The notes beneath the pieces are model-generated. The model did no database searches and was not told where the DNA came from. It saw only the letters and a program-made list of their open reading frames with translations. A stretch of DNA of 64,000 nucleotides from Prevotella sp. ne3005 (GTDB lineage Bacteria; Bacteroidota; Bacteroidia; Bacteroidales; Bacteroidaceae). Positions 1 through 64,000 of the stretch are shown here, piece after piece; positions within the stretch are counted from its first letter, which is position 1; the number at the start of each line of letters is the position of its first letter. The translations under genes and the position numbers were made by a program. The stretch spans positions 62,001 to 126,000 of the forward strand of contig NZ_FOCK01000008.1 of the NCBI RefSeq assembly GCF_900110085.1, read 5' to 3'.

Positions 1-109
1 CACCGATGACGCCTGGGACGGCATGGCCACGCAGATACGTTTCGGCAGCGACACGTTTAAGACGTGGGATGACGTGGCAGATTACTTCAACAGACTCGGC
101 GGGCAATGA
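1..109 (+). CDS. C-terminal end of an unidentified protein (5' end outside window)
   Basis: An open frame enters from the left edge and ends at TGA 107-109. The last 35 codons are hydrophilic and aromatic-rich, ending NRLGGQ. The stop overlaps the ATG of the next gene (ATGA), so the two are probably one operon and translationally coupled. Too little remains to name a family. Confidence 0.55.
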   Translation, partial: TDDAWDGMATQIRFGSDTFKTWDDVADYFNRLGGQ

Positions 110-1284
110 AAACAGCGATTGTCGGAGGCGGGGCGGCAGGCTTTTTCCTCGCCATCAACCTGAAGGAGATGATGCCTACGATGGAGGTAACCATCCTCGA
201 GCGGAGCACGAAGCTGCTGGCTAAGGTCGAGGTGAGCGGCGGCGGACGTTGCAACTGCACCAACTCGTTTGCTGCCATCCGTGACCTGCAGGCCGTCTAT
301 CCCCGTGGCCACCGGCTGATGAAGCGACTGATGAAAGGTTTTTCACAGCGTGATGCCTATGACTGGTTCGAGGCCCACGGCGTGAGACTGACGACACAGG
401 CTGACGAGTGTGTCTTCCCCCTGTCGCAGGACTCGCATACCATCATCAACTGTTTCCTGGCCTATGCCCGTCGCCTCGGCATTGAGATCCGTACTTCAGA
501 GAAAGTGACCAACTTTGAGCAGTTAGCTGACTATGACTTCGTAGCCGTGACCTGTGGCGGTCAGCCTAAGGCAGAGGGGCTCCAGTGGCTTGCAGACCTT
601 GGCCATGAGACAGCACAGCCCGTGCCGTCGCTCTTCACCTTCCAAATAGCCGATGAAGGATTGCGCACCCTGATGGGAACAGTAGCCGAAGAGGCCGTGG
701 CGATGATCCCTGGCACCAAACTGAGGGCGCAAGGACCGTTGCTCATCACCCATTGGGGCATGAGCGGGCCTGCCATCCTGAAACTCTCGAGCTATGCGGC
801 ACGCCATCTGGCAGAGCGCCAATACAAAGCCCCCTTGGCCATCAACTGGCTGGGATCGAAGGATACGGAGGCCATTGCCCTACTACAGGCCACAGCCCAG
901 CGAGCCCCACAAAAACAAATCGACACCATTGCCCCAGAGGGACTGACAATGCGTCATTGGACCTATCTTGCAGGAAAAGCCATAGGCGAAAGAGCCACAG
1001 GCCGTTGGAGCAGTCTGAATCAAAAAGAACTGAACCGCCTGGCCAACGCCCTATGCTGTGACACCTACGAAATCACAGGTCGCGCACCGTTTAAGGATGA
1101 GTTTGTCACCTGCGGAGGCATCGCCCTCGAAGCCGTCAACCCTGCCACCTTGGAGAGTCGTCATGTTCCTAGACTCTTCTTCGCTGGCGAGATCCTCGAC
1201 ATCGACGGCATCACAGGAGGCTTCAACTTCCAAGCCGCCTGGACCACTGCCTATACCGTGGCCAAAGCCATCGCCAACTATTAA
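106..1284 (+). CDS. NAD(P)/FAD-dependent oxidoreductase, BaiN/HI0933 (YhiN) family
   Basis: This is a cytoplasmic flavoprotein of 392 residues, the normal length for the HI0933/BaiN family. The FAD-binding Rossmann motif GGGAAG lies at residues 7-12. The family signature SGGGRCNCTN follows near residue 45, and the C-terminal FAD-contacting stretch DGITGGFNFQ is intact. Family members are flavin-dependent reductases; BaiN acts on bile-acid intermediates in Clostridium, but most homologues have no known substrate, so no symbol is given. The start overlaps the stop of the upstream frame. The gene converges on the hexosaminidase with only 4 bp between stop codons. Confidence 0.9.
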   Translation: MKTAIVGGGAAGFFLAINLKEMMPTMEVTILERSTKLLAKVEVSGGGRCNCTNSFAAIRDLQAVYPRGHRLMKRLMKGFSQRDAYDWFEAHGVRLTTQADECVFPLSQDSHTIINCFLAYARRLGIEIRTSEKVTNFEQLADYDFVAVTCGGQPKAEGLQWLADLGHETAQPVPSLFTFQIADEGLRTLMGTVAEEAVAMIPGTKLRAQGPLLITHWGMSGPAILKLSSYAARHLAERQYKAPLAINWLGSKDTEAIALLQATAQRAPQKQIDTIAPEGLTMRHWTYLAGKAIGERATGRWSSLNQKELNRLANALCCDTYEITGRAPFKDEFVTCGGIALEAVNPATLESRHVPRLFFAGEILDIDGITGGFNFQAAWTTAYTVAKAIANY

Positions 1285-1288
1285 TACA

Positions 1289-2929
1289 TCAGAACTGCCA
1301 ACGGTTAGGGATCTGGCGCTCGGGCCAGAGGTGTTTGCAGTAGGTGTAGTGCAAATATTCCAGATACTTGGTAAATTCGCCCAGTCGTTGTTTGAAGTCA
1401 TCGAAATTCTTACGCTCGGGCATAGTCCACTGCACCTCAGCGAGAGCCGTCATACGGGGCAGGGCCTGATACTCTACCATCGCCTCGTTGGTCATATACT
1501 CCGACCAGAGATTAGCCTGCGTGCCGAGGATATGCTGGCGGGCCTCCACGGAGAGGCTGTCTGGGGCAGGATCAAGCGAATAGACCTTTTCGATGGGGAT
1601 GAATCCACCACAACGACTCGGTTCGAAAAGCACATCCTCCACTTGCTGGTAGTCGAGATAACAGTGGGTGGTAGGCGCCATGATGACATCATGCCCAGCC
1701 TCAGCAGCCTTGGCACCAGGGGCAGTACCGCGCCACGACATGATCATCGCATCCTGAGGACTGCCGTCGAGAATCTCATCCCAGCCTAAAGCACGACGAC
1801 CTTTCGATGTCAGGAAGTCGAAGACACGCTTGGTGAAGTGCGCTTGCTTCTCCTTGATGCCCTGACATTTAAGACAGGCCTCCCATTTCTCCGTAGGCGT
1901 CTCGTCCCCCCCGATATGAATCACCTCCGAGGGGAAGATATCCATAATCTCCGTGAGCACATCCTCCACAAACTGATAGACCTTCGGATTGCCCACACAG
2001 AGCACATCCTTATAGACGCCCCAATAGTGTCCCACTTGATAGGGGCCACCCGTGCAGCCCAGCTCTGGATAGCTGGCGAGGGCAGCGAGCATGTGGCCTG
2101 GCATATCAATCTCAGGTACTACGGTAATATGACGTGCTGCAGCATAAGCCACAATCTCGCGGGCCTCAGCCTGCGTGTAATAGCCACCATAGGGAATCTG
2201 ATCGTCAATGTCGCTGTTGGTACCGATAATGGTACCCGTGCGATGAGAGCCCACCTCCATCAGTTTCGGCCACTTCTTGATCTCGATGCGCCAACCCTGA
2301 TCGTCGGTAATATGCCAATGGAAGATGTTCATGTTATGCAGGGCCAACAGGTCGATGAACTTCTTCACGAACTCCACCGAGAAAAAATGACGGGAACAGT
2401 CAAGGTGCATGCCTCGCCAAGAGAAACGTGGTGTATCGGTGATGACGGCTGCAGGCAGCTGGAACATCTGAAGCAGAGACGCGGACGAAGTGTTGGCGAA
2501 TGACTTCCTAAGTGTCTGGATGCCATAGAAGACGCCAGCAGCCGAGCCTCCCTGAAGGGTAACGCCCTTGCTGCCGACAGTGAGCACATAACCTTCCTTC
2601 GATGTCACCCTAGGCGACACTGCCAGTTCGATATAACACACCTTCTTAGCGCGTTTCTGGACGACAGGGAAGTCAAGCCCCACCATATCGCGGAGGTAGA
2701 ACTGCAGAAACTCAGCCTCCTGTTGCAGTGCTGACGGTGCCAGTATCTGCACGGTGGCATCAAGCGTAAAGGGTTCTCCCTTCTGCAGGGCAATGCTCTG
2801 GGGCAGGGGCACAATGTTGTAGTCGCCAGCCTGCGCTGACAAAGGTAAAAGGGCAAAAAGGTAAAAGGGTAAAAGACCTTTTACCATTCCTATTACCTTA
2901 CGGATTACATTCGTTCTCATCATCTCCAT
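1289..2929 (-). CDS. Beta-N-acetylhexosaminidase, glycoside hydrolase family 20
   Basis: This exported exo-enzyme releases terminal GlcNAc/GalNAc from glycans by substrate-assisted catalysis. Order of parts: signal peptide (hydrophobic core about 17-33, AQA cleavage near 34), GH20b-type N-terminal domain (about 36-160), then the GH20 barrel with WRGMHLDCSRHF near 171 and the catalytic motif HIGGDE at 338-343 (Asp342/Glu343 being the expected pair). The total of 546 residues is typical for Bacteroidales. The start could instead be Met15, which still leaves a good signal peptide. The next minus-strand gene upstream encodes a PIG-L protein, and together they suggest use of amino-sugar glycans. 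Short AAGGTAAAA repeats overlap the signal-peptide codons. Confidence 0.92.
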   Translation of the reverse strand: MEMMRTNVIRKVIGMVKGLLPFYLFALLPLSAQAGDYNIVPLPQSIALQKGEPFTLDATVQILAPSALQQEAEFLQFYLRDMVGLDFPVVQKRAKKVCYIELAVSPRVTSKEGYVLTVGSKGVTLQGGSAAGVFYGIQTLRKSFANTSSASLLQMFQLPAAVITDTPRFSWRGMHLDCSRHFFSVEFVKKFIDLLALHNMNIFHWHITDDQGWRIEIKKWPKLMEVGSHRTGTIIGTNSDIDDQIPYGGYYTQAEAREIVAYAAARHITVVPEIDMPGHMLAALASYPELGCTGGPYQVGHYWGVYKDVLCVGNPKVYQFVEDVLTEIMDIFPSEVIHIGGDETPTEKWEACLKCQGIKEKQAHFTKRVFDFLTSKGRRALGWDEILDGSPQDAMIMSWRGTAPGAKAAEAGHDVIMAPTTHCYLDYQQVEDVLFEPSRCGGFIPIEKVYSLDPAPDSLSVEARQHILGTQANLWSEYMTNEAMVEYQALPRMTALAEVQWTMPERKNFDDFKQRLGEFTKYLEYLHYTYCKHLWPERQIPNRWQF

Positions 2930-2960
2930 TTTACTTTTTACTTCTTTACCTTTTTACCTT

Positions 2961-4130
2961 TTAAAAGTGGTATTCCACAAATGCTTCCATGGCCTCGTAG
3001 CAGGCGAGGCCCAGTTCGTCGTAGCGTTTGGCGGTGTCGCGGTTGCGATCCTCAGCACGCTGCCAGAAAAGGCGTTCGTCGTTGCCTAAGAACGGAGCAC
3101 TCTCCATCTGACTCTGATGGCGCAGGATGGCATTACGTTTCTCGCGCAACTCCTCAGGACTCATGGGTACACACATCTCGATATCTGCCACGTCCCACTC
3201 TGCCCAGGCACCACGATACATCCACACACGGCAGTCGTCGAGCCACAGGGGCACATAAGGATCACCCTTGCTGCGAGCCTCAGTCTCAACTTTCTTCTCC
3301 TCGTCGATAGCTGCCAGCACGGCATCAGTACACTTACGGTGGGTACCATGGGGATCAGCAAGGTCGGCAGCCACATAGATCTGATGGGGTTGGATCTCGG
3401 CAAGCAGCTGGATGATGGGTTCCACATCGCGCTCACTCATGGGCAGTTTCTCAATCTTGCCACTCTCATAGAAAGGCAGGTCGAGGAAGTGGATATGCTT
3501 GCTGTCGATGCCGTTGTACTCACAGGCCAGACGAGCCTCACCACGACGGATCAGTCCCTTCAGACGCAGGATCTGCTCATTGTCGAGATCACCTTCCTTC
3601 TTATTCTTGATAAAAGCTTTCACCACCTGATAGCTGTGCTTGATCACCTCGTCGGAGCCATTGGCAAAGATGGTGTTGAAGCCATTGATGAAATGCATGA
3701 AACGACGGACCTCCTCATCGCCCACGGCAATGTCGCCAGAAGTCTCGTAGGCGATATGCACGTCGTGGCCCTGCTGCATGAGTCGACGGATGGTGCCGCC
3801 CATGGAGATGACATCGTCATCAGGATGGGGCGAGAAGACGACAACCCGTTTTGGATAGGGCGTGGCACGCTCCGGACGCGTGGAGTCGTCGACTCCAGGC
3901 TTACCTCCTGGCCAACCCGTAATGGTATGCTGCAGTTCGTTGAAGACTTCGATATTGACAAGTCCCGCCTGGCCCTTGAACTGTTCCACAAGATGGCCGA
4001 GACCATTATCCACATAATCTTTCGTGGAGAGTTTCAACAGGGGTTTCCCCACCTTGTGGCAAAGGTCAATCACTTGCCGACGCAACTCGTGGTCGGGCAT
4101 CTGAATAGTTGATGTAAGATGTAAGTTCAT
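2961..4130 (-). CDS. PIG-L/LmbE family deacetylase-like protein (C-terminal half of Bacteroidota NagB-PIG-L proteins)
   Basis: The PIG-L metal-binding motif HPDDD is at residues 102-106, with the later DPHGTH motif near residue 260. PIG-L enzymes are zinc-dependent N-deacetylases of GlcNAc-type substrates. Residues 15-90 (from about CHKVGKPLLKL through HTITGWPGGKP to RPERATP) match the linker that in many Bacteroidota proteins of about 660 residues joins a glucosamine-6-phosphate deaminase (NagB) domain to this one. Here the NagB part is absent and a different gene starts 12 bp upstream. Whether this was a true split or an ancestral stand-alone form cannot be told from the window. It lies 31 bp before the GH20 gene and is probably co-transcribed with it. 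Confidence 0.85.
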   Translation of the reverse strand: MNLHLTSTIQMPDHELRRQVIDLCHKVGKPLLKLSTKDYVDNGLGHLVEQFKGQAGLVNIEVFNELQHTITGWPGGKPGVDDSTRPERATPYPKRVVVFSPHPDDDVISMGGTIRRLMQQGHDVHIAYETSGDIAVGDEEVRRFMHFINGFNTIFANGSDEVIKHSYQVVKAFIKNKKEGDLDNEQILRLKGLIRRGEARLACEYNGIDSKHIHFLDLPFYESGKIEKLPMSERDVEPIIQLLAEIQPHQIYVAADLADPHGTHRKCTDAVLAAIDEEKKVETEARSKGDPYVPLWLDDCRVWMYRGAWAEWDVADIEMCVPMSPEELREKRNAILRHQSQMESAPFLGNDERLFWQRAEDRNRDTAKRYDELGLACYEAMEAFVEYHF

Positions 4131-4142
4131 ATCATCAATGTT

Positions 4143-7142
4143 TTAGTTATTAGGCAATAGTACTACGCCAAGCTGCTTCTTGCCGTCCATCATGATCTTC
4201 ATCGGGTTCTCGAAGCGCACATGGCGTACATAATCCGTTTCCTCAACGGCAGGCATCTGGTCAAGCACCTCTTTCTGGAAGATGCCGTCGCCTGTATAGG
4301 TATTGATGGTGAAGTAGCCAACACCAAACGAGGTGAGGTTCTGGAAGAAATGCGTACCCTGAGAGGGGTCGACATGGTAGTTCTTCAGACCCGTCTCCAC
4401 GATGACACGGGCAGCAGAGATATGGGGCCACTTCACGGGGATACCCAGCCAGTAGTCGCTGGAGCCCCAGCGCCCTGGCCCCACAAGCACGTAGTTTTTG
4501 TTCTCGTCTAGGAACTTGCGGTTGATCTGTTCTATCTGGTCGGCAATCGTAGGATTATTCACGGCTGTAAAGTCGTCATCCGTCTTGACATAGACCACAT
4601 CGACCACATCCTCCGAGATACCATGTCCGAGGGAGTTGGCAGATCGCAAGAGACACTGTTCGTCGGGGATGGCCTGTAAGTCTTCCTCAAGCACCTGCTT
4701 GGAATCGACAATAGGTCGGATCTGCAACAGGTAGAACTCTCCCGTGCGGTCGTCATTCAGATTGCAGGCAAACTCAATTTCCACAGGGCGCTTCATCTCG
4801 TCAGCACCATATTTCTGTGACATCTGCAAGAGCTCAGGCAATGGGAACACACCATGCTGGAGCACACCACAGAAGGAGATGACCTTGCGCCCACCCTCAT
4901 AGATACCATCACGGATAATCTGATCCACAGGATCGTAGGTCGAGGCTATATAGGTGAGGGAGCCATCAGCTGCCGCCTGCTTCACTCGGAGGTTCTTGAT
5001 ATTGAAGCCATCGTCCACCTTGAAGTCATCGCCCACATGCGTCATGTCAAGGGCATAGAAGCGGGTCTGCGTCTCCGTCAGAGCCGTCTCCATCTCCGAG
5101 GTCTGGAGCACCTGCGTGGGATGGTAGGGCGACACACGGAGCGTCTGTCCGCCATCCACGATATACTTACCCAGTCCGAGAGCCAGTGAGGCGATACCCT
5201 CCTCGGCCTTCTCTTCTCCGATGGGATAATAGTTCAGCGAACGGAGCACACCCGAGAAATTCGGATAATAGAGGTCGCCATACTGCTTACCCACCACCTC
5301 CTGCAGGATGACAGCCATCTTCTCTTGGTCGATGACGTTCTGCGTGGCGAGCATATAAGCCTTGGAGTCCTTATAATAGACCGAGGCATAGACGCCCTTG
5401 ATGGCACAGGCCATCATGCGCAGCATCTCATACTTATCGCTGAGATAAGGAATCATATAGGTGGAGTAGATACCTGCAAAGGGCTGGTAGTGACTATCCT
5501 CCAACAGCGAGCTGGAGCGCACGGCGATGGGCGACTTCACCGCATCGAAGAAGGTGAAGAAGTCGGCTATCAGCGAGTCGGGCAACTGAGCCCGCATGAA
5601 GTGGTGCAGGATCTCCTCATCGCTGGCATCTGAGAGGGCGATGGGATAGAGGTTGTTCTTCTCCATGAACTCATCGAAGAAGTCGGTACAGAGCACCACC
5701 GTTCTGGGAATCGACACCTTCGCATTCTCATACTGGTTCAACTCCGGATGGCGCTTGATGATGTTATCGAGAAACGCCAGGCCACGACCTTTGCCTCCCA
5801 ACGAGCCTTCTCCGATACGGGCGAAATGGCTGTAGGCATCAAACTTCAGGCGGTCGAACACGGCCACCACACCGATGTTCTTCATCCGTCGGTACTGTAC
5901 GATGGCATCGAAGATGATCTGCCGGTGGGCATCCACATCCTGAAGCTTATGCCAGGTGACATGTTTCAGGAAAGCCGATACGGGGAAGATGGCACGGGCA
6001 CAGAGCCAGCGGCTCATGTGGTTACGCGACACATGGTAGAGCATCGAGTCGCGAGGAATCTTGAAGATATTATCCTGCAACTCCTTCAGCGACGACACGC
6101 GCGCCACCTCTTCCTTGGTCTTAGGATCACGGAAGATAAAATCGCCAAAACCCATGTGCTCCTCCATCAGATGGTGAAGGTCGACATTCATCTTCGTGGA
6201 GTTCTTGTCGATGAAATGGAAGCCCTCGGCCTCTGCCTTGGCACGATTGATGGTTTCCGAAGAGTCGAGGATCAGGGGCACATACTCATCACGACGGCGG
6301 ATCTCGCGCAACAGCTTCAGACCTGCCTCCGGATCGCCCTCTTCCACGTGACTGAGCCGTCCCTCATGAACCTGCATCGGGAAGCGGGTATCACTGATCA
6401 CACCCAACGTATTCTCGTGATACTTCTCATAGATCTGCATGGCCTCCTCGTAGGTCGTGGCGAGCACCACCTTGGGGCGTCCTCGCTTACGCTGGGCTGC
6501 AGCGTGAGGATTCAGGGCTTCAGTAGAGAAACGCTTCGACTGGGCGAGGATATAATTATAGAGGTTGGGCAGTACGCTCGAATAGAAACGGATATTATCT
6601 TCGACGAGGAGAATCATCTGCACACCAGCCTCGCGGATATCGTGCTCGATGTTCATCTTGTCCTCAATCAGCTTGATGATCGACATGATGAGGTTGGTAT
6701 TACCCAACCAACAGAACACGTAATCGAACACCGACATATCCTCATCCTGGATGCGCTTGGTGATGCCATGCGAGAAGGGGGTCAGCACCACGCAAGGGAT
6801 GTTGGGATGCTCGGCTTTGATCTCACGGGCCACGGTGAAGGCATCGTTGTCGGCATTACCAGGCATACAGATCACGAGGTCGATGTCGGTCGTATGGAGC
6901 ACCTCGTTGGCCTCCTCCGTCGTCGACACCTGGGTGAAGGTGGGCGGATAGCGCATGCCCAACTCCATATACTCGTCGAAAATCTTCTCGTCCACGCGGC
7001 CATCGTCCTCCAGCATGAAGGCATCATAGGGGTTGGCCACGATGAGTACGTTAAAGATGCGTCGTGTCATCAGATTGACAAACGACACATCTTTCAGATA
7101 GAATTTATTCCACTCTTGTGGTATCTTGATTTCTTCTTCCAT
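4143..7142 (-). CDS. PEP/pyruvate-binding protein with two N-terminal receiver-like domains
   Basis: This 999-residue cytoplasmic protein joins signalling and PEP-synthase-like modules. Residues about 28-165 resemble a response-regulator receiver without a clear phosphoacceptor (ICMPG at the expected place). Residues about 175-330 form a second receiver with acidic D182, likely phosphoacceptor D251 (VISDTRFP) and K313 (FIDKNS). A basic KRGRPK patch sits near 219-224. From about 425 there is a pyruvate-phosphate-dikinase N-terminal ATP-grasp domain (GGKGRGL at 449-455, AVRSSS further on). No mobile phosphohistidine domain was recognised, so full PEP-synthase activity is doubtful. The gene is divergent from ald and is probably co-transcribed with the PIG-L and GH20 genes. 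Confidence 0.82.
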   Translation of the reverse strand: MEEEIKIPQEWNKFYLKDVSFVNLMTRRIFNVLIVANPYDAFMLEDDGRVDEKIFDEYMELGMRYPPTFTQVSTTEEANEVLHTTDIDLVICMPGNADNDAFTVAREIKAEHPNIPCVVLTPFSHGITKRIQDEDMSVFDYVFCWLGNTNLIMSIIKLIEDKMNIEHDIREAGVQMILLVEDNIRFYSSVLPNLYNYILAQSKRFSTEALNPHAAAQRKRGRPKVVLATTYEEAMQIYEKYHENTLGVISDTRFPMQVHEGRLSHVEEGDPEAGLKLLREIRRRDEYVPLILDSSETINRAKAEAEGFHFIDKNSTKMNVDLHHLMEEHMGFGDFIFRDPKTKEEVARVSSLKELQDNIFKIPRDSMLYHVSRNHMSRWLCARAIFPVSAFLKHVTWHKLQDVDAHRQIIFDAIVQYRRMKNIGVVAVFDRLKFDAYSHFARIGEGSLGGKGRGLAFLDNIIKRHPELNQYENAKVSIPRTVVLCTDFFDEFMEKNNLYPIALSDASDEEILHHFMRAQLPDSLIADFFTFFDAVKSPIAVRSSSLLEDSHYQPFAGIYSTYMIPYLSDKYEMLRMMACAIKGVYASVYYKDSKAYMLATQNVIDQEKMAVILQEVVGKQYGDLYYPNFSGVLRSLNYYPIGEEKAEEGIASLALGLGKYIVDGGQTLRVSPYHPTQVLQTSEMETALTETQTRFYALDMTHVGDDFKVDDGFNIKNLRVKQAAADGSLTYIASTYDPVDQIIRDGIYEGGRKVISFCGVLQHGVFPLPELLQMSQKYGADEMKRPVEIEFACNLNDDRTGEFYLLQIRPIVDSKQVLEEDLQAIPDEQCLLRSANSLGHGISEDVVDVVYVKTDDDFTAVNNPTIADQIEQINRKFLDENKNYVLVGPGRWGSSDYWLGIPVKWPHISAARVIVETGLKNYHVDPSQGTHFFQNLTSFGVGYFTINTYTGDGIFQKEVLDQMPAVEETDYVRHVRFENPMKIMMDGKKQLGVVLLPNN

Positions 7143-7164
7143 TTCAAAGTTTTAGTTTCGACTG

Positions 7165-7172
7165 CAAAGATA
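7165..7172 (-). promoter_or_regulatory. -7 element for the PEP-synthase-like gene
   Basis: On the minus strand this reads TATCTTTG, a match to the Bacteroidota -7 consensus TAnnTTTG, 22 bp before the ATG at 7142. No strong -33 was seen. Confidence 0.6.
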
Positions 7173-7215
7173 AGAAAAATATCTTAATAATTGAACAACG
7201 AATGGATATTTTTTG

Positions 7216-7223
7216 TATATTTG
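7216..7223 (+). promoter_or_regulatory. -7 element for alanine dehydrogenase
   Basis: TATATTTG matches TAnnTTTG, about 30 bp before the ald ATG, with a TTGA about 21 bp upstream as the possible -33. A 17-base stretch from here, TATATTTGCACCATCAA, recurs exactly at the gdhA promoter. Confidence 0.65.
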
Positions 7224-7253
7224 CACCATCAATTAACTAAACACCCATAGATT

Positions 7254-8360
7254 ATGAAAGTAGGAATTCCCAAGGAGATCAAAAACAATGAGAATCGCGT
7301 AGGCATGACGCCTGCAGGAGTAGCAGAACTTACACGTCGTGGACATGAGGTGAGCGTACAGCACACTGCTGGCGAAGGCAGCGGATTTAGCGACGACGAC
7401 TACATCAGGGCGGGAGCGAGGATTCTGCCTACCATCGAGGCCGTGTATCGCGAGTGCGACATGATTGTGAAAGTAAAAGAGCCCATCGAGCCCGAGTACG
7501 AGCTGGTGCGTCCAGGGCAGTTGCTCTTTACCTATTTCCATTTCGCATGCGAGAAAGAGCTGACGGATGCCATGCTGAAGAGCAAGGCCGTTTGTCTGGC
7601 TTACGAAACGGTACAGTTACCTAACGGCTCATTGCCATTGCTACAGCCCATGAGCGAGGTAGCAGGACGCATGGCGACCCTCAATGGTGCTTACTATCTG
7701 CAGAAAACGAAGGGCGGCAAGGGCAAACTCATCAGTGGAGTTCCTGGTGTATCACCCGCCAAGGTTTTGGTACTGGGTGGTGGTATCGTAGGCGAGGCTG
7801 CAGCCCTGATGGCAGCTGGCTTGGGTGCCGATGTCACCATAGCCGATATCTCCCTGCCCCGCTTGCGTCAGCTCGACATTGAGACACCCGCCAATGTCCA
7901 TACACTCTTTTCCTCAGAGCACAATATCCGTAAGATGTTGCCGACAGTAGACATCGTCGTAGGTTCTGTACTCGTACCTGGAGATAAGACGCCACATCTG
8001 ATTACGCGCGATATGCTAAAACTGATGGAACCAGGAACTGTTCTCGTCGATGTAGCCATCGACCAAGGCGGCTGTTTCGAGACTTCCCGTCCTACCACCC
8101 ATAGCAATCCCGTTTATACAGAAGAGGGCATCGTTCACTATTGTGTAGCCAACATCCCAGGAGCCGTTCCCAATACTTCTACATTGGCTCTGACAAACGC
8201 AACCCTACGTTATGCCATTGCCCTGGCCGATAAGGGTTGGCAGAAGGCCTGCAAGGACGATCCTGCTCTGGCCAAAGGCCTGAACATCGTTGACGGCAAG
8301 GTCACCTTCAAGGCCGTCGCCGATGTCTTCGCCCTCCCCTACGAGCCGATTGCCCTGTAG
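7254..8360 (+). CDS. ald: Alanine dehydrogenase
   Basis: The enzyme catalyses reversible NAD-dependent conversion of L-alanine to pyruvate and ammonia. It has 368 residues, the family's usual length. The N-terminus MKVGIPKEIKNNENRVG is diagnostic, the substrate-site Lys75 (KVKEP) and His96 (YFHFA) are present, and the NAD Rossmann motif GGGIVG is at 175-180. The gene is monocistronic: it has its own promoter and a strong intrinsic terminator follows. It shares promoter sequence with gdhA, the other ammonia-linked dehydrogenase of the window. Confidence 0.95.
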   Translation: MKVGIPKEIKNNENRVGMTPAGVAELTRRGHEVSVQHTAGEGSGFSDDDYIRAGARILPTIEAVYRECDMIVKVKEPIEPEYELVRPGQLLFTYFHFACEKELTDAMLKSKAVCLAYETVQLPNGSLPLLQPMSEVAGRMATLNGAYYLQKTKGGKGKLISGVPGVSPAKVLVLGGGIVGEAAALMAAGLGADVTIADISLPRLRQLDIETPANVHTLFSSEHNIRKMLPTVDIVVGSVLVPGDKTPHLITRDMLKLMEPGTVLVDVAIDQGGCFETSRPTTHSNPVYTEEGIVHYCVANIPGAVPNTSTLALTNATLRYAIALADKGWQKACKDDPALAKGLNIVDGKVTFKAVADVFALPYEPIAL

Positions 8361-8386
8361 TTACCACTCAGGTACATTAAGAAAAG

Positions 8387-8423
8387 TGTTGGCGTTCCAA
8401 AAGGGCGCCAACATTCTTTTTTC
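8387..8423 (+). terminator. Intrinsic terminator of ald
   Basis: A perfect 8-bp stem (TGTTGGCG 8387-8394 with CGCCAACA 8406-8413) is followed by a T-rich run to 8422. Confidence 0.9.
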
Positions 8424-8460
8424 CCAAGATGTAATGCTTAGTTGTTACGGAACGTTAAAT

Positions 8461-8477
8461 TTATCGTTTTTCGATAA
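8461..8477. promoter_or_regulatory. Inverted repeat TTATCG-N5-CGATAA, likely regulator site
   Basis: TTATCG (8461-8466) and CGATAA (8472-8477) form an interrupted palindrome just upstream of the promoter of the DUF2975/XRE operon. A related palindrome lies at 8528-8542 and a half-site AATCGATT at 8586-8593. Confidence 0.55.
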
Positions 8478-8493
8478 GTTTTTATTGATTTTC

Positions 8494-8525
8494 TTTGGTT
8501 AATTCAGAAATAACAACTACTTTTG
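8494..8525 (+). promoter_or_regulatory. Promoter of the DUF2975-XRE operon
   Basis: TTTG (8494-8497) and TACTTTTG (8518-8525) are separated by exactly 20 bp, an almost ideal Bacteroidota promoter. The start point should fall close to 8530, inside the downstream TATCGA palindrome. Confidence 0.75.
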
Positions 8526-8527
8526 CA

Positions 8528-8542
8528 TATCGAAAATCGATA
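8528..8542. promoter_or_regulatory. Palindrome TATCGA-AAA-TCGATA at the start point, likely operator
   Basis: A perfect 6+6 palindrome with a 3-bp centre lies directly after the -7 element. A repressor bound here would block transcription; the XRE protein encoded at 9071-9280 is the obvious candidate (inference). Confidence 0.6.
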
Positions 8543-8598
8543 AATAAACAAAATAAAACAATAAACAGAGTATGAAATCAACAAAAATCGATTGAATT

Positions 8599-9063
8599 AT
8601 GAAAAAGAGACTGAACGTTTTCTGTGTACTGATGTTGTTGCTGATGGCAACAATGGTTGTGATGACCTTTGTTACTGGGGCCGATGCCTTTCAGGAAGGT
8701 TGGGAAAAGGGTAGCAATGCTGAACCCGATTACAGCTGGGCTCATCTGCTGGCGTTCATTGCTGAGATGTTCGCCATTGTAGCCGCCCTTGTGTCGTTCA
8801 TCAGCTTTATCCGGTTTATCCTGAATGTGAACCGCAACAAGGTGTTTGTATGGGAGAATGTCAGCCTGCTGCGCTTGACGGCTTGCGGACTGATAATTGT
8901 TGCCTTAGTAGCTACTGGCGATGAACTTTATACGGGTTGTAGCTTTGTTGATGTCTACGAGCACTTCTTCGATGCTTTCCTCTTTGGTGTGTTTAATCTG
9001 ATTATAGCCGAGGTGTTTGCCGTAGGCTTGAAGTTACAGGAAGAACAGGATTTAACTGTTTAA
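8599..9063 (+). CDS. DUF2975 family membrane protein
   Basis: The 154-residue inner-membrane protein has four hydrophobic segments, roughly residues 7-25, 50-75, 92-107 and 125-145, matching the four-helix DUF2975 pattern. These proteins are commonly encoded next to a small YozG-like XRE regulator, as here (8 bp to 9071), but their role is unknown. It is the first gene of the operon served by the 8494-8525 promoter. Confidence 0.75.
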   Translation: MKKRLNVFCVLMLLLMATMVVMTFVTGADAFQEGWEKGSNAEPDYSWAHLLAFIAEMFAIVAALVSFISFIRFILNVNRNKVFVWENVSLLRLTACGLIIVALVATGDELYTGCSFVDVYEHFFDAFLFGVFNLIIAEVFAVGLKLQEEQDLTV

Positions 9064-9070
9064 TAGGCCT

Positions 9071-9280
9071 ATGGGACAAATCATTGTAAACTTAGATGTA
9101 GAACTCGCCAAGCGCAAAATGTCGCTCAGCGAGTTAGCCGAGAAAGTAGGCTTGACATTAGCCAACCTCTCGATCCTGAAGACGGGCAAGGCCAAGGCCG
9201 TACGCTTCACCACCCTCGAGGCCATCTGTCGCGAGCTGGGTTGCCAGCCTGGAGACATATTGGAATATAGAGACGAATAA
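9071..9280 (+). CDS. Small XRE/Cro family transcriptional regulator (YozG-like)
   Basis: The 69-residue protein is a single helix-turn-helix: residues 17-60 carry the pattern SLSELAEKVGLT..NLSILKTGKAKAVRFTTLEAI (shown in part). It follows the DUF2975 gene by 7 bp. Such pairs are frequent in Firmicutes and Bacteroidota, and the regulator is likely autoregulatory. The TATCGA palindromes at the promoter are its probable targets (inference). Confidence 0.85.
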   Translation: MGQIIVNLDVELAKRKMSLSELAEKVGLTLANLSILKTGKAKAVRFTTLEAICRELGCQPGDILEYRDE

Positions 9281-9301
9281 CAACATCAAATCAAACCAAA
9301 T

Positions 9302-9790
9302 ATGAAGAAGATAAAAATATACGGATCAAAGCAGAATCCGATCATTGGCATTGTCATGTTCATCGCTTTTATGGCAGGGTGCATGTTCAGCATGTATCAA
9401 TCTGGAGGCAAATCTAATAGCGGCATCATGATTCCAGCTATGATGTTTGCACTCAGTGCGGCCATCAGTATTGTTGCCTTCGCCATCAGGAAGCCCAAAC
9501 TCATTATCTCAGACTACTCTGTGATGATAAACACATCTGTACCATGGGAAGTTTGTTTCGAAGAGGTAGACTCATTCTATCCAACCAGTTACAAAGGAGA
9601 AGAGATGATATGCATCCGCTACAAGAAAGATGTTGAGGCAGGCGTAACTATAGAAGAAGTGGAAGACGGAATTAGTCTGCGTAAGAAAACGCTCCTGAAT
9701 CCAGGCGAGCCTTACGACATCTACGTAACAGGCCTCGCCAAGAAACCAAAAGATATTCTCAACCTGCTGAACGAACGATTAAAGGTTTGA
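9302..9790 (+). CDS. Hypothetical membrane protein with PH-like C-terminus (possibly STM3941-like)
   Basis: The 162-residue protein has two adjacent transmembrane segments (about 15-32 and 43-62). The following soluble part has an alternating beta pattern including IISDYSVMINTS and VPWEVCFEEVDSF, which resembles bacterial PH-like or STM3941-type membrane proteins; the assignment is tentative. It starts 21 bp after the XRE gene and may belong to that operon. No function can be given. Confidence 0.6.
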   Translation: MKKIKIYGSKQNPIIGIVMFIAFMAGCMFSMYQSGGKSNSGIMIPAMMFALSAAISIVAFAIRKPKLIISDYSVMINTSVPWEVCFEEVDSFYPTSYKGEEMICIRYKKDVEAGVTIEEVEDGISLRKKTLLNPGEPYDIYVTGLAKKPKDILNLLNERLKV

Positions 9791-9892
9791 ATTATTAACA
9801 AACATAAGTTTTGGTTTCTTTAACACATAAACCTGTAATCATTTGATATTTCCCATGTCTATAAAATAAATAGTTAGAAATTGATATTGATT

Positions 9893-10939
9893 ATGAAAAA
9901 ACTATTATCCACATTCGTACTAGCCCTTGTCGCATTGACGACCTCCGCACAAGGGAATAACTACACCGTTAGTTGTGATCTCACCTCAGTCATTGAATCC
10001 ATGACTAAGCAAGGTGTCCATATCGACAGTTTCTATTTAGCCGACTATGCCAGCAAAGAACCTATCACCAAGAAGACTGCCTTCCTGGAAAACAAGATCA
10101 CCATCAGCGGTAAGGTTACTGCTCCCCAGGTTGCCGTCCTGCAATTGCAGATGCAGATTCCTAACGGCACTCGCACACAGAGCTTCCCCCTTCTCCTCGA
10201 AGCAGGTAATATCGTTGTTACTGTCGACGACCGTTCGTTCTCTGTAGGAGGCACGCCACAGAACGATGCACTCTTCAGCGCCATAAGCGACATTCGCAAG
10301 GCTAACCAAGAAGGCGATATGGATAAAGCCCGACAGCTCATCAAGGATTACGTCCCCCAGCACCGTCATGACCTTACTAATGTACTGATGGTAACATCGT
10401 ATAACGCCATCACCTCTGATGACGCCAAGCAAGTTAAGGAACTCATCGCCCAGTGTAGTGAGGCAGTACAGCAGCATCCCGTCATCGTCAAGTATGCCGA
10501 TAGAATGAACACCCTACTGAATCGTCCTAAGGAGGGCGACATGTTCAAAGACTTCGCAGTAGAGTATGACGGTAAGACCACTCGCCTCAGTGATTTTGTA
10601 GGACGTGGCAAGTACGTACTCGTTGACTTTTGGGCCTCGTGGTGCGGTCCCTGTCGTAAAGAGATTCCAAACATTATCGCCATGCACGAGAAATACAAGG
10701 ATCGCAACTTCACTGCCCTTGGCGTGGCTGTAAACGACAAGCCTGAGAACACGCTGAAAGCCATTGAGAAAGATAAGATAACCTATCCGCAGATCATCAA
10801 CTCGCAGAACATCGCCCCAGGTGTCTATGGTTTCAACGCCATCCCGTATATCATCCTCTTCGCTCCTGATGGCACTATCGTAGCCAGTGGCCTTCGTGGT
10901 CAGGACATCGAGAACAGACTTGCAGAAATCTTCAAGTAA
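9893..10939 (+). CDS. Secreted TlpA-like thioredoxin-fold protein with DUF4369-type N-terminus
   Basis: The start is the ATG at 9893, giving MKKLLSTFVLALVALTTSAQ, a clean signal peptide; a TTG 12 bp upstream is an unlikely alternative. Residues about 25-115 look like the DUF4369 beta domain common in Bacteroidota. The C-terminal part (from about 210) is a thioredoxin/AhpC-TSA domain with redox motif WASWCGPCRKE and a cis-proline segment near AIPYIILF. It is probably a periplasmic thiol-disulfide reductase. It stands alone, followed by a 620-bp gap without genes. Confidence 0.88.
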   Translation: MKKLLSTFVLALVALTTSAQGNNYTVSCDLTSVIESMTKQGVHIDSFYLADYASKEPITKKTAFLENKITISGKVTAPQVAVLQLQMQIPNGTRTQSFPLLLEAGNIVVTVDDRSFSVGGTPQNDALFSAISDIRKANQEGDMDKARQLIKDYVPQHRHDLTNVLMVTSYNAITSDDAKQVKELIAQCSEAVQQHPVIVKYADRMNTLLNRPKEGDMFKDFAVEYDGKTTRLSDFVGRGKYVLVDFWASWCGPCRKEIPNIIAMHEKYKDRNFTALGVAVNDKPENTLKAIEKDKITYPQIINSQNIAPGVYGFNAIPYIILFAPDGTIVASGLRGQDIENRLAEIFK

Positions 10940-11058
10940 GCTTTAAAAGCCGCTCTTCAGGGTTATCCATATAAATCCAAATTTATATATTATTGCTTCA
11001 AGTTCTACAAAAAACAGTACAATTTATTGATTTACAAGAAATTATATAGCAATTTAAA

Positions 11059-11113
11059 TTCTATTAAAGTTCTATTAATCCTCTACATTAGTTCTACATT
11101 AATTCTATAAATG
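11059..11113. repeat. Five 10-12-bp units of TTCTAYATTAA type in tandem
   Basis: Units start at 11059, 11070, 11082, 11092 and 11103, each beginning TTCTA or TCTA with spacing close to one helical turn. This places the motif on one face of the DNA, as in arrays bound by a cooperative protein. Confidence 0.55.
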
Positions 11114-11214
11114 TACTCATTTCATTAACTTCACCATGCCACAAACAGAATGTTATAGTGTATTAAACCCGCACTTTGCTACCTGCTCTTATAGAGTCAG
11201 GCATTAGGAAACCC

Positions 11215-11236
11215 TTAAATTCTCTAGAGAATTTAA
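11215..11236. repeat. 22-bp perfect palindrome
   Basis: Perfect dyad centred between 11225 and 11226: TTAAATTCTCT followed by its exact reverse complement. It shares a 20-bp core with the palindrome at 11277-11304, 65 bp away centre to centre. Confidence 0.75.
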
Positions 11237-11276
11237 CACTTTACTCCGACCTTTCTTATAGTTTAATTACGGCAAG

Positions 11277-11304
11277 CTCCTAAATTCTCTAGAGAATTTA
11301 GGAG
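11277..11304. repeat. 28-bp perfect palindrome
   Basis: CTCCTAAATTCTCT (11277-11290) is followed directly by its exact reverse complement (11291-11304). It has no loop and no T-tract, so a protein-binding site or recombination site is more likely than a terminator. Confidence 0.75.
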
Positions 11305-11386
11305 TCACTTCCCTGTATCCTTTGACTTACCTCGTTACATAGAAGCACATTAAACGCCATCAACTACTATTCGGGTGGAACAATAG

Positions 11387-11422
11387 TAGAACTTTAGTAG
11401 AGGGAAAATAGAACTTTAGTAG
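11387..11422. repeat. Direct repeat TAGAACTTTAGTAG x2, inverted relative to the 11059 array
   Basis: Identical 14-mers lie at 11387-11400 and 11409-11422, 22 bp apart. The reverse complement TCTACTAAAGTTCTA matches 11060-11074 at 14 of 15 positions. Confidence 0.6.
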
Positions 11423-11527
11423 GACTTGATATTACTGATAATTACGAGGATAACAATAGGATACGGAGATTTCAGTAGAAGTAGAAACATCCTCGCCACT
11501 GACAATGATGTCAAGTAGGCGAGGATT

Positions 11528-12094
11528 TGAAAAAACTCAGTATACTCATTTCACAATGATTCATTTCTTAAGCCGTTCGATACTCATTTCGAACAGATCC
11601 TGGATGAATTCATCTTCGGTTTTGGCTTTCAGTTTCTTGATTTCCTTAGCCACCATCTTTTTCTCCGCATCATCCAAAGGCTTTGCCTTCTTGCAGAGGT
11701 TGTAGATATAGGTGGCATAATAGTTGGCGGCTGCGCCATCAGGCTTCTTCAGAAACAGATTCTTGTAAGTATTAAACTCACTCAGCCACGATTCGGAACT
11801 CTTTTCGCCACCAATGAAGATAGAGTCGCCCTCAAACCCTGTCCATTTGCCAGGATTCAATTTCAGCTCTTTGCCATTGACGAAAATCTTCTTAATCTTA
11901 GGGTTCTTCTTGCGATACTCCTGGGTGGTGGCATAGGTGATGGCGAGGCGCACTTGGGTCTTCTCGCCTTTCTCCAACCACTCCATGGCGTAGGCATAGC
12001 GGTATTTCTTCTCTGGATCGTCCTTGTCGAGGAAACAGGCGTAGATATAATTGGAGCCTTTCATCTTGCCAATAGCCACAGACTGGGACCTGCC
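11528..12094 (-). pseudogene. Chimeric remnant: 3' part of the 14538-15398 gene joined to a TPR-gene start fragment
   Basis: Bases 11563-12094 match 14540-15071 without gaps and with few substitutions, giving a 5'-truncated copy that lacks the first ~110 codons, including the signal peptide. The frame still runs from GTG 12079 to a stop at 11561. Directly left of the junction, 11528-11562 resembles 21734-21773, the overlap of the M56 and TPR genes (shared GAAAAAACTCAGTATA and CTCATTTCACAATGATTCAT, with a small gap). The segment is therefore a patchwork of two local loci. No promoter was seen and function is unlikely. Confidence 0.8.
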
Positions 12095-12322
12095 TCACCG
12101 CCCAAGACCAGTTCAAAGCCCTCCTTGAGCATTTCAAGATTCCTGTATAAACAAAGAAAAAGGTTATTTTCTCCATCCTGCGACAAGATCTAAGGGTATT
12201 CCAAAGTTCTGTCGCAGAATGGAGTGTGAGTCGCTCTTTTGCATCTACATAGGGCTCGCAGTGATGCGGGCCCCATGTGATTGTATAGAAAAATAGAAAG
12301 TTACCTACATTCCTAAACAAAG
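12095..12322. other. Intergenic segment with two hairpins between the remnant and the barrel gene
   Basis: There is no credible gene. It contains a 15-bp inverted repeat (12171-12185/12210-12224) and a 9-bp one (12252-12260/12265-12273). A short minus-strand frame reading EMLKEGFELVLGGEA lies next to the remnant junction, but its source was not recognised. Confidence 0.5.
12171..12224 (-). terminator. Candidate terminator hairpin after the outer-membrane barrel gene
   Basis: On the minus strand CTCCATTCTGCGACA and TGTCGCAGGATGGAG form a 15-bp stem (one G-U) with a 24-nt loop, about 100 nt after the stop at 12323. The U-rich run that follows is delayed by several bases, so it may instead be part of a structured RNA. 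Confidence 0.45.
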
Positions 12323-14530
12323 TCACGAATTTCCTTTCGATATTCCGCCAACTACATCGTCATTTTCGATGCTATGCTCTGTCTTCTTAACGCTTGACTT
12401 CAGCGAGCCGAAGCGCCAATTGACTGAAATAGTGAAACAGCGTCCTCGATTCCATGACTGCTGATAATCACGATAGTTGCCATTAACAGTTTCTGCCACA
12501 GAAGGCAAGTATTTGTCGAAGGGAGAATTGGCCCCAAGCCTTACTGTTAGACGATCGCCTTTCAAGAATGATCGTTGTAGTGAGGCATAATAGTTATACC
12601 AAGAATGCTGTATATAGTAGACGCCCGATGGACTATGTCCTATCTTACCGTTTACGCTCAGATAGAGGCGCAATTTCCAAGGCAGTTTCTGAGTGAGATG
12701 CACGTAGCCGATATCCGACCATCCATGAGTGCAATATCCCAAATTGGGATTCTCATTATGCTCATAACGGAGGTTGTTGTTGATGATGAGAGTTGTACCA
12801 TCGAAAGGCTTCCATTGCACATACTGCTCAACGGAGAAACGACGATAGCGCAGGATGTTGTCGTAAGTCGTATAGCGGACATCGCCCTTAGCCGTCTGTA
12901 CGGAGCTAATGCCTCCAGATGAGAAGCTATAGGCTGGAGCGAACTGGAAAGTCAGCTTGGGCAGAATATAGGAATAGATGAGACTGAGGCGCTGAGTGTG
13001 CGAACTCTCTAGATTGGGATTACCCTGCGATACAACAGTTGGGGTTATGGATGCTGCAGGGTTCAGGTAGGAGATGCCTGGGCGATTGATGCTGGTGGTA
13101 TAGTTCAGTTTCAAGGATTGGGCATCCGTCAGTTGATATTTCAGTGTGGCCTGTGGTACCCAGTCGCCCAAGTGTTTATCAAACGATTCGCCTTTGCCAT
13201 CAGGATAACTGCCCTGCATAAAGCTATACTCATAGCGCAATCCTGCACGAGCCGACCATTTGTTCCGCTTGTAGATATAGTCGGCATAGCCTGCCAGCAC
13301 TCGGGTGGTATGCTGAAACTCATTGCTGGTCAGCATATCTGTATCATAAAAGTCTTGGGTGTTATGGCTGTTATTATTGCGATCGATATATTTGGCGCCA
13401 ATCTCCAACTGGTGACCTTTGCCCAGAGGTCTGAGCCAATCGGCCTGAAACGTATGCTCTGTAAAGCGTTCGCGCTCTTTCATCATGCTGCCACTATAGG
13501 GGAAGGGTACATTCATCAACTCTGTATAGGTATTCTCCTGATCGGTATGTTGACGCGTGAGGGCGAGCATGTAAGAGAGAGTGAGCCGCTCGCCCTTCCG
13601 TTGCGTCTTATGTTCATAGTCCAATCGTCCGTTCCATGAATGGTGCTGATAGCCTGGCATCCAGTAGTGGTTGTTGTAGCTATAGATGGGCTGATCATCA
13701 TGTCCAAGCCAGGTGGAGCCGTCGCCCTGCACATTAAACTTATAGAAGTAGCCACCAAACGAGGCCGAGATCAGGTTGAGCGAATCAATGTCGTAGCTGG
13801 CATTCAGGTTGGTGTAGTGGATGTCACCTGGGTTAGAACCCTCTGAATTTGAGAACATCCGATTGCCTGTATCGAGATAGGTACGATCCACTTCCGTACG
13901 ATTATAGGAGTCCTTATCCGTCATTTTGCTGAAACCATAATCCACAGATAGCAGTAGCTTGCCCATCTGCCCAGTGAGCGAGGTGTAGAAATTGGGATGA
14001 CTCAGAGATGTATAGCTGGCAGAGACCACGCCTGTTATGCCTTGCATCTTTGAGCCATTGACCATCACGATATTCAGGATGGCATCCACGCCTTCTGCAT
14101 CCTCTCGTGCTCCTGGATCCGTAATCACTTCGATGCGTTTCACCATCGTGGCAGGCATCGCCTTTAATACTTCTTTGGCATTCTTCGTCAGACTGGGATC
14201 AAGGTGCCCGTTCTTATAGACTTTGAAACTGCTGTTGCCTTTTACGAGGATATTATCCTGTCCGTCTACTGTTACCATCGGTACCTTGCGCAGCATATCG
14301 ATTACAGTCTGCGTTTTCGATTCTTCATCGCTTTGTACATCGTAAGCGATGCGATCAATCTCCTGCTTGATGAGCTGCTTTTGTGCCTTGATGACAACTC
14401 CCTCCAACTCCTTGTTCCAAGTGATGGAATCGTTGCTCACGCTGGTAGAATCCTTTTGCGTCTGGGCCATAGCTATCCCTACTCTCGCTGCCAGAAGCAG
14501 CGAGAGGAAAACAATCTTCAAATATTTCAT
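12323..14530 (-). CDS. TonB-dependent-receptor-like outer-membrane beta-barrel protein
   Basis: The 735-residue protein has a signal peptide (about 1-22, ending AMAQ) and a short N-terminal segment. The plug domain, about 45-160 (LEGVVIKAQKQL through IEVITDPGAREDAEG), is followed by a long beta-barrel of the outer-membrane-barrel family found in Bacteroidota. The usual N-terminal carboxypeptidase-regulatory domain is missing, and no clear TonB box was identified. It follows the 14538 gene by 7 bp and is the last gene of an ECF-sigma operon, so its expression is probably sigma-controlled. Substrate unknown. Confidence 0.85.
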   Translation of the reverse strand: MKYLKIVFLSLLLAARVGIAMAQTQKDSTSVSNDSITWNKELEGVVIKAQKQLIKQEIDRIAYDVQSDEESKTQTVIDMLRKVPMVTVDGQDNILVKGNSSFKVYKNGHLDPSLTKNAKEVLKAMPATMVKRIEVITDPGAREDAEGVDAILNIVMVNGSKMQGITGVVSASYTSLSHPNFYTSLTGQMGKLLLSVDYGFSKMTDKDSYNRTEVDRTYLDTGNRMFSNSEGSNPGDIHYTNLNASYDIDSLNLISASFGGYFYKFNVQGDGSTWLGHDDQPIYSYNNHYWMPGYQHHSWNGRLDYEHKTQRKGERLTLSYMLALTRQHTDQENTYTELMNVPFPYSGSMMKERERFTEHTFQADWLRPLGKGHQLEIGAKYIDRNNNSHNTQDFYDTDMLTSNEFQHTTRVLAGYADYIYKRNKWSARAGLRYEYSFMQGSYPDGKGESFDKHLGDWVPQATLKYQLTDAQSLKLNYTTSINRPGISYLNPAASITPTVVSQGNPNLESSHTQRLSLIYSYILPKLTFQFAPAYSFSSGGISSVQTAKGDVRYTTYDNILRYRRFSVEQYVQWKPFDGTTLIINNNLRYEHNENPNLGYCTHGWSDIGYVHLTQKLPWKLRLYLSVNGKIGHSPSGVYYIQHSWYNYYASLQRSFLKGDRLTVRLGANSPFDKYLPSVAETVNGNYRDYQQSWNRGRCFTISVNWRFGSLKSSVKKTEHSIENDDVVGGISKGNS

Positions 14531-14537
14531 AAGTGGG

Positions 14538-15398
14538 TTATTTCTTAAGCCGTTCGATGCTCATTTCGAACAGATCCTGGATGAATTCATCTTCGGTTTT
14601 AGCTTTCAGTTTCTTGATTTCCTTAGCCACCATCTTTTTCTCCGCATCATCCAAAGGCTTAGCCTTCTTGCAGAGGTTGTAGATATAGGTGGCATAATAG
14701 TTGGCGGCTGCGCCATCGGGCTTCTTCAGAAACAGATTCTTGTAAGTATTAAACTCACTCAGCCACAATTCGGAACTCTTTTCGCCACCAATGAAGATAG
14801 AGTCGCCCTCAAACCCTGTCCATTTGCCAGGATTCAATTTCAGTTCTTTGCCATTGACGAAAATCTTCTTAATCTTAGGGTTCTTCTTGCGATACTCCTG
14901 GGTGGTGGCATAGGTGATGGCAAGGCGCACTTGGGTCTTCTCGCCTTTCTCCAACCACTCCATGGCGTAGGCATAGCGGTATTTCTTCTCTGGATCGTCC
15001 TTGTCGAGGAAACAGGCGTAGATATAATTGGAGCCTTTCATCTTGCCAATAGCCACAGACTGGGACCTGCCGTCGCCAACAGCCAAAGACATGTGGTCGC
15101 TTCCAGGATGGCTGACCGTACGAAGCTGGTAGGCTGCATCCTTGTCGTTCTCGAAAGCCTTCTGGATGGCTTTGACATGGTTGAGGCCAGAGGGATTGGA
15201 CACCACGAAGTCGTAGACATCCGACTGAGCCGTCTTCTTACCCGTCTCAGGGTCGCGATCCACCGAGTGTTGCGTCTTGGTTTCTATAACATTGTCGTTC
15301 AGCAGAGCATCGAATGCTTTCTGGATATTCTGCTGGGCATTTGCTGTTGTGGCCGATAGCATCAGTATCGTGGCCATCATTAAGTTTTTACTCTTCAT
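14538..15398 (-). CDS. Secreted conserved hypothetical protein of an ECF-sigma operon
   Basis: The start chosen is ATG 15398 (MKSKNLMMATILMLSATTANAQ), a typical signal peptide; a TTG two codons earlier is less likely. The mature part of about 265 residues is charged, with repeated lysines and a Lys/Glu-rich helical C-terminus (KMVAKEIKKLKAKTEDEF). The family was not recognised with certainty (perhaps a DUF5024-like protein). It overlaps the end of the preceding anti-sigma-like gene by 11 bp and precedes the barrel gene. A nearly identical truncated copy lies at 11563-12094. Confidence 0.75.
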   Translation of the reverse strand: MKSKNLMMATILMLSATTANAQQNIQKAFDALLNDNVIETKTQHSVDRDPETGKKTAQSDVYDFVVSNPSGLNHVKAIQKAFENDKDAAYQLRTVSHPGSDHMSLAVGDGRSQSVAIGKMKGSNYIYACFLDKDDPEKKYRYAYAMEWLEKGEKTQVRLAITYATTQEYRKKNPKIKKIFVNGKELKLNPGKWTGFEGDSIFIGGEKSSELWLSEFNTYKNLFLKKPDGAAANYYATYIYNLCKKAKPLDDAEKKMVAKEIKKLKAKTEDEFIQDLFEMSIERLKK

Positions 15399-16005
15399 AT
15401 GCAATTAATTCATTTTGTTCGTTAATATATATTATGGTACCATCTTCTTGCATCACGGGAATGAAGCCATAGGCAGCCAATTGGGCGTCGATGACCTCCT
15501 GCCGGGCCTGTTCCAGCTCCAGTTCCACATTCCTTTTTGCCCTTTCCGCCTCAGCCGTCAGCGCATAGGCTTTGTCGTAATCGGTCATGGTGGGTGCAGG
15601 CTTCCTGAGGCTGCGCTTCTTGGTCTGAACAGGCAGCACTTGCTCTTTAGGCGATGACGCCGTATCGGGCGTTGCCTGTTGCGTGGTTGTCGAGTCTGCC
15701 TGAACCATCAGGGGCACATCGGGATTCCGATCTGTCTGGCGGGAAGGCATCGTGAGATACAACACACCTGCCACCACGGCAGCAGCAGCCACGCCCCACC
15801 CTATCCATCTTCTTCTGGGCTTGGCGGAAGACTGGGATTTCATCGCCTCGAATTCTGCGAACAACAGACGATACTCCTCCCACTCTGCAGGTATCTGACC
15901 CTGGGCAAAGTACTGGCTGAGGATGTCTTCTTCCTCCAGCGTCGATGTGCCTTCCATAAACTTGTCGAGCAATCGGCCTATATGTTCCTTTGTGTACTGT
16001 ATCAT
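15388..16005 (-). CDS. Putative anti-sigma-type single-pass membrane protein
   Basis: The 205-residue protein has an acidic cytoplasmic N-terminal part (MIQYTKEHIGRLLDKFMEGTS... with LSQYF) of the kind used to bind ECF sigma factors. One transmembrane segment follows at about 68-86, then a low-complexity Ser/Thr/Pro stretch and a periplasmic coiled-coil-like region (AEAERAKRNVELELEQARQE). The ATG overlaps the sigma-factor stop (ATGA at 16002-16005). Anti-sigma function is inferred from the architecture and the neighbour, not from a recognised domain. Confidence 0.7.
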   Translation of the reverse strand: MIQYTKEHIGRLLDKFMEGTSTLEEEDILSQYFAQGQIPAEWEEYRLLFAEFEAMKSQSSAKPRRRWIGWGVAAAAVVAGVLYLTMPSRQTDRNPDVPLMVQADSTTTQQATPDTASSPKEQVLPVQTKKRSLRKPAPTMTDYDKAYALTAEAERAKRNVELELEQARQEVIDAQLAAYGFIPVMQEDGTIIYINEQNELIAYEE

Positions 16006-16496
16006 CGTTGATTCCTCCTTTTGATTTCTTCTAATAATGTTCGTCGTGCCCTTGCAAGTAGTGTACTGACCGAGGTGATCTCGATACCCAGCAGTCGGGC
16101 TATCTCCTCATGGCTGCGCCGTTCCACCTGTCGCATATATAATAAGGTGCGCTGTGTGGTGGGCAGTTGTTGGAGCTTTGCTGAGAGCCATTCATCGTTT
16201 TCCTTGCTCTCCAGTTCTTCGTGCGGACTGGTGTTGAGGCTCACTACTATGGCTTCGTCGAGCGTTTCTGAGGGTTTTCGTCGCTGGTGGTTCCTGAGCT
16301 GATGTTTGGCCATCAGGGCAACGAGGGCTTCCACAGAGTCATAACGGTCCAGTTCGTCGTGCATCTGCCACAGGCGGAGCATCACATCCTGAGCGATGTC
16401 TTCTGCCTCGTCCTTGCCCGCCCCGTTGCTGATGCTCACGCTGAGCGCCTTCTTCCGCCACGAGCGGGCTTGATGTTCAAATGCTGTTCTGTCCAT
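16002..16496 (-). CDS. RNA polymerase ECF sigma-70 factor
   Basis: The start chosen is Met at 16496 (MDRTAFEHQARSW), because the 10 codons upstream do not look like sigma sequence. The protein of about 164 residues has region 2 with DEAEDIAQDVMLRLW and region 4 with LPTTQRTLLYMRQVERRSHEEIA then LLGIEITSVSTLLARAR (quoted in parts). It heads a four-gene minus-strand operon: sigma, anti-sigma-like protein, secreted protein, outer-membrane barrel. This layout is typical of envelope-response ECF systems in Bacteroidota. Confidence 0.9.
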   Translation of the reverse strand: MDRTAFEHQARSWRKKALSVSISNGAGKDEAEDIAQDVMLRLWQMHDELDRYDSVEALVALMAKHQLRNHQRRKPSETLDEAIVVSLNTSPHEELESKENDEWLSAKLQQLPTTQRTLLYMRQVERRSHEEIARLLGIEITSVSTLLARARRTLLEEIKRRNQR

Positions 16497-16558
16497 TCTT
16501 ATGCTTGCACTACATCTACAAGACACGCCAAAACGTCAAAACCAAACAAGATTTAATG

Positions 16559-17593
16559 TTACTTAACTCTTTTACCGTTATTTACAATGGATAACGTATT
16601 TCTTCTATATTTGTACGATAGCCAATAACTGCGTTTCAGGGCATCCGAAAGGAAAGAACGTTCTATCAGTTCTTTTGCCAATGGGATATCTGTGGCAAAT
16701 GTGTCTAGTTCTCGCTTTATCAGTCGTGGAGCCAGTCCTATACGACGGCCAAATTCCTCAAAGTCCTCCCTACTGACGGTTTTTGTATCAGACATCAGCA
16801 TGCCTTCCTTGAAAAGCCCTTTGTCGAGGGCAAAGATGCGGGGCATACCCAAATGGAGGCTTGTATTGATGAGATCATAGGCAGGAGCCAGATGGTACTC
16901 GCCGTCGCCTCGGTTAATGAGCGAGAAGTTCTTGAGATGGGCATCATCATTGAGGGTGAGATAGTTGAACACCACTATGCGGAAAAATTTCAGTATCTCA
17001 ACAGGAGCAGCATTTACATACTTGCGGATGATATCAGCACATTCCTCATAACTCAGGTTGCAGTATTTGTAATCACTACCTCCATTGGCGTTTGTCAGCC
17101 CCGCTATCGATGCGAAATCTTCCTGCTGGTATTTCTGCCCGTCAGGTCCGACATCAAACCTGCGGCAGAAGTATGCAGCCTCACCATCACGAAAGAAACA
17201 TAGTCCATTAGCTGCTGTCTCAATATGATAGACTTGCGATGCCAACTGCATTGTCAGGTGCTCATTGGCAGGACAGTATTTACGTTCGAAAAGCGCATAG
17301 GATGAAGGAGCAGGCTTTAAGATATAGGTGCCACGTTCATCTTCTGCCGGTTTTACGAGCTGATGGCTTGAGTTGACAATCAGGCTTGCCTTTGGCTGTA
17401 CACCAGAAAGTGATATACGGCCTACACTTCTCAGATAGGCTTCGCTATCAGCACTTTCATTGTTTGGACTGTTGAAATCCAGAATATGTGATACGGGCTG
17501 CCCATCGAACAATTGTTTCAAAGCCATTGGCGAATAGGTGGAATAACCTTCCTGCAGCGTAGATGGACAGACATTGAGTTCTATCATATTCAT
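16559..17593 (-). CDS. hipA: HipA C-terminal (kinase) domain protein
   Basis: The 344-residue protein corresponds to the kinase body of HipA toxins, which phosphorylate glutamyl-tRNA synthetase or related targets. Visible motifs are the glycine-rich SLSGVQPKASL near residue 60, the catalytic-loop LNDDAHLKNFSL near 213 and the metal-binding APAYDLINT near 236. The HipA N-terminal subdomain is encoded separately just upstream, whose stop overlaps this start by 4 bp. That split form is common in Bacteroidota. Together with hipB it forms a toxin-antitoxin module. Confidence 0.88.
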   Translation of the reverse strand: MNMIELNVCPSTLQEGYSTYSPMALKQLFDGQPVSHILDFNSPNNESADSEAYLRSVGRISLSGVQPKASLIVNSSHQLVKPAEDERGTYILKPAPSSYALFERKYCPANEHLTMQLASQVYHIETAANGLCFFRDGEAAYFCRRFDVGPDGQKYQQEDFASIAGLTNANGGSDYKYCNLSYEECADIIRKYVNAAPVEILKFFRIVVFNYLTLNDDAHLKNFSLINRGDGEYHLAPAYDLINTSLHLGMPRIFALDKGLFKEGMLMSDTKTVSREDFEEFGRRIGLAPRLIKRELDTFATDIPLAKELIERSFLSDALKRSYWLSYKYRRNTLSIVNNGKRVK

Positions 17594-17898
17594 ACAGGTT
17601 TTACGGTTACGGCTCCAATGGTGTCATATTGTGCAGTGGCCAGCATAATACCAAAGTCGTCTTTCTCATCAATATGCAGTAACGTCGACTGCACCTGCCT
17701 GTTAGCCCCCTCGGAAAGCATGTTGAAGAAATAAGGGAAAAGGTGGTCAGAACGATAAACCTTTTGTCTTACAGGCATTGCAAGACACACGGGATCGCCC
17801 TGATAGTCATCATGATAGGTGAATACATATTCTCTGTCGTCTGTCTCTTGCAGAAGTCCTGCTTCTGCATTGTGGACATATACCTTACATTCTCTCAT
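17590..17898 (-). CDS. HipA N-terminal domain protein
   Basis: The start chosen is Met at 17898 (MRECKVYVHNAEAGLLQE), the usual beginning of the family; the longer frame back to 17946 is out of keeping with it. About 102 residues match the HipA N-terminal subdomain, including CLAMPVRQKVYRSDHLFPYFFNMLSEG (quoted in part: LFPYFFNMLSEG). It overlaps the end of hipB by 14 bp and the start of the kinase gene by 4 bp, so the three are translationally coupled. Confidence 0.85.
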   Translation of the reverse strand: MRECKVYVHNAEAGLLQETDDREYVFTYHDDYQGDPVCLAMPVRQKVYRSDHLFPYFFNMLSEGANRQVQSTLLHIDEKDDFGIMLATAQYDTIGAVTVKPV

Positions 17899-18106
17899 AC
17901 TCCAATTGCTTGATGTTGATATCTGCTTGTAATCCCAACGTATCAAGAATAGTCAGCAGCGTTGATAACTGCGGATTTCCCTCACCACGTTCGATGGCAA
18001 CCAATGTATTGACTGCCACACCTGCCAAATCGGCCAGCGTCTGCTGGTTTACTCCCAACTTTTTCCGGCGCTCCTTAATGGCACTACCAATTTCTTGCTG
18101 CGTCAT
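17885..18106 (-). CDS. hipB: HipB-like XRE antitoxin/repressor
   Basis: The chosen start is Met at 18106 (MTQQEIGSAIKERRKK). The longer frame to 18133 would begin upstream of the predicted transcription start and overlap both the -7 element and an operator. The 73-residue protein is an XRE helix-turn-helix (LGVNQQTLADLAGVAVNTLVAIERG, seen in part as NQQTLADLAG). It should neutralise the two-part HipA and repress the operon through the inverted sites at 18110-18127 and 18167-18184. Confidence 0.87.
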   Translation of the reverse strand: MTQQEIGSAIKERRKKLGVNQQTLADLAGVAVNTLVAIERGEGNPQLSTLLTILDTLGLQADINIKQLEYERM

Positions 18107-18109
18107 AAT

Positions 18110-18127
18110 CCCAATATATTGCGATTT
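18110..18127. promoter_or_regulatory. HipB operator candidate, proximal copy
   Basis: CCCAATATATTGCGATTT is the reverse complement, at 17 of 18 positions, of 18167-18184. It covers the predicted transcription start of hipBA. Confidence 0.7.
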
Positions 18128-18132
18128 CGCCA

Positions 18133-18140
18133 CAAAGATA
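18133..18140 (-). promoter_or_regulatory. -7 element of the hip operon
   Basis: The minus strand reads TATCTTTG (TAnnTTTG). It lies between the two inverted operator copies and sets the hipB start at 18106 rather than 18133. Confidence 0.7.
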
Positions 18141-18166
18141 AGAAAAAGATTCTATACTTCCAAGCA

Positions 18167-18184
18167 AAATCGCAATAAATTGGG
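18167..18184. promoter_or_regulatory. HipB operator candidate, distal copy
   Basis: AAATCGCAATAAATTGGG mirrors 18110-18127 across the promoter with centres 57 bp apart, a layout that would allow looping or cooperative repression. Confidence 0.65.
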
Positions 18185-18235
18185 AATTTCTCTTAAAACC
18201 AAACAGCGTTTAGCAAAACTTAACAAAAAAAACAC

Positions 18236-19213
18236 TTACCACATCATCATGCGGAGGGTTTGCTCTGCTGAACGGCGCATGGATTTGATTTTGTCGTTGT
18301 ATTCTTTATTCTCCGTTGCTTCAAGAAACTTGTTGAAGCACTCTTTGGCTTTATCGCGCTGTTTCAGTTGGAAGTAGCACTGCCCCATCTGATAGGTCAG
18401 TTCATTGACATCTTTCTCGTCAGCCAGTTTCATACACTCCTGCAATTCCTCTAAGCGGAAATCGTATTCACCTTTCTTCCCAAAAGCATCTGACAGTTCT
18501 TGATGCAGGCGGAAGAGCGTCCTGCGGTCTGGCATCATCCGCTCCTTGGCCATATCGAGATAACTCAGGGCTTCAGCACCAAAACCGATACGATTGCAAA
18601 CGATACCAAGCGTAAAGAGACAATAGGGGTTGGCATCATTATTGATGGTGGTTGCTCGCGACAGATAATCGTAGGCAGTAGAGTTGTCACCCATACGCTG
18701 ATAAGTCAGTCCAAGGGTATAGAGCGTTCCAAAGCAGGTGTCGCCCACAGCCTCCAACTGCTTGAGTGCAGGCAAAGCAAGATCATAGTTACCTATATTA
18801 TAAAAGGCCTCAGCGAGTTGACGATTCACAAGAATATGGGTGGAGTCACGTTCACGATACTTCTGACAGATATCGATGACTTTCGAAGGATAACTCTTCT
18901 TGCCCACATCGCCCTGCCAACCCTTATTCAGTCGTGGTGTGAAGTCAACGATTAACGATACATCGTAAGGATCTTGTTTCAGAATCTTATCACCCCAATA
19001 TGCGAGAGAATCGTATTGTCCGAGTTGGACGAAGTTATCATAGAATAGTCGCATGTCTTCAATCGTGAGACTATCTTCTGGTATCTGGCGCAGTTCGTCA
19101 AGACTCTTGTTAAAATAGCCTCTCGAGGCCCAAAGACGGGCAGAATCTCGAACCTGCCCCCACGATTCGGCTTGTACAGCCAAGACGATAAGAATAAGTA
19201 GTAGTTTCTTCAT
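18236..19213 (-). CDS. Periplasmic tetratricopeptide-repeat protein
   Basis: The 325-residue protein has a signal peptide (MKKLLLILIVLAVQAESWGQ) followed by TPR-like helical pairs throughout, for example NIGNYDLALPALKQLEAVGD and ELTYQMGQCYFQLKQRDKAK (each quoted to 20). TPR proteins act as scaffolds for other proteins. It is the last gene of the blaI-blaR1-TPR-TlpA-TPR operon, and its ATG overlaps the stop of the TlpA gene by 4 bp. It resembles the 20496-21770 protein in layout, so the pair may be paralogous. Confidence 0.82.
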   Translation of the reverse strand: MKKLLLILIVLAVQAESWGQVRDSARLWASRGYFNKSLDELRQIPEDSLTIEDMRLFYDNFVQLGQYDSLAYWGDKILKQDPYDVSLIVDFTPRLNKGWQGDVGKKSYPSKVIDICQKYRERDSTHILVNRQLAEAFYNIGNYDLALPALKQLEAVGDTCFGTLYTLGLTYQRMGDNSTAYDYLSRATTINNDANPYCLFTLGIVCNRIGFGAEALSYLDMAKERMMPDRRTLFRLHQELSDAFGKKGEYDFRLEELQECMKLADEKDVNELTYQMGQCYFQLKQRDKAKECFNKFLEATENKEYNDKIKSMRRSAEQTLRMMMW

Positions 19214-20472
19214 TGTTGTCTCTCCTTTTCCAATAGTTGTTGCATTTTGTCGATCAGCATCGTGGCAGAGATATTCTTGGCGATGATGCGTCCTGAGCGG
19301 TCTACGAGATAGTTGTGGGGTATGGTCTTGATACCAAGCAGACGGACCTCATCGTCCAACTTACCCTTATTGCGGTAGGCATGGATATGATGAATCTGAT
19401 AGGGATGCTCGCCATCGAGATGATTAAGCAGATCATGTTCCTTCACTGCACTCCACCACTCCTTACCTGATTTATCGATAGAGACGAGATAAACCCGCAG
19501 ATCGTCTGCAAACATCTGGGCTGCCTGTTTGATGTTGGGCATCTGCATCAGACAGGGCTGGCACCACGAGGCCCAGAAATCCAAATAGATATACTGGCCG
19601 CGATATTCGTTCAGACCATAGATCTTCATATAGTCGCCAATCTTCAGCGGACGGACAATGGTGTCCGTCTCACTGTCGTAGAAGCGATCGCTATAACGTT
19701 TCCAGAACAGGGTGTGAGTAGCAAAACTCTCTGCTGACATATAATTGCCAAGTGTACTGTCATTAACAAGGGCACGAATAGGCGGATAGTCAGGAAAGCG
19801 GGCTATGAGCGAGTTCATGATGGAATCGACTACCTCCTCCTTGTAAGTATGCGTGGTAGGGCTCCATTTGTAGTTGCTATAGATGCTACCGCCTGCCCCC
19901 ATCGCTGCATAGGGGTACTTGGCATTCATGGCAAAGACCTCTTTGTTGTGCTCTATCTCGCGAAAGATTGCTTTTTCAATCGCCTTGAGCGAATCCACCT
20001 TAGCTTCAGGTAGTCCTACAAGCTGCGACTCTGCTCTGGCCATGCGTTCCTTCCTATCAAGACTATCCTGCATCAGATGATAGCCGACATACTCCAGCAT
20101 GGCTGGCGAGCCTTCCACCTTTCTGGGATAGCGCAGGCGGAAGCCATCATCTTCATCAGCCACATGAACAGTAATACTGTCGCCATTGTTCACCACTACA
20201 GGCACCACCCCTGGTCCTCGACGGGCAAACATCAGATGGACGGCATACTCATAAGGTACAGAGCCGTGCAAGGTACCGATGCGATGTACGGAATCAATAT
20301 GCAGTGAATCGTGCAGCTGCATCTGGTTCTCGATTTGTGAATACAGATACACCTTCTGCGGTTCACTGGCAATGGCAGAGTCCACCTTCAGCGTAATGGC
20401 AAACTGCTCATTCTGAGCATTGGCACTCATCAGGAACAGCAGACTACCTAAAATGGTCGATAATCGTTTCAT
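19210..20472 (-). CDS. TlpA-type thioredoxin-like protein
   Basis: The 420-residue protein has a signal peptide (MKRLSTILGSLLFLMSANAQ), an N-terminal beta domain of DUF4369 type (to about 115), a helical middle, and a C-terminal thioredoxin fold with the redox motif WASWCQPCLMQ near residue 300. It is probably a periplasmic thiol reductase. It lies between two TPR proteins in the blaI operon, which suggests a membrane-bound redox complex (inference). Confidence 0.86.
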   Translation of the reverse strand: MKRLSTILGSLLFLMSANAQNEQFAITLKVDSAIASEPQKVYLYSQIENQMQLHDSLHIDSVHRIGTLHGSVPYEYAVHLMFARRGPGVVPVVVNNGDSITVHVADEDDGFRLRYPRKVEGSPAMLEYVGYHLMQDSLDRKERMARAESQLVGLPEAKVDSLKAIEKAIFREIEHNKEVFAMNAKYPYAAMGAGGSIYSNYKWSPTTHTYKEEVVDSIMNSLIARFPDYPPIRALVNDSTLGNYMSAESFATHTLFWKRYSDRFYDSETDTIVRPLKIGDYMKIYGLNEYRGQYIYLDFWASWCQPCLMQMPNIKQAAQMFADDLRVYLVSIDKSGKEWWSAVKEHDLLNHLDGEHPYQIHHIHAYRNKGKLDDEVRLLGIKTIPHNYLVDRSGRIIAKNISATMLIDKMQQLLEKERQQ

Positions 20473-20495
20473 ACTGCAAAGGTATTATTATTTTT

Positions 20496-21770
20496 TCATT
20501 TATGTACAGTTATCCGCTTTGTTTTGATTTTATGGAGGAATTCCTCTGCCTTGCCCATCATGTCGATGAGCTGCTGCGTGGGTTTCTCCTCTTGGCGGGC
20601 AAGGTCGATGAACTGGCGATAATAGTCCTCGGCCAGTTTGTTGTCTTTCAGGATATAAGCGTAGACATTAGCTATATTAAAGTAGGTGGCGACGGATGAT
20701 GGGTTGTAGTCCAAGTGGCGTTTCCAAGCCTCCACGGCCTCGGGATAGTGTTGACTAAGGTAATAGCCTTCGCCCTGCGAAAGGGTGATGGCCTTCATGG
20801 TGGTGGTATCGGGTTGCATCATCTCTGTGGCCAGCTTCAGGTAGTTAAGGCCCTCCGGATAGCGCTGGGTATCGACACACACCACCCCAAGACGATAGGC
20901 ACACCCCTGATGCTGCATGCCACTGATGAGGAAGGCCAGTTGCAGATACTTATAGGCACGCTCCAGACTGTCAATGCGCGAATAGCTCATACCAGCCGAA
21001 TAGAGGGTATTGAAGGCGGAATCGCCTTGTTGGAGCAAACGCTCATACATCTGCGAAGCTTTCTCGAACTGGCGATCCATAAAGTAGGCATCGGCGAGGG
21101 CACGATTCACTTCGATATTTGTCGAGTCGACGGCAAAGTACTTTTGTCCGCACTCGAGTCCGTTCTGTGGCTGCTCCAATTGAACATAGCCCAGTGTCAG
21201 GCCTGCCACGATCTCTCCATCCATAGGATAACGAGCCACCAACTGCCCTGCCCAATAAACATAGGAATCAAGATCCCCCAGCTTTTTGTAGCTCAGTGCC
21301 AACTGACGGAAGGCCTCATGAGAGAGCGAATCCTCAGGGATGGTCTTCAGCAGTTGCGCACTCTCACGATAGTTCGCCCGTTTATAATGACAGTTGGCGA
21401 GTTTCATCTGGACCATGCAGTCGACTATCGCACTCTTTTCAGTTGATTGCTTCAGATGTTCGATAATCTCATCCTGTCTCTCCTGAGGCAGTTCCTCAAG
21501 CTTGTCGAGAGGAAGATCAAGATGCTCTACTGCCTTTTGCTGACTTCTGGCTTTAGCAAGGGCGTACGCTTGCTTATAATACTTCAGCGCCTCAAAGGTG
21601 TTGAACTGTTGCATGCAGCTGTCGCCAGCCTGCAAGCAGATGGTGAGGGAGTCAGCAACGGGCTCCAACGTCTTTGACTTTTTAGCCAAAACCTCGCCCC
21701 TGGCAGGGGAAACTGCCAGCAGGGCGAGGACGAAAAAACTCAGTATAATTCTCATTTCACAATGATTCAT
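20496..21770 (-). CDS. Periplasmic tetratricopeptide-repeat protein
   Basis: The frame opens at ATG 21770, overlapping the M56 gene stop (ATGA). Met6 at 21755 begins a cleaner signal peptide (MRIILSFFVLALLAVSPARG) and is an equally good start. The 424 residues contain many TPR-like units (LALSYKKLGDLDSYVYWAGQ, and YFNIANVYAYILKDNKLAED). The likely role is a scaffold in the envelope system of this operon. A fragment of its first codons has been copied to 11528-11562. Confidence 0.82.
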   Translation of the reverse strand: MNHCEMRIILSFFVLALLAVSPARGEVLAKKSKTLEPVADSLTICLQAGDSCMQQFNTFEALKYYKQAYALAKARSQQKAVEHLDLPLDKLEELPQERQDEIIEHLKQSTEKSAIVDCMVQMKLANCHYKRANYRESAQLLKTIPEDSLSHEAFRQLALSYKKLGDLDSYVYWAGQLVARYPMDGEIVAGLTLGYVQLEQPQNGLECGQKYFAVDSTNIEVNRALADAYFMDRQFEKASQMYERLLQQGDSAFNTLYSAGMSYSRIDSLERAYKYLQLAFLISGMQHQGCAYRLGVVCVDTQRYPEGLNYLKLATEMMQPDTTTMKAITLSQGEGYYLSQHYPEAVEAWKRHLDYNPSSVATYFNIANVYAYILKDNKLAEDYYRQFIDLARQEEKPTQQLIDMMGKAEEFLHKIKTKRITVHK

Positions 21771-23623
21771 TGTTTGGTATTCTTCTTGGTGGTGATCAGG
21801 ATGACACCATCTTTGGCCTTCTCACCATACTTCTCGATGGCAGACTTGTCTTTCAACACATCCATATGGTCGATAGATTCACCTTTGATCTTTTCCAGCT
21901 CATCATAAGACACCTCTTTACCATCAACTAAAATCAGCGTCTTTGGCGTTGGGGGAAGACCATTCTTTGCTGCATAATAACCAGCGAGATAGGCTGTCGT
22001 TTTTTGGACGAGAGGGTCGTCTGCTCCTTTTATTCCGCCTTCGACTCTGAAAGTAACGGGGATTGTGTACTTAACACGGAAAGCTTCGCCATTCTGCTTG
22101 CCGGGGATCCACTTAGGCATGCTGTTGACGACACGCAAAGCCTCAGCGTCGAGCAAGGGATCGATAGGCCTCACCACCTTTGCATTGGAAACACTACCAT
22201 CTTTCTCTACTACAAATGAAACAATCACCCGCCCCTGAAGATTGGCATCCTCAGCCTCCTTCGGATACTGGATATTCTTAGAGATGAACTCAAAGAGTGC
22301 AGACGGTCCGCCAGGGAACTGGGGCATCTCGTCAACGACATCATAGGCTTTATTGGAATCAGGTGTGCCTTCAGGCTCTTTCTTCCCACTACGATTTGCC
22401 TCAAAGGCGACCTTCACCACGTCACCCTTTGCAACCATATCCTTAGTAATCCTAATTCCCTTACTGTAGTTTACAACAGTAAAGGTCACCAAAGAACCAA
22501 CAACAGGATTGTCTAATACAAACTTTCCGTCTTTATCAGTCTCGGCACTCTTGACAGGTTTACCAGTCTCTACCATCAGGACAGGAACGCCTGCTATTGG
22601 CGAATCTTCAGGACTAAAGACTACCTGAAAGGTGATTGGCTTATTCTTAGCTTCGTCCACTACTTCTGCAGGTTGAGGTTCTGCCTGCAGGATTTCCTCA
22701 TTAACAAGTTCCTCTGCAGAGGGAGCCACAGTATTGGTATACACCACATCCTGCACTTTCTCTGCATTCACAGCGAGGGCGAGGCCAACGATGGGAACGA
22801 GGGCGAGGAGCTTCAGCAGACTGGTCTGGCTTGATTTCTTATGTAACATCATATTGATTCGGTTTTTGAGGGTACTATGGCTAATACCGTTGGCAAGGGA
22901 GTACCCGCCAATGCTAGCGGCTTTAGTGATTAACAGATATTGATATTGACGCGCGTTAATCCCTAAAGAGAGTACTTCACCGTCGGCCTCGTATTCATGG
23001 ATGGCCCTGAGGTCAGAGCGCAGCATCCACATGGCAGGGTTAAACCACTGGAGGGCGGTGAGGGTGTCCACGAGGAGCAGGTCCCAGGAGTGCCTGAGGC
23101 GGATATGTCCCCGTTCATGAGCGAGAATAGCGGCATTGCGTTCTGCGTAGTCGCTTTGGTTCATGACTATATAGTGCATCCAACTGAATGGTGGCACATC
23201 GGCGTTTCCGGACACGCAGATCGTAGTACCATCAGACTGGGGATGCTTCTCGCTCCGTTTTATCAGCATGAGGATTCTGAACATTGACATCAGGGTGTGG
23301 CCTATCGTTACGACCATACCTATCATAAATAGGACAGGCAGCAGAATCTGCCACCAAGGCGTTTCTACAGCGGGCTCTGGCATGGGCGCAACATCGTCGA
23401 CTGTCAGATTGTCGACAGTCATCACAGGCACCGCCTCCATCGTAACCGTCTCGTGCATGGTAATCACACACAAGGGCAACACAAACGAGGCAACAGCCGT
23501 GAGGAGCAGCACCAGGCGGTTCACCCTGTGGAAGGTCTCACGGGCCAGCATCAGGCGATAGAACATATAGAATACTGCTATCAGCACAGCCACCTTGGCA
23601 TCGTATATCAGGAAGTCCATCAT
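21767..23623 (-). CDS. BlaR1-type M56 metallopeptidase fused to TonB-C and a plug-like tail
   Basis: This 618-residue inner-membrane protein has four transmembrane segments (about 11-27, 36-56, 90-112, 268-286). The zinc protease motif HERGH is at 169-173 with a downstream acidic cluster (EYEAD, 210-214). After the last helix come a carboxypeptidase-regulatory-like beta domain (about 328-408), a complete TonB C-terminal domain (about 426-526, EMPQFPGG to YTIPVTF) and a tail (about 560-613, LILVDGKEV..IEKYG..DGVILITT) that resembles the plug motif of SusC-type receptors. BlaR1 proteins sense a signal and trigger cleavage of BlaI. The BlaI-type gene lies 3 bp upstream. Confidence 0.88.
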   Translation of the reverse strand: MMDFLIYDAKVAVLIAVFYMFYRLMLARETFHRVNRLVLLLTAVASFVLPLCVITMHETVTMEAVPVMTVDNLTVDDVAPMPEPAVETPWWQILLPVLFMIGMVVTIGHTLMSMFRILMLIKRSEKHPQSDGTTICVSGNADVPPFSWMHYIVMNQSDYAERNAAILAHERGHIRLRHSWDLLLVDTLTALQWFNPAMWMLRSDLRAIHEYEADGEVLSLGINARQYQYLLITKAASIGGYSLANGISHSTLKNRINMMLHKKSSQTSLLKLLALVPIVGLALAVNAEKVQDVVYTNTVAPSAEELVNEEILQAEPQPAEVVDEAKNKPITFQVVFSPEDSPIAGVPVLMVETGKPVKSAETDKDGKFVLDNPVVGSLVTFTVVNYSKGIRITKDMVAKGDVVKVAFEANRSGKKEPEGTPDSNKAYDVVDEMPQFPGGPSALFEFISKNIQYPKEAEDANLQGRVIVSFVVEKDGSVSNAKVVRPIDPLLDAEALRVVNSMPKWIPGKQNGEAFRVKYTIPVTFRVEGGIKGADDPLVQKTTAYLAGYYAAKNGLPPTPKTLILVDGKEVSYDELEKIKGESIDHMDVLKDKSAIEKYGEKAKDGVILITTKKNTKQ

Positions 23624-23626
23624 ACT

Positions 23627-23989
23627 TTACGATTGTTGGTTTTCTATCTGGTTAATGAGTTCGCGCAGTTCGTCTACGCTGATCTTCTCTTCTTTGACAA
23701 ACGAGGAGACGGCAGAGAGATAGGAGTCGTCGAAGTAGTTCTTGATGATACCTGCAATAGACTTGCGCCCATACTCCGCCTCAGAGATGAGGGGGTAATA
23801 CTGGTAGGTATTGCCAAACTGCTTATGGTCGAGGAATCCCTCACGCTCCAGGATTCTGACGATCGTAGAGAGCGTGTTGAAGTGAGGGCGGGGCTCGGCA
23901 TAGTGCTCCTGCAACTCGCGAACGAACATAGGACCATGCTTCCAATACAGATCCATGATTTCCTTTTCCTTGTTGGTCAGTTTCTTCAT
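23627..23989 (-). CDS. BlaI/MecI/CopY family transcriptional repressor
   Basis: The 120-residue winged-helix protein begins MKKLTNKEKEIMDLYWKHGP, typical of BlaI, and carries FNTLSTIVRILEREGFLDHK as recognition helix and wing. The C-terminal dimerisation region carries SKAUV-like spacing but no special change was noted. It is paired with the M56 protease, which should inactivate it. It probably represses its own operon through the palindrome at 24074-24090. Confidence 0.92.
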   Translation of the reverse strand: MKKLTNKEKEIMDLYWKHGPMFVRELQEHYAEPRPHFNTLSTIVRILEREGFLDHKQFGNTYQYYPLISEAEYGRKSIAGIIKNYFDDSYLSAVSSFVKEEKISVDELRELINQIENQQS

Positions 23990-24073
23990 TGCTTTCGGGT
24001 TTTAAGTTTACCTTTTATTTGCGTCAATTATCAATATCTGAGCGCAAAGTAACTAAAACTTTTCGTTATATAC

Positions 24074-24090
24074 AACTAAATACTTTAGTT
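24074..24090. promoter_or_regulatory. BlaI operator candidate
   Basis: AACTAAA-TAC-TTTAGTT is a perfect 7+7 palindrome about 85 bp upstream of blaI. Related half-sites flank it (AACTAAAAC near 24052, TTTAGTT at 24115). A weak -7 (TTACTTTG, minus strand, 24045-24052) lies between it and the gene. Confidence 0.55.
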
Positions 24091-24140
24091 TTTAAACTAT
24101 TTTAATTAGTTTCTTTAGTTGTTAACCTTTTCCCAATGCC

Positions 24141-25691
24141 TTAGTTGACTGCCTTGATGGCAGCATCGAAGTCCTTGGCGCCACCTGTCTGACCAAAGAG
24201 TTTCTTCAACAAGCGTACTCTTGTATTGGTGATGGACTGGGGAGTAGAGATGGTCAGTGTGGCAATCTCCGTAGGCAGGAAGTTATGACGGATTAGCAGA
24301 CAGACAGTCTGCTCTTTGGTAGTCAGTACGGATAGCAGCACCTGCAACGCTGGACTCAGGGCATAAGAGAACTGTGCCAGAGAATTGACATCCTCGTCAT
24401 CAGCTACCCTACCCTTGTTGGCAGAGGCATGCAATCGGGCGATGACGGCTTTCAGCTGCTGTGAGTTTTCCTTCATCTCGCGCTCCTTCTGGTGGCGCAT
24501 CTGGGTGAGTTCGCTACGCGTCATGTCATATTTCTGCTGGCTTTCCATGAACCTGACATTCAGCAGATCAATGCGCCTGCGACTATACCTTATTATAATA
24601 GTAGCACCTATGGCAATGAGAATGATGGTTGCCAGCAGGGCAATGGTGGTGCGATACTGGCGGCGCTCCTTTTGCTGTTCATCATACTGAGCCTGCATGT
24701 CGATGACACCAGCCGCATCGCTGCGTTCGTAGAGCTTTTGATAGACCTCATTAAGTCGCTGACTATATTCCAAGGCCTGGTCCTTGTCACCCTTACGGTT
24801 CAGGTATTGTATCAGTAAGCGGTAGGACTGGATGCTGACATCTGGCGAGAACGAGTTGGTGAGGCGATACCACTGTTGGGCTGCTGCCTCTGTATCGCCC
24901 TCCTTCATATAGATGTCGGCCAGGAGTTTAGAGGCTCTGTCGATGGGTGTATAGCGCATCGACTCATTCAACAACTGCTTGGCCTCCTGACGCTTGCCAA
25001 GGCTTAGCAGATAGCTGGCCTTGTTGACCAGATAAGTGGCTCGAATCTCACCATCGGTCTTGGGGGCATAAGGCTGTGCCAAGTCCGTATAGTGCTTCAG
25101 ACTGTCAGGCTGGCCTAAGAGGTCGAAGGTGGTGGCAATATTATTGAGGGTTTGTACCATCCACGCCTCGTTCCTGCTCTTCCGGGCTTCAGCAAGGGCT
25201 TGTTTGTAGTAACGGAGGGTCTGGGTATAGTTGCCCACATTGTCGTTCACATCACCCAACACGGAGTAGAGATACCACTTGAAGGCTGGCAGTTCCATAT
25301 CCTCAGCCAGATATTCCGCCTGTTTCATGGTGAGCACAGCCTCGTGGGTCAGCTTCTGTCTATAGAGAATGATAGCGTGATGGAGCAATGCCCTCGAGAG
25401 GTGTTCTTGATCACCTCTCTCCTTATAATACTTTCTACTGAAGATGATCAGCGAATCGGCCTCCGTATAGAGTCCGCTACGATGGAGGGCCTCCGTATAA
25501 AGCAGTCCGTAGAGAGCCAGATCAGCCTCATCCATCTTGGTGTCGTACCAGCGAGGGGCGAGCAACCGCACAACGGAGTCGGGCTTTTCAAAGACCATCG
25601 CCTCAGCCTTCGTCAGGAACTCATTGTGGGGCTGCTCAGACGAGCAGCCCACAATAAAGAGGGAAAGTATTAAAAAGGAGAGTGCTATCAT
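24141..25691 (-). CDS. TPR - transmembrane - LuxR-like HTH regulator with N-terminal lipobox
   Basis: The 516-residue protein has a lipoprotein-type leader (SLFIVGC, Cys16) and TPR-like repeats over about 60-320. One transmembrane helix follows at about 344-364 (TTIALLATIILIAIGATIII), then a coiled-coil segment and a C-terminal LuxR/GerE-like helix-turn-helix (LTTKEQTVCLLIRHNFLPTE). Such proteins are one-component membrane regulators in Bacteroidota, sensing in the periplasm and binding DNA in the cytoplasm. Its ATG overlaps the stop of the tonB-like gene (25688-25691), so the two are coupled. Confidence 0.82.
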   Translation of the reverse strand: MIALSFLILSLFIVGCSSEQPHNEFLTKAEAMVFEKPDSVVRLLAPRWYDTKMDEADLALYGLLYTEALHRSGLYTEADSLIIFSRKYYKERGDQEHLSRALLHHAIILYRQKLTHEAVLTMKQAEYLAEDMELPAFKWYLYSVLGDVNDNVGNYTQTLRYYKQALAEARKSRNEAWMVQTLNNIATTFDLLGQPDSLKHYTDLAQPYAPKTDGEIRATYLVNKASYLLSLGKRQEAKQLLNESMRYTPIDRASKLLADIYMKEGDTEAAAQQWYRLTNSFSPDVSIQSYRLLIQYLNRKGDKDQALEYSQRLNEVYQKLYERSDAAGVIDMQAQYDEQQKERRQYRTTIALLATIILIAIGATIIIRYSRRRIDLLNVRFMESQQKYDMTRSELTQMRHQKEREMKENSQQLKAVIARLHASANKGRVADDEDVNSLAQFSYALSPALQVLLSVLTTKEQTVCLLIRHNFLPTEIATLTISTPQSITNTRVRLLKKLFGQTGGAKDFDAAIKAVN

Positions 25692-26092
25692 TTCAGATTG
25701 AAGCTAATAGGTACTGTATATTTCACTCTTACCACTTTGCCGCTCTGCATGCCAGGCTTCCACTTAGGCATAGCAGACAAGACCCTGACGGCCTCGGCAT
25801 CGAGCGAAGGGAATACGGGCCTGAAAACCTCTACATTGCTGATACTTCCATCAGTTTCAACCACGAAGTTGGCAATCACCCTTCCTTCTATCTTCTGTTT
25901 CTCGGCATCAGCAGGATACTTCACGTTCTGACAGAGATAATCAAGCAGGGCTTTTATACCACCAGGGAACTCAGGCATCTGTTCTACGACATCGAAGGCC
26001 TGCTGGTTCTTTTCGGCTACCACAGTTTTCTGTGCACTTGCTGTCGTGAGGCCAAACACAGCCATCAACGACAAGATAATCAGTTCCTTCAT
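25688..26092 (-). CDS. Small periplasmic TonB C-terminal domain protein
   Basis: The 134-residue protein is a cleavable signal peptide (MKELIILSLMAVFGLTTASAQ, quoted to AS) plus one TonB C-terminal domain from VVEQMPEFPGG to YTVPISF. It lacks the membrane anchor and Pro-rich linker of normal TonB, so it cannot receive energy from ExbB/ExbD in the usual way. Its sequence closely follows residues 426-526 of the BlaR1-TonB fusion. It heads a two-gene unit with the TPR-HTH regulator. Confidence 0.85.
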   Translation of the reverse strand: MKELIILSLMAVFGLTTASAQKTVVAEKNQQAFDVVEQMPEFPGGIKALLDYLCQNVKYPADAEKQKIEGRVIANFVVETDGSISNVEVFRPVFPSLDAEAVRVLSAMPKWKPGMQSGKVVRVKYTVPISFNLK

Positions 26093-26209
26093 TTCTTCTT
26101 TTTTTTAATGATTCAACATTTGTTTGTCTGTCCGGACGTTTGCAAAGACAGTGCAAACCGAATGCAGAGAACTAGCTCTTTGCTGAGGTGCAGCCTGTCT
26201 TCGCGTTTG

Positions 26210-26241
26210 CAAAGGTAGACAAATTCCCTTTTCGATGCAAG
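26210..26241 (-). promoter_or_regulatory. Promoter of the tonB-like/TPR-HTH operon
   Basis: On the minus strand CTTG (26241-26238) and TACCTTTG (26217-26210) are 20 bp apart. The leader to the ATG at 26092 is about 110 nt. Confidence 0.7.
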
Positions 26242-26310
26242 AAAACCATTACATTATATTACACAACTACTCAACTTCGTAGCCTTTTACCATGATTTGT
26301 GCTTTCCCCC

Positions 26311-26862
26311 TCATTCTTTTTTCCCTTCCAGGGCATCCCAACGCTGCTGGTATTCCGCTTCTTGCTGGCGGACCACCTTTAAGGCCTTTTTCCTTCTAGC
26401 ACGCTTCTCCAGATTCTTGCCTAAGGTGTTTTCAAAAAGCCAGGAGGCTATGGCAAGCACATTGGGTCCTGAAGGAATCTTGATTCGGGCTAATTGGGCA
26501 TCGACGCTCTGGTCCATTGTGGACTTCCGCATCTCTGCCATCCGATTGTCGAACCGTCGCTCACCATAAATTACCACCTCACGCAAGGCATTCATATTGG
26601 GCATCAGCCAGATGGTGTCGCCTTTCAGCTCCGATTTGAGGATGTAGCGTTTCTCATAATTCAGATGTGAGAGGTTAATCTTACCGAATCCCTCATGGAG
26701 CGAGAATGTACCATCCCAGTTGCTCCGGGTATCCTGATTGTCGTCGGTATGAATCAGGACATCGCGAATGGGAGCTCGCGACTCCATATCTGCCACAACA
26801 TACTGTTGAACTTCTGCGCTGGCAGAAGTGGCTAGTAACGACAGAATCAAGAGTTTTCTCAT
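26311..26862 (-). CDS. Secreted protein with carboxypeptidase-regulatory-like domain
   Basis: The start is taken at 26862 (MRKLLILSLLATSASAEVQQ), which gives a proper signal peptide; the frame runs 18 codons further upstream but past the predicted -7 element at 26887-26894. The 183 residues comprise a beta-sandwich of the CarboxypepD_reg type (about 18-95, with VVADMESRAPIRDVLIHTDD) and a basic helical tail (KNLEKRARRKKALKVVRQQE). No downstream receptor gene is attached. Function unknown. Confidence 0.68.
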   Translation of the reverse strand: MRKLLILSLLATSASAEVQQYVVADMESRAPIRDVLIHTDDNQDTRSNWDGTFSLHEGFGKINLSHLNYEKRYILKSELKGDTIWLMPNMNALREVVIYGERRFDNRMAEMRKSTMDQSVDAQLARIKIPSGPNVLAIASWLFENTLGKNLEKRARRKKALKVVRQQEAEYQQRWDALEGKKE

Positions 26863-26886
26863 ACATGAACGGATGATAATCGGCTG

Positions 26887-26894
26887 CAAAGATA
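26887..26894 (-). promoter_or_regulatory. -7 element of the 26311-26862 gene
   Basis: The minus strand reads TATCTTTG, 25 bp before the chosen ATG at 26862. Confidence 0.6.
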
Positions 26895-26981
26895 CAAATA
26901 AAAGTGAGACAGCCAATGTGGATTAACATTTCTGCCCTCTATTCTAACATCTTTAACCTCAAGTAAGGTAATAAAAAATTA

Positions 26982-27010
26982 TCAAATGGTAACTCTTTTT
27001 GTCAAATGGT
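26982..27010. promoter_or_regulatory. Direct repeat TCAAATGGT x2 at the GH43 promoter
   Basis: Identical 9-mers at 26982-26990 and 27002-27010 are 20 bp apart, the second touching the -33 region. This is the spacing expected of a two-site activator such as a hybrid two-component regulator. Confidence 0.5.
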
Positions 27011-27040
27011 TGCCTATTCCAAAATAATTGTTTAAATTTG
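27009..27040 (+). promoter_or_regulatory. Promoter of the GH43 gene
   Basis: GTTG (27009-27012) and TAAATTTG (27033-27040) are separated by 20 bp. The ATG is at 27073. Confidence 0.7.
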
Positions 27041-27072
27041 CAGCCAATTAATGACCATTCAAAATAACAGAG

Positions 27073-28719
27073 ATGAAAACTAAGACCCTAAGCATGATTA
27101 TTGCAGCAGCCTGCTGTTCGCTGATGGCTGTATCCTGTGCCCAACAGGCAGAAACAAAGAAGTCAGAGTTGACTACCGTAGGTAACCCTTACCTCCCCCT
27201 CTGGGAACATATCCCCGACGGAGAGCCTTACGTGTTTGAGGATCCTAACAATCCAGGAAAGCAACGCGTATATATATATGGTTCGCACGATAATCTGATA
27301 ACAGCTTATTGCGGAAGAGACCAGGTGGTGTGGTCGGCTCCCGTTGAGGATCTGAGCCAGTGGCGCTACGATGGCATCATCCTCGTAGTAGACAAGAATG
27401 CCAAGGGCGAGCCTTTTGATTCAGCAAAAACGGCAGATGTATTGTATGCTCCCGATATCACTTTGGTAACAGACAGTACGGGTAAGAAGACCTACTATCT
27501 GTTTCCCAACGACCAGACTGGCTACCGTAATGGTCTGATTGCCAAGAGCGACAGACCTGACGGACCTTTCGAGGTATGCAACTGGAATGCGGATGACCCA
27601 ACAAAGGTGGACGGCATCTATGGCTTTGACCCCGCTGTATTTGTGGATGACGACGGGCGTGTCTATGGCTATTGGGGCTTTGAGCACTCCTACGCTGCAG
27701 AGATCGATCCTGCCACTATGTGTACTGTCAAACCAGGTACGCAGATCGTGGATGGCATGGTTTCTGGCAGAAACGAACCAGGCATCTTCCATTTCTTTGA
27801 GGCCTCATCCCTCCGTAAGATCAAGGATAAGTATGTGTTTATCTATAGTCGCTTCACCGAGGATGGTGAGTTTGGATTACCCTCGTCGAACTATAACCTT
27901 GCCTATGCCTACGGCGACAGTCCATTAGGCCCTTGGACCTATGGCGGCACGATCATCGACGGACGTGGTCGTGAGACGGATGAGCAGGGCAACGTGATTG
28001 CCTCAGCTGTTCCCGACGGCAACACCCATGGTTCGATCTGCGAGATCAACGGGCAGTGGTATGTGTTCTATCATCGTCAGACAGGTACTGACGAGTATGC
28101 CCGTCAGGCCATGGTAGCCCCCATTGAGGTAAAAGTACAGGAAGGTAAAGGCGGTAAGGTGGAGATATCTGAGGGAGAATACAACTCTGAAGGCTTCGCT
28201 CTTAACGGTCTCAATCCCTTGGAGCGCCACTCGGCAGGTATTGCCTGTTGGCTGACGGGTCCGAAGCCTGCTAAGCACAACTGGCCCAACAACACCTTCT
28301 ATGGTTCGTATGTAGAGTCATCCTATGGAACAGACTCTAACTTTGATGAGCCTTATGACCTGAAGAATAACACCAATCGCATCATTAACAATACTGATGG
28401 TTCGATTGTTGGGTACAAATACTTCAATTTCACAGAGGCCAATGGTAAGGACAATATTCAATTGTTACTGCGTCTGATTCCAGAGGGAATCGATGGCACC
28501 ATCACCATCATGGCTGATAGACCTTGGGCATCCCAGGGAGGAAAAGTTATAGGCACTATCGAATTGAAGACCGACATGCCTCAGACTTCAACGGAACTCT
28601 CTGTGACATTGCCAGCACTAAAGGAACTCACAGGCAAGCACGCACTCTACTTCGTATTCGCTTCAGAAACGAAAGAGAAGTCGCTCTGCATACTGGAAGA
28701 TTTCGTATTCAACTATTAA
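27073..28719 (+). CDS. Glycoside hydrolase family 43 lipoprotein (arabinofuranosidase/xylosidase-like)
   Basis: The 548-residue surface or periplasmic lipoprotein has a leader MKTKTLSMIIAAACCSLMAVSC with the lipidated Cys near 22. The GH43 five-blade propeller occupies about 35-365. Acidic residues expected for catalysis sit in the first blade (YVFEDPNNPG), in YAPDITL, in GFDPAVFVDDDGR and in GRNEPGIFHFFEASS (the likely general acid region). The C-terminal 150 residues look like a carbohydrate-binding beta domain (CBM6-like). Arabinan or arabinoxylan side chains are the usual substrates, but the exact one cannot be told. No SusC/D pair is adjacent. Confidence 0.88.
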   Translation: MKTKTLSMIIAAACCSLMAVSCAQQAETKKSELTTVGNPYLPLWEHIPDGEPYVFEDPNNPGKQRVYIYGSHDNLITAYCGRDQVVWSAPVEDLSQWRYDGIILVVDKNAKGEPFDSAKTADVLYAPDITLVTDSTGKKTYYLFPNDQTGYRNGLIAKSDRPDGPFEVCNWNADDPTKVDGIYGFDPAVFVDDDGRVYGYWGFEHSYAAEIDPATMCTVKPGTQIVDGMVSGRNEPGIFHFFEASSLRKIKDKYVFIYSRFTEDGEFGLPSSNYNLAYAYGDSPLGPWTYGGTIIDGRGRETDEQGNVIASAVPDGNTHGSICEINGQWYVFYHRQTGTDEYARQAMVAPIEVKVQEGKGGKVEISEGEYNSEGFALNGLNPLERHSAGIACWLTGPKPAKHNWPNNTFYGSYVESSYGTDSNFDEPYDLKNNTNRIINNTDGSIVGYKYFNFTEANGKDNIQLLLRLIPEGIDGTITIMADRPWASQGGKVIGTIELKTDMPQTSTELSVTLPALKELTGKHALYFVFASETKEKSLCILEDFVFNY

Positions 28720-28818
28720 AAAGTAATCGGGACGCAGGGATGCGTCCCGATTACCTTACTAACCAATTAACTAACAAAACCTAATCTTATGTATGAAAAA
28801 ACTAACTATTAATGTTTC
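28718..28818 (-). ncRNA. Candidate minus-strand small RNA between GH43 and metY
   Basis: A good promoter on the minus strand (28855-28825) is followed about 65-70 bp later by a perfect 14-bp hairpin (28754-28741/28736-28723, loop TCCC) and a run of five U at 28722-28718. The predicted RNA is about 100 nt with no reading frame beyond a few codons. It would end at the 3' edge of the GH43 gene, in antisense. Expression is inferred only. Confidence 0.45.
28723..28754. terminator. Strong hairpin, intrinsic terminator best on the minus strand
   Basis: GTAATCGGGACGCA and its exact reverse complement are separated by GGGA. On the minus strand five T follow; on the plus strand the bases after it are not T-rich, so as a GH43 terminator it would be weak. 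Confidence 0.75.
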
Positions 28819-28824
28819 ACGATG

Positions 28825-28855
28825 CAAAGGTACGACGAAAGATTGAACGGACAAA
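28825..28855 (-). promoter_or_regulatory. Orphan minus-strand promoter with overlapping palindrome
   Basis: The minus strand has TTTG (28855-28852), a 19-bp spacer and TACCTTTG (28832-28825). The palindrome TTGAACGGA-CAAAA-TCCGTTCAA (28843-28865) covers the -33 element and could be a regulator site. No annotated gene follows on that strand. Confidence 0.6.
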
Positions 28856-28966
28856 ATCCGTTCAACGAATCGACACATATATTCAGTAAACCAACCTATT
28901 TATATTTTGTTAGCAATCAGCAGTCCACTTTTGGAGTAATAATGGCTTCTTTCTGAAAAAAAGTTG

Positions 28967-28974
28967 TACCTTTG
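28967..28974 (+). promoter_or_regulatory. -7 element of metY
   Basis: TACCTTTG matches TAnnTTTG, 29 bp before the ATG at 29004. No clear -33 or riboswitch was seen in this short leader. Confidence 0.6.
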
Positions 28975-29003
28975 CAGGCAGATTATCAAAACCGACAACA
29001 ACA

Positions 29004-30287
29004 ATGGAAAAGAAACTGAAACAAGGCACGCTCTGCGTACAGGCAGGCTATAAGGCCAAGAATGGAGAACCAATAGAGTTACCCATCATCCAGTCGACAA
29101 CGTTCAAGTACGACGACTCTGATGAGATGGCAAAGTTGTTTGACCTCGAAAAGGAGGGCTATTTCTATACCCGTCTTCAGAATCCCACCAACGATGCCGT
29201 GGCTGCAAAGATCGCCACCCTTGAAGGGGGTGTGGGGGCTGTGCTCACCTCTTCTGGCCAGGCAGCCAACTTCTATGCCATCTTCAACATCTGTCAGGCC
29301 GGTGACCACTTCATCACCTCGAATGAGATCTATGGTGGCACCTACAACCTCTTCGGCGTGACGCTGAAGAAACTGGGCATCGACTGCACGTTCATCTCAC
29401 AGGAAGCGTCTGACGAAGAGATTCAGGCTGCTTTCCATCCTAACACTAAGGCGATGTTCGGTGAGACAATCTCCAACCCTGGTTGTGCTGTCTTCGACAT
29501 TGAGCGCTTTGCTAAGATTGCCCATAAGAACGGGGTACCCCTCATTGTGGATAACACCTTTGCCACCCCCATCAACTGCCGTCCGTTTGAATGGGGCGCC
29601 GACATCGTGACCCACTCTACTACAAAGTATATGGACGGAATGGCTACGCAGGTTGGCGGCGTCGTAGTGGATAGCGGCAACTTCCCCTGGCTCGACTATG
29701 CAGACAAATTCCCTGGCCTCTGCACACCCGACGAATCGTATCATGGCCTGACTTACGTGAAGGCATTCGGTAAGATGGGCTACACCACGAAACTCGTGGC
29801 CCAGCTGATGCGTGACCTCGGAAGCATTCCTGCACCCCAGAATTCTTTCCTGCTGCACCTTGGACTGCAGACACTCCATCTGCGTATGGCACAGCACTGC
29901 AAGAACGCCCAGAAGGTGGCCGAATTCCTGCACGACAACGAGAAGGTGGCTTGGGTACACTATTGTGGACTGCCCGACGACAAGGCCTATGCTCTCGGAC
30001 AGAAATATCTGCCTAACGGCAGTTGCGGTGTGATTGCCTTTGGCCTGAAGGGCGACCGCGAGACGGCTATCAAGTGGATGGACTCACTACAGATGATCAA
30101 TATCGTGACCCACGTGGCCGATGCCCGTACCTGCGTGCTGCATCCTGCCTCACATACTCACCGACAGCTGAGCGACGAACAGCTTCGCGAGGCTGGTGTC
30201 GCTCCAGACCTCATCCGTCTCTCTGTCGGCATTGAGGACGTAGAGGATATCCTCGACGATATCAAACAGGCCTTGGCAAAGATTTAA
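29004..30287 (+). CDS. metY: O-acetylhomoserine sulfhydrylase (O-acetylhomoserine aminocarboxypropyltransferase)
   Basis: This PLP enzyme makes homocysteine from O-acetylhomoserine and sulfide in methionine synthesis. The 427 residues match MetY, which is longer than cystathionine synthases. Recognised parts are the start KQGTLCVQAGY, the YTRLQNPTNDAV segment, SSGQAANFYAIFNI, the cofactor-site VDNTFATP, and the Schiff-base lysine in THSTTKYMDG near residue 210. It is transcribed alone from its own promoter. Confidence 0.94.
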   Translation: MEKKLKQGTLCVQAGYKAKNGEPIELPIIQSTTFKYDDSDEMAKLFDLEKEGYFYTRLQNPTNDAVAAKIATLEGGVGAVLTSSGQAANFYAIFNICQAGDHFITSNEIYGGTYNLFGVTLKKLGIDCTFISQEASDEEIQAAFHPNTKAMFGETISNPGCAVFDIERFAKIAHKNGVPLIVDNTFATPINCRPFEWGADIVTHSTTKYMDGMATQVGGVVVDSGNFPWLDYADKFPGLCTPDESYHGLTYVKAFGKMGYTTKLVAQLMRDLGSIPAPQNSFLLHLGLQTLHLRMAQHCKNAQKVAEFLHDNEKVAWVHYCGLPDDKAYALGQKYLPNGSCGVIAFGLKGDRETAIKWMDSLQMINIVTHVADARTCVLHPASHTHRQLSDEQLREAGVAPDLIRLSVGIEDVEDILDDIKQALAKI

Positions 30288-30340
30288 AGGGGCACGATTT
30301 AACAAAATGTAACTTTATAAGAAAATTATTCGGTACTTTC

Positions 30341-30372
30341 CTTGGATGGTATCGAATATTTTTCTATATTTG
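30341..30372 (+). promoter_or_regulatory. Promoter of gdhA
   Basis: CTTG (30341-30344), 20 bp, then TATATTTG (30365-30372). The start ATG at 30420 lies downstream, which rules out the longer frame beginning at 30342. TATATTTGCACCATCAA recurs at the ald promoter. Confidence 0.7.
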
Positions 30373-30419
30373 CACCATCAAACGTAACATATTGTAAACT
30401 TAAAACAATTATTATTACT

Positions 30420-31760
30420 ATGCAAGTAGAGAAAATCATGCAAGCTTTGGAGCAGAAGCATCCTGGCGAATTAGAGTACTTACAGGCTGTAAGGGAAGTG
30501 TTGGAGTCAATCAAGGACGTGTACAACCAGCATCCTGAGTTTGAGAAGGCAAAGATTATAGAACGCATCGTGGAGCCTGAGCGCATCACCACCTTCCGTG
30601 TGCCCTGGGTCGACGATAAGGGTGAGGTACAGGTAAACATCGGTTATCGTGTACAGTTTAATAGTGCCATTGGCCCGTATAAGGGCGGTCTGCGTTTCCA
30701 CCCGTCAGTAAACCTGAGCATTCTGAAGTTCCTCGGCTTTGAACAGACCTTCAAGAACGCACTGACCACACTCCCGATGGGTGGTGGAAAGGGAGGCTCA
30801 GATTTCAGCATCCGCGGAAAGAGCGATAATGAGGTGATGAAGTTCTGTCAGGCCTTTATGTGCGAACTGTATAAGGTGATTGGTCCTGACATGGACGTTC
30901 CTGCAGGTGACATCGGCGTTGGAGCCCGTGAGATTGGCTACCTCTTTGGATACTATAAGAAGCTGACCAGTCAGTTCCACGGTGCAACCCTCACAGGTAA
31001 GGGTATGGAATGGGGCGGCAGCATCCTCCGTCCCGAGGCAACAGGCTATGGCGCCCTCTATTTCGTTCACCACATGATGGATACCCACGGACTCGACATC
31101 AAGGGTAAGACTGTGGCTCTCTCCGGCTTCGGTAATGTGGCGTGGGGTGCTGCCAAGAAGGCCACCGAACTGGGCGCCAAGGTAATCACCATCTCAGGTC
31201 CCGATGGTTATATCTATGATCCCGATGGACTTGATGCCGAGAAGATTGAATATATGCTCGAACTGCGTGCCAGTGGCAATGACGTCTGCCAGCCCTACGA
31301 GGAGGAGTTCCCAGGCTCGAAGTTCTTTGCAGGCAAAAAGCCTTGGGAGCAGAAGGCTGATATCTATCTGCCCTGCGCTACCCAGAATGAGCTCAACGGT
31401 GAGGATGCCGACAAGATCTTGGCCAACAAGCCGCTGTGCGTAGCAGAGGTGTCAAACATGGGCTGCACAGCAGAGGCAGTCAACAAGTTCATCGCTGCAG
31501 GTCAGCTGTTTGCTCCTGGTAAGGCCGTTAACGCTGGTGGCGTAGCAACATCTGGCTTGGAGATGACACAGAACTCTATGCGTATGGCATGGACTGCCGA
31601 GGAGGTAGACCAGCGTCTGCACCAGATTATGTCTGGCATCCACGAGCAGTGCGTGAAGTACGGTAAGGAACCGAATGGCTATATCAACTACGTGAAGGGC
31701 GCCAATGTCGCCGGTTTCATGAAGGTTGCCAAGGCCATGCTGGCCCAAGGTGTTGTTTAA
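30420..31760 (+). CDS. gdhA: Glutamate dehydrogenase (NADP-type, hexameric)
   Basis: The enzyme links 2-oxoglutarate and ammonia to glutamate. The start is ATG 30420 (MQVEKIMQALEQK), since the promoter lies inside the longer frame. The 446 residues are the family's usual length. Substrate-site motifs GPYKGGLRFHP (80s) and LPMGGGKGGSDF (Lys124) are present, as are PAGDIGVGAREIGY and the Rossmann motif SGFGNVAWGAAKKA. The strong similarity to the E. coli-type hexameric enzyme suggests NADP preference. rlpA follows after 5 bp. Confidence 0.95.
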   Translation: MQVEKIMQALEQKHPGELEYLQAVREVLESIKDVYNQHPEFEKAKIIERIVEPERITTFRVPWVDDKGEVQVNIGYRVQFNSAIGPYKGGLRFHPSVNLSILKFLGFEQTFKNALTTLPMGGGKGGSDFSIRGKSDNEVMKFCQAFMCELYKVIGPDMDVPAGDIGVGAREIGYLFGYYKKLTSQFHGATLTGKGMEWGGSILRPEATGYGALYFVHHMMDTHGLDIKGKTVALSGFGNVAWGAAKKATELGAKVITISGPDGYIYDPDGLDAEKIEYMLELRASGNDVCQPYEEEFPGSKFFAGKKPWEQKADIYLPCATQNELNGEDADKILANKPLCVAEVSNMGCTAEAVNKFIAAGQLFAPGKAVNAGGVATSGLEMTQNSMRMAWTAEEVDQRLHQIMSGIHEQCVKYGKEPNGYINYVKGANVAGFMKVAKAMLAQGVV

Positions 31761-31765
31761 TTTTA

Positions 31766-32269
31766 ATGTTATTTAAAAACAAGATAGTCTTAACGACACT
31801 TACATTGCTGATTTTCGGCTTTACCGCTCTGGCTCAGACTCAGAGCGGTAAGGCTTCGTTTTATCCCATCAAGTTTACTGGACGGCAGACAGCCAGCGGA
31901 GAACGACTGCATCACGACAGTCTGACCTGTGCCCACCGCACCTACCCCTTTGGCACATTGCTCAAAGTCACCAATCCAGCAAACAATAAACAGGTTATTG
32001 TGCGGGTTACCGACCGTGGTCCGTATGTCAAGGGGCGAATCATCGACTTGTCTGTCAAAGCTGCCCGTGAACTGGGAATCATTGCCCAAGGTATAGCTCC
32101 AGTGATTGTGGAGCGAATAAAGTTCATTCCCATCCCCTTCAAACCAGAAGATATTGAACTGCCAGAATTAGACATGGGCACCAACGAAGGACCTCTAGAG
32201 AAGCCCATCTGGGTCATTCTAAGAGAACAGATGAAGCAGCAACAACAGAAAGAACAAAGCAAGCGATAG
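31766..32269 (+). CDS. rlpA: RlpA-like double-psi beta-barrel protein (septal ring lytic transglycosylase family)
   Basis: The 167-residue protein has a signal peptide (about 1-23, FTALAQ) and an RlpA domain: GKASFYPIKFTGRQTASGER, TYPFGTLLKVTNPANNK, then VRVTDRGPYVKGRIIDLS and a conserved Asp near residue 90. RlpA cleaves peptidoglycan glycan strands lacking stem peptides, but no SPOR domain is present here. It lies 5 bp after gdhA and probably shares its transcript. It is convergent with the 32276-32986 gene. Confidence 0.86.
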   Translation: MLFKNKIVLTTLTLLIFGFTALAQTQSGKASFYPIKFTGRQTASGERLHHDSLTCAHRTYPFGTLLKVTNPANNKQVIVRVTDRGPYVKGRIIDLSVKAARELGIIAQGIAPVIVERIKFIPIPFKPEDIELPELDMGTNEGPLEKPIWVILREQMKQQQQKEQSKR

Positions 32270-32288
32270 ATGTTTCTATCGCTTGCTT
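32257..32288. terminator. Bidirectional terminator containing both stop codons
   Basis: AAGCAAGCGATAGA (32257-32270) and its exact reverse complement (32275-32288) flank a TGTT loop. The TAG stops of rlpA (32267-32269) and of the opposing gene (32276-32278) are both inside the stem. Confidence 0.75.
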
Positions 32289-32986
32289 GTCATAATGCGG
32301 AATTCACGAGCCTGAGAGGCCATCTCCCTACTGCCTTGGAAGACACTAATACGGAACACCGCCTCGCCATCATGCAGTTTATTATCGGTTCTGATGACTG
32401 CCGTATAGCGGATTCCCTTACCCGGCATAATGCTTTCTACCAAGACATTCTCCGAAACACGGATATGCTTGTTACCTGTGAGTTCTCTTACCATAGGGAG
32501 CACGCGATAGACAGGCTTCGAAGAAGTATTAAAGATCTCAAAGACCATCCTTGCCTCTTCACCACGAGTCAGCACACCATCGCGGCTGGAGTCAACCAAG
32601 TGAGGATGACGGATCTCCAGGCATGATTCAGAGGCCGGTATGGGATGCTGGCTGGGTGTAGTATTGAAAGACTCATCAAAGCCATATAAACGGTCATCGC
32701 CATCATAGCGCTGCTGACGTTCCTGACGCTGCCGCTTATAATCTTCGTATCTCTGTTGCTCTGCATTATCAGCAGCCTGGCCAATAGCTGCACCAACAAC
32801 GGCGCCACCAGCCATACCAACAAGTGTACCAATGTCACTACCTCTATGACCACCAGCAATACCGCCGATGGCAGAACCGATAATCGAACCGAACCAACCA
32901 CCTGAAGCAGCTCCCGATGCCGTATAAGTACCACAACTGCTCATCAAAAGCAACACGCCAATCGATAATACCAATATCTTCTTCAT
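32276..32986 (-). CDS. Glycine-zipper lipoprotein with C-terminal beta domain
   Basis: The 236-residue lipoprotein has the lipobox MSSC (Cys18), a glycine-zipper membrane segment (about 28-70, SIIGSAIGGIAGG and AGGAVVGAAIGQAA), a Gln/Arg-rich linker and a C-terminal domain (about 122-236) with an immunoglobulin-like alternation (ARMVFEIFNTSSKPVYRVLP). The role is unknown; zipper lipoproteins often associate with the outer membrane. It ends with SKR like rlpA because the two stop regions are a mirror image. Confidence 0.78.
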   Translation of the reverse strand: MKKILVLSIGVLLLMSSCGTYTASGAASGGWFGSIIGSAIGGIAGGHRGSDIGTLVGMAGGAVVGAAIGQAADNAEQQRYEDYKRQRQERQQRYDGDDRLYGFDESFNTTPSQHPIPASESCLEIRHPHLVDSSRDGVLTRGEEARMVFEIFNTSSKPVYRVLPMVRELTGNKHIRVSENVLVESIMPGKGIRYTAVIRTDNKLHDGEAVFRISVFQGSREMASQAREFRIMTSKR

Positions 32987-33015
32987 AACCTTCGTATTTT
33001 AAAAGATTCACGCTG

Positions 33016-33023
33016 CAAAGATA
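33016..33023 (-). promoter_or_regulatory. -7 element of the glycine-zipper lipoprotein
   Basis: Minus strand TATCTTTG, 29 bp before the ATG at 32986. Confidence 0.6.
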
Positions 33024-33122
33024 GGGAATTCTTTGTTTCCTGCCAAAGGGAAAACCCGAAAAAAGAATAGGGGAACTCCTATTCATGGTTTGTAGTCACA
33101 AATTCACTTACCTAAGAAAAAC

Positions 33123-33158
33123 AAGAATCCCGCATCACGGTAATGATACGGGATTCTT
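33123..33158 (-). terminator. Terminator of the alpha (rpsM-rplQ) operon
   Basis: On the minus strand a 15-bp stem (one G-U pair; arms 33158-33144 and 33137-33123, loop TTACCG) is followed by a T-rich run. It lies 18 bp after rplQ. Confidence 0.88.
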
Positions 33159-33176
33159 ATATAAAGAGCGTTGTGA

Positions 33177-33695
33177 TTACTCAGCCTTTGCCTCTTCAGC
33201 AGGAGCCTCAGCAGCAGGAGCTTCCTCAACGGGAGCCTCTGCCTTTGCCTCTTCTGCAGGAGCAGCAGCCTCAGCCTTAGGAGCTGACTTACGAGAACGG
33301 CGAGTGGACTTCTTCTTGGTATCCTTAGCCATTTCAGGATCGAAGTCAACGAGTTCGATGAAGCATACCTGAGCAGCATCACCCTGACGGGTACCGAGCT
33401 TGATGATACGGGTGTAACCACCGGGACGGTCACCTACCTTCTGAGCTACCTCTCCGAAGAGTTCCTTGATAGCTTCCTTATTCTGCAGGTAGCTGAATAC
33501 TACACGGCGAGAGTTGGTGGAGTCGTCCTTTGCCTTGGTGATCAGAGGCTCCACATACTTCTTCAGGGCCTTAGCCTTTGCGACGGTCGTAGTGATTCTT
33601 TTGTGCATGATCAGCGAGATAGCCATGTTTGCGAGCATGGCGCTACGGTGAGATGCAGTACGACCGAGATGGTTGAATTTCTTACTATGTCTCAT
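33177..33695 (-). CDS. rplQ: 50S ribosomal protein L17 with acidic/Ala-rich C-terminal extension
   Basis: Residues 1-120 are standard L17 ([20 protein letters not shown]..., with the [10 protein letters not shown] segment). Residues about 128-172 are an extension, first basic ([11 protein letters not shown]) and then a repetitive run of Ala, Glu, Pro and Lys. Tailed L17 proteins are common in Bacteroidota. It is the last gene of the alpha operon, 52 bp after rpoA, with a terminator behind it. Confidence 0.95.
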
Positions 33696-33747
33696 TTTTG
33701 TTTCTTTCTTTTTGTTGGGCGTTGAGTCTTATAGGCCTCACCTACAG

Positions 33748-34740
33748 TTACTCCTTGTCCAGTTTATACTTTGAAATATCGGTTCCAAACGACAGATTCA
33801 GACTCTCGAGCAAATCATCAAGCTCGGTGAGCGATTTCTTACCGAAGTTGCGGAACTTCAGGAGGTCAGTCTTATTGTACTGTACCAGATCGCCAAGGGT
33901 CTCTACATCAGCAGCCTTGAGGCAGTTGAGGGCACGAACAGAGAGGTTCATGTCTACGAGACGGGTCTTAAGCAACTGGCGCATGTGCAGAATTTCCTCA
34001 TCAAACTCCTGATTGCTCTCAGTCTCTGAAGTCTCAAGGGTGATCTTCTCGTCAGAGAACAGCATGAAGTGGTAAATGAGAATCTTTGCAGCCTCCTTCA
34101 GGGCATCCTTCGGATGGATGGAACCGTCCGTCGTAACTTCAAGCACGAGCTTGTCATAGTCGGTCTTCTGCTCAACACGATATGGCTCAACAGCGTACTT
34201 CACGTTACGAATCGGAGTGTAAATAGAATCGATTGCTATTACATTCACGTCGGTGCAGAACTCGCGATTCTCATCTGCGGGTACATATCCGCGACCTTTA
34301 TTGATTGTAAGATCAATCTGCATCGATGCCTTGGAATCTAAATGACAAATCACCAAATCGGGATTCAGCACCTCAAATCCAGTCAGATACTTGCCGATGT
34401 CTGCGGCTTTGAATTCGGTAGAATTCTCGACCGTGATACTGACTTTCTCGTTCTCGAATTCTTCTACAACTTGCTTGAACCGAACTTGCTTCAGGTTCAA
34501 GATAATGTTGGTCACGTCTTCCTTTACACCAGGTACAGAAGAGAACTCATGCTCAACACCAGCGATACGGATGGTGTTGATAGCATAGCCCTCAAGTGAT
34601 GAAAGAAGAATGCGGCGCAAGGCGTTACCGATGGTCACACCGAAGCCAGGCTCCAAAGGACGAAATTCGAACTTGCCGAATCTGTCGTTAGCCTCCAACA
34701 TTACGACTTTATCAGGTTTTTGAAATGCTAATATCGCCAT
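33748..34740 (-). CDS. rpoA: RNA polymerase alpha subunit
   Basis: The 330-residue protein has the N-terminal assembly domain ([33 protein letters not shown]) and the C-terminal domain (about 245-320, [20 protein letters not shown] and [16 protein letters not shown]), which contacts upstream DNA and activators. It lies 14 bp after rpsD in the alpha operon, the order conserved in nearly all bacteria. Confidence 0.97.
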
Positions 34741-34754
34741 TAATTTAAATGATT

Positions 34755-35363
34755 TTAGTTCTTAGAGTACAACTCAACGATTAACTGTTCCTTAATGCTC
34801 TCGGGGATGTCAGCACGCTCCGGCTTATGCAGGAACTTACCACTCTTTGAGTTCTCATCCCACTCGATCCAGGGATACTTGCTATGGTTGAAACCAGCAA
34901 GGGCAGCTTCGATAACCTCGAGAGACTTAGACTTCTCGCGGACAGCAACAACCTGACCGGGCTTCACACTATAGGAAGGAATATTAACAACCTGGCCGTC
35001 AACAGTAATGTGCTTGTGACCCACGAGCTGACGAGCAGCAGCACGGGTGGGAGCAATACCAAGACGGAACACTACATTGTCGAGTCGGCTCTCCAACAGC
35101 TGGAGCAACACCTCACCAGTGATACCCTCGGCCTTAGCTGCCTTCTCAAACAAATTACGGAACTGGCGCTCAAGTACTCCATAAGTGTACTTGGCCTTCT
35201 GCTTCTCTGCCAGCATGACCGCATACTCCGACATCTTGCGACGACGGTTATTGCCATGCTGTCCCGGGGGGAAGTTCCTACGGGACAAAACTTTGTCTGC
35301 GCCGAAGATGGGTTCACCAAAACGGCGTGCAATCTTTGATTTCGGTCCTAAATATCTTGCCAT
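34755..35363 (-). CDS. rpsD: 30S ribosomal protein S4
   Basis: The 202-residue S4 begins [20 protein letters not shown] and contains the S4 RNA-binding domain ([36 protein letters not shown]). The zinc-binding Cys cluster is absent. S4 organises the 16S 5' domain and in other bacteria represses the alpha operon. It lies between rpsK and rpoA. Confidence 0.97.
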
Positions 35364-35393
35364 AATACTAAAAAATAATTCTGAATAATGTGA

Positions 35394-35783
35394 TTATACG
35401 CGACGACGCTTCGGGGGACGGCAGCCGTTGTGGGGCAGCGGAGTTACATCGATAATCTCCATCACCTCGATACCTGCACCATGAATGGCACGGATAGCCG
35501 ACTCACGACCATTACCGGGACCCTTCACATAAGCCTTCACCTTACGCAGGCCCAGGTCATAAGCTACCTTGGCGCAATCCTCAGCTGCCATCTGAGCAGC
35601 ATACGGAGTGTTCTTCTTAGAACCACGGAAACCCATCTTACCGGCAGAAGACCAAGAGATAATCTGACCCTCGTCGTTTGCCAGAGATACAATAATATTA
35701 TTGAAAGAACTGTGTACGTGGAGCTGACCAATAGCGTTCACTCTCACGTTTCTCTTCTTTGAAGTGACTGTTTTCTTTGCCAT
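35394..35783 (-). CDS. rpsK: 30S ribosomal protein S11
   Basis: The 129 residues are complete, with [16 protein letters not shown] and the C-terminal [19 protein letters not shown]11 lies on the 30S platform at the E/P site. It is located 30 bp upstream of rpsD and 33 bp after rpsM. Confidence 0.97.
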
Positions 35784-35816
35784 AATTCTTAAATTCTTTA
35801 AACGTTCAACTTAGAA

Positions 35817-36197
35817 TTACTTCGTAGCCTTCTTCTTATTAGCAACAGTCTTCTTCTTTCCCTTACGGGTACGAGCATTATTCTTTGTGCTCTGACCGCG
35901 AACAGGAAGACCATTACGATGACGGACTCCACGATAGCAACCAATATCCATCAGTCGCTTGATGTTCAACTGGATCTCACTGCGGAGATCACCTTCTACC
36001 TTGAATTCAGCGCCGATGATTTCACGGATTTTGGCTGCCTGGTCGTCAGTCCACTCGTTAACCTTCAGGTCACGGCTGACACCTGCCTTGTCCAATATCT
36101 TTGCTGAACTACTTCGACCAATACCATAGATATAGGTCAATGCGATTTCGCCACGCTTATTCTGGGGCAAATCTACTCCAACAATTCTTATTGCCAT
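35817..36197 (-). CDS. rpsM: 30S ribosomal protein S13
   Basis: The 126 residues begin [20 protein letters not shown] and end in the basic tail ([16 protein letters not shown]) that reaches the P-site tRNA. The motif [13 protein letters not shown](S)TKNNAR is standard. It opens the alpha operon; a -7 element lies about 62 bp upstream. Confidence 0.97.
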
Positions 36198-36258
36198 TTG
36201 TTAAATAAAAATGATAAAAATAAAAACTTTAAATTTCGAAATTCTGCTAAAAAGCATG

Positions 36259-36266
36259 CAAAGGTA
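36259..36266 (-). promoter_or_regulatory. -7 element before rpsM (alpha operon)
   Basis: Minus strand TACCTTTG in the 113-bp gap between rpmJ and rpsM. The -33 is not clear. It would give the alpha operon its own transcript in addition to read-through from spc. Confidence 0.55.
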
Positions 36267-36310
36267 CGAAGATTTTCTCAAACCTCCGCACATTTTATGC
36301 TTATTTAACA

Positions 36311-36427
36311 TTAACCCTGACGCATTTTATACTTAGGGTTCTTCTTGTTGATAACGAACAGGCGGCCCTTGCGACGTACAATCTTGCAGTCTGGGGTACG
36401 CTTCTTCAATGATGCTCTTGTCTTCAT
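36311..36427 (-). CDS. rpmJ: 50S ribosomal protein L36 (zinc-free form)
   Basis: The 38-codon frame reads [20 protein letters not shown] and ends NPKYKMRQG. Only one Cys (residue 14) of the usual Cys3-His zinc site remains, so this is the C-minus form that does not bind zinc. It lies 15 bp after infA, as in other Bacteroidota. Confidence 0.95.
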
Positions 36428-36442
36428 ATTTGTTCCTATTGT

Positions 36443-36661
36443 TTATTTGTATCTGAATACGATTCGGCCCTTTGTCAGGTCATAAGGACTCATTTCGACC
36501 TTGACCTTGTCGCCGGGAAGTATCTTGATATAGTGCATTCTCATCTTACCAGAGATATGCGCAATAATCTGGACTCCATTTTCAAGTTCTACACGGAACA
36601 TCGCATTCGACAGCGACTCTACGATGGTTCCGTCCTGCTCAATAGCGGATTGCTTTGCCAT
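36443..36661 (-). CDS. infA: Translation initiation factor IF-1
   Basis: The 72-residue OB-fold protein begins [20 protein letters not shown] and ends [12 protein letters not shown], full length. It occupies the 30S A site during initiation. It follows map by 6 bp within the spc cluster. Confidence 0.97.
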
Positions 36662-36667
36662 ACAAAT

Positions 36668-37468
36668 CTAATATATATTTCCTTCTAATTGTTCTATCTC
36701 TTCAAAAGAAGATAAAATCTCTGCCTTGCCCTTGCGGACAACAATCGTATGCTCAAAATGAGCTGCGGGTTTGCCGTCGCGGGTGCGGATGGTCCAACGG
36801 TCCTTATCCAGCCAGATGCTTCGCTCACCCATTGTAATCATGGGTTCGATTGCGATACACATCCCTGCCTTCAACATCACACCGTTTCCCCTCCTGCCAT
36901 AGTTGGGCACCTGCGGATCCTCGTGCATCTCACGACCAATACCGTGACCGGTCAACTCACGTACGATACCGTACTTCTGTGCTTCACAATGCTCCTGCAC
37001 TGCACTGCTGATATCGCCAAGGTGCTTACCTGCAACAGCATTCTCGATGCCTAAGTAGAGCGACTCCTTTGTCGTCTTCAACAGTTTCTTCACTTCATCG
37101 GTGACCTCACCAACACAGAACGTATAGGCAGAGTCGCCATTGAAGCCATTCAGCAACGTACCACAATCGACGGAGATGATATCACCCTCTTTCAGAACTG
37201 TCTCTGCATTGGGCACTCCGTGTACGACTACGTCATTGACTGACGTGCAGATGCTGGCAGGAAACGGCCCTCCATATGGATTGGGAAAACCCTTGAAAGT
37301 TGGCTGAGCACCGTGATCTCTGATGAACTCATCCGCTATCTTATCCAACTGGAGGGTCGTTACTCCAGGCTTGATATGTTTTGCCAATTCGCCAAGCGTA
37401 CGTCCAACAAGTTGGTTTGCCTGGCGCATCAACTCTATTTCATCCTCAGTCTTCAGATAGATCTTCAT
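36668..37468 (-). CDS. map: Methionine aminopeptidase type I
   Basis: The 266-residue enzyme removes initiator Met from new proteins. The metal-ligand pattern is complete: ISVDCGTLLNGFNGDSAYTF (two Asp), GHGIGREMHEDP (His) and later EPMIT and FEHTIVV (Glu). No N-terminal extension is present. It lies 9 bp after secY. Confidence 0.96.
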   Translation of the reverse strand: MKIYLKTEDEIELMRQANQLVGRTLGELAKHIKPGVTTLQLDKIADEFIRDHGAQPTFKGFPNPYGGPFPASICTSVNDVVVHGVPNAETVLKEGDIISVDCGTLLNGFNGDSAYTFCVGEVTDEVKKLLKTTKESLYLGIENAVAGKHLGDISSAVQEHCEAQKYGIVRELTGHGIGREMHEDPQVPNYGRRGNGVMLKAGMCIAIEPMITMGERSIWLDKDRWTIRTRDGKPAAHFEHTIVVRKGKAEILSSFEEIEQLEGNIY

Positions 37469-37477
37469 AGAAGAAGA

Positions 37478-38818
37478 TTAATATGCAGCCATTCCGCGGC
37501 CATGGATACGGCCAGAACTGAGCAAACCATCATAATGGCGCATCAACAGGTGGCTCTCAATCTGTGCGAGCGTGTCGAGCACGACACCGACGAGAATCAG
37601 CAGTGATGTACCACCAAAGAACTGAGAGAACGCATCCTGTACATTCAGCAGCCCTGCAAGAGCCGGCATGATGGCGATGAAGGCGATGAACAGAGAACCT
37701 GGCAAAGTGATGCGTGACATCACTGTGTCGATATACTCTGCCGTCTCCTTACCAGGCTTGACACCGGGGATGAAACCGTTATTACGCTTCATATCCTCAG
37801 CCATCTGCGTCGGGTTCAGCGTGATAGCTGTGTAGAAATAGGTAAATGCGATAATCAGTATAGCGAAAATGATGTTGTAGGTCCAGCTATGATGATCGAG
37901 CATCGTACGCACGAACCAGCTTGCATTTTCAGGTGCAGAATACTGTACAATTGTCAACGGGATGAACATCAGTGCCTGAGCAAAGATGATAGGCATCACA
38001 TTGGCGGCGAACAGCTTCAGAGGAATATACTGACGGGCACCACCCACCTGCTTGTTACCCACAAGACGCTTTGCATACTGTACGGGAACCTTGCGGACAC
38101 CCTGTACCAGAACAATAGATGCGCAAACAACTGCATAGAGAATGATAATCTCAACGAGGAACATCACCAGTCCACCACCTGTGATGGCAGTGAAACGTGA
38201 GCTCACCTCCTGGATGAATGCCTGAGGCAAGCGGGCGATGATACCGATCATAATGATCAGTGAGATACCATTACCTATACCCTTATCCGTAATGCGCTCA
38301 CCCAACCACAGAATGAACATACTTCCTGCGGAAAGGATGATGACAGCAGGAACCATAAAGACTGACCAGGAGATGCCTGTAGCCAAGGCAGCTCCAGAGG
38401 TCATCTTCAGGTTCATCAGGTAACCCGGTGCCTGGAACAGCAGGATTGCCACTGTCAGCCAACGGGTATACATACTGATTTTCTTACGGCCGCTCTCGCC
38501 CTCACGCTGCATTTTCTGCACGTAAGGAACAGCGACAGCGAGAAGCTGCATTACGATAGAAGCAGAGATGTATGGCATGATTCCAAGCGCAAAGATAGAT
38601 GCGTTGGAGAATGCACCACCGGAGAACATGTCAAGCAGCGACATCAGACCGCCGGCAGTCTGCGACTGCAACTGGCTCAACATGGCAGGGTTGATACCAG
38701 GGAGTACCACAAACGAGCCAAAACGATAAATCGCTACAAACAGGAGTGTGATCAGGATGCGCTGGCGCAAATCCTCAATCTTCCAAATGTTCTTCAGTGT
38801 CTCTATTAACTTCTTCAT
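37478..38818 (-). CDS. secY: Protein translocase subunit SecY
   Basis: The 446-residue inner-membrane protein has ten predicted helices and the conserved SecY motifs, including the plug-proximal GINPAMLSQLQ and the MYTRWLTVAILLFQ region. It forms the channel of the Sec translocon. It lies 8 bp after rplO. Confidence 0.97.
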   Translation of the reverse strand: MKKLIETLKNIWKIEDLRQRILITLLFVAIYRFGSFVVLPGINPAMLSQLQSQTAGGLMSLLDMFSGGAFSNASIFALGIMPYISASIVMQLLAVAVPYVQKMQREGESGRKKISMYTRWLTVAILLFQAPGYLMNLKMTSGAALATGISWSVFMVPAVIILSAGSMFILWLGERITDKGIGNGISLIIMIGIIARLPQAFIQEVSSRFTAITGGGLVMFLVEIIILYAVVCASIVLVQGVRKVPVQYAKRLVGNKQVGGARQYIPLKLFAANVMPIIFAQALMFIPLTIVQYSAPENASWFVRTMLDHHSWTYNIIFAILIIAFTYFYTAITLNPTQMAEDMKRNNGFIPGVKPGKETAEYIDTVMSRITLPGSLFIAFIAIMPALAGLLNVQDAFSQFFGGTSLLILVGVVLDTLAQIESHLLMRHYDGLLSSGRIHGRGMAAY

Positions 38819-38826
38819 CTTACAGT

Positions 38827-39273
38827 TTAGATTTTTGTTGCGTTACCACCTACTGCCTTGATAGCTTCCTCAGCAGTCTTTGAGAATGCATTGGCCTCTA
38901 CGTCAACCTTTGCCTTCAGCTCACCAGTGCCAAGAACCTTGACAAGCTCCTTACCGTTGGTCAGACCAGCGGCGATAAGCTCTGCAATACCGATCTTTGT
39001 GAGGTTCTTCTCCTCAGCAAGCTTCTGAAGGGTTGAGAGGTTAACTGCAAAGTACTCCTTGTGGTTGATGTTCTTGAAACCACCCTTCGGCACACGGCGC
39101 TGGAGAGGCATCTGACCACCTTCGAAACCAATCTTTCTCTTATAACCAGAACGAGCCTTGGCACCCTTGTGACCACGAGTAGAAGTACCACCCAGACCTG
39201 AACCAGGTCCGCGACCGATACGACGACGTGAATGAGTAGAACCCTCAGCCGGCTTTAAATTATTCAGTTTCAT
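38827..39273 (-). CDS. rplO: 50S ribosomal protein L15
   Basis: The 148 residues include the Gly/Arg-rich N-terminal part RRRIGRGPGSGLGGTSTRGH and FEGGQMPLQRRVPKGGF. It is a standard spc-operon member. Confidence 0.97.
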   Translation of the reverse strand: MKLNNLKPAEGSTHSRRRIGRGPGSGLGGTSTRGHKGAKARSGYKRKIGFEGGQMPLQRRVPKGGFKNINHKEYFAVNLSTLQKLAEEKNLTKIGIAELIAAGLTNGKELVKVLGTGELKAKVDVEANAFSKTAEEAIKAVGGNATKI

Positions 39274-39299
39274 AATCGAATCTACTTTTTAAATGTTAA

Positions 39300-39476
39300 T
39301 TACTCAACGACGGTCACCAGATGGTGTACCTTGCGAATCATACCACGGATTGAAGGAGTATCCTCTACCTCAACAACCTGGGAGATTTTACGCAAGCCAA
39401 GAGCCTGGAGCGTACGCTTCTGGTCTACCGGATAACCGATCTTACTCTTAATCTGTTTTACCTTAATTGTTGCCAT
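39300..39476 (-). CDS. rpmD: 50S ribosomal protein L30
   Basis: The 58-codon frame begins [20 protein letters not shown] and ends HHLVTVVE, with the L30 core [10 protein letters not shown]. It lies between rpsE and rplO, its conserved place. Confidence 0.95.
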
Positions 39477-39490
39477 AGTCTTGTTCTCCT

Positions 39491-40003
39491 TTATCCTCTA
39501 AATACTTTCTCCATACTGATTCCACGAGTACCAGCCACAGTATAGGCGTCGCGCATCTGACTCAGGGCGGTAATAGTTGCCTTTACCAAGTTGTGAGGGT
39601 TAGATGAACCCTTAGACTTGGCGAGCACATCCTTTACACCTACGCTCTCCAGTACAGCACGCATAGCACCACCGGCCACCAGACCAGTACCGGCTGCTGC
39701 CGGCTTCAGGAATACCTGTGCACCACCGAAGTGTGCCTCCATCTCGTGAGGGATAGTACCCTTGAGTACAGGAACCTTCACCAGGTTCTTCTTGGCAGCC
39801 TCAACACCCTTGGCGATAGCGGCGGTAACTTCACCAGCCTTACCAAGACCCCAGCCGATGATGCCGTTGCCGTCACCGACAACAACAATGGCTGCGAATG
39901 TAAAGGTGCGACCACCCTTGGTTACCTTCGTTACACGGTTGATGGCAACCAGTCTGTCTTTCAACTCTACGTCACTATTTACTTTAACATTTTTCATTGC
40001 CAT
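39491..40003 (-). CDS. rpsE: 30S ribosomal protein S5
   Basis: The 170 residues contain the double-stranded RNA-binding part ([20 protein letters not shown]) and the C-terminal [16 protein letters not shown]. The protein takes part in decoding accuracy. It lies 6 bp after rplR. Confidence 0.97.
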
Positions 40004-40009
40004 AATCGT

Positions 40010-40354
40010 TTAGAAATTAAGTCCACCTTTACGAGCTGCGTCTGCGAGAGACTTCACGCGGCCGTGATAAAGATAACCGTTACGGTCGAAGACTACAGCG
40101 GTAACGCCAGCCTCCTGAGCCTTCTTGGCCACCAGTTCACCAACCTTCTCAGCCTGCTGGATCTTAGGCATAGCCTCGAGACCCAGTGAGGATGCAGATG
40201 CAAGTGTTTTACCTTCCAAATCATTAATCACCTGAGCATAGATCTGCTTGTTGCTGCGGAAGACGCTCAGACGAGGACGCTCGGCTGTGCCGAACACGTT
40301 CTTACGAATTCTATATTTGATCTTAATTCGTCTTTCTACTTTCTTCGTTGTCAT
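40010..40354 (-). CDS. rplR: 50S ribosomal protein L18
   Basis: The start chosen is the ATG at 40354 ([18 protein letters not shown]) rather than the upstream codon at 40363. The 114 residues include [20 protein letters not shown] and bind 5S rRNA. It is standard in the spc order. Confidence 0.95.
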
Positions 40355-40373
40355 AATCTTCAATCAATTAAAG

Positions 40374-40943
40374 TTACTTAGCTGATGCTGATTTACCCGA
40401 CTTACGACGGATAACCTCACCCTTGAACAAGATACCCTTTCCTTTATAAGGCTCAGGCATACGGAAAGAACGAATTTTAGCACAAATCAGACCGAGCAGT
40501 GCCTTGTCGCATGACTCGAGGATAATCTGGGGATTCTGGTTACGCTCCATCTTGGTCTCAACCTTCACCTCCTTAGGAAGCTGGATGAAAATGGGGTGCG
40601 TATAACCCAGAGCGAACTCGATGATGTTACCCTGGTTGGACACACGGTAGCCAACGCCTACGAGCTCCATCTCCTTCTTGTAACCTTCGCTCACACCTAC
40701 AACCATATTATTGACAAGCGCACGATAGAGACCATGGAAAGCCTGCTTCTGCTTAACGTTAACAGGGCTGTTCTCATCAATCTCGAATGTCACGTGGCCA
40801 TCCTCAATCTTCACTTTGATAGAAGCATCCACCTTCTGTGAAAGCTCTCCCTTCGGACCCTTAACGGTCACGATGCCGTCCTTATCCTGTACTACTGTAA
40901 CGCCTGCAGGGATACTAATTGGTAATTTTCCTATTCTTGACAT
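40374..40943 (-). CDS. rplF: 50S ribosomal protein L6
   Basis: The 189 residues begin MSRIGKLPISIPAGV and carry the C-terminal signature PEPYKGKGILFKGE. L6 lies near the factor-binding region of the 50S subunit. Confidence 0.97.
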   Translation of the reverse strand: MSRIGKLPISIPAGVTVVQDKDGIVTVKGPKGELSQKVDASIKVKIEDGHVTFEIDENSPVNVKQKQAFHGLYRALVNNMVVGVSEGYKKEMELVGVGYRVSNQGNIIEFALGYTHPIFIQLPKEVKVETKMERNQNPQIILESCDKALLGLICAKIRSFRMPEPYKGKGILFKGEVIRRKSGKSASAK

Positions 40944-40957
40944 AATCTATCCTCCAA

Positions 40958-41353
40958 TTAATATACATAACAAAGCACCTCACCACCAATCTTCAGGTCG
41001 GCAGCCTCTTTGTCTGTCATTACACCCTTGGACGTGGAAAGGATTGCGATTCCAAGTCCGTTAATTACTCTCGGCATCTCTTTGTAGCCAGTGTACTTGC
41101 GGAGACCCGGAGTGGATACTCTCTTCAGGCACTTGATGGCATTTTCACGAGTTGCAGGGTCATACTTCAGAGCTACCTTGATAGTACCCTGAGGACCATC
41201 CTCAATGAACTTGTAGTTCAGGATGTAACCCTTCTCGAAGAGGATCTTTGTGATTTCCTTCTTCAAGTTTGACGCAGGAACCTCAACGACACGATGGTGT
41301 GCCATGATGGCGTTTCTGAGTCTTGTCAGATAATCTGCTATTGGATCTGTCAT
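40958..41353 (-). CDS. rpsH: 30S ribosomal protein S8
   Basis: The 131 residues begin MTDPIADYLTRLRNAIMAHH and include the conserved GLGIAILSTSKGVMTDKEA. In other bacteria S8 represses the spc operon; no such site was looked for beyond the leader here. Confidence 0.97.
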   Translation of the reverse strand: MTDPIADYLTRLRNAIMAHHRVVEVPASNLKKEITKILFEKGYILNYKFIEDGPQGTIKVALKYDPATRENAIKCLKRVSTPGLRKYTGYKEMPRVINGLGIAILSTSKGVMTDKEAADLKIGGEVLCYVY

Positions 41354-41422
41354 AAAATTGAGTTTTTAATTAATCGGGACTGCCCCGACAATATTAAATA
41401 AATAAAATGTCTCTTCTCTGGA

Positions 41423-41740
41423 TTACCAGCTAGCCTTCTTCACACCGGGAATCAGACCACTTGATGCCATCTCGCGGAACTGGATACGAGAGAGGCCGAA
41501 CTGGCGCATGTATCCTTTGGGACGGCCCGTAATCTTACAACGGTTGTGCAGACGGATGGGATTGGCGTTGCGGGGAATGCTCTGCAGCTTGCGGGCAGCC
41601 TCGTAGGCAGCCATAGCGCCCTCCTCCGTATTCACGTCAGCAGTAGCGATGATTTTCTTCAGGGCCGCACGCTTCTCTGCGTAGCGGGCAACGAGCTTGG
41701 CGCGCTTCACTTCGCGAGCCTTCATTGATTCTTTTGCCAT
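41423..41740 (-). CDS. rpsN: 30S ribosomal protein S14 (long, zinc-free form)
   Basis: The 105 residues carry [20 protein letters not shown] and the end [12 protein letters not shown]. The two CxxC pairs of the zinc form are absent. It lies 5 bp after rplE. Confidence 0.96.
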
Positions 41741-41745
41741 ATCTC

Positions 41746-42303
41746 TTAGTCGTTTTTAGCGTTCTTGAATGGAAGACCGAAAGCCTTGAGCAGTGCATAA
41801 CCCTCCTCGTCAGTCTGTGCAGACGTTACGAAGGTGATGTTCATACCCTGGATGCGATCTACTGAATCGATATTGATCTCCGGGAAGATAATCTGCTCCT
41901 GGATACCCAGTGTGTAGTTACCACGGCCGTCGAACTTGCTCTCGATACCCTTGAAGTCGCGGATACGAGGAAGAGCGATGCGAACAAGCTTCTCGAGGAA
42001 CTCGTACATACGCTCACGACGCAGAGTTACCATCACGCCGATAGGCATCTTTTTACGAAGCTTGAAGTTTGCAATATCCTTCTTAGAATAGGTTGCAACA
42101 GCCTTCTGACCGCAAATAGCGGTAATCTCGTTGATAGCTACATCGATGATTTTCTTATCCTGTGTAGCATCACCCAGACCCTGGTTGACAACAATCTTCT
42201 TCAGGACAGGAATCTGCATCGTTGAAGTGTAATTGAACTGCTTTTTCAGAGCCGGAGCAATCTTCTCCTTGTACTCTGACTTTAACTGTGCTGTATTTGC
42301 CAT
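41746..42303 (-). CDS. rplE: 50S ribosomal protein L5
   Basis: The 185 residues include [20 protein letters not shown] and [10 protein letters not shown]-like [17 protein letters not shown]5 binds 5S rRNA and contacts P-site tRNA. Its ATG shares the last base of the rplX stop region (42303). Confidence 0.97.
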
Positions 42304-42620
42304 TACTTAATCTCCTCCCCTGACTTTTTAGCGATACGAACGACCTTCTTGCCCTCGCGCTTGATGGCGACACGGGTAGCCTTGCCACTCTTCGGATCAA
42401 TCAAACTAATATTTGAGATGTGAATAGGAGCCTCCATCTTCACAAAGCCTCCCTGAGGATTCTTGGCACTTGGCTTGGCGCTCTTGTTGACCATGTTCAC
42501 ACCCTCTACGAGAGCACGCTCCTTGTCGGCCATCACCTTCAGCACCTTACCAGTCTTGCCCTTGTCCTCACCGGCCAGAACGATGACTGTATCGTTTTTC
42601 TTAATATTGAACTTTGCCAT
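42303..42620 (-). CDS. rplX: 50S ribosomal protein L24
   Basis: The 105-residue KOW protein contains [20 protein letters not shown] and the Pro/Lys loop that ends in [10 protein letters not shown]. It starts 50S assembly. It overlaps rplE by one base. Confidence 0.97.
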
Positions 42621-42640
42621 TTCTCTTAATCATTTAAATA

Positions 42641-43006
42641 TTAAAGTACCTCAGGTGCCAAAGAAACGACCTTCATGTTCACGGCACGGAGCTCACGGGC
42701 AACGGGGCCGAAGATACGGCTGCCGCGAAGCTCGCCGGCATTGTTCAGCAGCACACAGGCATTGTCGTCGAAGCGGATGTAAGAGCCATCAGCACGGCGG
42801 ATCTCCTTCTTTGTGCGAACAACCAAAGCCTTTGATACTGCACCCTTCTTCACGTCACTTGTAGGGATCGCGTTCTTGATAGAGACGACGATGATATCAC
42901 CTACGCTGGCATAACGGCGCTTGGTGCCGCCCAGTACACGGATGCAGAGAGCCTCGCGTGCACCACTGTTGTCAGCTACTGTAAGTCTTGATTCTGTCTG
43001 TATCAT
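42641..43006 (-). CDS. rplN: 50S ribosomal protein L14
   Basis: The 121 residues begin [20 protein letters not shown] and end LAPEVL, full length. The protein lies at the subunit interface. It is located 2 bp after rpsQ. Confidence 0.97.
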
Positions 43007-43008
43007 AA

Positions 43009-43266
43009 TTACTTAGCTTTTTCTACGATTTGAACTAATCTCCATCTCTTTGTCTTTGACAGAGGACGGGTTTCCATAATGAGCACGGTATCACCTACAT
43101 TGCACTCGTTATTCTCATCGTGTGCGTGATACTTCTTTGTCTTCTGGACAAACTTACCATACATCGGGTGCTTCTCCTTGAACTTGGCTGCAATAACAAT
43201 GGTTTTATCCATTTTGTTGCTGATAACGACACCCTGTCTTGTCTTTCTTAAATTTCTTGTTTCCAT
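43009..43266 (-). CDS. rpsQ: 30S ribosomal protein S17
   Basis: The start [14 protein letters not shown] at 43266 matches family usage; an ATG three codons upstream (43275) is the alternative. The body contains [18 protein letters not shown] and [15 protein letters not shown]. It is an OB-fold binder of 16S rRNA. Confidence 0.95.
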
Positions 43267-43277
43267 CTGGACCATTG

Positions 43278-43472
43278 TTATTTGTTAAGTTCTCTCTGAT
43301 GAAGTTCTGATTTCATACGTGCGATATCACGACGAGCAGCCTTAATCTGAGATGGATTCTCAAGCGGGGTGATTGCATGGTTCAACTTCATCTGGTTGTA
43401 CTTTGCAACCTCGGCCTCAATGCGCTCTGCCAAGTCCTTGGTCTCGAGCTCTCTTACTTCTTTGATCTTCAT
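43278..43472 (-). CDS. rpmC: 50S ribosomal protein L29
   Basis: The 64 residues begin [20 protein letters not shown] and hold [15 protein letters not shown]. It lies by the exit tunnel, where SRP and trigger factor dock. Confidence 0.96.
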
Positions 43473-43479
43473 ACTCTAA

Positions 43480-43908
43480 TTAAGCGTTTTTATCGTAATC
43501 ACGTCTTACTACAAACTTTGTCTTCACAGGCAGCTTCTGGGCTCCGAGGCGGAGAGCCTCTTTAGCCACGTCGAAAGGAACGCCTTCTACTTCAAAGAGG
43601 ATACGGCCCGGTGTAACGGGAGCTACCCATCCTGCGGGATCACCCTTACCTTTACCCATTCGGACGTCAGCAGGCTTGCGAGTGATGGGTTTGTCGGGGA
43701 AGATGCGGATCCACACCTGACCTTCACGGTTCATGTAACGGTTGATGGCAACACGGGCTGCCTCAATCTGACGGCTGTCAATCCACTTGGCATCCATAGT
43801 CTTGATGCCGAATGAGCCGAAAGCCAGCGTTGTACCTCTGTGGGCGTTGCCTTTGTTGCCGCGTCCGTCCTGAGGTCTTCTATATCTTACTCTTTTTGGC
43901 TGTAACAT
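43480..43908 (-). CDS. rplP: 50S ribosomal protein L16
   Basis: The 142 residues begin [20 protein letters not shown] and include [17 protein letters not shown], a standard L16 sequence. It helps shape the A site of the 50S subunit. Confidence 0.97.
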
Positions 43909-43934
43909 AATAAGCTTCTACTTTAAAACGATTA

Positions 43935-44660
43935 TTACTTCTTCTTGTTACGGAACTTCCTGTCACCGCCACGGCCACCGCCCTGGGGACGGCCACTGTT
44001 CTTCTCCTGAGTGAAGTTCGGAGCCAGATCCACGTTTCCGTAAATCTCACCACGGCAAATCCAAACCTTGATACCCAAGATACCGACCTTGGTCAGAGCC
44101 TCTGCATGGCAGTAGTCGATGTCTGCACGGAAAGTGTGCAGCGGCGTACGGCCTTCCTTCAGCATCTCACTACGGGCGATTTCAGCTCCGTTCAGACGAC
44201 CTGAGATGAGAACTTTGATACCCTCGGCACCGGCGCGCATCGTGTTCTGAATAGCCATCTTGATAGCACGGCGGTAAGCAATCTTACCCTCTATCTGGCG
44301 AGCGATGTTATTAGCCACGATGGTAGCGTCGAGCTCAGGACGCTTCACCTCAAAGATATTAATCTGAATCTCCTTGTCGTAGAGCTTCTTCAGCTCTTCC
44401 TTCAGCTTGTCGACATCCTGACCACCTTTACCGATGACGATACCCGGACGGGCAGTGCAGATAGTAATGGTAACCAGCTTCAGGGTGCGCTCGATGACAA
44501 TCTTCGAAACGCTCGCCTTAGCCAGACGCTCGTTCAGGTACTTGCGGATCTTCTGATCCTCTACCAGGTTGTCGCCGAAGCTCTTGCCTCCGAACCAATT
44601 TGAATCCCAACCTCTAACGATTCCAAGACGGTTGCTTATTGGATTAACTTTCTGTCCCAT
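43935..44660 (-). CDS. rpsC: 30S ribosomal protein S3
   Basis: The 241 residues carry the KH domain ([20 protein letters not shown]) and the S3 C-terminal domain ([15 protein letters not shown]). The Gly/Arg-rich tail ([19 protein letters not shown]) is a modest extension. It lies 2 bp after rplV. Confidence 0.97.
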
Positions 44661-44662
44661 AC

Positions 44663-45070
44663 TTATTCTTTTACGTCATTAGTTTTAGCGTCAACGAACA
44701 GAGTCACGTGATTGCTGCGCTTGCGGATGCGATAGCCACGACCCTGCGGTGCCGGTCTCATTCTCTTCATTGTAACACCCTCGTCAACGAATACGCGGGT
44801 CACGTAAAGCTCACCGTCCTCAGCCTTCCGGTCATTCTTGGCTTCCCAGTTGGCAATGGCCGAACGGAGGAGTTTCTCTACATCAGCTGCTGCTGCCTTC
44901 TTCGAGAAACGAAGCACACCCAGTGCGCGATTCACCTCCATGCCGCGGATCATGTCCACAACATAGCGCATCTTGCGGGGTGAAGAGGGGCAGCCTTTCA
45001 GCTTGGCAAAATACTGTGTCTTAAGTGCTGCTTTTCTTTCCTCAGCCTTAATATGTTTTCTTGCTCCCAT
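44663..45070 (-). CDS. rplV: 50S ribosomal protein L22
   Basis: The 135 residues contain [20 protein letters not shown] and the extended beta hairpin segment [19 protein letters not shown], which lines the exit tunnel and is the site of macrolide resistance changes. No unusual change was noted. Confidence 0.97.
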
Positions 45071-45072
45071 TG

Positions 45073-45112
45073 TTAATTTTCAATTTTCAATTTTTAATTT
45101 TCAATTTTCCCT
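45073..45112. repeat. AATTTTC short tandem repeat between rpsS and rplV
   Basis: About 40 bp of TTAATTTTCAATTTTCAATT-like units fill the gap upstream of rplV. The number of units could vary between strains by slippage. Confidence 0.65.
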
Positions 45113-45116
45113 GGGA

Positions 45117-45383
45117 TTACTTCTTGTTACCGGCATGACCACCGAAGCGACGGGTGGGTGCGAACTCACCGAGCTTGTGACCAACCATATTCTCAGTAAC
45201 GTAGACAGGGATAAATTTGTTACCGTTATGAACTGCAACAGTGTGTCCCACGAAGTCCGGGGAAATCATTGATGCTCTGGCCCATGTCTTGACGACATTC
45301 TTCTTACCGCTCTCATTCATGGCGAGAATCTTCTTCTCAAGCGATACGTTGATGTACGGACCTTTCTTTAATGAACGACTCAT
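45117..45383 (-). CDS. rpsS: 30S ribosomal protein S19
   Basis: The 88 residues begin [20 protein letters not shown] and carry the motif [20 protein letters not shown]. It lies in the 30S head. Confidence 0.97.
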
Positions 45384-45409
45384 AATTTATACTCTTATTA
45401 ACTTCGTGA

Positions 45410-46237
45410 TTACTTCTTGTTAGCTCTTTCGATAATGTACTTGTTCGAAAGCTTCTTCGGTGCACGAGTCTTAAGACCCTTAGCGTACAGACCCTTACGT
45501 GAACGTGGGTGACCTCCAGACTGACGTCCTTCACCACCACCCATCGGGTGATCATGCGGGTTCATCACAACACCACGGTTGTGGGGGCGCTGACCCAACC
45601 AGCGAGAGCGACCAGCCTTACCTGATGCCTCGAGAGCGTGGTCTGAATTGCCTACACTACCTACAGTAGCCTTACAAGCTGAGAGAATCTGACGAGTCTC
45701 GCCTGAAGGGAGCTTAATCACACAATAGCTACCCTCACGAGAAGTCAACTGAGCGAAATTACCAGCCGAACGAACGAGCTTGGCACCCTGACCGGGACGC
45801 ATCTCGATGTTGTGGATCACTGTACCAACGGGAATGTTAGCCAGCGGCAGAGCATTACCCACCTCGGGCACTGCGTCTGCACCAGACATCAGCGTTGCAC
45901 CAACCTGCAGTCCATTAGGAGCAATGATATAACGTTTTTCACCATCAGCGTAGAAAAGAAGTGCAATACGAGCTGAACGGTTAGGATCATACTCGATTGT
46001 CTTTACTACAGCTGGAACACCATCCTTCTCTCGCTTGAAGTCGATCAGACGATACTTCTTCTTGTGACCACCGCCCATGTAGCGGACAGTCATCTTACCG
46101 GTGTTGTTTCGACCACCGGTAGAACGCTTACCGTAAACGAGAGACTTCTCTGGCACGGATGCAGTAATATCCTCGAACGTGCCAATAATCTTGTGTCTTT
46201 GACCCGGAGTAACGGGCTTTAATTTACGTACTGCCAT
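45410..46237 (-). CDS. rplB: 50S ribosomal protein L2
   Basis: The 275 residues include the conserved near-peptidyl-transferase segment [18 protein letters not shown] with its His, and the N-terminal RNA-binding OB/SH3 parts. It is standard. Confidence 0.97.
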
Positions 46238-46240
46238 TTC

Positions 46241-46588
46241 TTATTGAATATTGCTATAAAAATCAATTACGTCGCCCTCCTTCAGAGTAACGATTGCCTT
46301 CTTGAACGCGTTCTTCTGACCCTTGATCAGACCTGCCTTGGTGTAGCGCGAGCTGCGCTTGCCGGCATAACGACACGTGTTCACATCGATCACTGTCACA
46401 TTGTACAGGCTCTCGACTTCCTTCTTAATCTCAAGCTTATTAGCCTCGGGACGAACGATGAAACCATACTTGGCCTCAGCCTTCTTGGTGCGCTCCTCGC
46501 CCTTCACCTTATAAGTTTTCTCTACAGAAGACTTGTCTGTAATCTTGGTCATCTTCTCAGTGACCAGGGGTTTTATGATAAATGCCAT
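46241..46588 (-). CDS. rplW: 50S ribosomal protein L23
   Basis: The 115 residues start MAFIIKPLVTEKMTKITDKS; the insert between residues 22 and 37 makes it longer than the E. coli protein. The core KYGFIVRPEANKLEIKKEVE is clear. It lies by the tunnel exit as the trigger-factor dock. Confidence 0.95.
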   Translation of the reverse strand: MAFIIKPLVTEKMTKITDKSSVEKTYKVKGEERTKKAEAKYGFIVRPEANKLEIKKEVESLYNVTVIDVNTCRYAGKRSSRYTKAGLIKGQKNAFKKAIVTLKEGDVIDFYSNIQ

Positions 46589-46602
46589 AACTCTTGTCTC
46601 CT

Positions 46603-47232
46603 TTACTTGTTTAAGATACCGTCGATAACCTCCAGAGACTTCTCAGAGATAACCAGCACATCGGCATTCATCACCTTATAGGTGTTCATGGTCGATGCCT
46701 CCATCACCTCTGCACCCTGCAGATTGCGAGCCGACAAATATACGTTATTATTGGTTCCGGTCAATACGAAGAGGCTCTTCTTGCCATCTACCTTCAGGTT
46801 CTTGGCAATGTTCACGAACTCCTTGGTCTTCGGGGCCTCCATAGAGAAGTCCTCTACAACCACGATTGCGTTCTCCTGAGCCTTGTATGACAGGGCTGAC
46901 TTACGGGCCAGAGCCTTCACCTTCTTGTTCAGCTTGAAGCTGTAGTCACGCGGTGTGGGACCAAACACACGGGCACCACCACGCAGCAGCGGAGAGTTGA
47001 TATCACCATGACGGGCACCACCGCCACCCTTCTGACGGCCGAGCTTGCGGGTAGAACCGGAAATCTCACTTCTCTCCTTAGACTTTGCAGTACCCTGACG
47101 CTGGTTAGCCAAATACTGCTTTACATCCAGGTAAACCACATGGTCATTAGGTTCAACGCCGAAGATAGCCTCGTTCAGAGTTACCTTGCGTCCGGTCTCC
47201 TGACCTTTGATATTCAATACGCTAACTTCCAT
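46603..47232 (-). CDS. rplD: 50S ribosomal protein L4
   Basis: The 209 residues include [20 protein letters not shown], the tunnel loop. In Gammaproteobacteria L4 represses the S10 operon; whether this L4 acts on the rplC leader here is unknown. It lies 1 bp after rplC. Confidence 0.97.
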
Positions 47233-47233
47233 C

Positions 47234-47848
47234 TTACTTGTTGATTATTACTGTTGAACCATTATAACCAGCGCAACTACCCTTCACGAGGATCAGGTTG
47301 TGCTCCGGTATTACCTTTAACACTTTGAGGTTCTGCGTGGTAACACGCTCGCCTCCCATCTGGCCGCCCATACGCATGCCCTTGAAGACCTTTGCGGGAT
47401 AAGAACAGGCACCGATAGAACCCGGCTTACGCAGACGGTCGTCCTGACCGTGAGTAGCCTGACCTACACCACCGAAACCATGACGCTTCACAACGCCCTG
47501 GAATCCCTTACCCTTTGACGTACCGACAACGTCAACGAACTCGACACCATCAAAGATGTCAACCGTTACGGTGTCGCCGAGATTCATCTCTGCGTCAAAC
47601 TTGAACTCGGCCAAGTGGGCCTTGGGTGTGGTGTTTGCCTTCTTGAAGATACCCATCATTGCTTTGGTGGTGTTCTTCTCCTTCTTCTCACCGAAGGCGA
47701 GCTGAACAGCCTTGTAGCCATCCTTCTCGACAGACTTCACCTGAGTCACAACACAAGGACCAGCTTCGATAACAGTGCACGGTACATTCTTACCGTCGGC
47801 ACTGAAAACGGATGTCATTCCGATTTTTCTTCCAATTAATCCTGGCAT
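47234..47848 (-). CDS. rplC: 50S ribosomal protein L3
   Basis: The 204 residues start [20 protein letters not shown] and hold the conserved [20 protein letters not shown]-like segment ([15 protein letters not shown]). It is the first gene of the S10 transcript here. Normally rpsJ is directly upstream, but here rpsJ is 6 kb away, so rplC has its own promoter (48034-48041) and a structured leader. Confidence 0.97.
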
Positions 47849-47886
47849 TTCAGTTTAATAATTAATAATGTTATATAAAAAAATTT

Positions 47887-47945
47887 GTTCCTTCTTAAGT
47901 GGTTTTCGCATTTCCAATCGCACACATACCCACTTAAAAAGGAAC
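47887..47945 (-). promoter_or_regulatory. rplC leader hairpin with U-tract: possible attenuator
   Basis: In the minus-strand RNA, GUUCCUUUUUAAGUGG (from 47945) pairs with CCACUUAAGAAGGAAC (to 47887) in a 16-bp stem with one G-U pair and a 27-nt loop. AAA and then seven U follow (about 47883-47877). This is the shape of an intrinsic terminator about 40 nt before the rplC start codon, so transcription of the whole S10-spc cluster may be controlled here. Confidence 0.65.
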
Positions 47946-48033
47946 CTCAACCGCTTCATTTTTGAAGGCTAAGTTGCTCTTTGTCAGGGTATTGATAGCT
48001 CTCGGGCCAGCGCAATACGCACTTTTGCGGGTG

Positions 48034-48041
48034 CAAAGGTA
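48034..48041 (-). promoter_or_regulatory. -7 element of the S10 operon (rplC)
   Basis: Minus strand TACCTTTG with a GTTG about 20 bp upstream (near 48062-48065). The leader to rplC is about 180 nt. Confidence 0.7.
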
Positions 48042-48212
48042 CTAATAATATGTGGAACACACAACATTTTTCACCCGCCCTACCCTAACTTTTAAGTTTT
48101 TTTATGATTTTAATTCTCCTTTCAGGCACAATCTTTCAAAAAGTTCCCATGCTGGGAACAAAATGTTCCCACGGTGGGAACTGTTTATTCCCAGCGTGGG
48201 AACTCTTAGTCA

Positions 48213-49400
48213 TCAACGGGCAACGATCACAGTTGGCGTATCGTGATAGCGCCCCACAACCGAGAGAACCTTCTGGGTCTTATAACGATAGAGACCAGAG
48301 AGCGTAGAGATGATAAGTTCATAGCTACGGCCTATCTCCAGCTGGTCGAGCGTGAGCAGCTGGTCATAGTCCTTGGCATCCTTGGGTTTGAACTCATAAA
48401 AGACGCTGTCGGGAATCAAGACGCCTTGCGGATCATCGAGGTTGATTGCAGTCGTAAAGGTCCCCTCTGGCGAGCTGATACCTGTAAACACAAAGTGGAC
48501 ATTCGTGCCGCAATAGGTGCGCAACAGTTCGAAGCTGGTGCTCAGGTGATCAACATCGTATACCATGATACAATGAAGTCCAGGCCACAGCTGCGCCACC
48601 ATCTGCGAGCCTATATGATGGGGCTCCATGATTTCCCTGATGGCGTTGGCGCGTTCTGGATCGGACTGGACGTAGGAATTGCCTCGCTCTATGTCGTCAG
48701 CCAGCCTGGGCCAGTGTTTCTCAATATAGCGCAACAGCTCGAGCATCTCTTCATAATGCTCACAGATGGCTATGGATATGTATTTCTGCTTCAGGGCATA
48801 GAGCGCCTGAAGGTAGCGGAAATTGGTTTCAAGGGAGTGTCTAGGGATCTCGACGGGTATGACATAGAGCTGATTGTGATCGAACTCACGTCTAATAAGC
48901 AGTCGTCCAAGCAGGTTCCCTTTGCACACGCCCGAGGGAAGCTGTTCGAGGTGGTTGTCAACCAGATTGAGCACCATGCCGTCGGTAAGCAACCCATGAT
49001 TGCCTGCGATATAGAACATGGCGCAGAAGTTGTAGTCGTTATACAATTGCACGCCCCATCTCGACTGGGGAAGAACCTTATAGCCGTGGTGCAGTGAGAG
49101 ATGCTCTGTCTGATAGGCAGTCAGGACGTTACGTTCGCCATTGACGATACGCTCGATATATTGGATATAGTCTTCATAGGTTGTCACATGTATGCGTTGC
49201 CTGTATTCTTCCATGCTGCGAATGAATTCAAAGCCATGATTGCGTCCGAATGCCGTCTTGGCATTCTCGCGAATGAGCCTCATGACGAATTCTTCCTGGC
49301 TCTGCATAGGATTAAAGGTGATGTCCTCCAGCCTGTTCCATACCGTCTGTCCATCTGCCCACCTTGCCTCGTTAATAGATTTTATGACCTTCTCGTCCAT
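48213..49400 (-). CDS. GH3 auxin-responsive-promoter-like protein, truncated and without nucleotide loop
   Basis: The 395-residue protein follows the bacterial GH3/adenylating-enzyme fold: FGRNHGFEFIRSMEEYRQRI, VTTYEDYIQYIERIVNGERN, and later VFYEFKPKD and ISTLSGLYRYKTQKVLSVVG. Where family members have the Ser/Gly/Thr nucleotide loop (about residue 100) it reads HLSLHHGYK. The frame stops just after the GLYRYK region, so the C-terminal lid domain (about 100 residues) is missing. Catalysis of acyl-adenylate formation is therefore doubtful. It lies 7 bp after the LD-carboxypeptidase-like gene and shares its promoter. Confidence 0.75.
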   Translation of the reverse strand: MDEKVIKSINEARWADGQTVWNRLEDITFNPMQSQEEFVMRLIRENAKTAFGRNHGFEFIRSMEEYRQRIHVTTYEDYIQYIERIVNGERNVLTAYQTEHLSLHHGYKVLPQSRWGVQLYNDYNFCAMFYIAGNHGLLTDGMVLNLVDNHLEQLPSGVCKGNLLGRLLIRREFDHNQLYVIPVEIPRHSLETNFRYLQALYALKQKYISIAICEHYEEMLELLRYIEKHWPRLADDIERGNSYVQSDPERANAIREIMEPHHIGSQMVAQLWPGLHCIMVYDVDHLSTSFELLRTYCGTNVHFVFTGISSPEGTFTTAINLDDPQGVLIPDSVFYEFKPKDAKDYDQLLTLDQLEIGRSYELIISTLSGLYRYKTQKVLSVVGRYHDTPTVIVAR

Positions 49401-49407
49401 GTATGTG

Positions 49408-50388
49408 TTATAGTTCTTTTTCCTTTATCAGTTTTGGGTTTGCGATATCCACATTATAGGGTTGTACGGAGCCTTTGATATTGAAACCCAGCATGGCGTT
49501 TTCGGTTGTCACATCCAGCGAGCAGGGGGCGCCCTCAATCAGCGGGATGCAACTATTGCTACCAACGGGGAAGCCACAACATACGGGAATCTCATATTGA
49601 TGCAGGTGTGCTATCAGCATTTGCTCGACACTGCCATACTGAAGATCGTACCTGATGGAGCTGAACGTGCCCAGGATGATGCCTCTCACTCTCTCAAAGT
49701 CGTGTTGCAGGGTCAGCATATAGAACAATCGGTCTATGTTGTGCAGCGATTCTTCCACCTCTTCTATAAATAGAATAATGTCTTGCTTAGGTGGGAGTTG
49801 GAATCTGGTTCCTGCCACAACGGCGTAGCTGGAGAGATTACCCCCTATAAGGATGCCCTCTGCATGTCCGCAACGGTTATAGGGATTGCCGGGAACAATG
49901 AATTGGGGCAGGTTGCCAAACAGGATGTTACGGGTGAGACTGCTTGCCGGCTCCTGACAGCTTGCTATCTGGAAGGCCATGGGGCCGTGGATACTCATCA
50001 GGCCTGCACCTGTCGCTGCATAAAGCAGCATGGCGATGTCACCATGACCAATCAGCCATTTCGGATGCTGAAGAAAGGTCTCTTGTGGGATACGGCCCAA
50101 CAGGTGAATGGAACCATAGCCGCCACGCGAACATATAACAGCTTTGATCGAATCGTCTTCGAGCGCCCAAAGCAAATCGGCGGCACGCTCGTCGGCCGTT
50201 CCTGCATAGGCATTGACATTAAGATTATTGGTGTTGGGTCCTATCACGGGTTGTAAGCCCCAACTCTTTATGACTTCAGCAGCCATCTGCAAGGCTTCTT
50301 GCGGCACCCAATAGGCAGGGGATACAAGGGCTACCTTGTCCCCCGCCTTTAAGTAGGGTGGCTGAATCATCTTTTTTCCTTGGTACAT
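49408..50388 (-). CDS. S66 LD-carboxypeptidase-like protein lacking catalytic Ser and His
   Basis: The 326-residue protein has all S66 landmarks: KAGDKVALVSPA, CSRGGYGSIHLL, a family-typical nucleophile elbow, GGNLSSYAVVAGT, ILFIEEVEESLHNIDRLFYM, and CGFPVGSNSCIPLIEGAP. The nucleophile position is Gly116 (IGHGDIAML; family IGYSDI or CGHSDF), and the His of the FPxGH motif is Ser277. Only the Glu (209) of the Ser-Glu-His triad remains. A peptidase activity is thus unlikely, and a binding or regulatory role is possible. Met7 (MIQPPYLK) may be the true start. Confidence 0.82.
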   Translation of the reverse strand: MYQGKKMIQPPYLKAGDKVALVSPAYWVPQEALQMAAEVIKSWGLQPVIGPNTNNLNVNAYAGTADERAADLLWALEDDSIKAVICSRGGYGSIHLLGRIPQETFLQHPKWLIGHGDIAMLLYAATGAGLMSIHGPMAFQIASCQEPASSLTRNILFGNLPQFIVPGNPYNRCGHAEGILIGGNLSSYAVVAGTRFQLPPKQDIILFIEEVEESLHNIDRLFYMLTLQHDFERVRGIILGTFSSIRYDLQYGSVEQMLIAHLHQYEIPVCCGFPVGSNSCIPLIEGAPCSLDVTTENAMLGFNIKGSVQPYNVDIANPKLIKEKEL

Positions 50389-50432
50389 ATTTTAATTGTT
50401 ATCTGTCTTGCTGATTGCGCTTTCTCGCCCTG

Positions 50433-50464
50433 CAAAAGTAGCATTTTTCTATGGATTTAGCAAG
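50433..50464 (-). promoter_or_regulatory. Promoter of the LD-carboxypeptidase-like/GH3-like operon
   Basis: Minus strand CTTG (50464-50461), 20 bp, TACTTTTG (50440-50433). The start point is near 50426, 38 nt before the ATG at 50388. Confidence 0.72.
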
Positions 50465-50481
50465 GGTTAATGCCTTGCAAC

Positions 50482-50545
50482 GGTACTTTTTGTAAATTCT
50501 GAGACTACTTTTGTAAATTCTGAGACTACTTTTGTAAATTCTGAG
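50482..50545. repeat. Three tandem copies of a 21-bp unit at the end of the AraC gene
   Basis: ACTACTTTTGTAAATTCTGAG occurs twice exactly (50504-50524, 50525-50545) and once nearly (50482-50503, one base longer). The minus-strand unit codes SQNLQK-stop, so the last codons and the stop of the 50526-51644 gene have been multiplied downstream. Confidence 0.8.
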
Positions 50546-51644
50546 AGTCGGATGCCGTCTGAAGCCTCATCCAGGTAGCAACAGTCTGCCCTTTGAACTG
50601 CTTAAAGGCTGTAGAAAAAGTGCTGTAACTGCGGAATCCGCACTGCTGAGCAAGCTGCACGGCTGTCATGGTTTGTGCCGAGTTCATTTTCTCATGATAG
50701 AGGCGGATAAAGTGTTCAATGCGCAAACGGTTAATATAGGTATTGTAAGTAAAGCCCTGTTGGACAAAATAGCCACCCAGATAGGTCCGATTAGTACCAA
50801 TAACTGTAGCAAGTTGCTGTAGGGTGAGGTCATGCTGCAGATAAAGCTGTTTGTCCTCGCAGCATGTTTTCAGCATTTGCTGGATGTTGACGGTTGTGGG
50901 CAGGCTCATAGATGGCTCATCAGCTTGACTGACATCTGACAACTTATCGTCAAGTTCCTGCAGTGTCTCGACGCGCCAGAGGAGGAAGGCGATGATGGCG
51001 AGCGTTTCCAGCTGTGCCAGATACTCTCTTGCCATCTCTCCCGGGTTCGTGAAATAGACCTCATAGACCACAAAAAGAGCGGCCACGAAAAGCAGACTCT
51101 GCCACACCTCCTTGTGTTCAAGGTCGGCGTAGTTCTCATGTAGCCAACGGCCGTACCGTATTAGTGCATGTATGTAATAGATGACAAAGACGATCATGAC
51201 AGCTATCTGCCAGTAAGTCGTCACCTCAAAGCCATAGAACTCGTCGTGCCTGATAACACCCACGGCAGCAGCAACGACGATTGGCAATTGAGCCAAGCCC
51301 CACGGCCAGAGAGGGCGCTTACGATCCTGCAACATATGCAGCAGAAGGGCCATCACAAGTGGCACAAGGGTGACATGGTCGAGCGTAACTGCCACGATAT
51401 TGCGCACCAAACGGTCGTCTGCCAGCCAATAGACGCCAAGCACATACCACCATACGTGGCTCAGTGCTGCCGTGATGAAGAAGGCAGCTGTCCATAGACG
51501 CAGCGCCATCGGGGGAGTAACATCTGGCGCAATGGCGTTGCTACGTCTTAGCCACAGATAGAGACCTATTGCCAAGGCCAATATGGCAACGCCGCCGTAG
51601 AGCATGAGAAAGAGGGTATCTTGAAGACTCTGTTGCGCGTACAT
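50526..51644 (-). CDS. Membrane-anchored AraC-type regulator
   Basis: The 372-residue protein has about seven hydrophobic segments (about 12-31, 48-70, 85-104, 113-131, 143-163, 184-200, 208-226), then a linker and a C-terminal AraC HTH domain (about 265-370) with two helix-turn-helix units (LQQLATVIGTNRTYLGGYFV and VQLAQQCGFRSYSTFSTAFK). The seven-helix part is a sensor of unknown ligand. It is 16 bp after the small AraC gene and probably shares its transcript. Confidence 0.85.
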   Translation of the reverse strand: MYAQQSLQDTLFLMLYGGVAILALAIGLYLWLRRSNAIAPDVTPPMALRLWTAAFFITAALSHVWWYVLGVYWLADDRLVRNIVAVTLDHVTLVPLVMALLLHMLQDRKRPLWPWGLAQLPIVVAAAVGVIRHDEFYGFEVTTYWQIAVMIVFVIYYIHALIRYGRWLHENYADLEHKEVWQSLLFVAALFVVYEVYFTNPGEMAREYLAQLETLAIIAFLLWRVETLQELDDKLSDVSQADEPSMSLPTTVNIQQMLKTCCEDKQLYLQHDLTLQQLATVIGTNRTYLGGYFVQQGFTYNTYINRLRIEHFIRLYHEKMNSAQTMTAVQLAQQCGFRSYSTFSTAFKQFKGQTVATWMRLQTASDSQNLQK

Positions 51645-51660
51645 TTATATTAATAGATTA

Positions 51661-52011
51661 TTATTCTTCGTCGGTGGCAGCAAGCCCGGAGCGGTATTCT
51701 GCTGGCGTGATGCCATAGCAACGCTTGAACTGCTCACGAAAGTTGGGAGCAGTAAGCCCCACCTCACGGGCTATCTCGGTAATACTCTTCTCCGGATGTT
51801 TGGTAAGCAGGTCGTAAGCGACCTCCATGCGGATGGAGTTAATGTATTGTGGAAAAGACATTCCATCGGCAAAGGTATTGAGCTGATCATTCAGATGATG
51901 ACGCCCAATATTAAAGCGCTGCATAATATCCTCACGCATTAGGTTGACTTGTGCGTAAAGACGTTCCTTGCGGATAACCGAATCGATGGTTTTAAATAGA
52001 TCTTTATCCAT
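51661..52011 (-). CDS. Stand-alone AraC-type DNA-binding domain
   Basis: The 116-residue protein is little more than an AraC HTH domain (ITEIAREVGLTAPNFREQFK, YGITPAEYR). It is closely related to the last ~110 residues of the 52132-53835 protein (both have FPQYxNxIRxE and ANLREQFKRKYG-like segments), so it probably arose by duplication of that domain without the TPR sensor. It has its own -7 element. Confidence 0.85.
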   Translation of the reverse strand: MDKDLFKTIDSVIRKERLYAQVNLMREDIMQRFNIGRHHLNDQLNTFADGMSFPQYINSIRMEVAYDLLTKHPEKSITEIAREVGLTAPNFREQFKRCYGITPAEYRSGLAATDEE

Positions 52012-52030
52012 TTGGTTGATATTTCATCTG

Positions 52031-52038
52031 CAAAGATA
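52031..52038 (-). promoter_or_regulatory. -7 element of the small AraC gene
   Basis: Minus strand TATCTTTG, 20 bp before the ATG at 52011; no good -33 was seen. Confidence 0.55.
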
Positions 52039-52069
52039 CTCATAATTTATGGGATTTTGATGAAAATAT

Positions 52070-52105
52070 ATGCACGCATTTGGTACGTGTCCCAAATGCG
52101 TGCAT
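52070..52105 (-). terminator. Terminator of the TPR-AraC gene
   Basis: ATGCACGCATTTGG (52070-52083) and CCAAATGCGTGCAT (52092-52105) form a perfect 14-bp stem with an 8-base loop, 27 bp after the stop at 52132; a TATATTTTC run follows on the minus strand. Confidence 0.8.
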
Positions 52106-52131
52106 CGGAAACGGGATAAACACCTCTTATC

Positions 52132-53835
52132 TTATAGATTCTGACGGTATTCAACAGGAGTCATACCATATTTACGTTTGAATTGTTCACGGAGGTTGGC
52201 AGGTGTGAAACCTACTTCGGTGGCGATGGCCGAGATAGTCTTAGCAGGTTCGTCGCGAAGCAGATATAGCGCCTTTTCCAGCCTGATTGTATTGACATAC
52301 TGCGGGAAGGACTGGCCGTCAGCGTGCTCCGCCAGCAAGTCGTTCAATGTATGTCGACTGATGTTGAAACGATCGCAGATATCCTGGCGCTGCAGGCCGA
52401 CATTGGCATAGAGGTGTTCATTACGGATAGCCGTGTCGATATGCTCAAAAAGCTCCGAATCGGCATCATTGACAGCACTCGAGTCGATGGGCTTTGGCTG
52501 CATGGCGTTAATCATGCGCACCAAGGCATGGTTCTTTTCACTGACAATACGCTTCTGACGGAAGAAGTAGATGGCAAAGGCGATAGCCAACAGAGCAACA
52601 AGAGCCACAGCGAGGCTAACGATGTGCGAACGCTCAGCCTCGGCTTCCTTCTCCCGAATCTCAAGTTGCTGTTCCTGGGCATGGTAGCGAGCGGCGTAAT
52701 CGTGTGCCTCACTTCGGTGCAGGCTATCACTGACCATCTTGGAGAGAGCAGCATAGCGCGTTTGGTAATCGTAGGCCTCCGCGATACGACCTTGGGCACG
52801 GGCAGCGATGGCACGTGAGCGGAGGATGACAGTATAGTTATTGTTGAATGTGTCAGCACCCAAGCGATGCTCTATCTCATTGTAGGTACTCAAAGCCTCA
52901 TCGTACATACCAAGTGCCATCTGCGTAGAAGTAATAAAGCGACGCGCTGCGAATGTCTGGCCGTAGCCGCTATGGTCGAAAAGCGACAGATACTCGCGGG
53001 CTTTCTCCCTTTCATTCATCAAGGCATACGCATGGGCCATGAATCCCCATGCCTGGGCACGGCTGAAGTCCAGATAACGATCGCGGTCACTAGGGCTATC
53101 GCTCCACGAAAGGCGATAGCTGTCCTCAGCATAGTCCTTGGCATGATGCTCATAGTGGTCGAGACGGTCGAGGATACGCTGCGCTAACGGGATAATTTCG
53201 TCGTAGCGCTCCAAGTCGTTGAGAGCATTAATCTTTCGTTTTACAGCAACGATGAACGCATCCATACGGTCAATACTGCCCGCGGCATCAAGATGACCTA
53301 TGGCCTCGTCGAGTTTCGCGATTCCTTCATCCACTTGTCCCAGATAGGTCATGACGAGTCCAATATCGGCCTCCGTGCGCCATTGCTCAGTCTCTTCTCC
53401 CTGTTTTTGGCAAAGTTCGGCCTTCTTCGTAGCCCAGCGCAGATACTGCTCGTCATCGTGCTTGGCACGACTAGCAGCGATGAGCATATCGAGAACCCCC
53501 TCTTGCTCACTAGGCTCATTACGCACGGAGTCGTGGAGAAGCAATGCCTTGCAGATGATGATGGCCGAGTCTTGGCGTTGCTCCATGAGTGACTTACTAT
53601 ATATCTTGGCGCGGATGAACTGACCACGGTAGTCGCTGATGTTTCCAAGGAGCAACGCCGAATCGAGCAGAGCGAGTGCCCGTTCAGGCTGGGTGGCATA
53701 AGTCACTAACACCGAATCAGCCTGGTAAGGCGTATCATCCAAGTGCGGCAAATGTCTCACAGACTTATCATCTCCACAACCCATGAAGGTCAGGAGTGCG
53801 CCACACGTGATAAGAAAAAGTACAATCTGTCGCAT
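52132..53835 (-). CDS. Lipobox TPR - transmembrane - AraC regulator
   Basis: The 567-residue protein has a lipoprotein-type leader (LTFMGCGDD, Cys20), TPR-like helices over about 35-380, and a transmembrane helix at about 404-425 (IVSLAVALVALLAIAFAIYF). A C-terminal AraC HTH domain follows (about 460-567, DICDRFNISRHTLNDLLAEH; ISAIATEVGFTPANLREQFK). It resembles one-component regulators of Bacteroidota. Its sequence stops 67 bp from rpsJ, with a terminator between. Confidence 0.84.
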   Translation of the reverse strand: MRQIVLFLITCGALLTFMGCGDDKSVRHLPHLDDTPYQADSVLVTYATQPERALALLDSALLLGNISDYRGQFIRAKIYSKSLMEQRQDSAIIICKALLLHDSVRNEPSEQEGVLDMLIAASRAKHDDEQYLRWATKKAELCQKQGEETEQWRTEADIGLVMTYLGQVDEGIAKLDEAIGHLDAAGSIDRMDAFIVAVKRKINALNDLERYDEIIPLAQRILDRLDHYEHHAKDYAEDSYRLSWSDSPSDRDRYLDFSRAQAWGFMAHAYALMNEREKAREYLSLFDHSGYGQTFAARRFITSTQMALGMYDEALSTYNEIEHRLGADTFNNNYTVILRSRAIAARAQGRIAEAYDYQTRYAALSKMVSDSLHRSEAHDYAARYHAQEQQLEIREKEAEAERSHIVSLAVALVALLAIAFAIYFFRQKRIVSEKNHALVRMINAMQPKPIDSSAVNDADSELFEHIDTAIRNEHLYANVGLQRQDICDRFNISRHTLNDLLAEHADGQSFPQYVNTIRLEKALYLLRDEPAKTISAIATEVGFTPANLREQFKRKYGMTPVEYRQNL

Positions 53836-53852
53836 AACGTATTTATCGAATA

Positions 53853-53879
53853 AAGCGACGCATCGGGGATACGTCGCTT
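53853..53879 (-). terminator. Terminator of the str operon (after rpsJ)
   Basis: On the minus strand an 8- to 11-bp stem (arms AAGCGACG and CGTCGCTT; extended by wobble pairs, loop about CCCCG) is followed by a T-rich run. It is about 25 bp after the rpsJ stop and ends str transcription before the inserted genes. Confidence 0.8.
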
Positions 53880-53902
53880 CATTATTGTCATCTGAGATAT
53901 TA

Positions 53903-54208
53903 CTATACCTTGATCTCTACCTCAACACCGCTGGGGAGCTCGAGCTTCATCAGGGCGTCAACAGTCTTAGCCGTTGAACTGTAGATGTCAATCAGACGCT
54001 TGTAGTCTGACAGCTGGAACTGCTCACGAGCCTTCTTGTTAACGAAGGTAGAACGGTTCACGGTGTAGATACGCTTGTGTGTGGGAAGGGGGATAGGACC
54101 GCTGATGATAGCACCTGTGGCCTTAACAGCCTTCACAATCTTCTCTGCTGACTTGTCAACCAATTTATGGTCGTAGCTCTTCAGCTTAATACGAATTTTC
54201 TGACTCAT
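53903..54208 (-). CDS. rpsJ: 30S ribosomal protein S10
   Basis: The 101 residues begin [20 protein letters not shown] and include [21 protein letters not shown]10 lies in the 30S head and also takes part in NusB-S10 antitermination. Here it ends the str operon instead of heading the S10 one, as rplC is 6 kb further on. Confidence 0.97.
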
Positions 54209-54245
54209 GTCTTTAATTTTAAATATTTAATTTTAATATAAGGAG

Positions 54246-54273
54246 GCCGCTAAAGAGTCATTTGCTCAGCGGC
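54246..54273 (-). promoter_or_regulatory. Hairpin between fusA and rpsJ
   Basis: GCCGCT (54246-54251) and AGCGGC (54268-54273) enclose a 16-nt loop; no U-tract, so processing or mild attenuation is possible. Confidence 0.35.
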
Positions 54274-54290
54274 ACTCCGGATTTGCTTGT

Positions 54291-56420
54291 TTATACCAGG
54301 TCGGCGCGGCCCTTAACCTCCTCGAGCACAGCCTTAGCCAAAGCGCTGGAGAGCGGTGCGTGGTGATCGTACTCCATAGAGCTGGTGGCACGACCAGAGG
54401 TAATGGTACGCAGGGCAGTTACATAACCGAACATCTCTGACAGAGGAACCTGAGCCTTAACAACACGGGCACCACTACGAGCCTCTTCCATGCCTTCCAC
54501 CTGGCCACGACGCTTGTTCAGGTCGCCAATCACATCACCCATGTTCTCCTCAGGTGTTACCACCTCAAGCTTCATGATGGGCTCCATGAGTACTGGCTTA
54601 GCCTGAGCGCAGACTGCCTTGTATGCCATCTGGGCAGCAATCTCGAATGAGAGCTGGTCAGAGTCAACGGGGTGGAACGAACCATCAACCACAGTCACCT
54701 TCAGTGAATCCATAGGATAGCCACCGAGGATACCGTTCTTGAGCGATGCCTCGAAGCCCTTCTGGATAGCGGGGATGAACTCCTTGGGGATGTTACCGCC
54801 CTTAACCTCATTGATGAACTGCAGAGGTCCATTCTCCTTGATGTCGTAATCCTCATCAACAGGACCAACGTTCACAATGATATCGGCAAACTTACCGCGA
54901 CCACCTGACTGCTTCTTGTAAACCTCGCGGTAACCCATAACAGTCTTGGTAATGGCCTCCTTGTAGTTAACCTGGGGCTTACCCTGATTACACTCAACCT
55001 TGAACTCACGCTTCAGACGGTCGATGATGATATCGAGGTGAAGCTCACCCATACCAGAGATAATGGTCTGACCACTCTGCTCATCGGTACGAACAGTGAA
55101 CGTCGGGTCTTCCTCAGCCAGTTTGGCGAGACCGTTATCAAGCTTGGCAACATCAGCCTGAGACTTCGGCTCGACAGCGATAGAGATTACCGTGTCGGGG
55201 AAGGTCATTGACTCCAGTACGATGGGTGCATTCTCATCACAGAGGGTATCACCAGTACGGATATCCTTGAAACCTACACCTGCACCAATGTCACCAGCGT
55301 CAATCGACTCCATAGGAATCTCCTTGTTTGAGTTCATCTGGAACAGACGGCTGATACGCTCCTTCTTACCTGAACGGGGGTTGAAGACGTAGCTTCCGGC
55401 AGTGATCTTACCAGAATAGACACGGAAGAACACCAGACGGCCCATGTACGGATCAGTTGCGATCTTGAAGGCGAGTGCTGATGTGGGAGCAGCCTCTGAA
55501 GGCTCACGGTCTTCCTCTTCCTCAGTGTTGGGGTTGGTACCCTTGATCACCTCCACGTCAACAGGAGCGGGCAGGAAGGCACATACGTAGTCGAGCAGAG
55601 GCTGTACGCCCTTGTTCTTATAGGAAGAACCAAGCAGCATAGGTGTGCACTGCATAGAGATAGTACCCTTGCGGATAGCAGCGATGATCTCATCTTCTGT
55701 GATAGAATCAGGATCGTCGAAATATTTCTCCATCAGAGCCTCGTCATACTCTGCAGCGGCCTCAAGCAGCTTGTTACGCCACTCGTCGCACTCTGCTGCC
55801 AGATCAGCGGGGATTTCCTCAACGTCATACTCAGCACCCATGGTCTCATCATGCCACAGGATGGCCTTCATCTTGATCAGGTCAACAAGACCCTTGAAGT
55901 TCTCCTCAGCACCGATGGGCACCTGAATCACAACAGGATTTGCACCCAGGATGTCCTTCATCTGCTGAACAGTCTCAAAGAAGTCAGCACCAGAACGGTC
56001 CATCTTGTTTACATAACCGATACGGGGCACATTGTACTTGTCGGCCTGACGCCATACAGTCTCAGACTGAGGCTGCACACCATCGGCTGCAGAGTAAGTA
56101 GCCACAGCACCGTCAAGTACACGCAGTGAACGCTCCACCTCAGCGGTGAAGTCCACGTGTCCCGGAGTATCAATGAGGTTAATCTTGAATGTCTTATTGT
56201 TCCATGTCCAGTTACAAGTGGTGGCAGCAGATGTAATAGTGATACCACGCTCCTGCTCCTGGGCCATCCAGTCCATCGTAGCGGCACCATCATGCACCTC
56301 ACCAATCTTATGAGTCTTACCTGTATAGAACAGGATACGCTCAGAAGTGGTGGTCTTACCTGCATCGATGTGGGCCATAATACCGATGTTACGAGTCAAA
56401 TGTAAATCGCGATTTGCCAT
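54291..56420 (-). CDS. fusA: Elongation factor G
   Basis: The 709-residue GTPase translocates the ribosome. The P-loop AHIDAGKTT is at 16-24, followed by DTPGHVDF and the [10 protein letters not shown] motif. Domains II-V follow, with the C-terminal [18 protein letters not shown] dozen residues are inserted in the domain II junction (acidic [11 protein letters not shown]). It lies 46 bp after rpsG. Confidence 0.97.
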
Positions 56421-56466
56421 TGTCTTGTTTATCCTTTAACTTCTTTACCTTATTATAATACCTATC

Positions 56467-56943
56467 TTAGAAACGGAAGTGGGCAAATGCGCGGTTAGCC
56501 TCAGCCATACGGTGCATATCCTCCTTACGCTTGAAGGCACCACCCTGGTTATTGAAGGCATCCATAATCTCAGCAGCCAGCTTGTCGGCCATGGACTTAC
56601 CACTGCGCTTGCGGGCAAAAGCGATCATATTCTTCATAGACACACTCTCCTTACGATCGGGACGAATCTCGGTCGGTACCTGGAAGGTTGCACCACCAAT
56701 ACGGCGGCTCTTCACCTCCACCTGAGGAGTGATGTTGTCGAGGGCCTGCTTCCAGATCTCCAGGGCAGACTTCTCCTCGTTCTGCATCTTTGCCTTCACT
56801 GTCTCCAGTGCATTGTAGAAAATCTCATACGACTTAGTCTTCTTACCATCGTACATCAAGTGATTCACGAACTTTGAGACCTTCTGGTCGTTGAACACGG
56901 GATCCGGCAGGATCACACGCTTCTTTGGTTTTGCTTTTCTCAT
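56467..56943 (-). CDS. rpsG: 30S ribosomal protein S7
   Basis: The 158 residues begin [20 protein letters not shown] and end [10 protein letters not shown]7 starts assembly of the 30S head. It is separated from rpsL by 154 bp in which only AT-rich sequence was seen. Confidence 0.97.
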
Positions 56944-57097
56944 TGTTTGTTTTGAATGATTAAATTCTGCTTGGGGGCTGTTCTTACTTGTTCTTCAACG
57001 CTCTCACATGAGCATTTACTCAACCTTATAACATTTCTCCAGCAAAACGGATTAAATTTGATTTCTTTTGGCTCGACTGACCTTCTCCGGCCACTTC

Positions 57098-57478
57098 TTA
57101 CTTCTTAGCCTTAGGACGCTTAGCACCATACTTTGAACGGCGCTGTGTGCGGTTTGCTACACCGGCAGTATCAAGAGTACCGCGAACGATGTGATAACGT
57201 ACACCTGGCAGGTCCTTTACACGACCACCGCGAACGAGCACGATGGAGTGCTCCTGCAGGTTGTGTCCCTCGCCGGGGATGTAAGAGTTAACTTCCTTCT
57301 GATTTGTCAGACGAACACGGGCTACCTTACGCATAGCCGAATTAGGCTTCTTCGGGGTTGTTGTGTAGACACGTACACAGACACCGCGACGCTGAGGACA
57401 ATTGTCCAGCGCGGGTGACTTTGACTTGTCAACAATCACCTTTCTGCCCTTTCTTACCAATTGTGAAATTGTAGGCAT
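57098..57478 (-). CDS. rpsL: 30S ribosomal protein S12
   Basis: The 126 residues begin [20 protein letters not shown] and contain [20 protein letters not shown], where streptomycin-resistance changes map; Lys43 is the wild-type residue. It is the first gene of the str operon. Confidence 0.97.
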
Positions 57479-57533
57479 AATACTTTAATTTTTTAATTTA
57501 TTATATATATATTGTTTATATTCAGCACTTTAC

Positions 57534-57561
57534 AACGCCTATCCTCGCTCAGAAGGGCGTT
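57534..57561 (-). promoter_or_regulatory. Leader hairpin of the str operon
   Basis: In the minus RNA AACGCC and GGCGUU pair near the 5' end of the rpsL leader; loop 16 nt. A ribosomal-protein binding site is possible. Confidence 0.4.
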
Positions 57562-57569
57562 TCGGGCTG

Positions 57570-57577
57570 CAAAGGTA
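57570..57577 (-). promoter_or_regulatory. -7 element of the str operon
   Basis: Minus strand TACCTTTG, about 92 bp before the rpsL ATG; -33 not clear. Confidence 0.6.
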
Positions 57578-57613
57578 CAACTATTTTCCGATTCCACCTA
57601 ATATATAATAAAG

Positions 57614-57659
57614 AAAAAGTGTCATACCTTGTTTGATTTAACAAGATATAACACTTTTT
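57614..57659 (-). terminator. Terminator of the rpoBC operon
   Basis: On the minus strand a 20-bp stem with two G-U pairs (arms 57659-57640 and 57633-57614) ends in UUUUU, then a U-rich run. It follows the rpoC stop by about 30 bp. Confidence 0.9.
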
Positions 57660-57688
57660 ACTTTAATTAATAGCTAATTGCTATCTGA

Positions 57689-60600
57689 TTACTTCTCATC
57701 GAGGACGGTTTCCTCAGCGAAATCGAGTACATTCTTGCGATTTGCCTGGATGCGCTCATACTCTTCTTTGGAACCGACGATAATCTTTTCAAACTCACGC
57801 AGGCCAGTACCGGCAGGAATCAGGTGACCGCAGATCACGTTCTCCTTCATACCCTCCAGATGGTCGACCTTTCCGCGGATGGCAGCTTCGTTGAGCACCT
57901 TCGTGGTCTCCTGGAACGATGCGGCTGACATGAACGACTTGGTCTGCAATGCGGCACGGGTGATACCCTGGAGAATCTGTGTAGACGTTGCGGGAACAGC
58001 ATCACGCACCTGAACAAGTCTCAGGTCACGGCGCTTCAGCATAGAGTTCTCGTCACGCAGACGGCGGGCCGTCACAATCTGACCCTTCTGCAGGTTCTCG
58101 GAGTCACCGGCGTCGGTCACCACCTTCTTACCCCAGATACGGTCATTCTCCTCGGCGAAGTCGAGCTTGTCGACGATTTCCTGCTCGAGGAACGAAGTGT
58201 CGCCCGGCTCATTGATCTGTACTTTACGCATCATCTGACGAACGATAATCTCAAAGTGCTTATCGTTGATCTTCACACCCTGCAGACGATACACATCCTG
58301 TACCTCATTCACGATATACTCCTGAACGGCGGTGGGACCCTTAATAGCCAGAATGTCGGCAGGCGTAATCACACCGTCAGAAAGCGGTGTACCGGCACGT
58401 ACGGCATCGTGCTCCTGTACCAGAATCTGTTTGGAGAGTGATACGAGGTAACGGCGCTGCTCACCAGTCTTTGAGGTAACAATGATTTCGCGATTACCAC
58501 GCTTTACCTTACCCATGGTAACCTCACCATCGATTTCGCTGACAACAGCGGGGTTCGATGGGTTACGAGCTTCAAAGAGCTCAGTGACACGAGGCAGACC
58601 ACCAGTGATATCACCACCCTTGGCAGCAGCACGAGGAATCTTCACGAGAGTCTCACCAGTCTTGACGGTCTGGCCATCCTCAGCAACCACGTGACCACCC
58701 ACCGGGAAGTTATAAGTACCAATGATCTCGCCATCAGCACCAATCACGTCACAGGTAGGCACCTTCGAACGGTCTTTAGATTCTGTAACGATTTTCTCTG
58801 TCAGACCTGTGGTTTCATCAGTCTCAGCACGGAAGGTGACACCTTCGATGACATCGTTGAACTTAAGACGACCGGCATACTCGGTCACGATAACGGCATT
58901 GAACGGATCCCACTGGGCAATCTTATCGCCCTTCTTCACCTCGTCACCTCCATGGAAGTAGAGTGAAGAACCATAAGGCACATTCACGGTAGAGAGGATA
59001 ATCTTGGTATTCGGATCGACGAAACGGAGTTCACCCAAACGGCTAACAACCATCTCACACTCATGACCGTCCTCATCAAACGGAACCGTGCGGACTTCCT
59101 CCAGCTCAATCATTGCGTGTTCATATTTACATACGATGCTGGCATTAGCAGCAGCGTTGGCAGCCACACCACCGGCGTGGAACGTACGCAGTGTCAACTG
59201 AGTACCCGGCTCACCAATAGCCTGGGCAGCAATCACACCAACAGCCTCACCCTTCTGTACCATGCGGCGTGTAGCAAGGTTACGACCGTAACATTTCATG
59301 CAAACACCCTTCTTCGACTCACAGGTGAGCACGGAACGGATCTCGACGCTCTCAATCTCAGCCTTCTCAATAGCCTCTGCGATGGGCTCGGTAATTTCCT
59401 CACCAGCCTCAACGATGACCTCACCGGTCTTAGGATTGATGACATCATGGACCGACACACGGCCAAGGATACGCTCCGACAGACTGGAGATAATCTCATC
59501 ACCACTCTTCAAGGCTGAACACTGCAGACCACGCAGGGTGCCACAGTCTTCCTCAGTGATGATCACGTCGTGAGACACGTCTACCAGACGACGGGTCAGG
59601 TAACCGGCGTCGGCCGTCTTCATGGCGGTATCGGCAAGACCCTTACGGGCACCGTGGGTAGAGATGAAGTACTCCAACACCGACATACCCTCCTTGAAGT
59701 TCGACAGAATTGGGTTCTCAATAATCTGATGTCCTTCGGCACCTGCCTTCTGAGGCTTAGCCATCAGACCACGGATACCAGAAAGTTGTTTGATCTGGTC
59801 CTTACTACCACGGGCACCAGAGTCCAGCATCATGAATACGGCGTTGAAGCCCTGGTCGGCCTCAGTCATCTGCTTCAGCAGGATGTTACCGATATCATTG
59901 TTGACGTGCGTCCAGGTATCGATGACCTGATTATAACGCTCATTGTCGGTAATGAATCCCATGTTATAGTTGTCGGTAATCTGACGTACCTCCTCATTAC
60001 CTTTCTTGATCAGGTCAGCCTTCTCCTTCGGGATGATAATGTCATCGAGGTTGAACGACAGACCTGCCAGATATGCCATACGATAACCAAGGTTCTTGAT
60101 ACCATCGAGGAACTCGCAAGCCTCAGCAAAGCCAACGTTCTTGATCACATTGGCGATAATGTCGCGCAGGCTCTTCTTGGAGATGACGGTATTCACGAAA
60201 CCAACCTCCTTCGGAACGATGCCGTTGACGATGACACGACCTACGGATGTCTCGATCATGTGGCGCTCGGGGTTGCCGTCAACGATATCGTCGACAACCA
60301 CCTTCACCAGTGCATGAAGATCACATTTGCCCTCATTATGGGCGATGATAGCCTCTTCGGGACCATAGAAGGTCAGGCCTTCACCCTTGGCACCCGGACG
60401 AATCTTGGTGATATAATAGAGACCAAGCACCATATCCTGTGAAGGCACCGTAATAGGAGCACCGTTGGCAGGATTCAGGATGTTATGGCTCTGGAGCATC
60501 AGAAGCTGAGCCTCAAGGATAGCCTCATTAGAGAGCGGGAGGTGTACAGCCATCTGGTCACCGTCGAAGTCAGCGTTGAACGCCGTACATGCCAGCGGGT

Positions 60601-62020
60601 GAAGCTGGATTGCCTTACCCTCGATGAGCTTCGGCTGGAAAGCCTGAATACCGAGACGGTGCAGTGTCGGTGCACGGTTCAGCAGAACGGGGTGACCCTT
60701 CATCACGTTCTCAAGGATATCCCAGATGACCGGCTCACGACGGTCCACAATCTTCTTGGCGCTCTTCACTGTCTTCACGATACCGCGCTCGATGAGCTTA
60801 CGGATGATGAACGGCTTGTAGAGCTCGGCTGCCATCAGCTTTGGCAGACCGCATTCACCCATCTTCAACTCAGGACCTACGACGATAACCGAACGAGCAG
60901 AGTAGTCAACACGCTTACCGAGCAAGTTCTGACGGAAGCGGCCCTGCTTACCCTTCAGAGAGTCAGACAATGACTTCAGAGGACGGTTAGAGTCACTCTT
61001 CACGGCCGAAGACTTACGGCTGTTATCGAAGAGAGAATCGACAGCTTCCTGAAGCATACGTTTCTCATTACGGAGAATCACCTCAGGGGCCTTGATCTCC
61101 ATCAGTCTCTTCAGACGGTTATTACGAATGATAACACGACGATAGAGGTCGTTCAGGTCGGATGTAGCGAAACGACCACCATCCAGTGGAACGAGCGGAC
61201 GGAGCTCCGGCGGTGTCACAGGGATAATCTTCATGATCATCCACTCAGGACGGTTGATACCCTTCTCTACACTCTGACGGAAAGCCTCTACCACCTGCAG
61301 ACGCTTCAGAGCCTCATTCTTACGCTGTACGGAAGAGTCACTGTTGGCACGGTCGCGCAGTTCATATGACAATGAGTCAAGGTCAAGGCGGATGAGCAGG
61401 TCATAGATGGCCTCTGCACCCATCTTGGCGATGAACTTATTGGGATCGCTGTCGTCCAGATAGTCATTATCAGCCGAGATCTGGTTGTCAACGATATCAT
61501 TATACTCCTCCTCAGACAGCAGGTCAAAGACATTGGAACCGATGGCATCGTTACCCTCAGCATCCTTCTTGCCTGCCATGGCACCTGGCTGAATCACCAC
61601 GTAACGCTCATAATAGATAACTGCATCGAGTTTCTTAGTAGGCAGACCGAGCAGATAGCCAATCTTATTGGGAAGGCTACGGAAATACCAGATATGCGCT
61701 ACGGGCACAACAAGTTCGATGTGACCGGCACGCTCACGACGCACCTTCTTCTCTGTCACCTCTACACCGCAACGGTCGCAGACGATGCCCTTATAGCGGA
61801 TGCGCTTGTACTTGCCACAGGCGCACTCATAGTCCTTTGTAGGACCGAAGATGCGCTCACAGAACAGACCGTCACGCTCCGGCTTGTAGGTACGGTAGTT
61901 GATGGTCTCGGGTTTGGTAACCTCTCCGAAGCTGCTCTCGAGGATTTCTTCGGGTGAAGCAAGTCCGATGGTAATTTTCGTGAAATTACTCTTTACTTTT
62001 GAATCTTTCTTGAAAGCCAT
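57689..62020 (-). CDS. rpoC: RNA polymerase beta' subunit
   Basis: The 1443-residue subunit is complete. It has the N-terminal zinc ribbon ([20 protein letters not shown]), the bridging [13 protein letters not shown] segment and the catalytic [12 protein letters not shown] with its three Asp. The second zinc site ([13 protein letters not shown]), the trigger-loop region [16 protein letters not shown] and the C-terminal clamp follow. It lies 38 bp after rpoB. Confidence 0.98.
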
Positions 62021-62058
62021 ATTTCAATTTTACCTTTTTTCTTGTTTACCTTATATTA

Positions 62059-64000
62059 TTAATCAAGCGTGATGCTCAGGCCGAGACCGCGCAACTCGTG
62101 CAGCAGCACATTGAGTGACTCGGGAATACCCGGCGTAGGCATGGGCTCACCCTTGACAATGGCCTCGTAAGCCTTCGAACGGCCTACGGTATCATCAGAC
62201 TTGATGGTCAGAATCTCCTGAAGCACATGGCTTGCACCGAATGCCTCCAGAGCCCAGACCTCCATCTCACCAAAACGCTGGCCACCAAACTGTGCCTTAC
62301 CACCGAGCGGCTGCTGGGTAATAAGACTGTACGGACCAATCGAACGGGCGTGCATCTTATCCTCAACCATGTGACCGAGCTTCAGGAAGTAGGTGATACC
62401 TACCGTTGCCGGCTGGTCGAACATCTCACCCGTCTCACCGTCATAGAGGTGAGTAGAGCAGAGACGAGGCAGGCCTGCCTTGTCGGTCCACTCTGCCAGG
62501 TCGTCCAGCTTGGCACCATCGAAGATCGGGGTAGCGAACTTCACACCGAGACGCTTACCGGCAGCACCGAGGATAGCCTCGAAGATCTGACCGAGGTTCA
62601 TACGTGAAGGCACACCCAGCGGGTTCAGCACGAGGTCAACAGGACGACCATCCTCAAGGAACGGCATATCCTCCTGACGCACCACCTTCGACACGATACC
62701 CTTGTTACCGTGACGACCGGCGAGTTTGTCACCCACACCAATCTTACGTTTCTTGGCCACATAGACCTTTGCCATCTGCAGAATACCGTTGGGCAGCTCG
62801 TCACCAATGGTGATGGCAAACTTACGGCGCTTCAGCTCTGCATCCAGCAACTTGTATTTCTTCATAAAGTTGATAATCAGCTTGGCTATCAACTCATTCT
62901 TATGCTCATCATTTGTCCAGTTGCTGATCTGAACGTCACCATACTCGAGGTTACGCAGGGCGGTAGCAGTGAACTTACTGCCCTTGGTGATAATCTCAGC
63001 ACCAGTATAATCCTTCACACCCTGAGAGGTCTTACCCTTCGTCAACTCCAGGAGCTTGTCAATCAGGATATCCTTCAGGTCGCCAACCTTAGCATCATAC
63101 TCCTCGTCAATCTTAGCCAACGTGATCTTATCCTGCTGCTTCGACTTACGATCCTTGATGGCACGGGCAAACAGTTTCTTATCAATGATAACACCCGACA
63201 GTGAAGGATTGGCCTTCAGTGAAGAATCCTTTACGTCACCGGCCTTGTCACCGAAGATGGCACGGAGCAACTTCTCCTCAGGTGAAGGATCGCTCTCACC
63301 CTTCGGCGAGATCTTACCAATCAGGATATCACCAGGCTCCACACGAGCACCGACACGGATGATACCATTCTCGTCGAGGTCCTTGGTAGCCTCCTCAGAG
63401 ACATTGGGGATATCAGCCGTGAACTCCTCAACACCACGCTTGGTCTCACGAACATCCAGCGTATACTCATCCACATGTACAGAGGTGAGCACATCCTCGC
63501 GAACGATACGCTCGTTAAGCACAATGGCATCCTCATAGTTGTAACCCTTCCAAGGCATGTAAGCCACGAGCAGGTTACGACCCAGAGCCAACTCACCATT
63601 CTCCGTAGCATAACCCTCAGTCAGGATGTCACCCTTCTTCACACGCTGGCCCTTCTCACAGATAGGACGCAGGTCGATGGTCATGTTCTGGTTCGTACGG
63701 CGGAACTTAGCGATACGATACTCCTTCAGAGCGGGCTCGAAGCTGACGAACTCTTCGTCCTCGGTACGGTCGTAAAGGATACGGATCGTAGTGGCATCCA
63801 CGTACTCAACCACACCCTCACCCTCTGCAGTCACCATCGTACGAGAGTCTTCACAAACCTGCTTCTCGATACCGGTACCTACGATAGGAGCCTCATTGTG
63901 AAGCAGAGGCACAGCCTGACGCATCATGTTCGATCCCATCAGTGCACGGTGGGCATCATCGTGCTCCAAGAACGGAATCAACGAGGCTGCAATAGAAGCG
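62059..64000 (-). CDS. rpoB: RNA polymerase beta subunit (5' end outside window)
   Basis: The frame runs off the right edge of the window, so about the C-terminal half (647 codons) is seen. It has [39 protein letters not shown], the [15 protein letters not shown] switch-region and [19 protein letters not shown] with the C-terminal clamp. The rifampicin-site cluster lies upstream of the visible part. It heads the rpoBC operon with rpoC. Confidence 0.97.

Follow-up and report, generated by a model that had tools for sequence, protein, structure and literature searches.

A 64,000-nucleotide stretch of the genome of Prevotella sp. ne3005 (contig NZ_FOCK01000008.1, positions 62,001 to 126,000; hereafter the window) includes a gene for a protein with the fold of the S66 LD-carboxypeptidases in which two residues of the catalytic triad are replaced. 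The locus raises the question of whether such a protein is maintained by the cell and, if it is, for which role. The features considered in the analysis are collected in Table 1.

Table 1. Features of the locus in the window, ordered by coordinate
Feature	Coordinates	Strand	Basis or remark
Three palindromes, type GTTCCCAnnnTGGGAA(C)	48143..48203	-	Sequence; tandem, directly after the GH3-like gene
GH3-like (acyl-acid amido synthetase-like) protein, 395 aa	48213..49400	-	Pfam PF03321, PF23571
Predicted S66-fold pseudoenzyme, 326 aa, Gly116/Glu209/Ser277	49408..50388	-	Translation, Pfam, phmmer, alignment, model
TACTTTTG, putative Bacteroidetes-type -7 element	50433..50440	-	49 bp after the last TCAGAATTTACAAAA half-site
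Putative tandem operator, three head-to-tail TCAGAATTTACAAAA copies, 21-bp period	50488..50544	-	Pattern search and conservation
Membrane regulator of AraC type, 372 aa; HTH_18 preceded by five strong hydrophobic segments (seven by eye)	50526..51644	-	
Small AraC-type HTH protein, 116 aa	51661..52011	-	Pfam
AraC-type regulator, 567 aa; C-terminal HTH_18, one strong TM segment	52132..53835	-	

The sequence-only reading had described an intact frame of 326 residues that keeps the S66 landmarks, including the Glu of the triad, and in which the nucleophilic Ser and the catalytic His are Gly116 and Ser277. This description holds in all its parts. Minus-strand positions 49408-50388 translate into 326 aa and a stop, with IGHGDIA at residues 113-119, LFIEEVEE around Glu209 and GFPVGSN around Ser277. 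Both S66 Pfam domains are present (PF02016, 97.3 bits for a cut-off of 25 bits; PF17676, 84.7 bits for a cut-off of 23.7 bits) and, when the protein was compared by phmmer with solved structures, chains of PA5198 LdcA were among the best matches. Gly116 aligns with the Ser that is Ala in entry 2aum, and Ser277 takes the place of the 1zrs His for which 2aun has Ala; the titles of 2aum and 2aun name them as the Ser115Ala and His285Ala active-site mutants of LD-carboxypeptidase. These local alignments stop at, or adjoin, the active-site residue concerned, and the multiple alignment concurs with both placements. The nucleophilic Ser (Ser115 in PA5198) and the catalytic His (His285 in PA5198) are found in 0 of the 70 members of the clade described below, and Glu209 is E in 69 of these 70 and D in one. 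The AlphaFold model of the protein (pLDDT 88.1, obtained with an alignment of 27 sequences as input) superposes on LdcA/MccF chains at Z 26.7-36.2, the next row having a Z of 6.1; the two domains and this structural match place the protein in the S66 (LdcA/MccF) fold. At the level of sequence and model, we regard as confirmed that the predicted protein is a full-length S66 fold with Ser and His replaced and Glu209 retained. Some residual or altered catalysis may be possible, given that His115, beside the lost Ser, is found in 69/70 clade members.

To place the replacements among relatives, one genome per species was scanned. The scan yielded 215 relatives, and the best 80 were used as loci; as they are the best 80 of 215, the fraction 67/80 reported here is not a prevalence. 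G[HY]GD replaces G[FY]SD in 67 of these best 80 loci of 215 relatives, and the remaining 13 of the best 80, at 45-49% identity, have intact GFSD and G-H motifs. Gly stands at position 116 in all 67 clade loci among the best 80 of 215 relatives (one of them, L099, ends before position 277), and assembly error or chance is thereby ruled out. The record titles of the 67 clade loci read Prevotella, Prevotellaceae or Bacteroidales, and every host mentioned in them is a ruminant (goat, buffalo, yak, sheep, deer, reindeer). A clade member is also present in a cultured rumen isolate, Prevotella sp. MA2016 (record L087).

A wider set was then aligned, consisting of the best 80 loci and further loci from genus and family genomes. 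Alignments shorter than about 270 residues were left out, as were duplicate proteins (13 of loci L032-L097 being merged with others on that account), which gave 126 distinct full-length proteins. Ser116 is absent in 70 of the 126 (69 Gly, 1 Asp), and not one of these 70 has His277; both residues are present in 56 of the 126, and there are no intermediates. Within the clade, position 115 is His in 69/70 and Tyr in 1/70, position 277 is Ser in 65/70 and Gly, Asn or Arg in 5/70, and position 278 is Asn in 65/70 and Asp in 5/70. According to the alignment, the loop past 277 is one residue shorter in the clade than in the intact proteins. On a quick maximum-likelihood tree with a midpoint root, comprising 95 rows (39 of the 70 clade members, 31 being left out, and all 56 intact proteins), the triad label switches once, with an SH-aLRT support of 100. 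One contig labelled Fibrobacter (L109) carries an S66 gene almost identical to the Bacteroidales gene of L106, and its label is a probable case of binning contamination.

With respect to selection, the median Nei-Gojobori dN/dS was 0.117 in the clade (82 of 2415 pairs) versus 0.128 in the intact group (37 of 1540 pairs) after filtering at 0.1<dS<1.2. All clade pairs of the window protein exceed a dS of 1.2, which places it outside these medians; its nearest pair has a dN of 0.119 and a dS of 1.29. Purifying selection on the clade is as strong as on its intact relatives. The two groups share the same residue, at 95% conservation or more in each, at 46 positions of the alignment, and five positions that are at least 95% conserved in the intact group are retained by less than half of the clade: S116, D197, G229, H277 and N280, the last of which adjoins an alignment gap. 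The clade can be read as having lost catalysis selectively, with the rest of the protein still under constraint. The sequence-only reading had taken the gene as a maintained protein and not debris, and had proposed to look for recurrence of the replacements in a clade and to calculate dN/dS. Recurrence was found (Ser116 lost in 70/126, all 70 without His277, in one clade), the dN/dS values agree with it, and maintenance is strongly supported by the clade-wide trait, by the clade median and by an operator and promoter conserved in many loci.

Carriage by mobile elements was considered as well. It was rejected: no relative was found in viral contigs, and 94 plasmid records match, all of them at less than 60% identity, with the top-ranked one at 37%.

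The genome that carries the window has, elsewhere, one other S66 gene, 39% identical and with its motifs intact, as well as a single GH3 gene of full length (about 500 aa). The old chemistry is therefore covered, and the disabled copies are thus extra paralogues. Among 200 genus genomes, a full-length clade S66 gene is found in 17, each best match having been checked at residue level.

The second disabled copy is the GH3-like gene, which starts 7 bp past the S66 gene. Its motifs were compared with those of the full-length GH3 protein of the same genome, the motif definitions being those given in PMC12493201. The GH3-like protein has 395-399 aa in 26/26 loci versus about 500 for the full-length enzyme, so that the C-terminal domain is absent. 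Nucleotide motif I (SSGTxxGxxK), which reads SSGTTNDKSKF in the full-length GH3, is missing from 27/27 proteins (window plus 26 loci). In motif II ((Y)xxSE), YNASEG of the full-length enzyme aligns with ISSPEG; the Ser is Pro or Ala in 27/27 and the Glu is retained in 22/27. For motif III (GLYRYRLGD), GLYRY is retained in 26/27 and the GD end is lost in 27/27. According to PMC12493201, OlsH activity was abolished by S115A (motif I), and the S293A mutant (motif II) was still active. Because the motif II Ser-to-Ala change left OlsH active in that account, it is motif I and the missing domain alone that argue strongly for inactivity, and on their reading the neighbour is a predicted degenerate enzyme. 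The structural model of this protein is of low confidence (pLDDT 60.9), too low for structural comparison.

The GH3-like gene lies near the S66 gene in 26 of the 67 clade loci among the best 80 of 215 relatives, and in 0 of the 13 intact loci; as 41 of those 67 (again from the best 80 of 215) are without it, a fixed two-protein complex is not required. The order of the two genes is reversed in L037 and L041. In the 200 genus genomes the GH3-like type (at least 63% identity) occurs in 6, always directly beside a clade S66 gene. Two side observations concern this gene. The GTTCCCAnnnTGGGAA(C) palindromes that follow it precede a TAnnTTTG-type box upstream of rplC, and may be a terminator or a binding site. 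In another genome (G305, L161:2382-9300), a 693-aa protein has an N-terminal part that is glycosyltransferase-like by eye and a C-terminal GH3-like part that ends soon after GLYRYKT, like the window protein; its gene is followed by two frames, NRPS-like by eye, and a truncated GH3 may here have found another use.

On the other side of the S66 gene there are three AraC-type genes, the minus-strand order in the window being rpsJ, the three AraC-type genes, S66, GH3-like and rplC. The N-terminal multi-TM domain of the 372-aa protein has no Pfam match; the 567-aa protein has an N-terminal hydrophobic, lipoprotein-like segment, and its TPR matches are weak and sub-threshold. The whole AraC/S66/GH3 block sits between rpsJ and rplC of the S10 ribosomal cluster (window 47234-54208). 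Insertion into this cluster was considered as a general explanation of the locus and rejected, because just 5 of the 67 clade loci from the best 80 of 215 relatives (L072, L075, L080, L081 and L083) have rpsJ, fusA, rplC or rplD close to the clade gene, many loci being short.

Neighbours were found by clustering adjacent frames in the best 80 loci of 215 relatives. Within that set a soluble/TPR AraC gene accompanies 38 of the 67 clade loci and a membrane AraC gene, divergent in some loci, 36 of the 67; either is found in 0/13 intact loci. A further small protein family is present in 16 loci; two members were scanned with Pfam, one of which gave a sub-threshold HATPase match (E 0.19) and the other none. 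The membrane AraC family has two close members in the 3.57 Mb of the window's own genome. A paralogue of the membrane AraC protein in that genome (L185, C6:62098), 45% identical, has a 21-bp tandem repeat of a diverged half-site upstream, which suggests that operators diverge within this regulator family.

Just upstream of the S66 gene there are tandem copies of TCAGAATTTACAAAA, at 50488-50502, 50509-50523 and 50530-50544, the last of them within the 3′ end of the 372-aa AraC gene. The Bacteroidetes-type -7 consensus is TAnnTTTG, and a box of this type follows the copies. With at most 3 mismatches, the window holds 5 TCAGAATTTACAAAA-type sites versus a shuffle mean of 1.88, and 5 of 100 shuffles reach 5. 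As this count is only modestly above that of shuffles, the weight rests on the exact tandem copies and on their conservation. A tandem repeat with a 20- or 21-bp period is found in 30 of the 67 clade loci among the best 80 of 215 relatives, in 0/13 intact loci and in none of three mononucleotide shuffles; two matches of 22-bp period in L072 were left out of the count, and some operators among the remaining 37 may be hidden by contig ends or by the limit on mismatches. In 21 of the 30 loci the nearest gene behind the operator is S66; in 3 it encodes a membrane AraC protein, in 2 a soluble one, and in 4 it is another small gene.

TAnnTTTG follows the last half-site at a distance of 39, 49-50, 59-60, 69-70 or 81-82 bp in 32/32 sites (the window, the 30 loci and L160, with the last site per locus), and all 31 segments from outside the window have the box, for an expectation of 1.39 from shuffles. 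The mean resultant length of these distances at 10.5 bp is 0.935. For the five distance classes alone, which were set after the data had been seen, the chance of such phasing is 0.0013; the 32 distances are not independent, because the loci are related. The spacing is best described as helical phasing. Direct half-sites, a two-turn period and phasing to the promoter are those of an AraC-type operator, and there is strong sequence evidence, from loci that are related, for operator and box as a candidate working activator site.

As to the protein that would act there, the exact 18-base operator pattern was searched in the 200 genus genomes; it gave 20 rows, spread over 17 genomes, and its reverse gave 2. 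Ten of the 19 distinct pattern sites have a member of the membrane AraC family no more than about 1.5 kb away; six of these ten are clade S66 loci, and four are without an S66 gene in the stretch. Nine of the 19 have no membrane AraC gene nearby, five of them being AT-rich, chance-like strings. In the window's own genome, with two close family members in 3.57 Mb, a random site would rarely be as near. This adjacency, the rarity of the family in that genome and the paralogue's own repeat make the membrane AraC protein, from its genomic position, the candidate owner to which we assign the operator.

Some further operator copies are placed elsewhere. The only other operator cluster of the window's own genome (L160:4356-6500, C19) stands 49 bp from a box, one low-complexity match with 3 mismatches being left out and the reversed control giving 1. 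The gene behind it encodes a 663-aa TPR, membrane, histidine-kinase-like protein with a HisKA match just below the cut-off and a HATPase_c match above it. In L167, L168 and L180 there are operator copies without an adjacent membrane AraC gene; the one in L167 precedes a DUF4421 gene and, by eye, the genes near those of L168 and L180 are PAP2-like and secreted, hinting at an envelope regulon.

The loss of Ser and His, a second disabled enzyme often beside it and a DNA switch nearby make it probable that the protein binds or senses and does not cut. The sequence-only reading had suggested that it could bind a peptidoglycan peptide or the GH3-like neighbour; it had missed the degeneracy of this neighbour, the AraC genes and the phased operator. 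These features shift the likely role of the protein from that of an isolated binder to that of a regulated pseudoenzyme module. The explanation that we favour, with moderate confidence, is that of a maintained S66 pseudoenzyme that binds instead of cutting, under the operator of the membrane AraC protein and with the pseudo-GH3 protein as a partner where present. An envelope cue would act on the membrane AraC-type protein, which would bind the tandem operator and switch on the S66 unit. The pseudo-S66 protein would retain the old substrate pocket, for a peptidoglycan stem peptide or an amino-acyl/peptidyl-nucleotide, and would be a cytoplasmic binding or sensing subunit that reports or sequesters the former substrate or product; its ligand is probably amino-acyl or peptidyl. 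The pseudo-GH3 protein, whose ancestor would have joined amino acids to acyl groups, would work with it where present. A bolder form of this idea, possible and doubtful when taken as a whole, would be a new sensing device in which a disabled amide hydrolase and a disabled amide synthetase together read a ligand in the cytoplasm, are coupled to the membrane AraC protein through the phased operator and, in some genomes, have a small HATPase-like protein as a third module.

The main rival reading makes the dead S66 protein a regulatory subunit that pairs with an intact S66 paralogue of the same cell and tunes it. S66 enzymes are dimers, an intact copy lies within a few kb of the dead one in L040, L047 and L039, and an S66 match of the lower-identity band is found in 12/17 genomes with a dead copy versus 49/183 others (Fisher p 4e-4, from a hand count uncorrected for kinship, the triads of the matches not having been checked one by one). 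The partners, however, are just 35-46% identical to the window protein, 5 of the 17 dead-copy genomes have no full-length partner (most of these assemblies being incomplete) and, in the window's own genome, the intact copy is on another contig; we hold such a heterodimer to be unlikely. That the protein could instead be a new enzyme, in which His115 and Ser277 have in effect swapped places and support new chemistry together with Glu209, would agree with the near fixation of the three residues (69/70, 65/70 and 69/70), but position 277 is Gly, Asn or Arg in five of the 70 proteins, position 115 is Tyr in one and the loop past 277 is shortened by one residue. Because position 277 varies, we keep the swapped triad as a rival only, and one of distinctly low probability.

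The best structural matches of the model, MccF-like chains at Z 29.7-36.2, would suit an immunity or decoy protein that sequesters microcin C-type peptidyl-nucleotide antibiotics without cleavage, as would an antibiotic-responsive switch. Nevertheless, LdcA-type chains are nearly as close (Z 26.7-34.4), no McC-type biosynthesis gene was found among the 10 window genes scanned with Pfam, and the viral and plasmid comparisons given above (no viral-contig relative, 94 plasmid matches all below 60% identity) do not favour a decoy, to which we give a slight chance. Broken or partial pieces of the clade do exist (G157, G170, G199 and G173) and would be expected of a relaxed, decaying paralogue without function; against them stand 70 distinct full-length frames, a low dN/dS and a conserved phased operator. 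Decay of the S66 gene is contradicted by the 67/67 clade loci among the best 80 of 215 relatives and by dN/dS, and we give it next to no credence.

The favoured reading, a regulated S66 protein that binds and does not cut, can be set beside several known systems. AraC-type activators bind tandem direct half-sites about 21 bp apart, and the locus has in common with them the 20/21 repeat period and the helical phasing to the promoter; it differs in the N-terminal multi-TM domain of the 372-aa protein, which matches no Pfam family. With LdcA (P. aeruginosa PA5198, E. coli LdcA) the window protein has in common the fold, both S66 domains, the catalytic Glu and the RGGYG segment, whereas the Ser and His of the triad are replaced clade-wide. 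MccF, the S66 protein of microcin C self-immunity, represents the chains with the highest structural Z (up to 36.2), but the window protein has neither Ser nor His and lacks a McC-type gene among the 10 window genes scanned. In the open-licence literature we found no description of an S66 pseudoenzyme, and nothing relevant on comparable AraC operators, whether of Prevotella or of transmembrane AraC proteins. The inactive LytM factors have another fold and an envelope location, unlike the S66 pseudoenzyme, and we know of no link between them and an AraC operator. They are likewise dead relatives of peptidoglycan peptidases kept as regulators, and regulate cell-wall hydrolases, according to PMC8416486. 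With GH3 synthetases (OlsH, PMC12493201; plant JAR1/GH3.11) the GH3-like protein has in common the N-terminal and central domains and GLYRY of motif III, but it is without motif I and the C-terminal domain, and its motif II Ser is replaced.

These results bear on how Prevotella proteins are named, as "LD-carboxypeptidase" names given from domain matches alone may cover non-peptidases. If the favoured explanation is true, rumen Prevotella would have a conserved locus in which two enzyme folds have become binding proteins, with the operator already mapped and a candidate for its regulator. One could then test directly what these pseudoenzymes sense, and whether they serve Prevotella to monitor its peptidoglycan or its amino-acyl pool.
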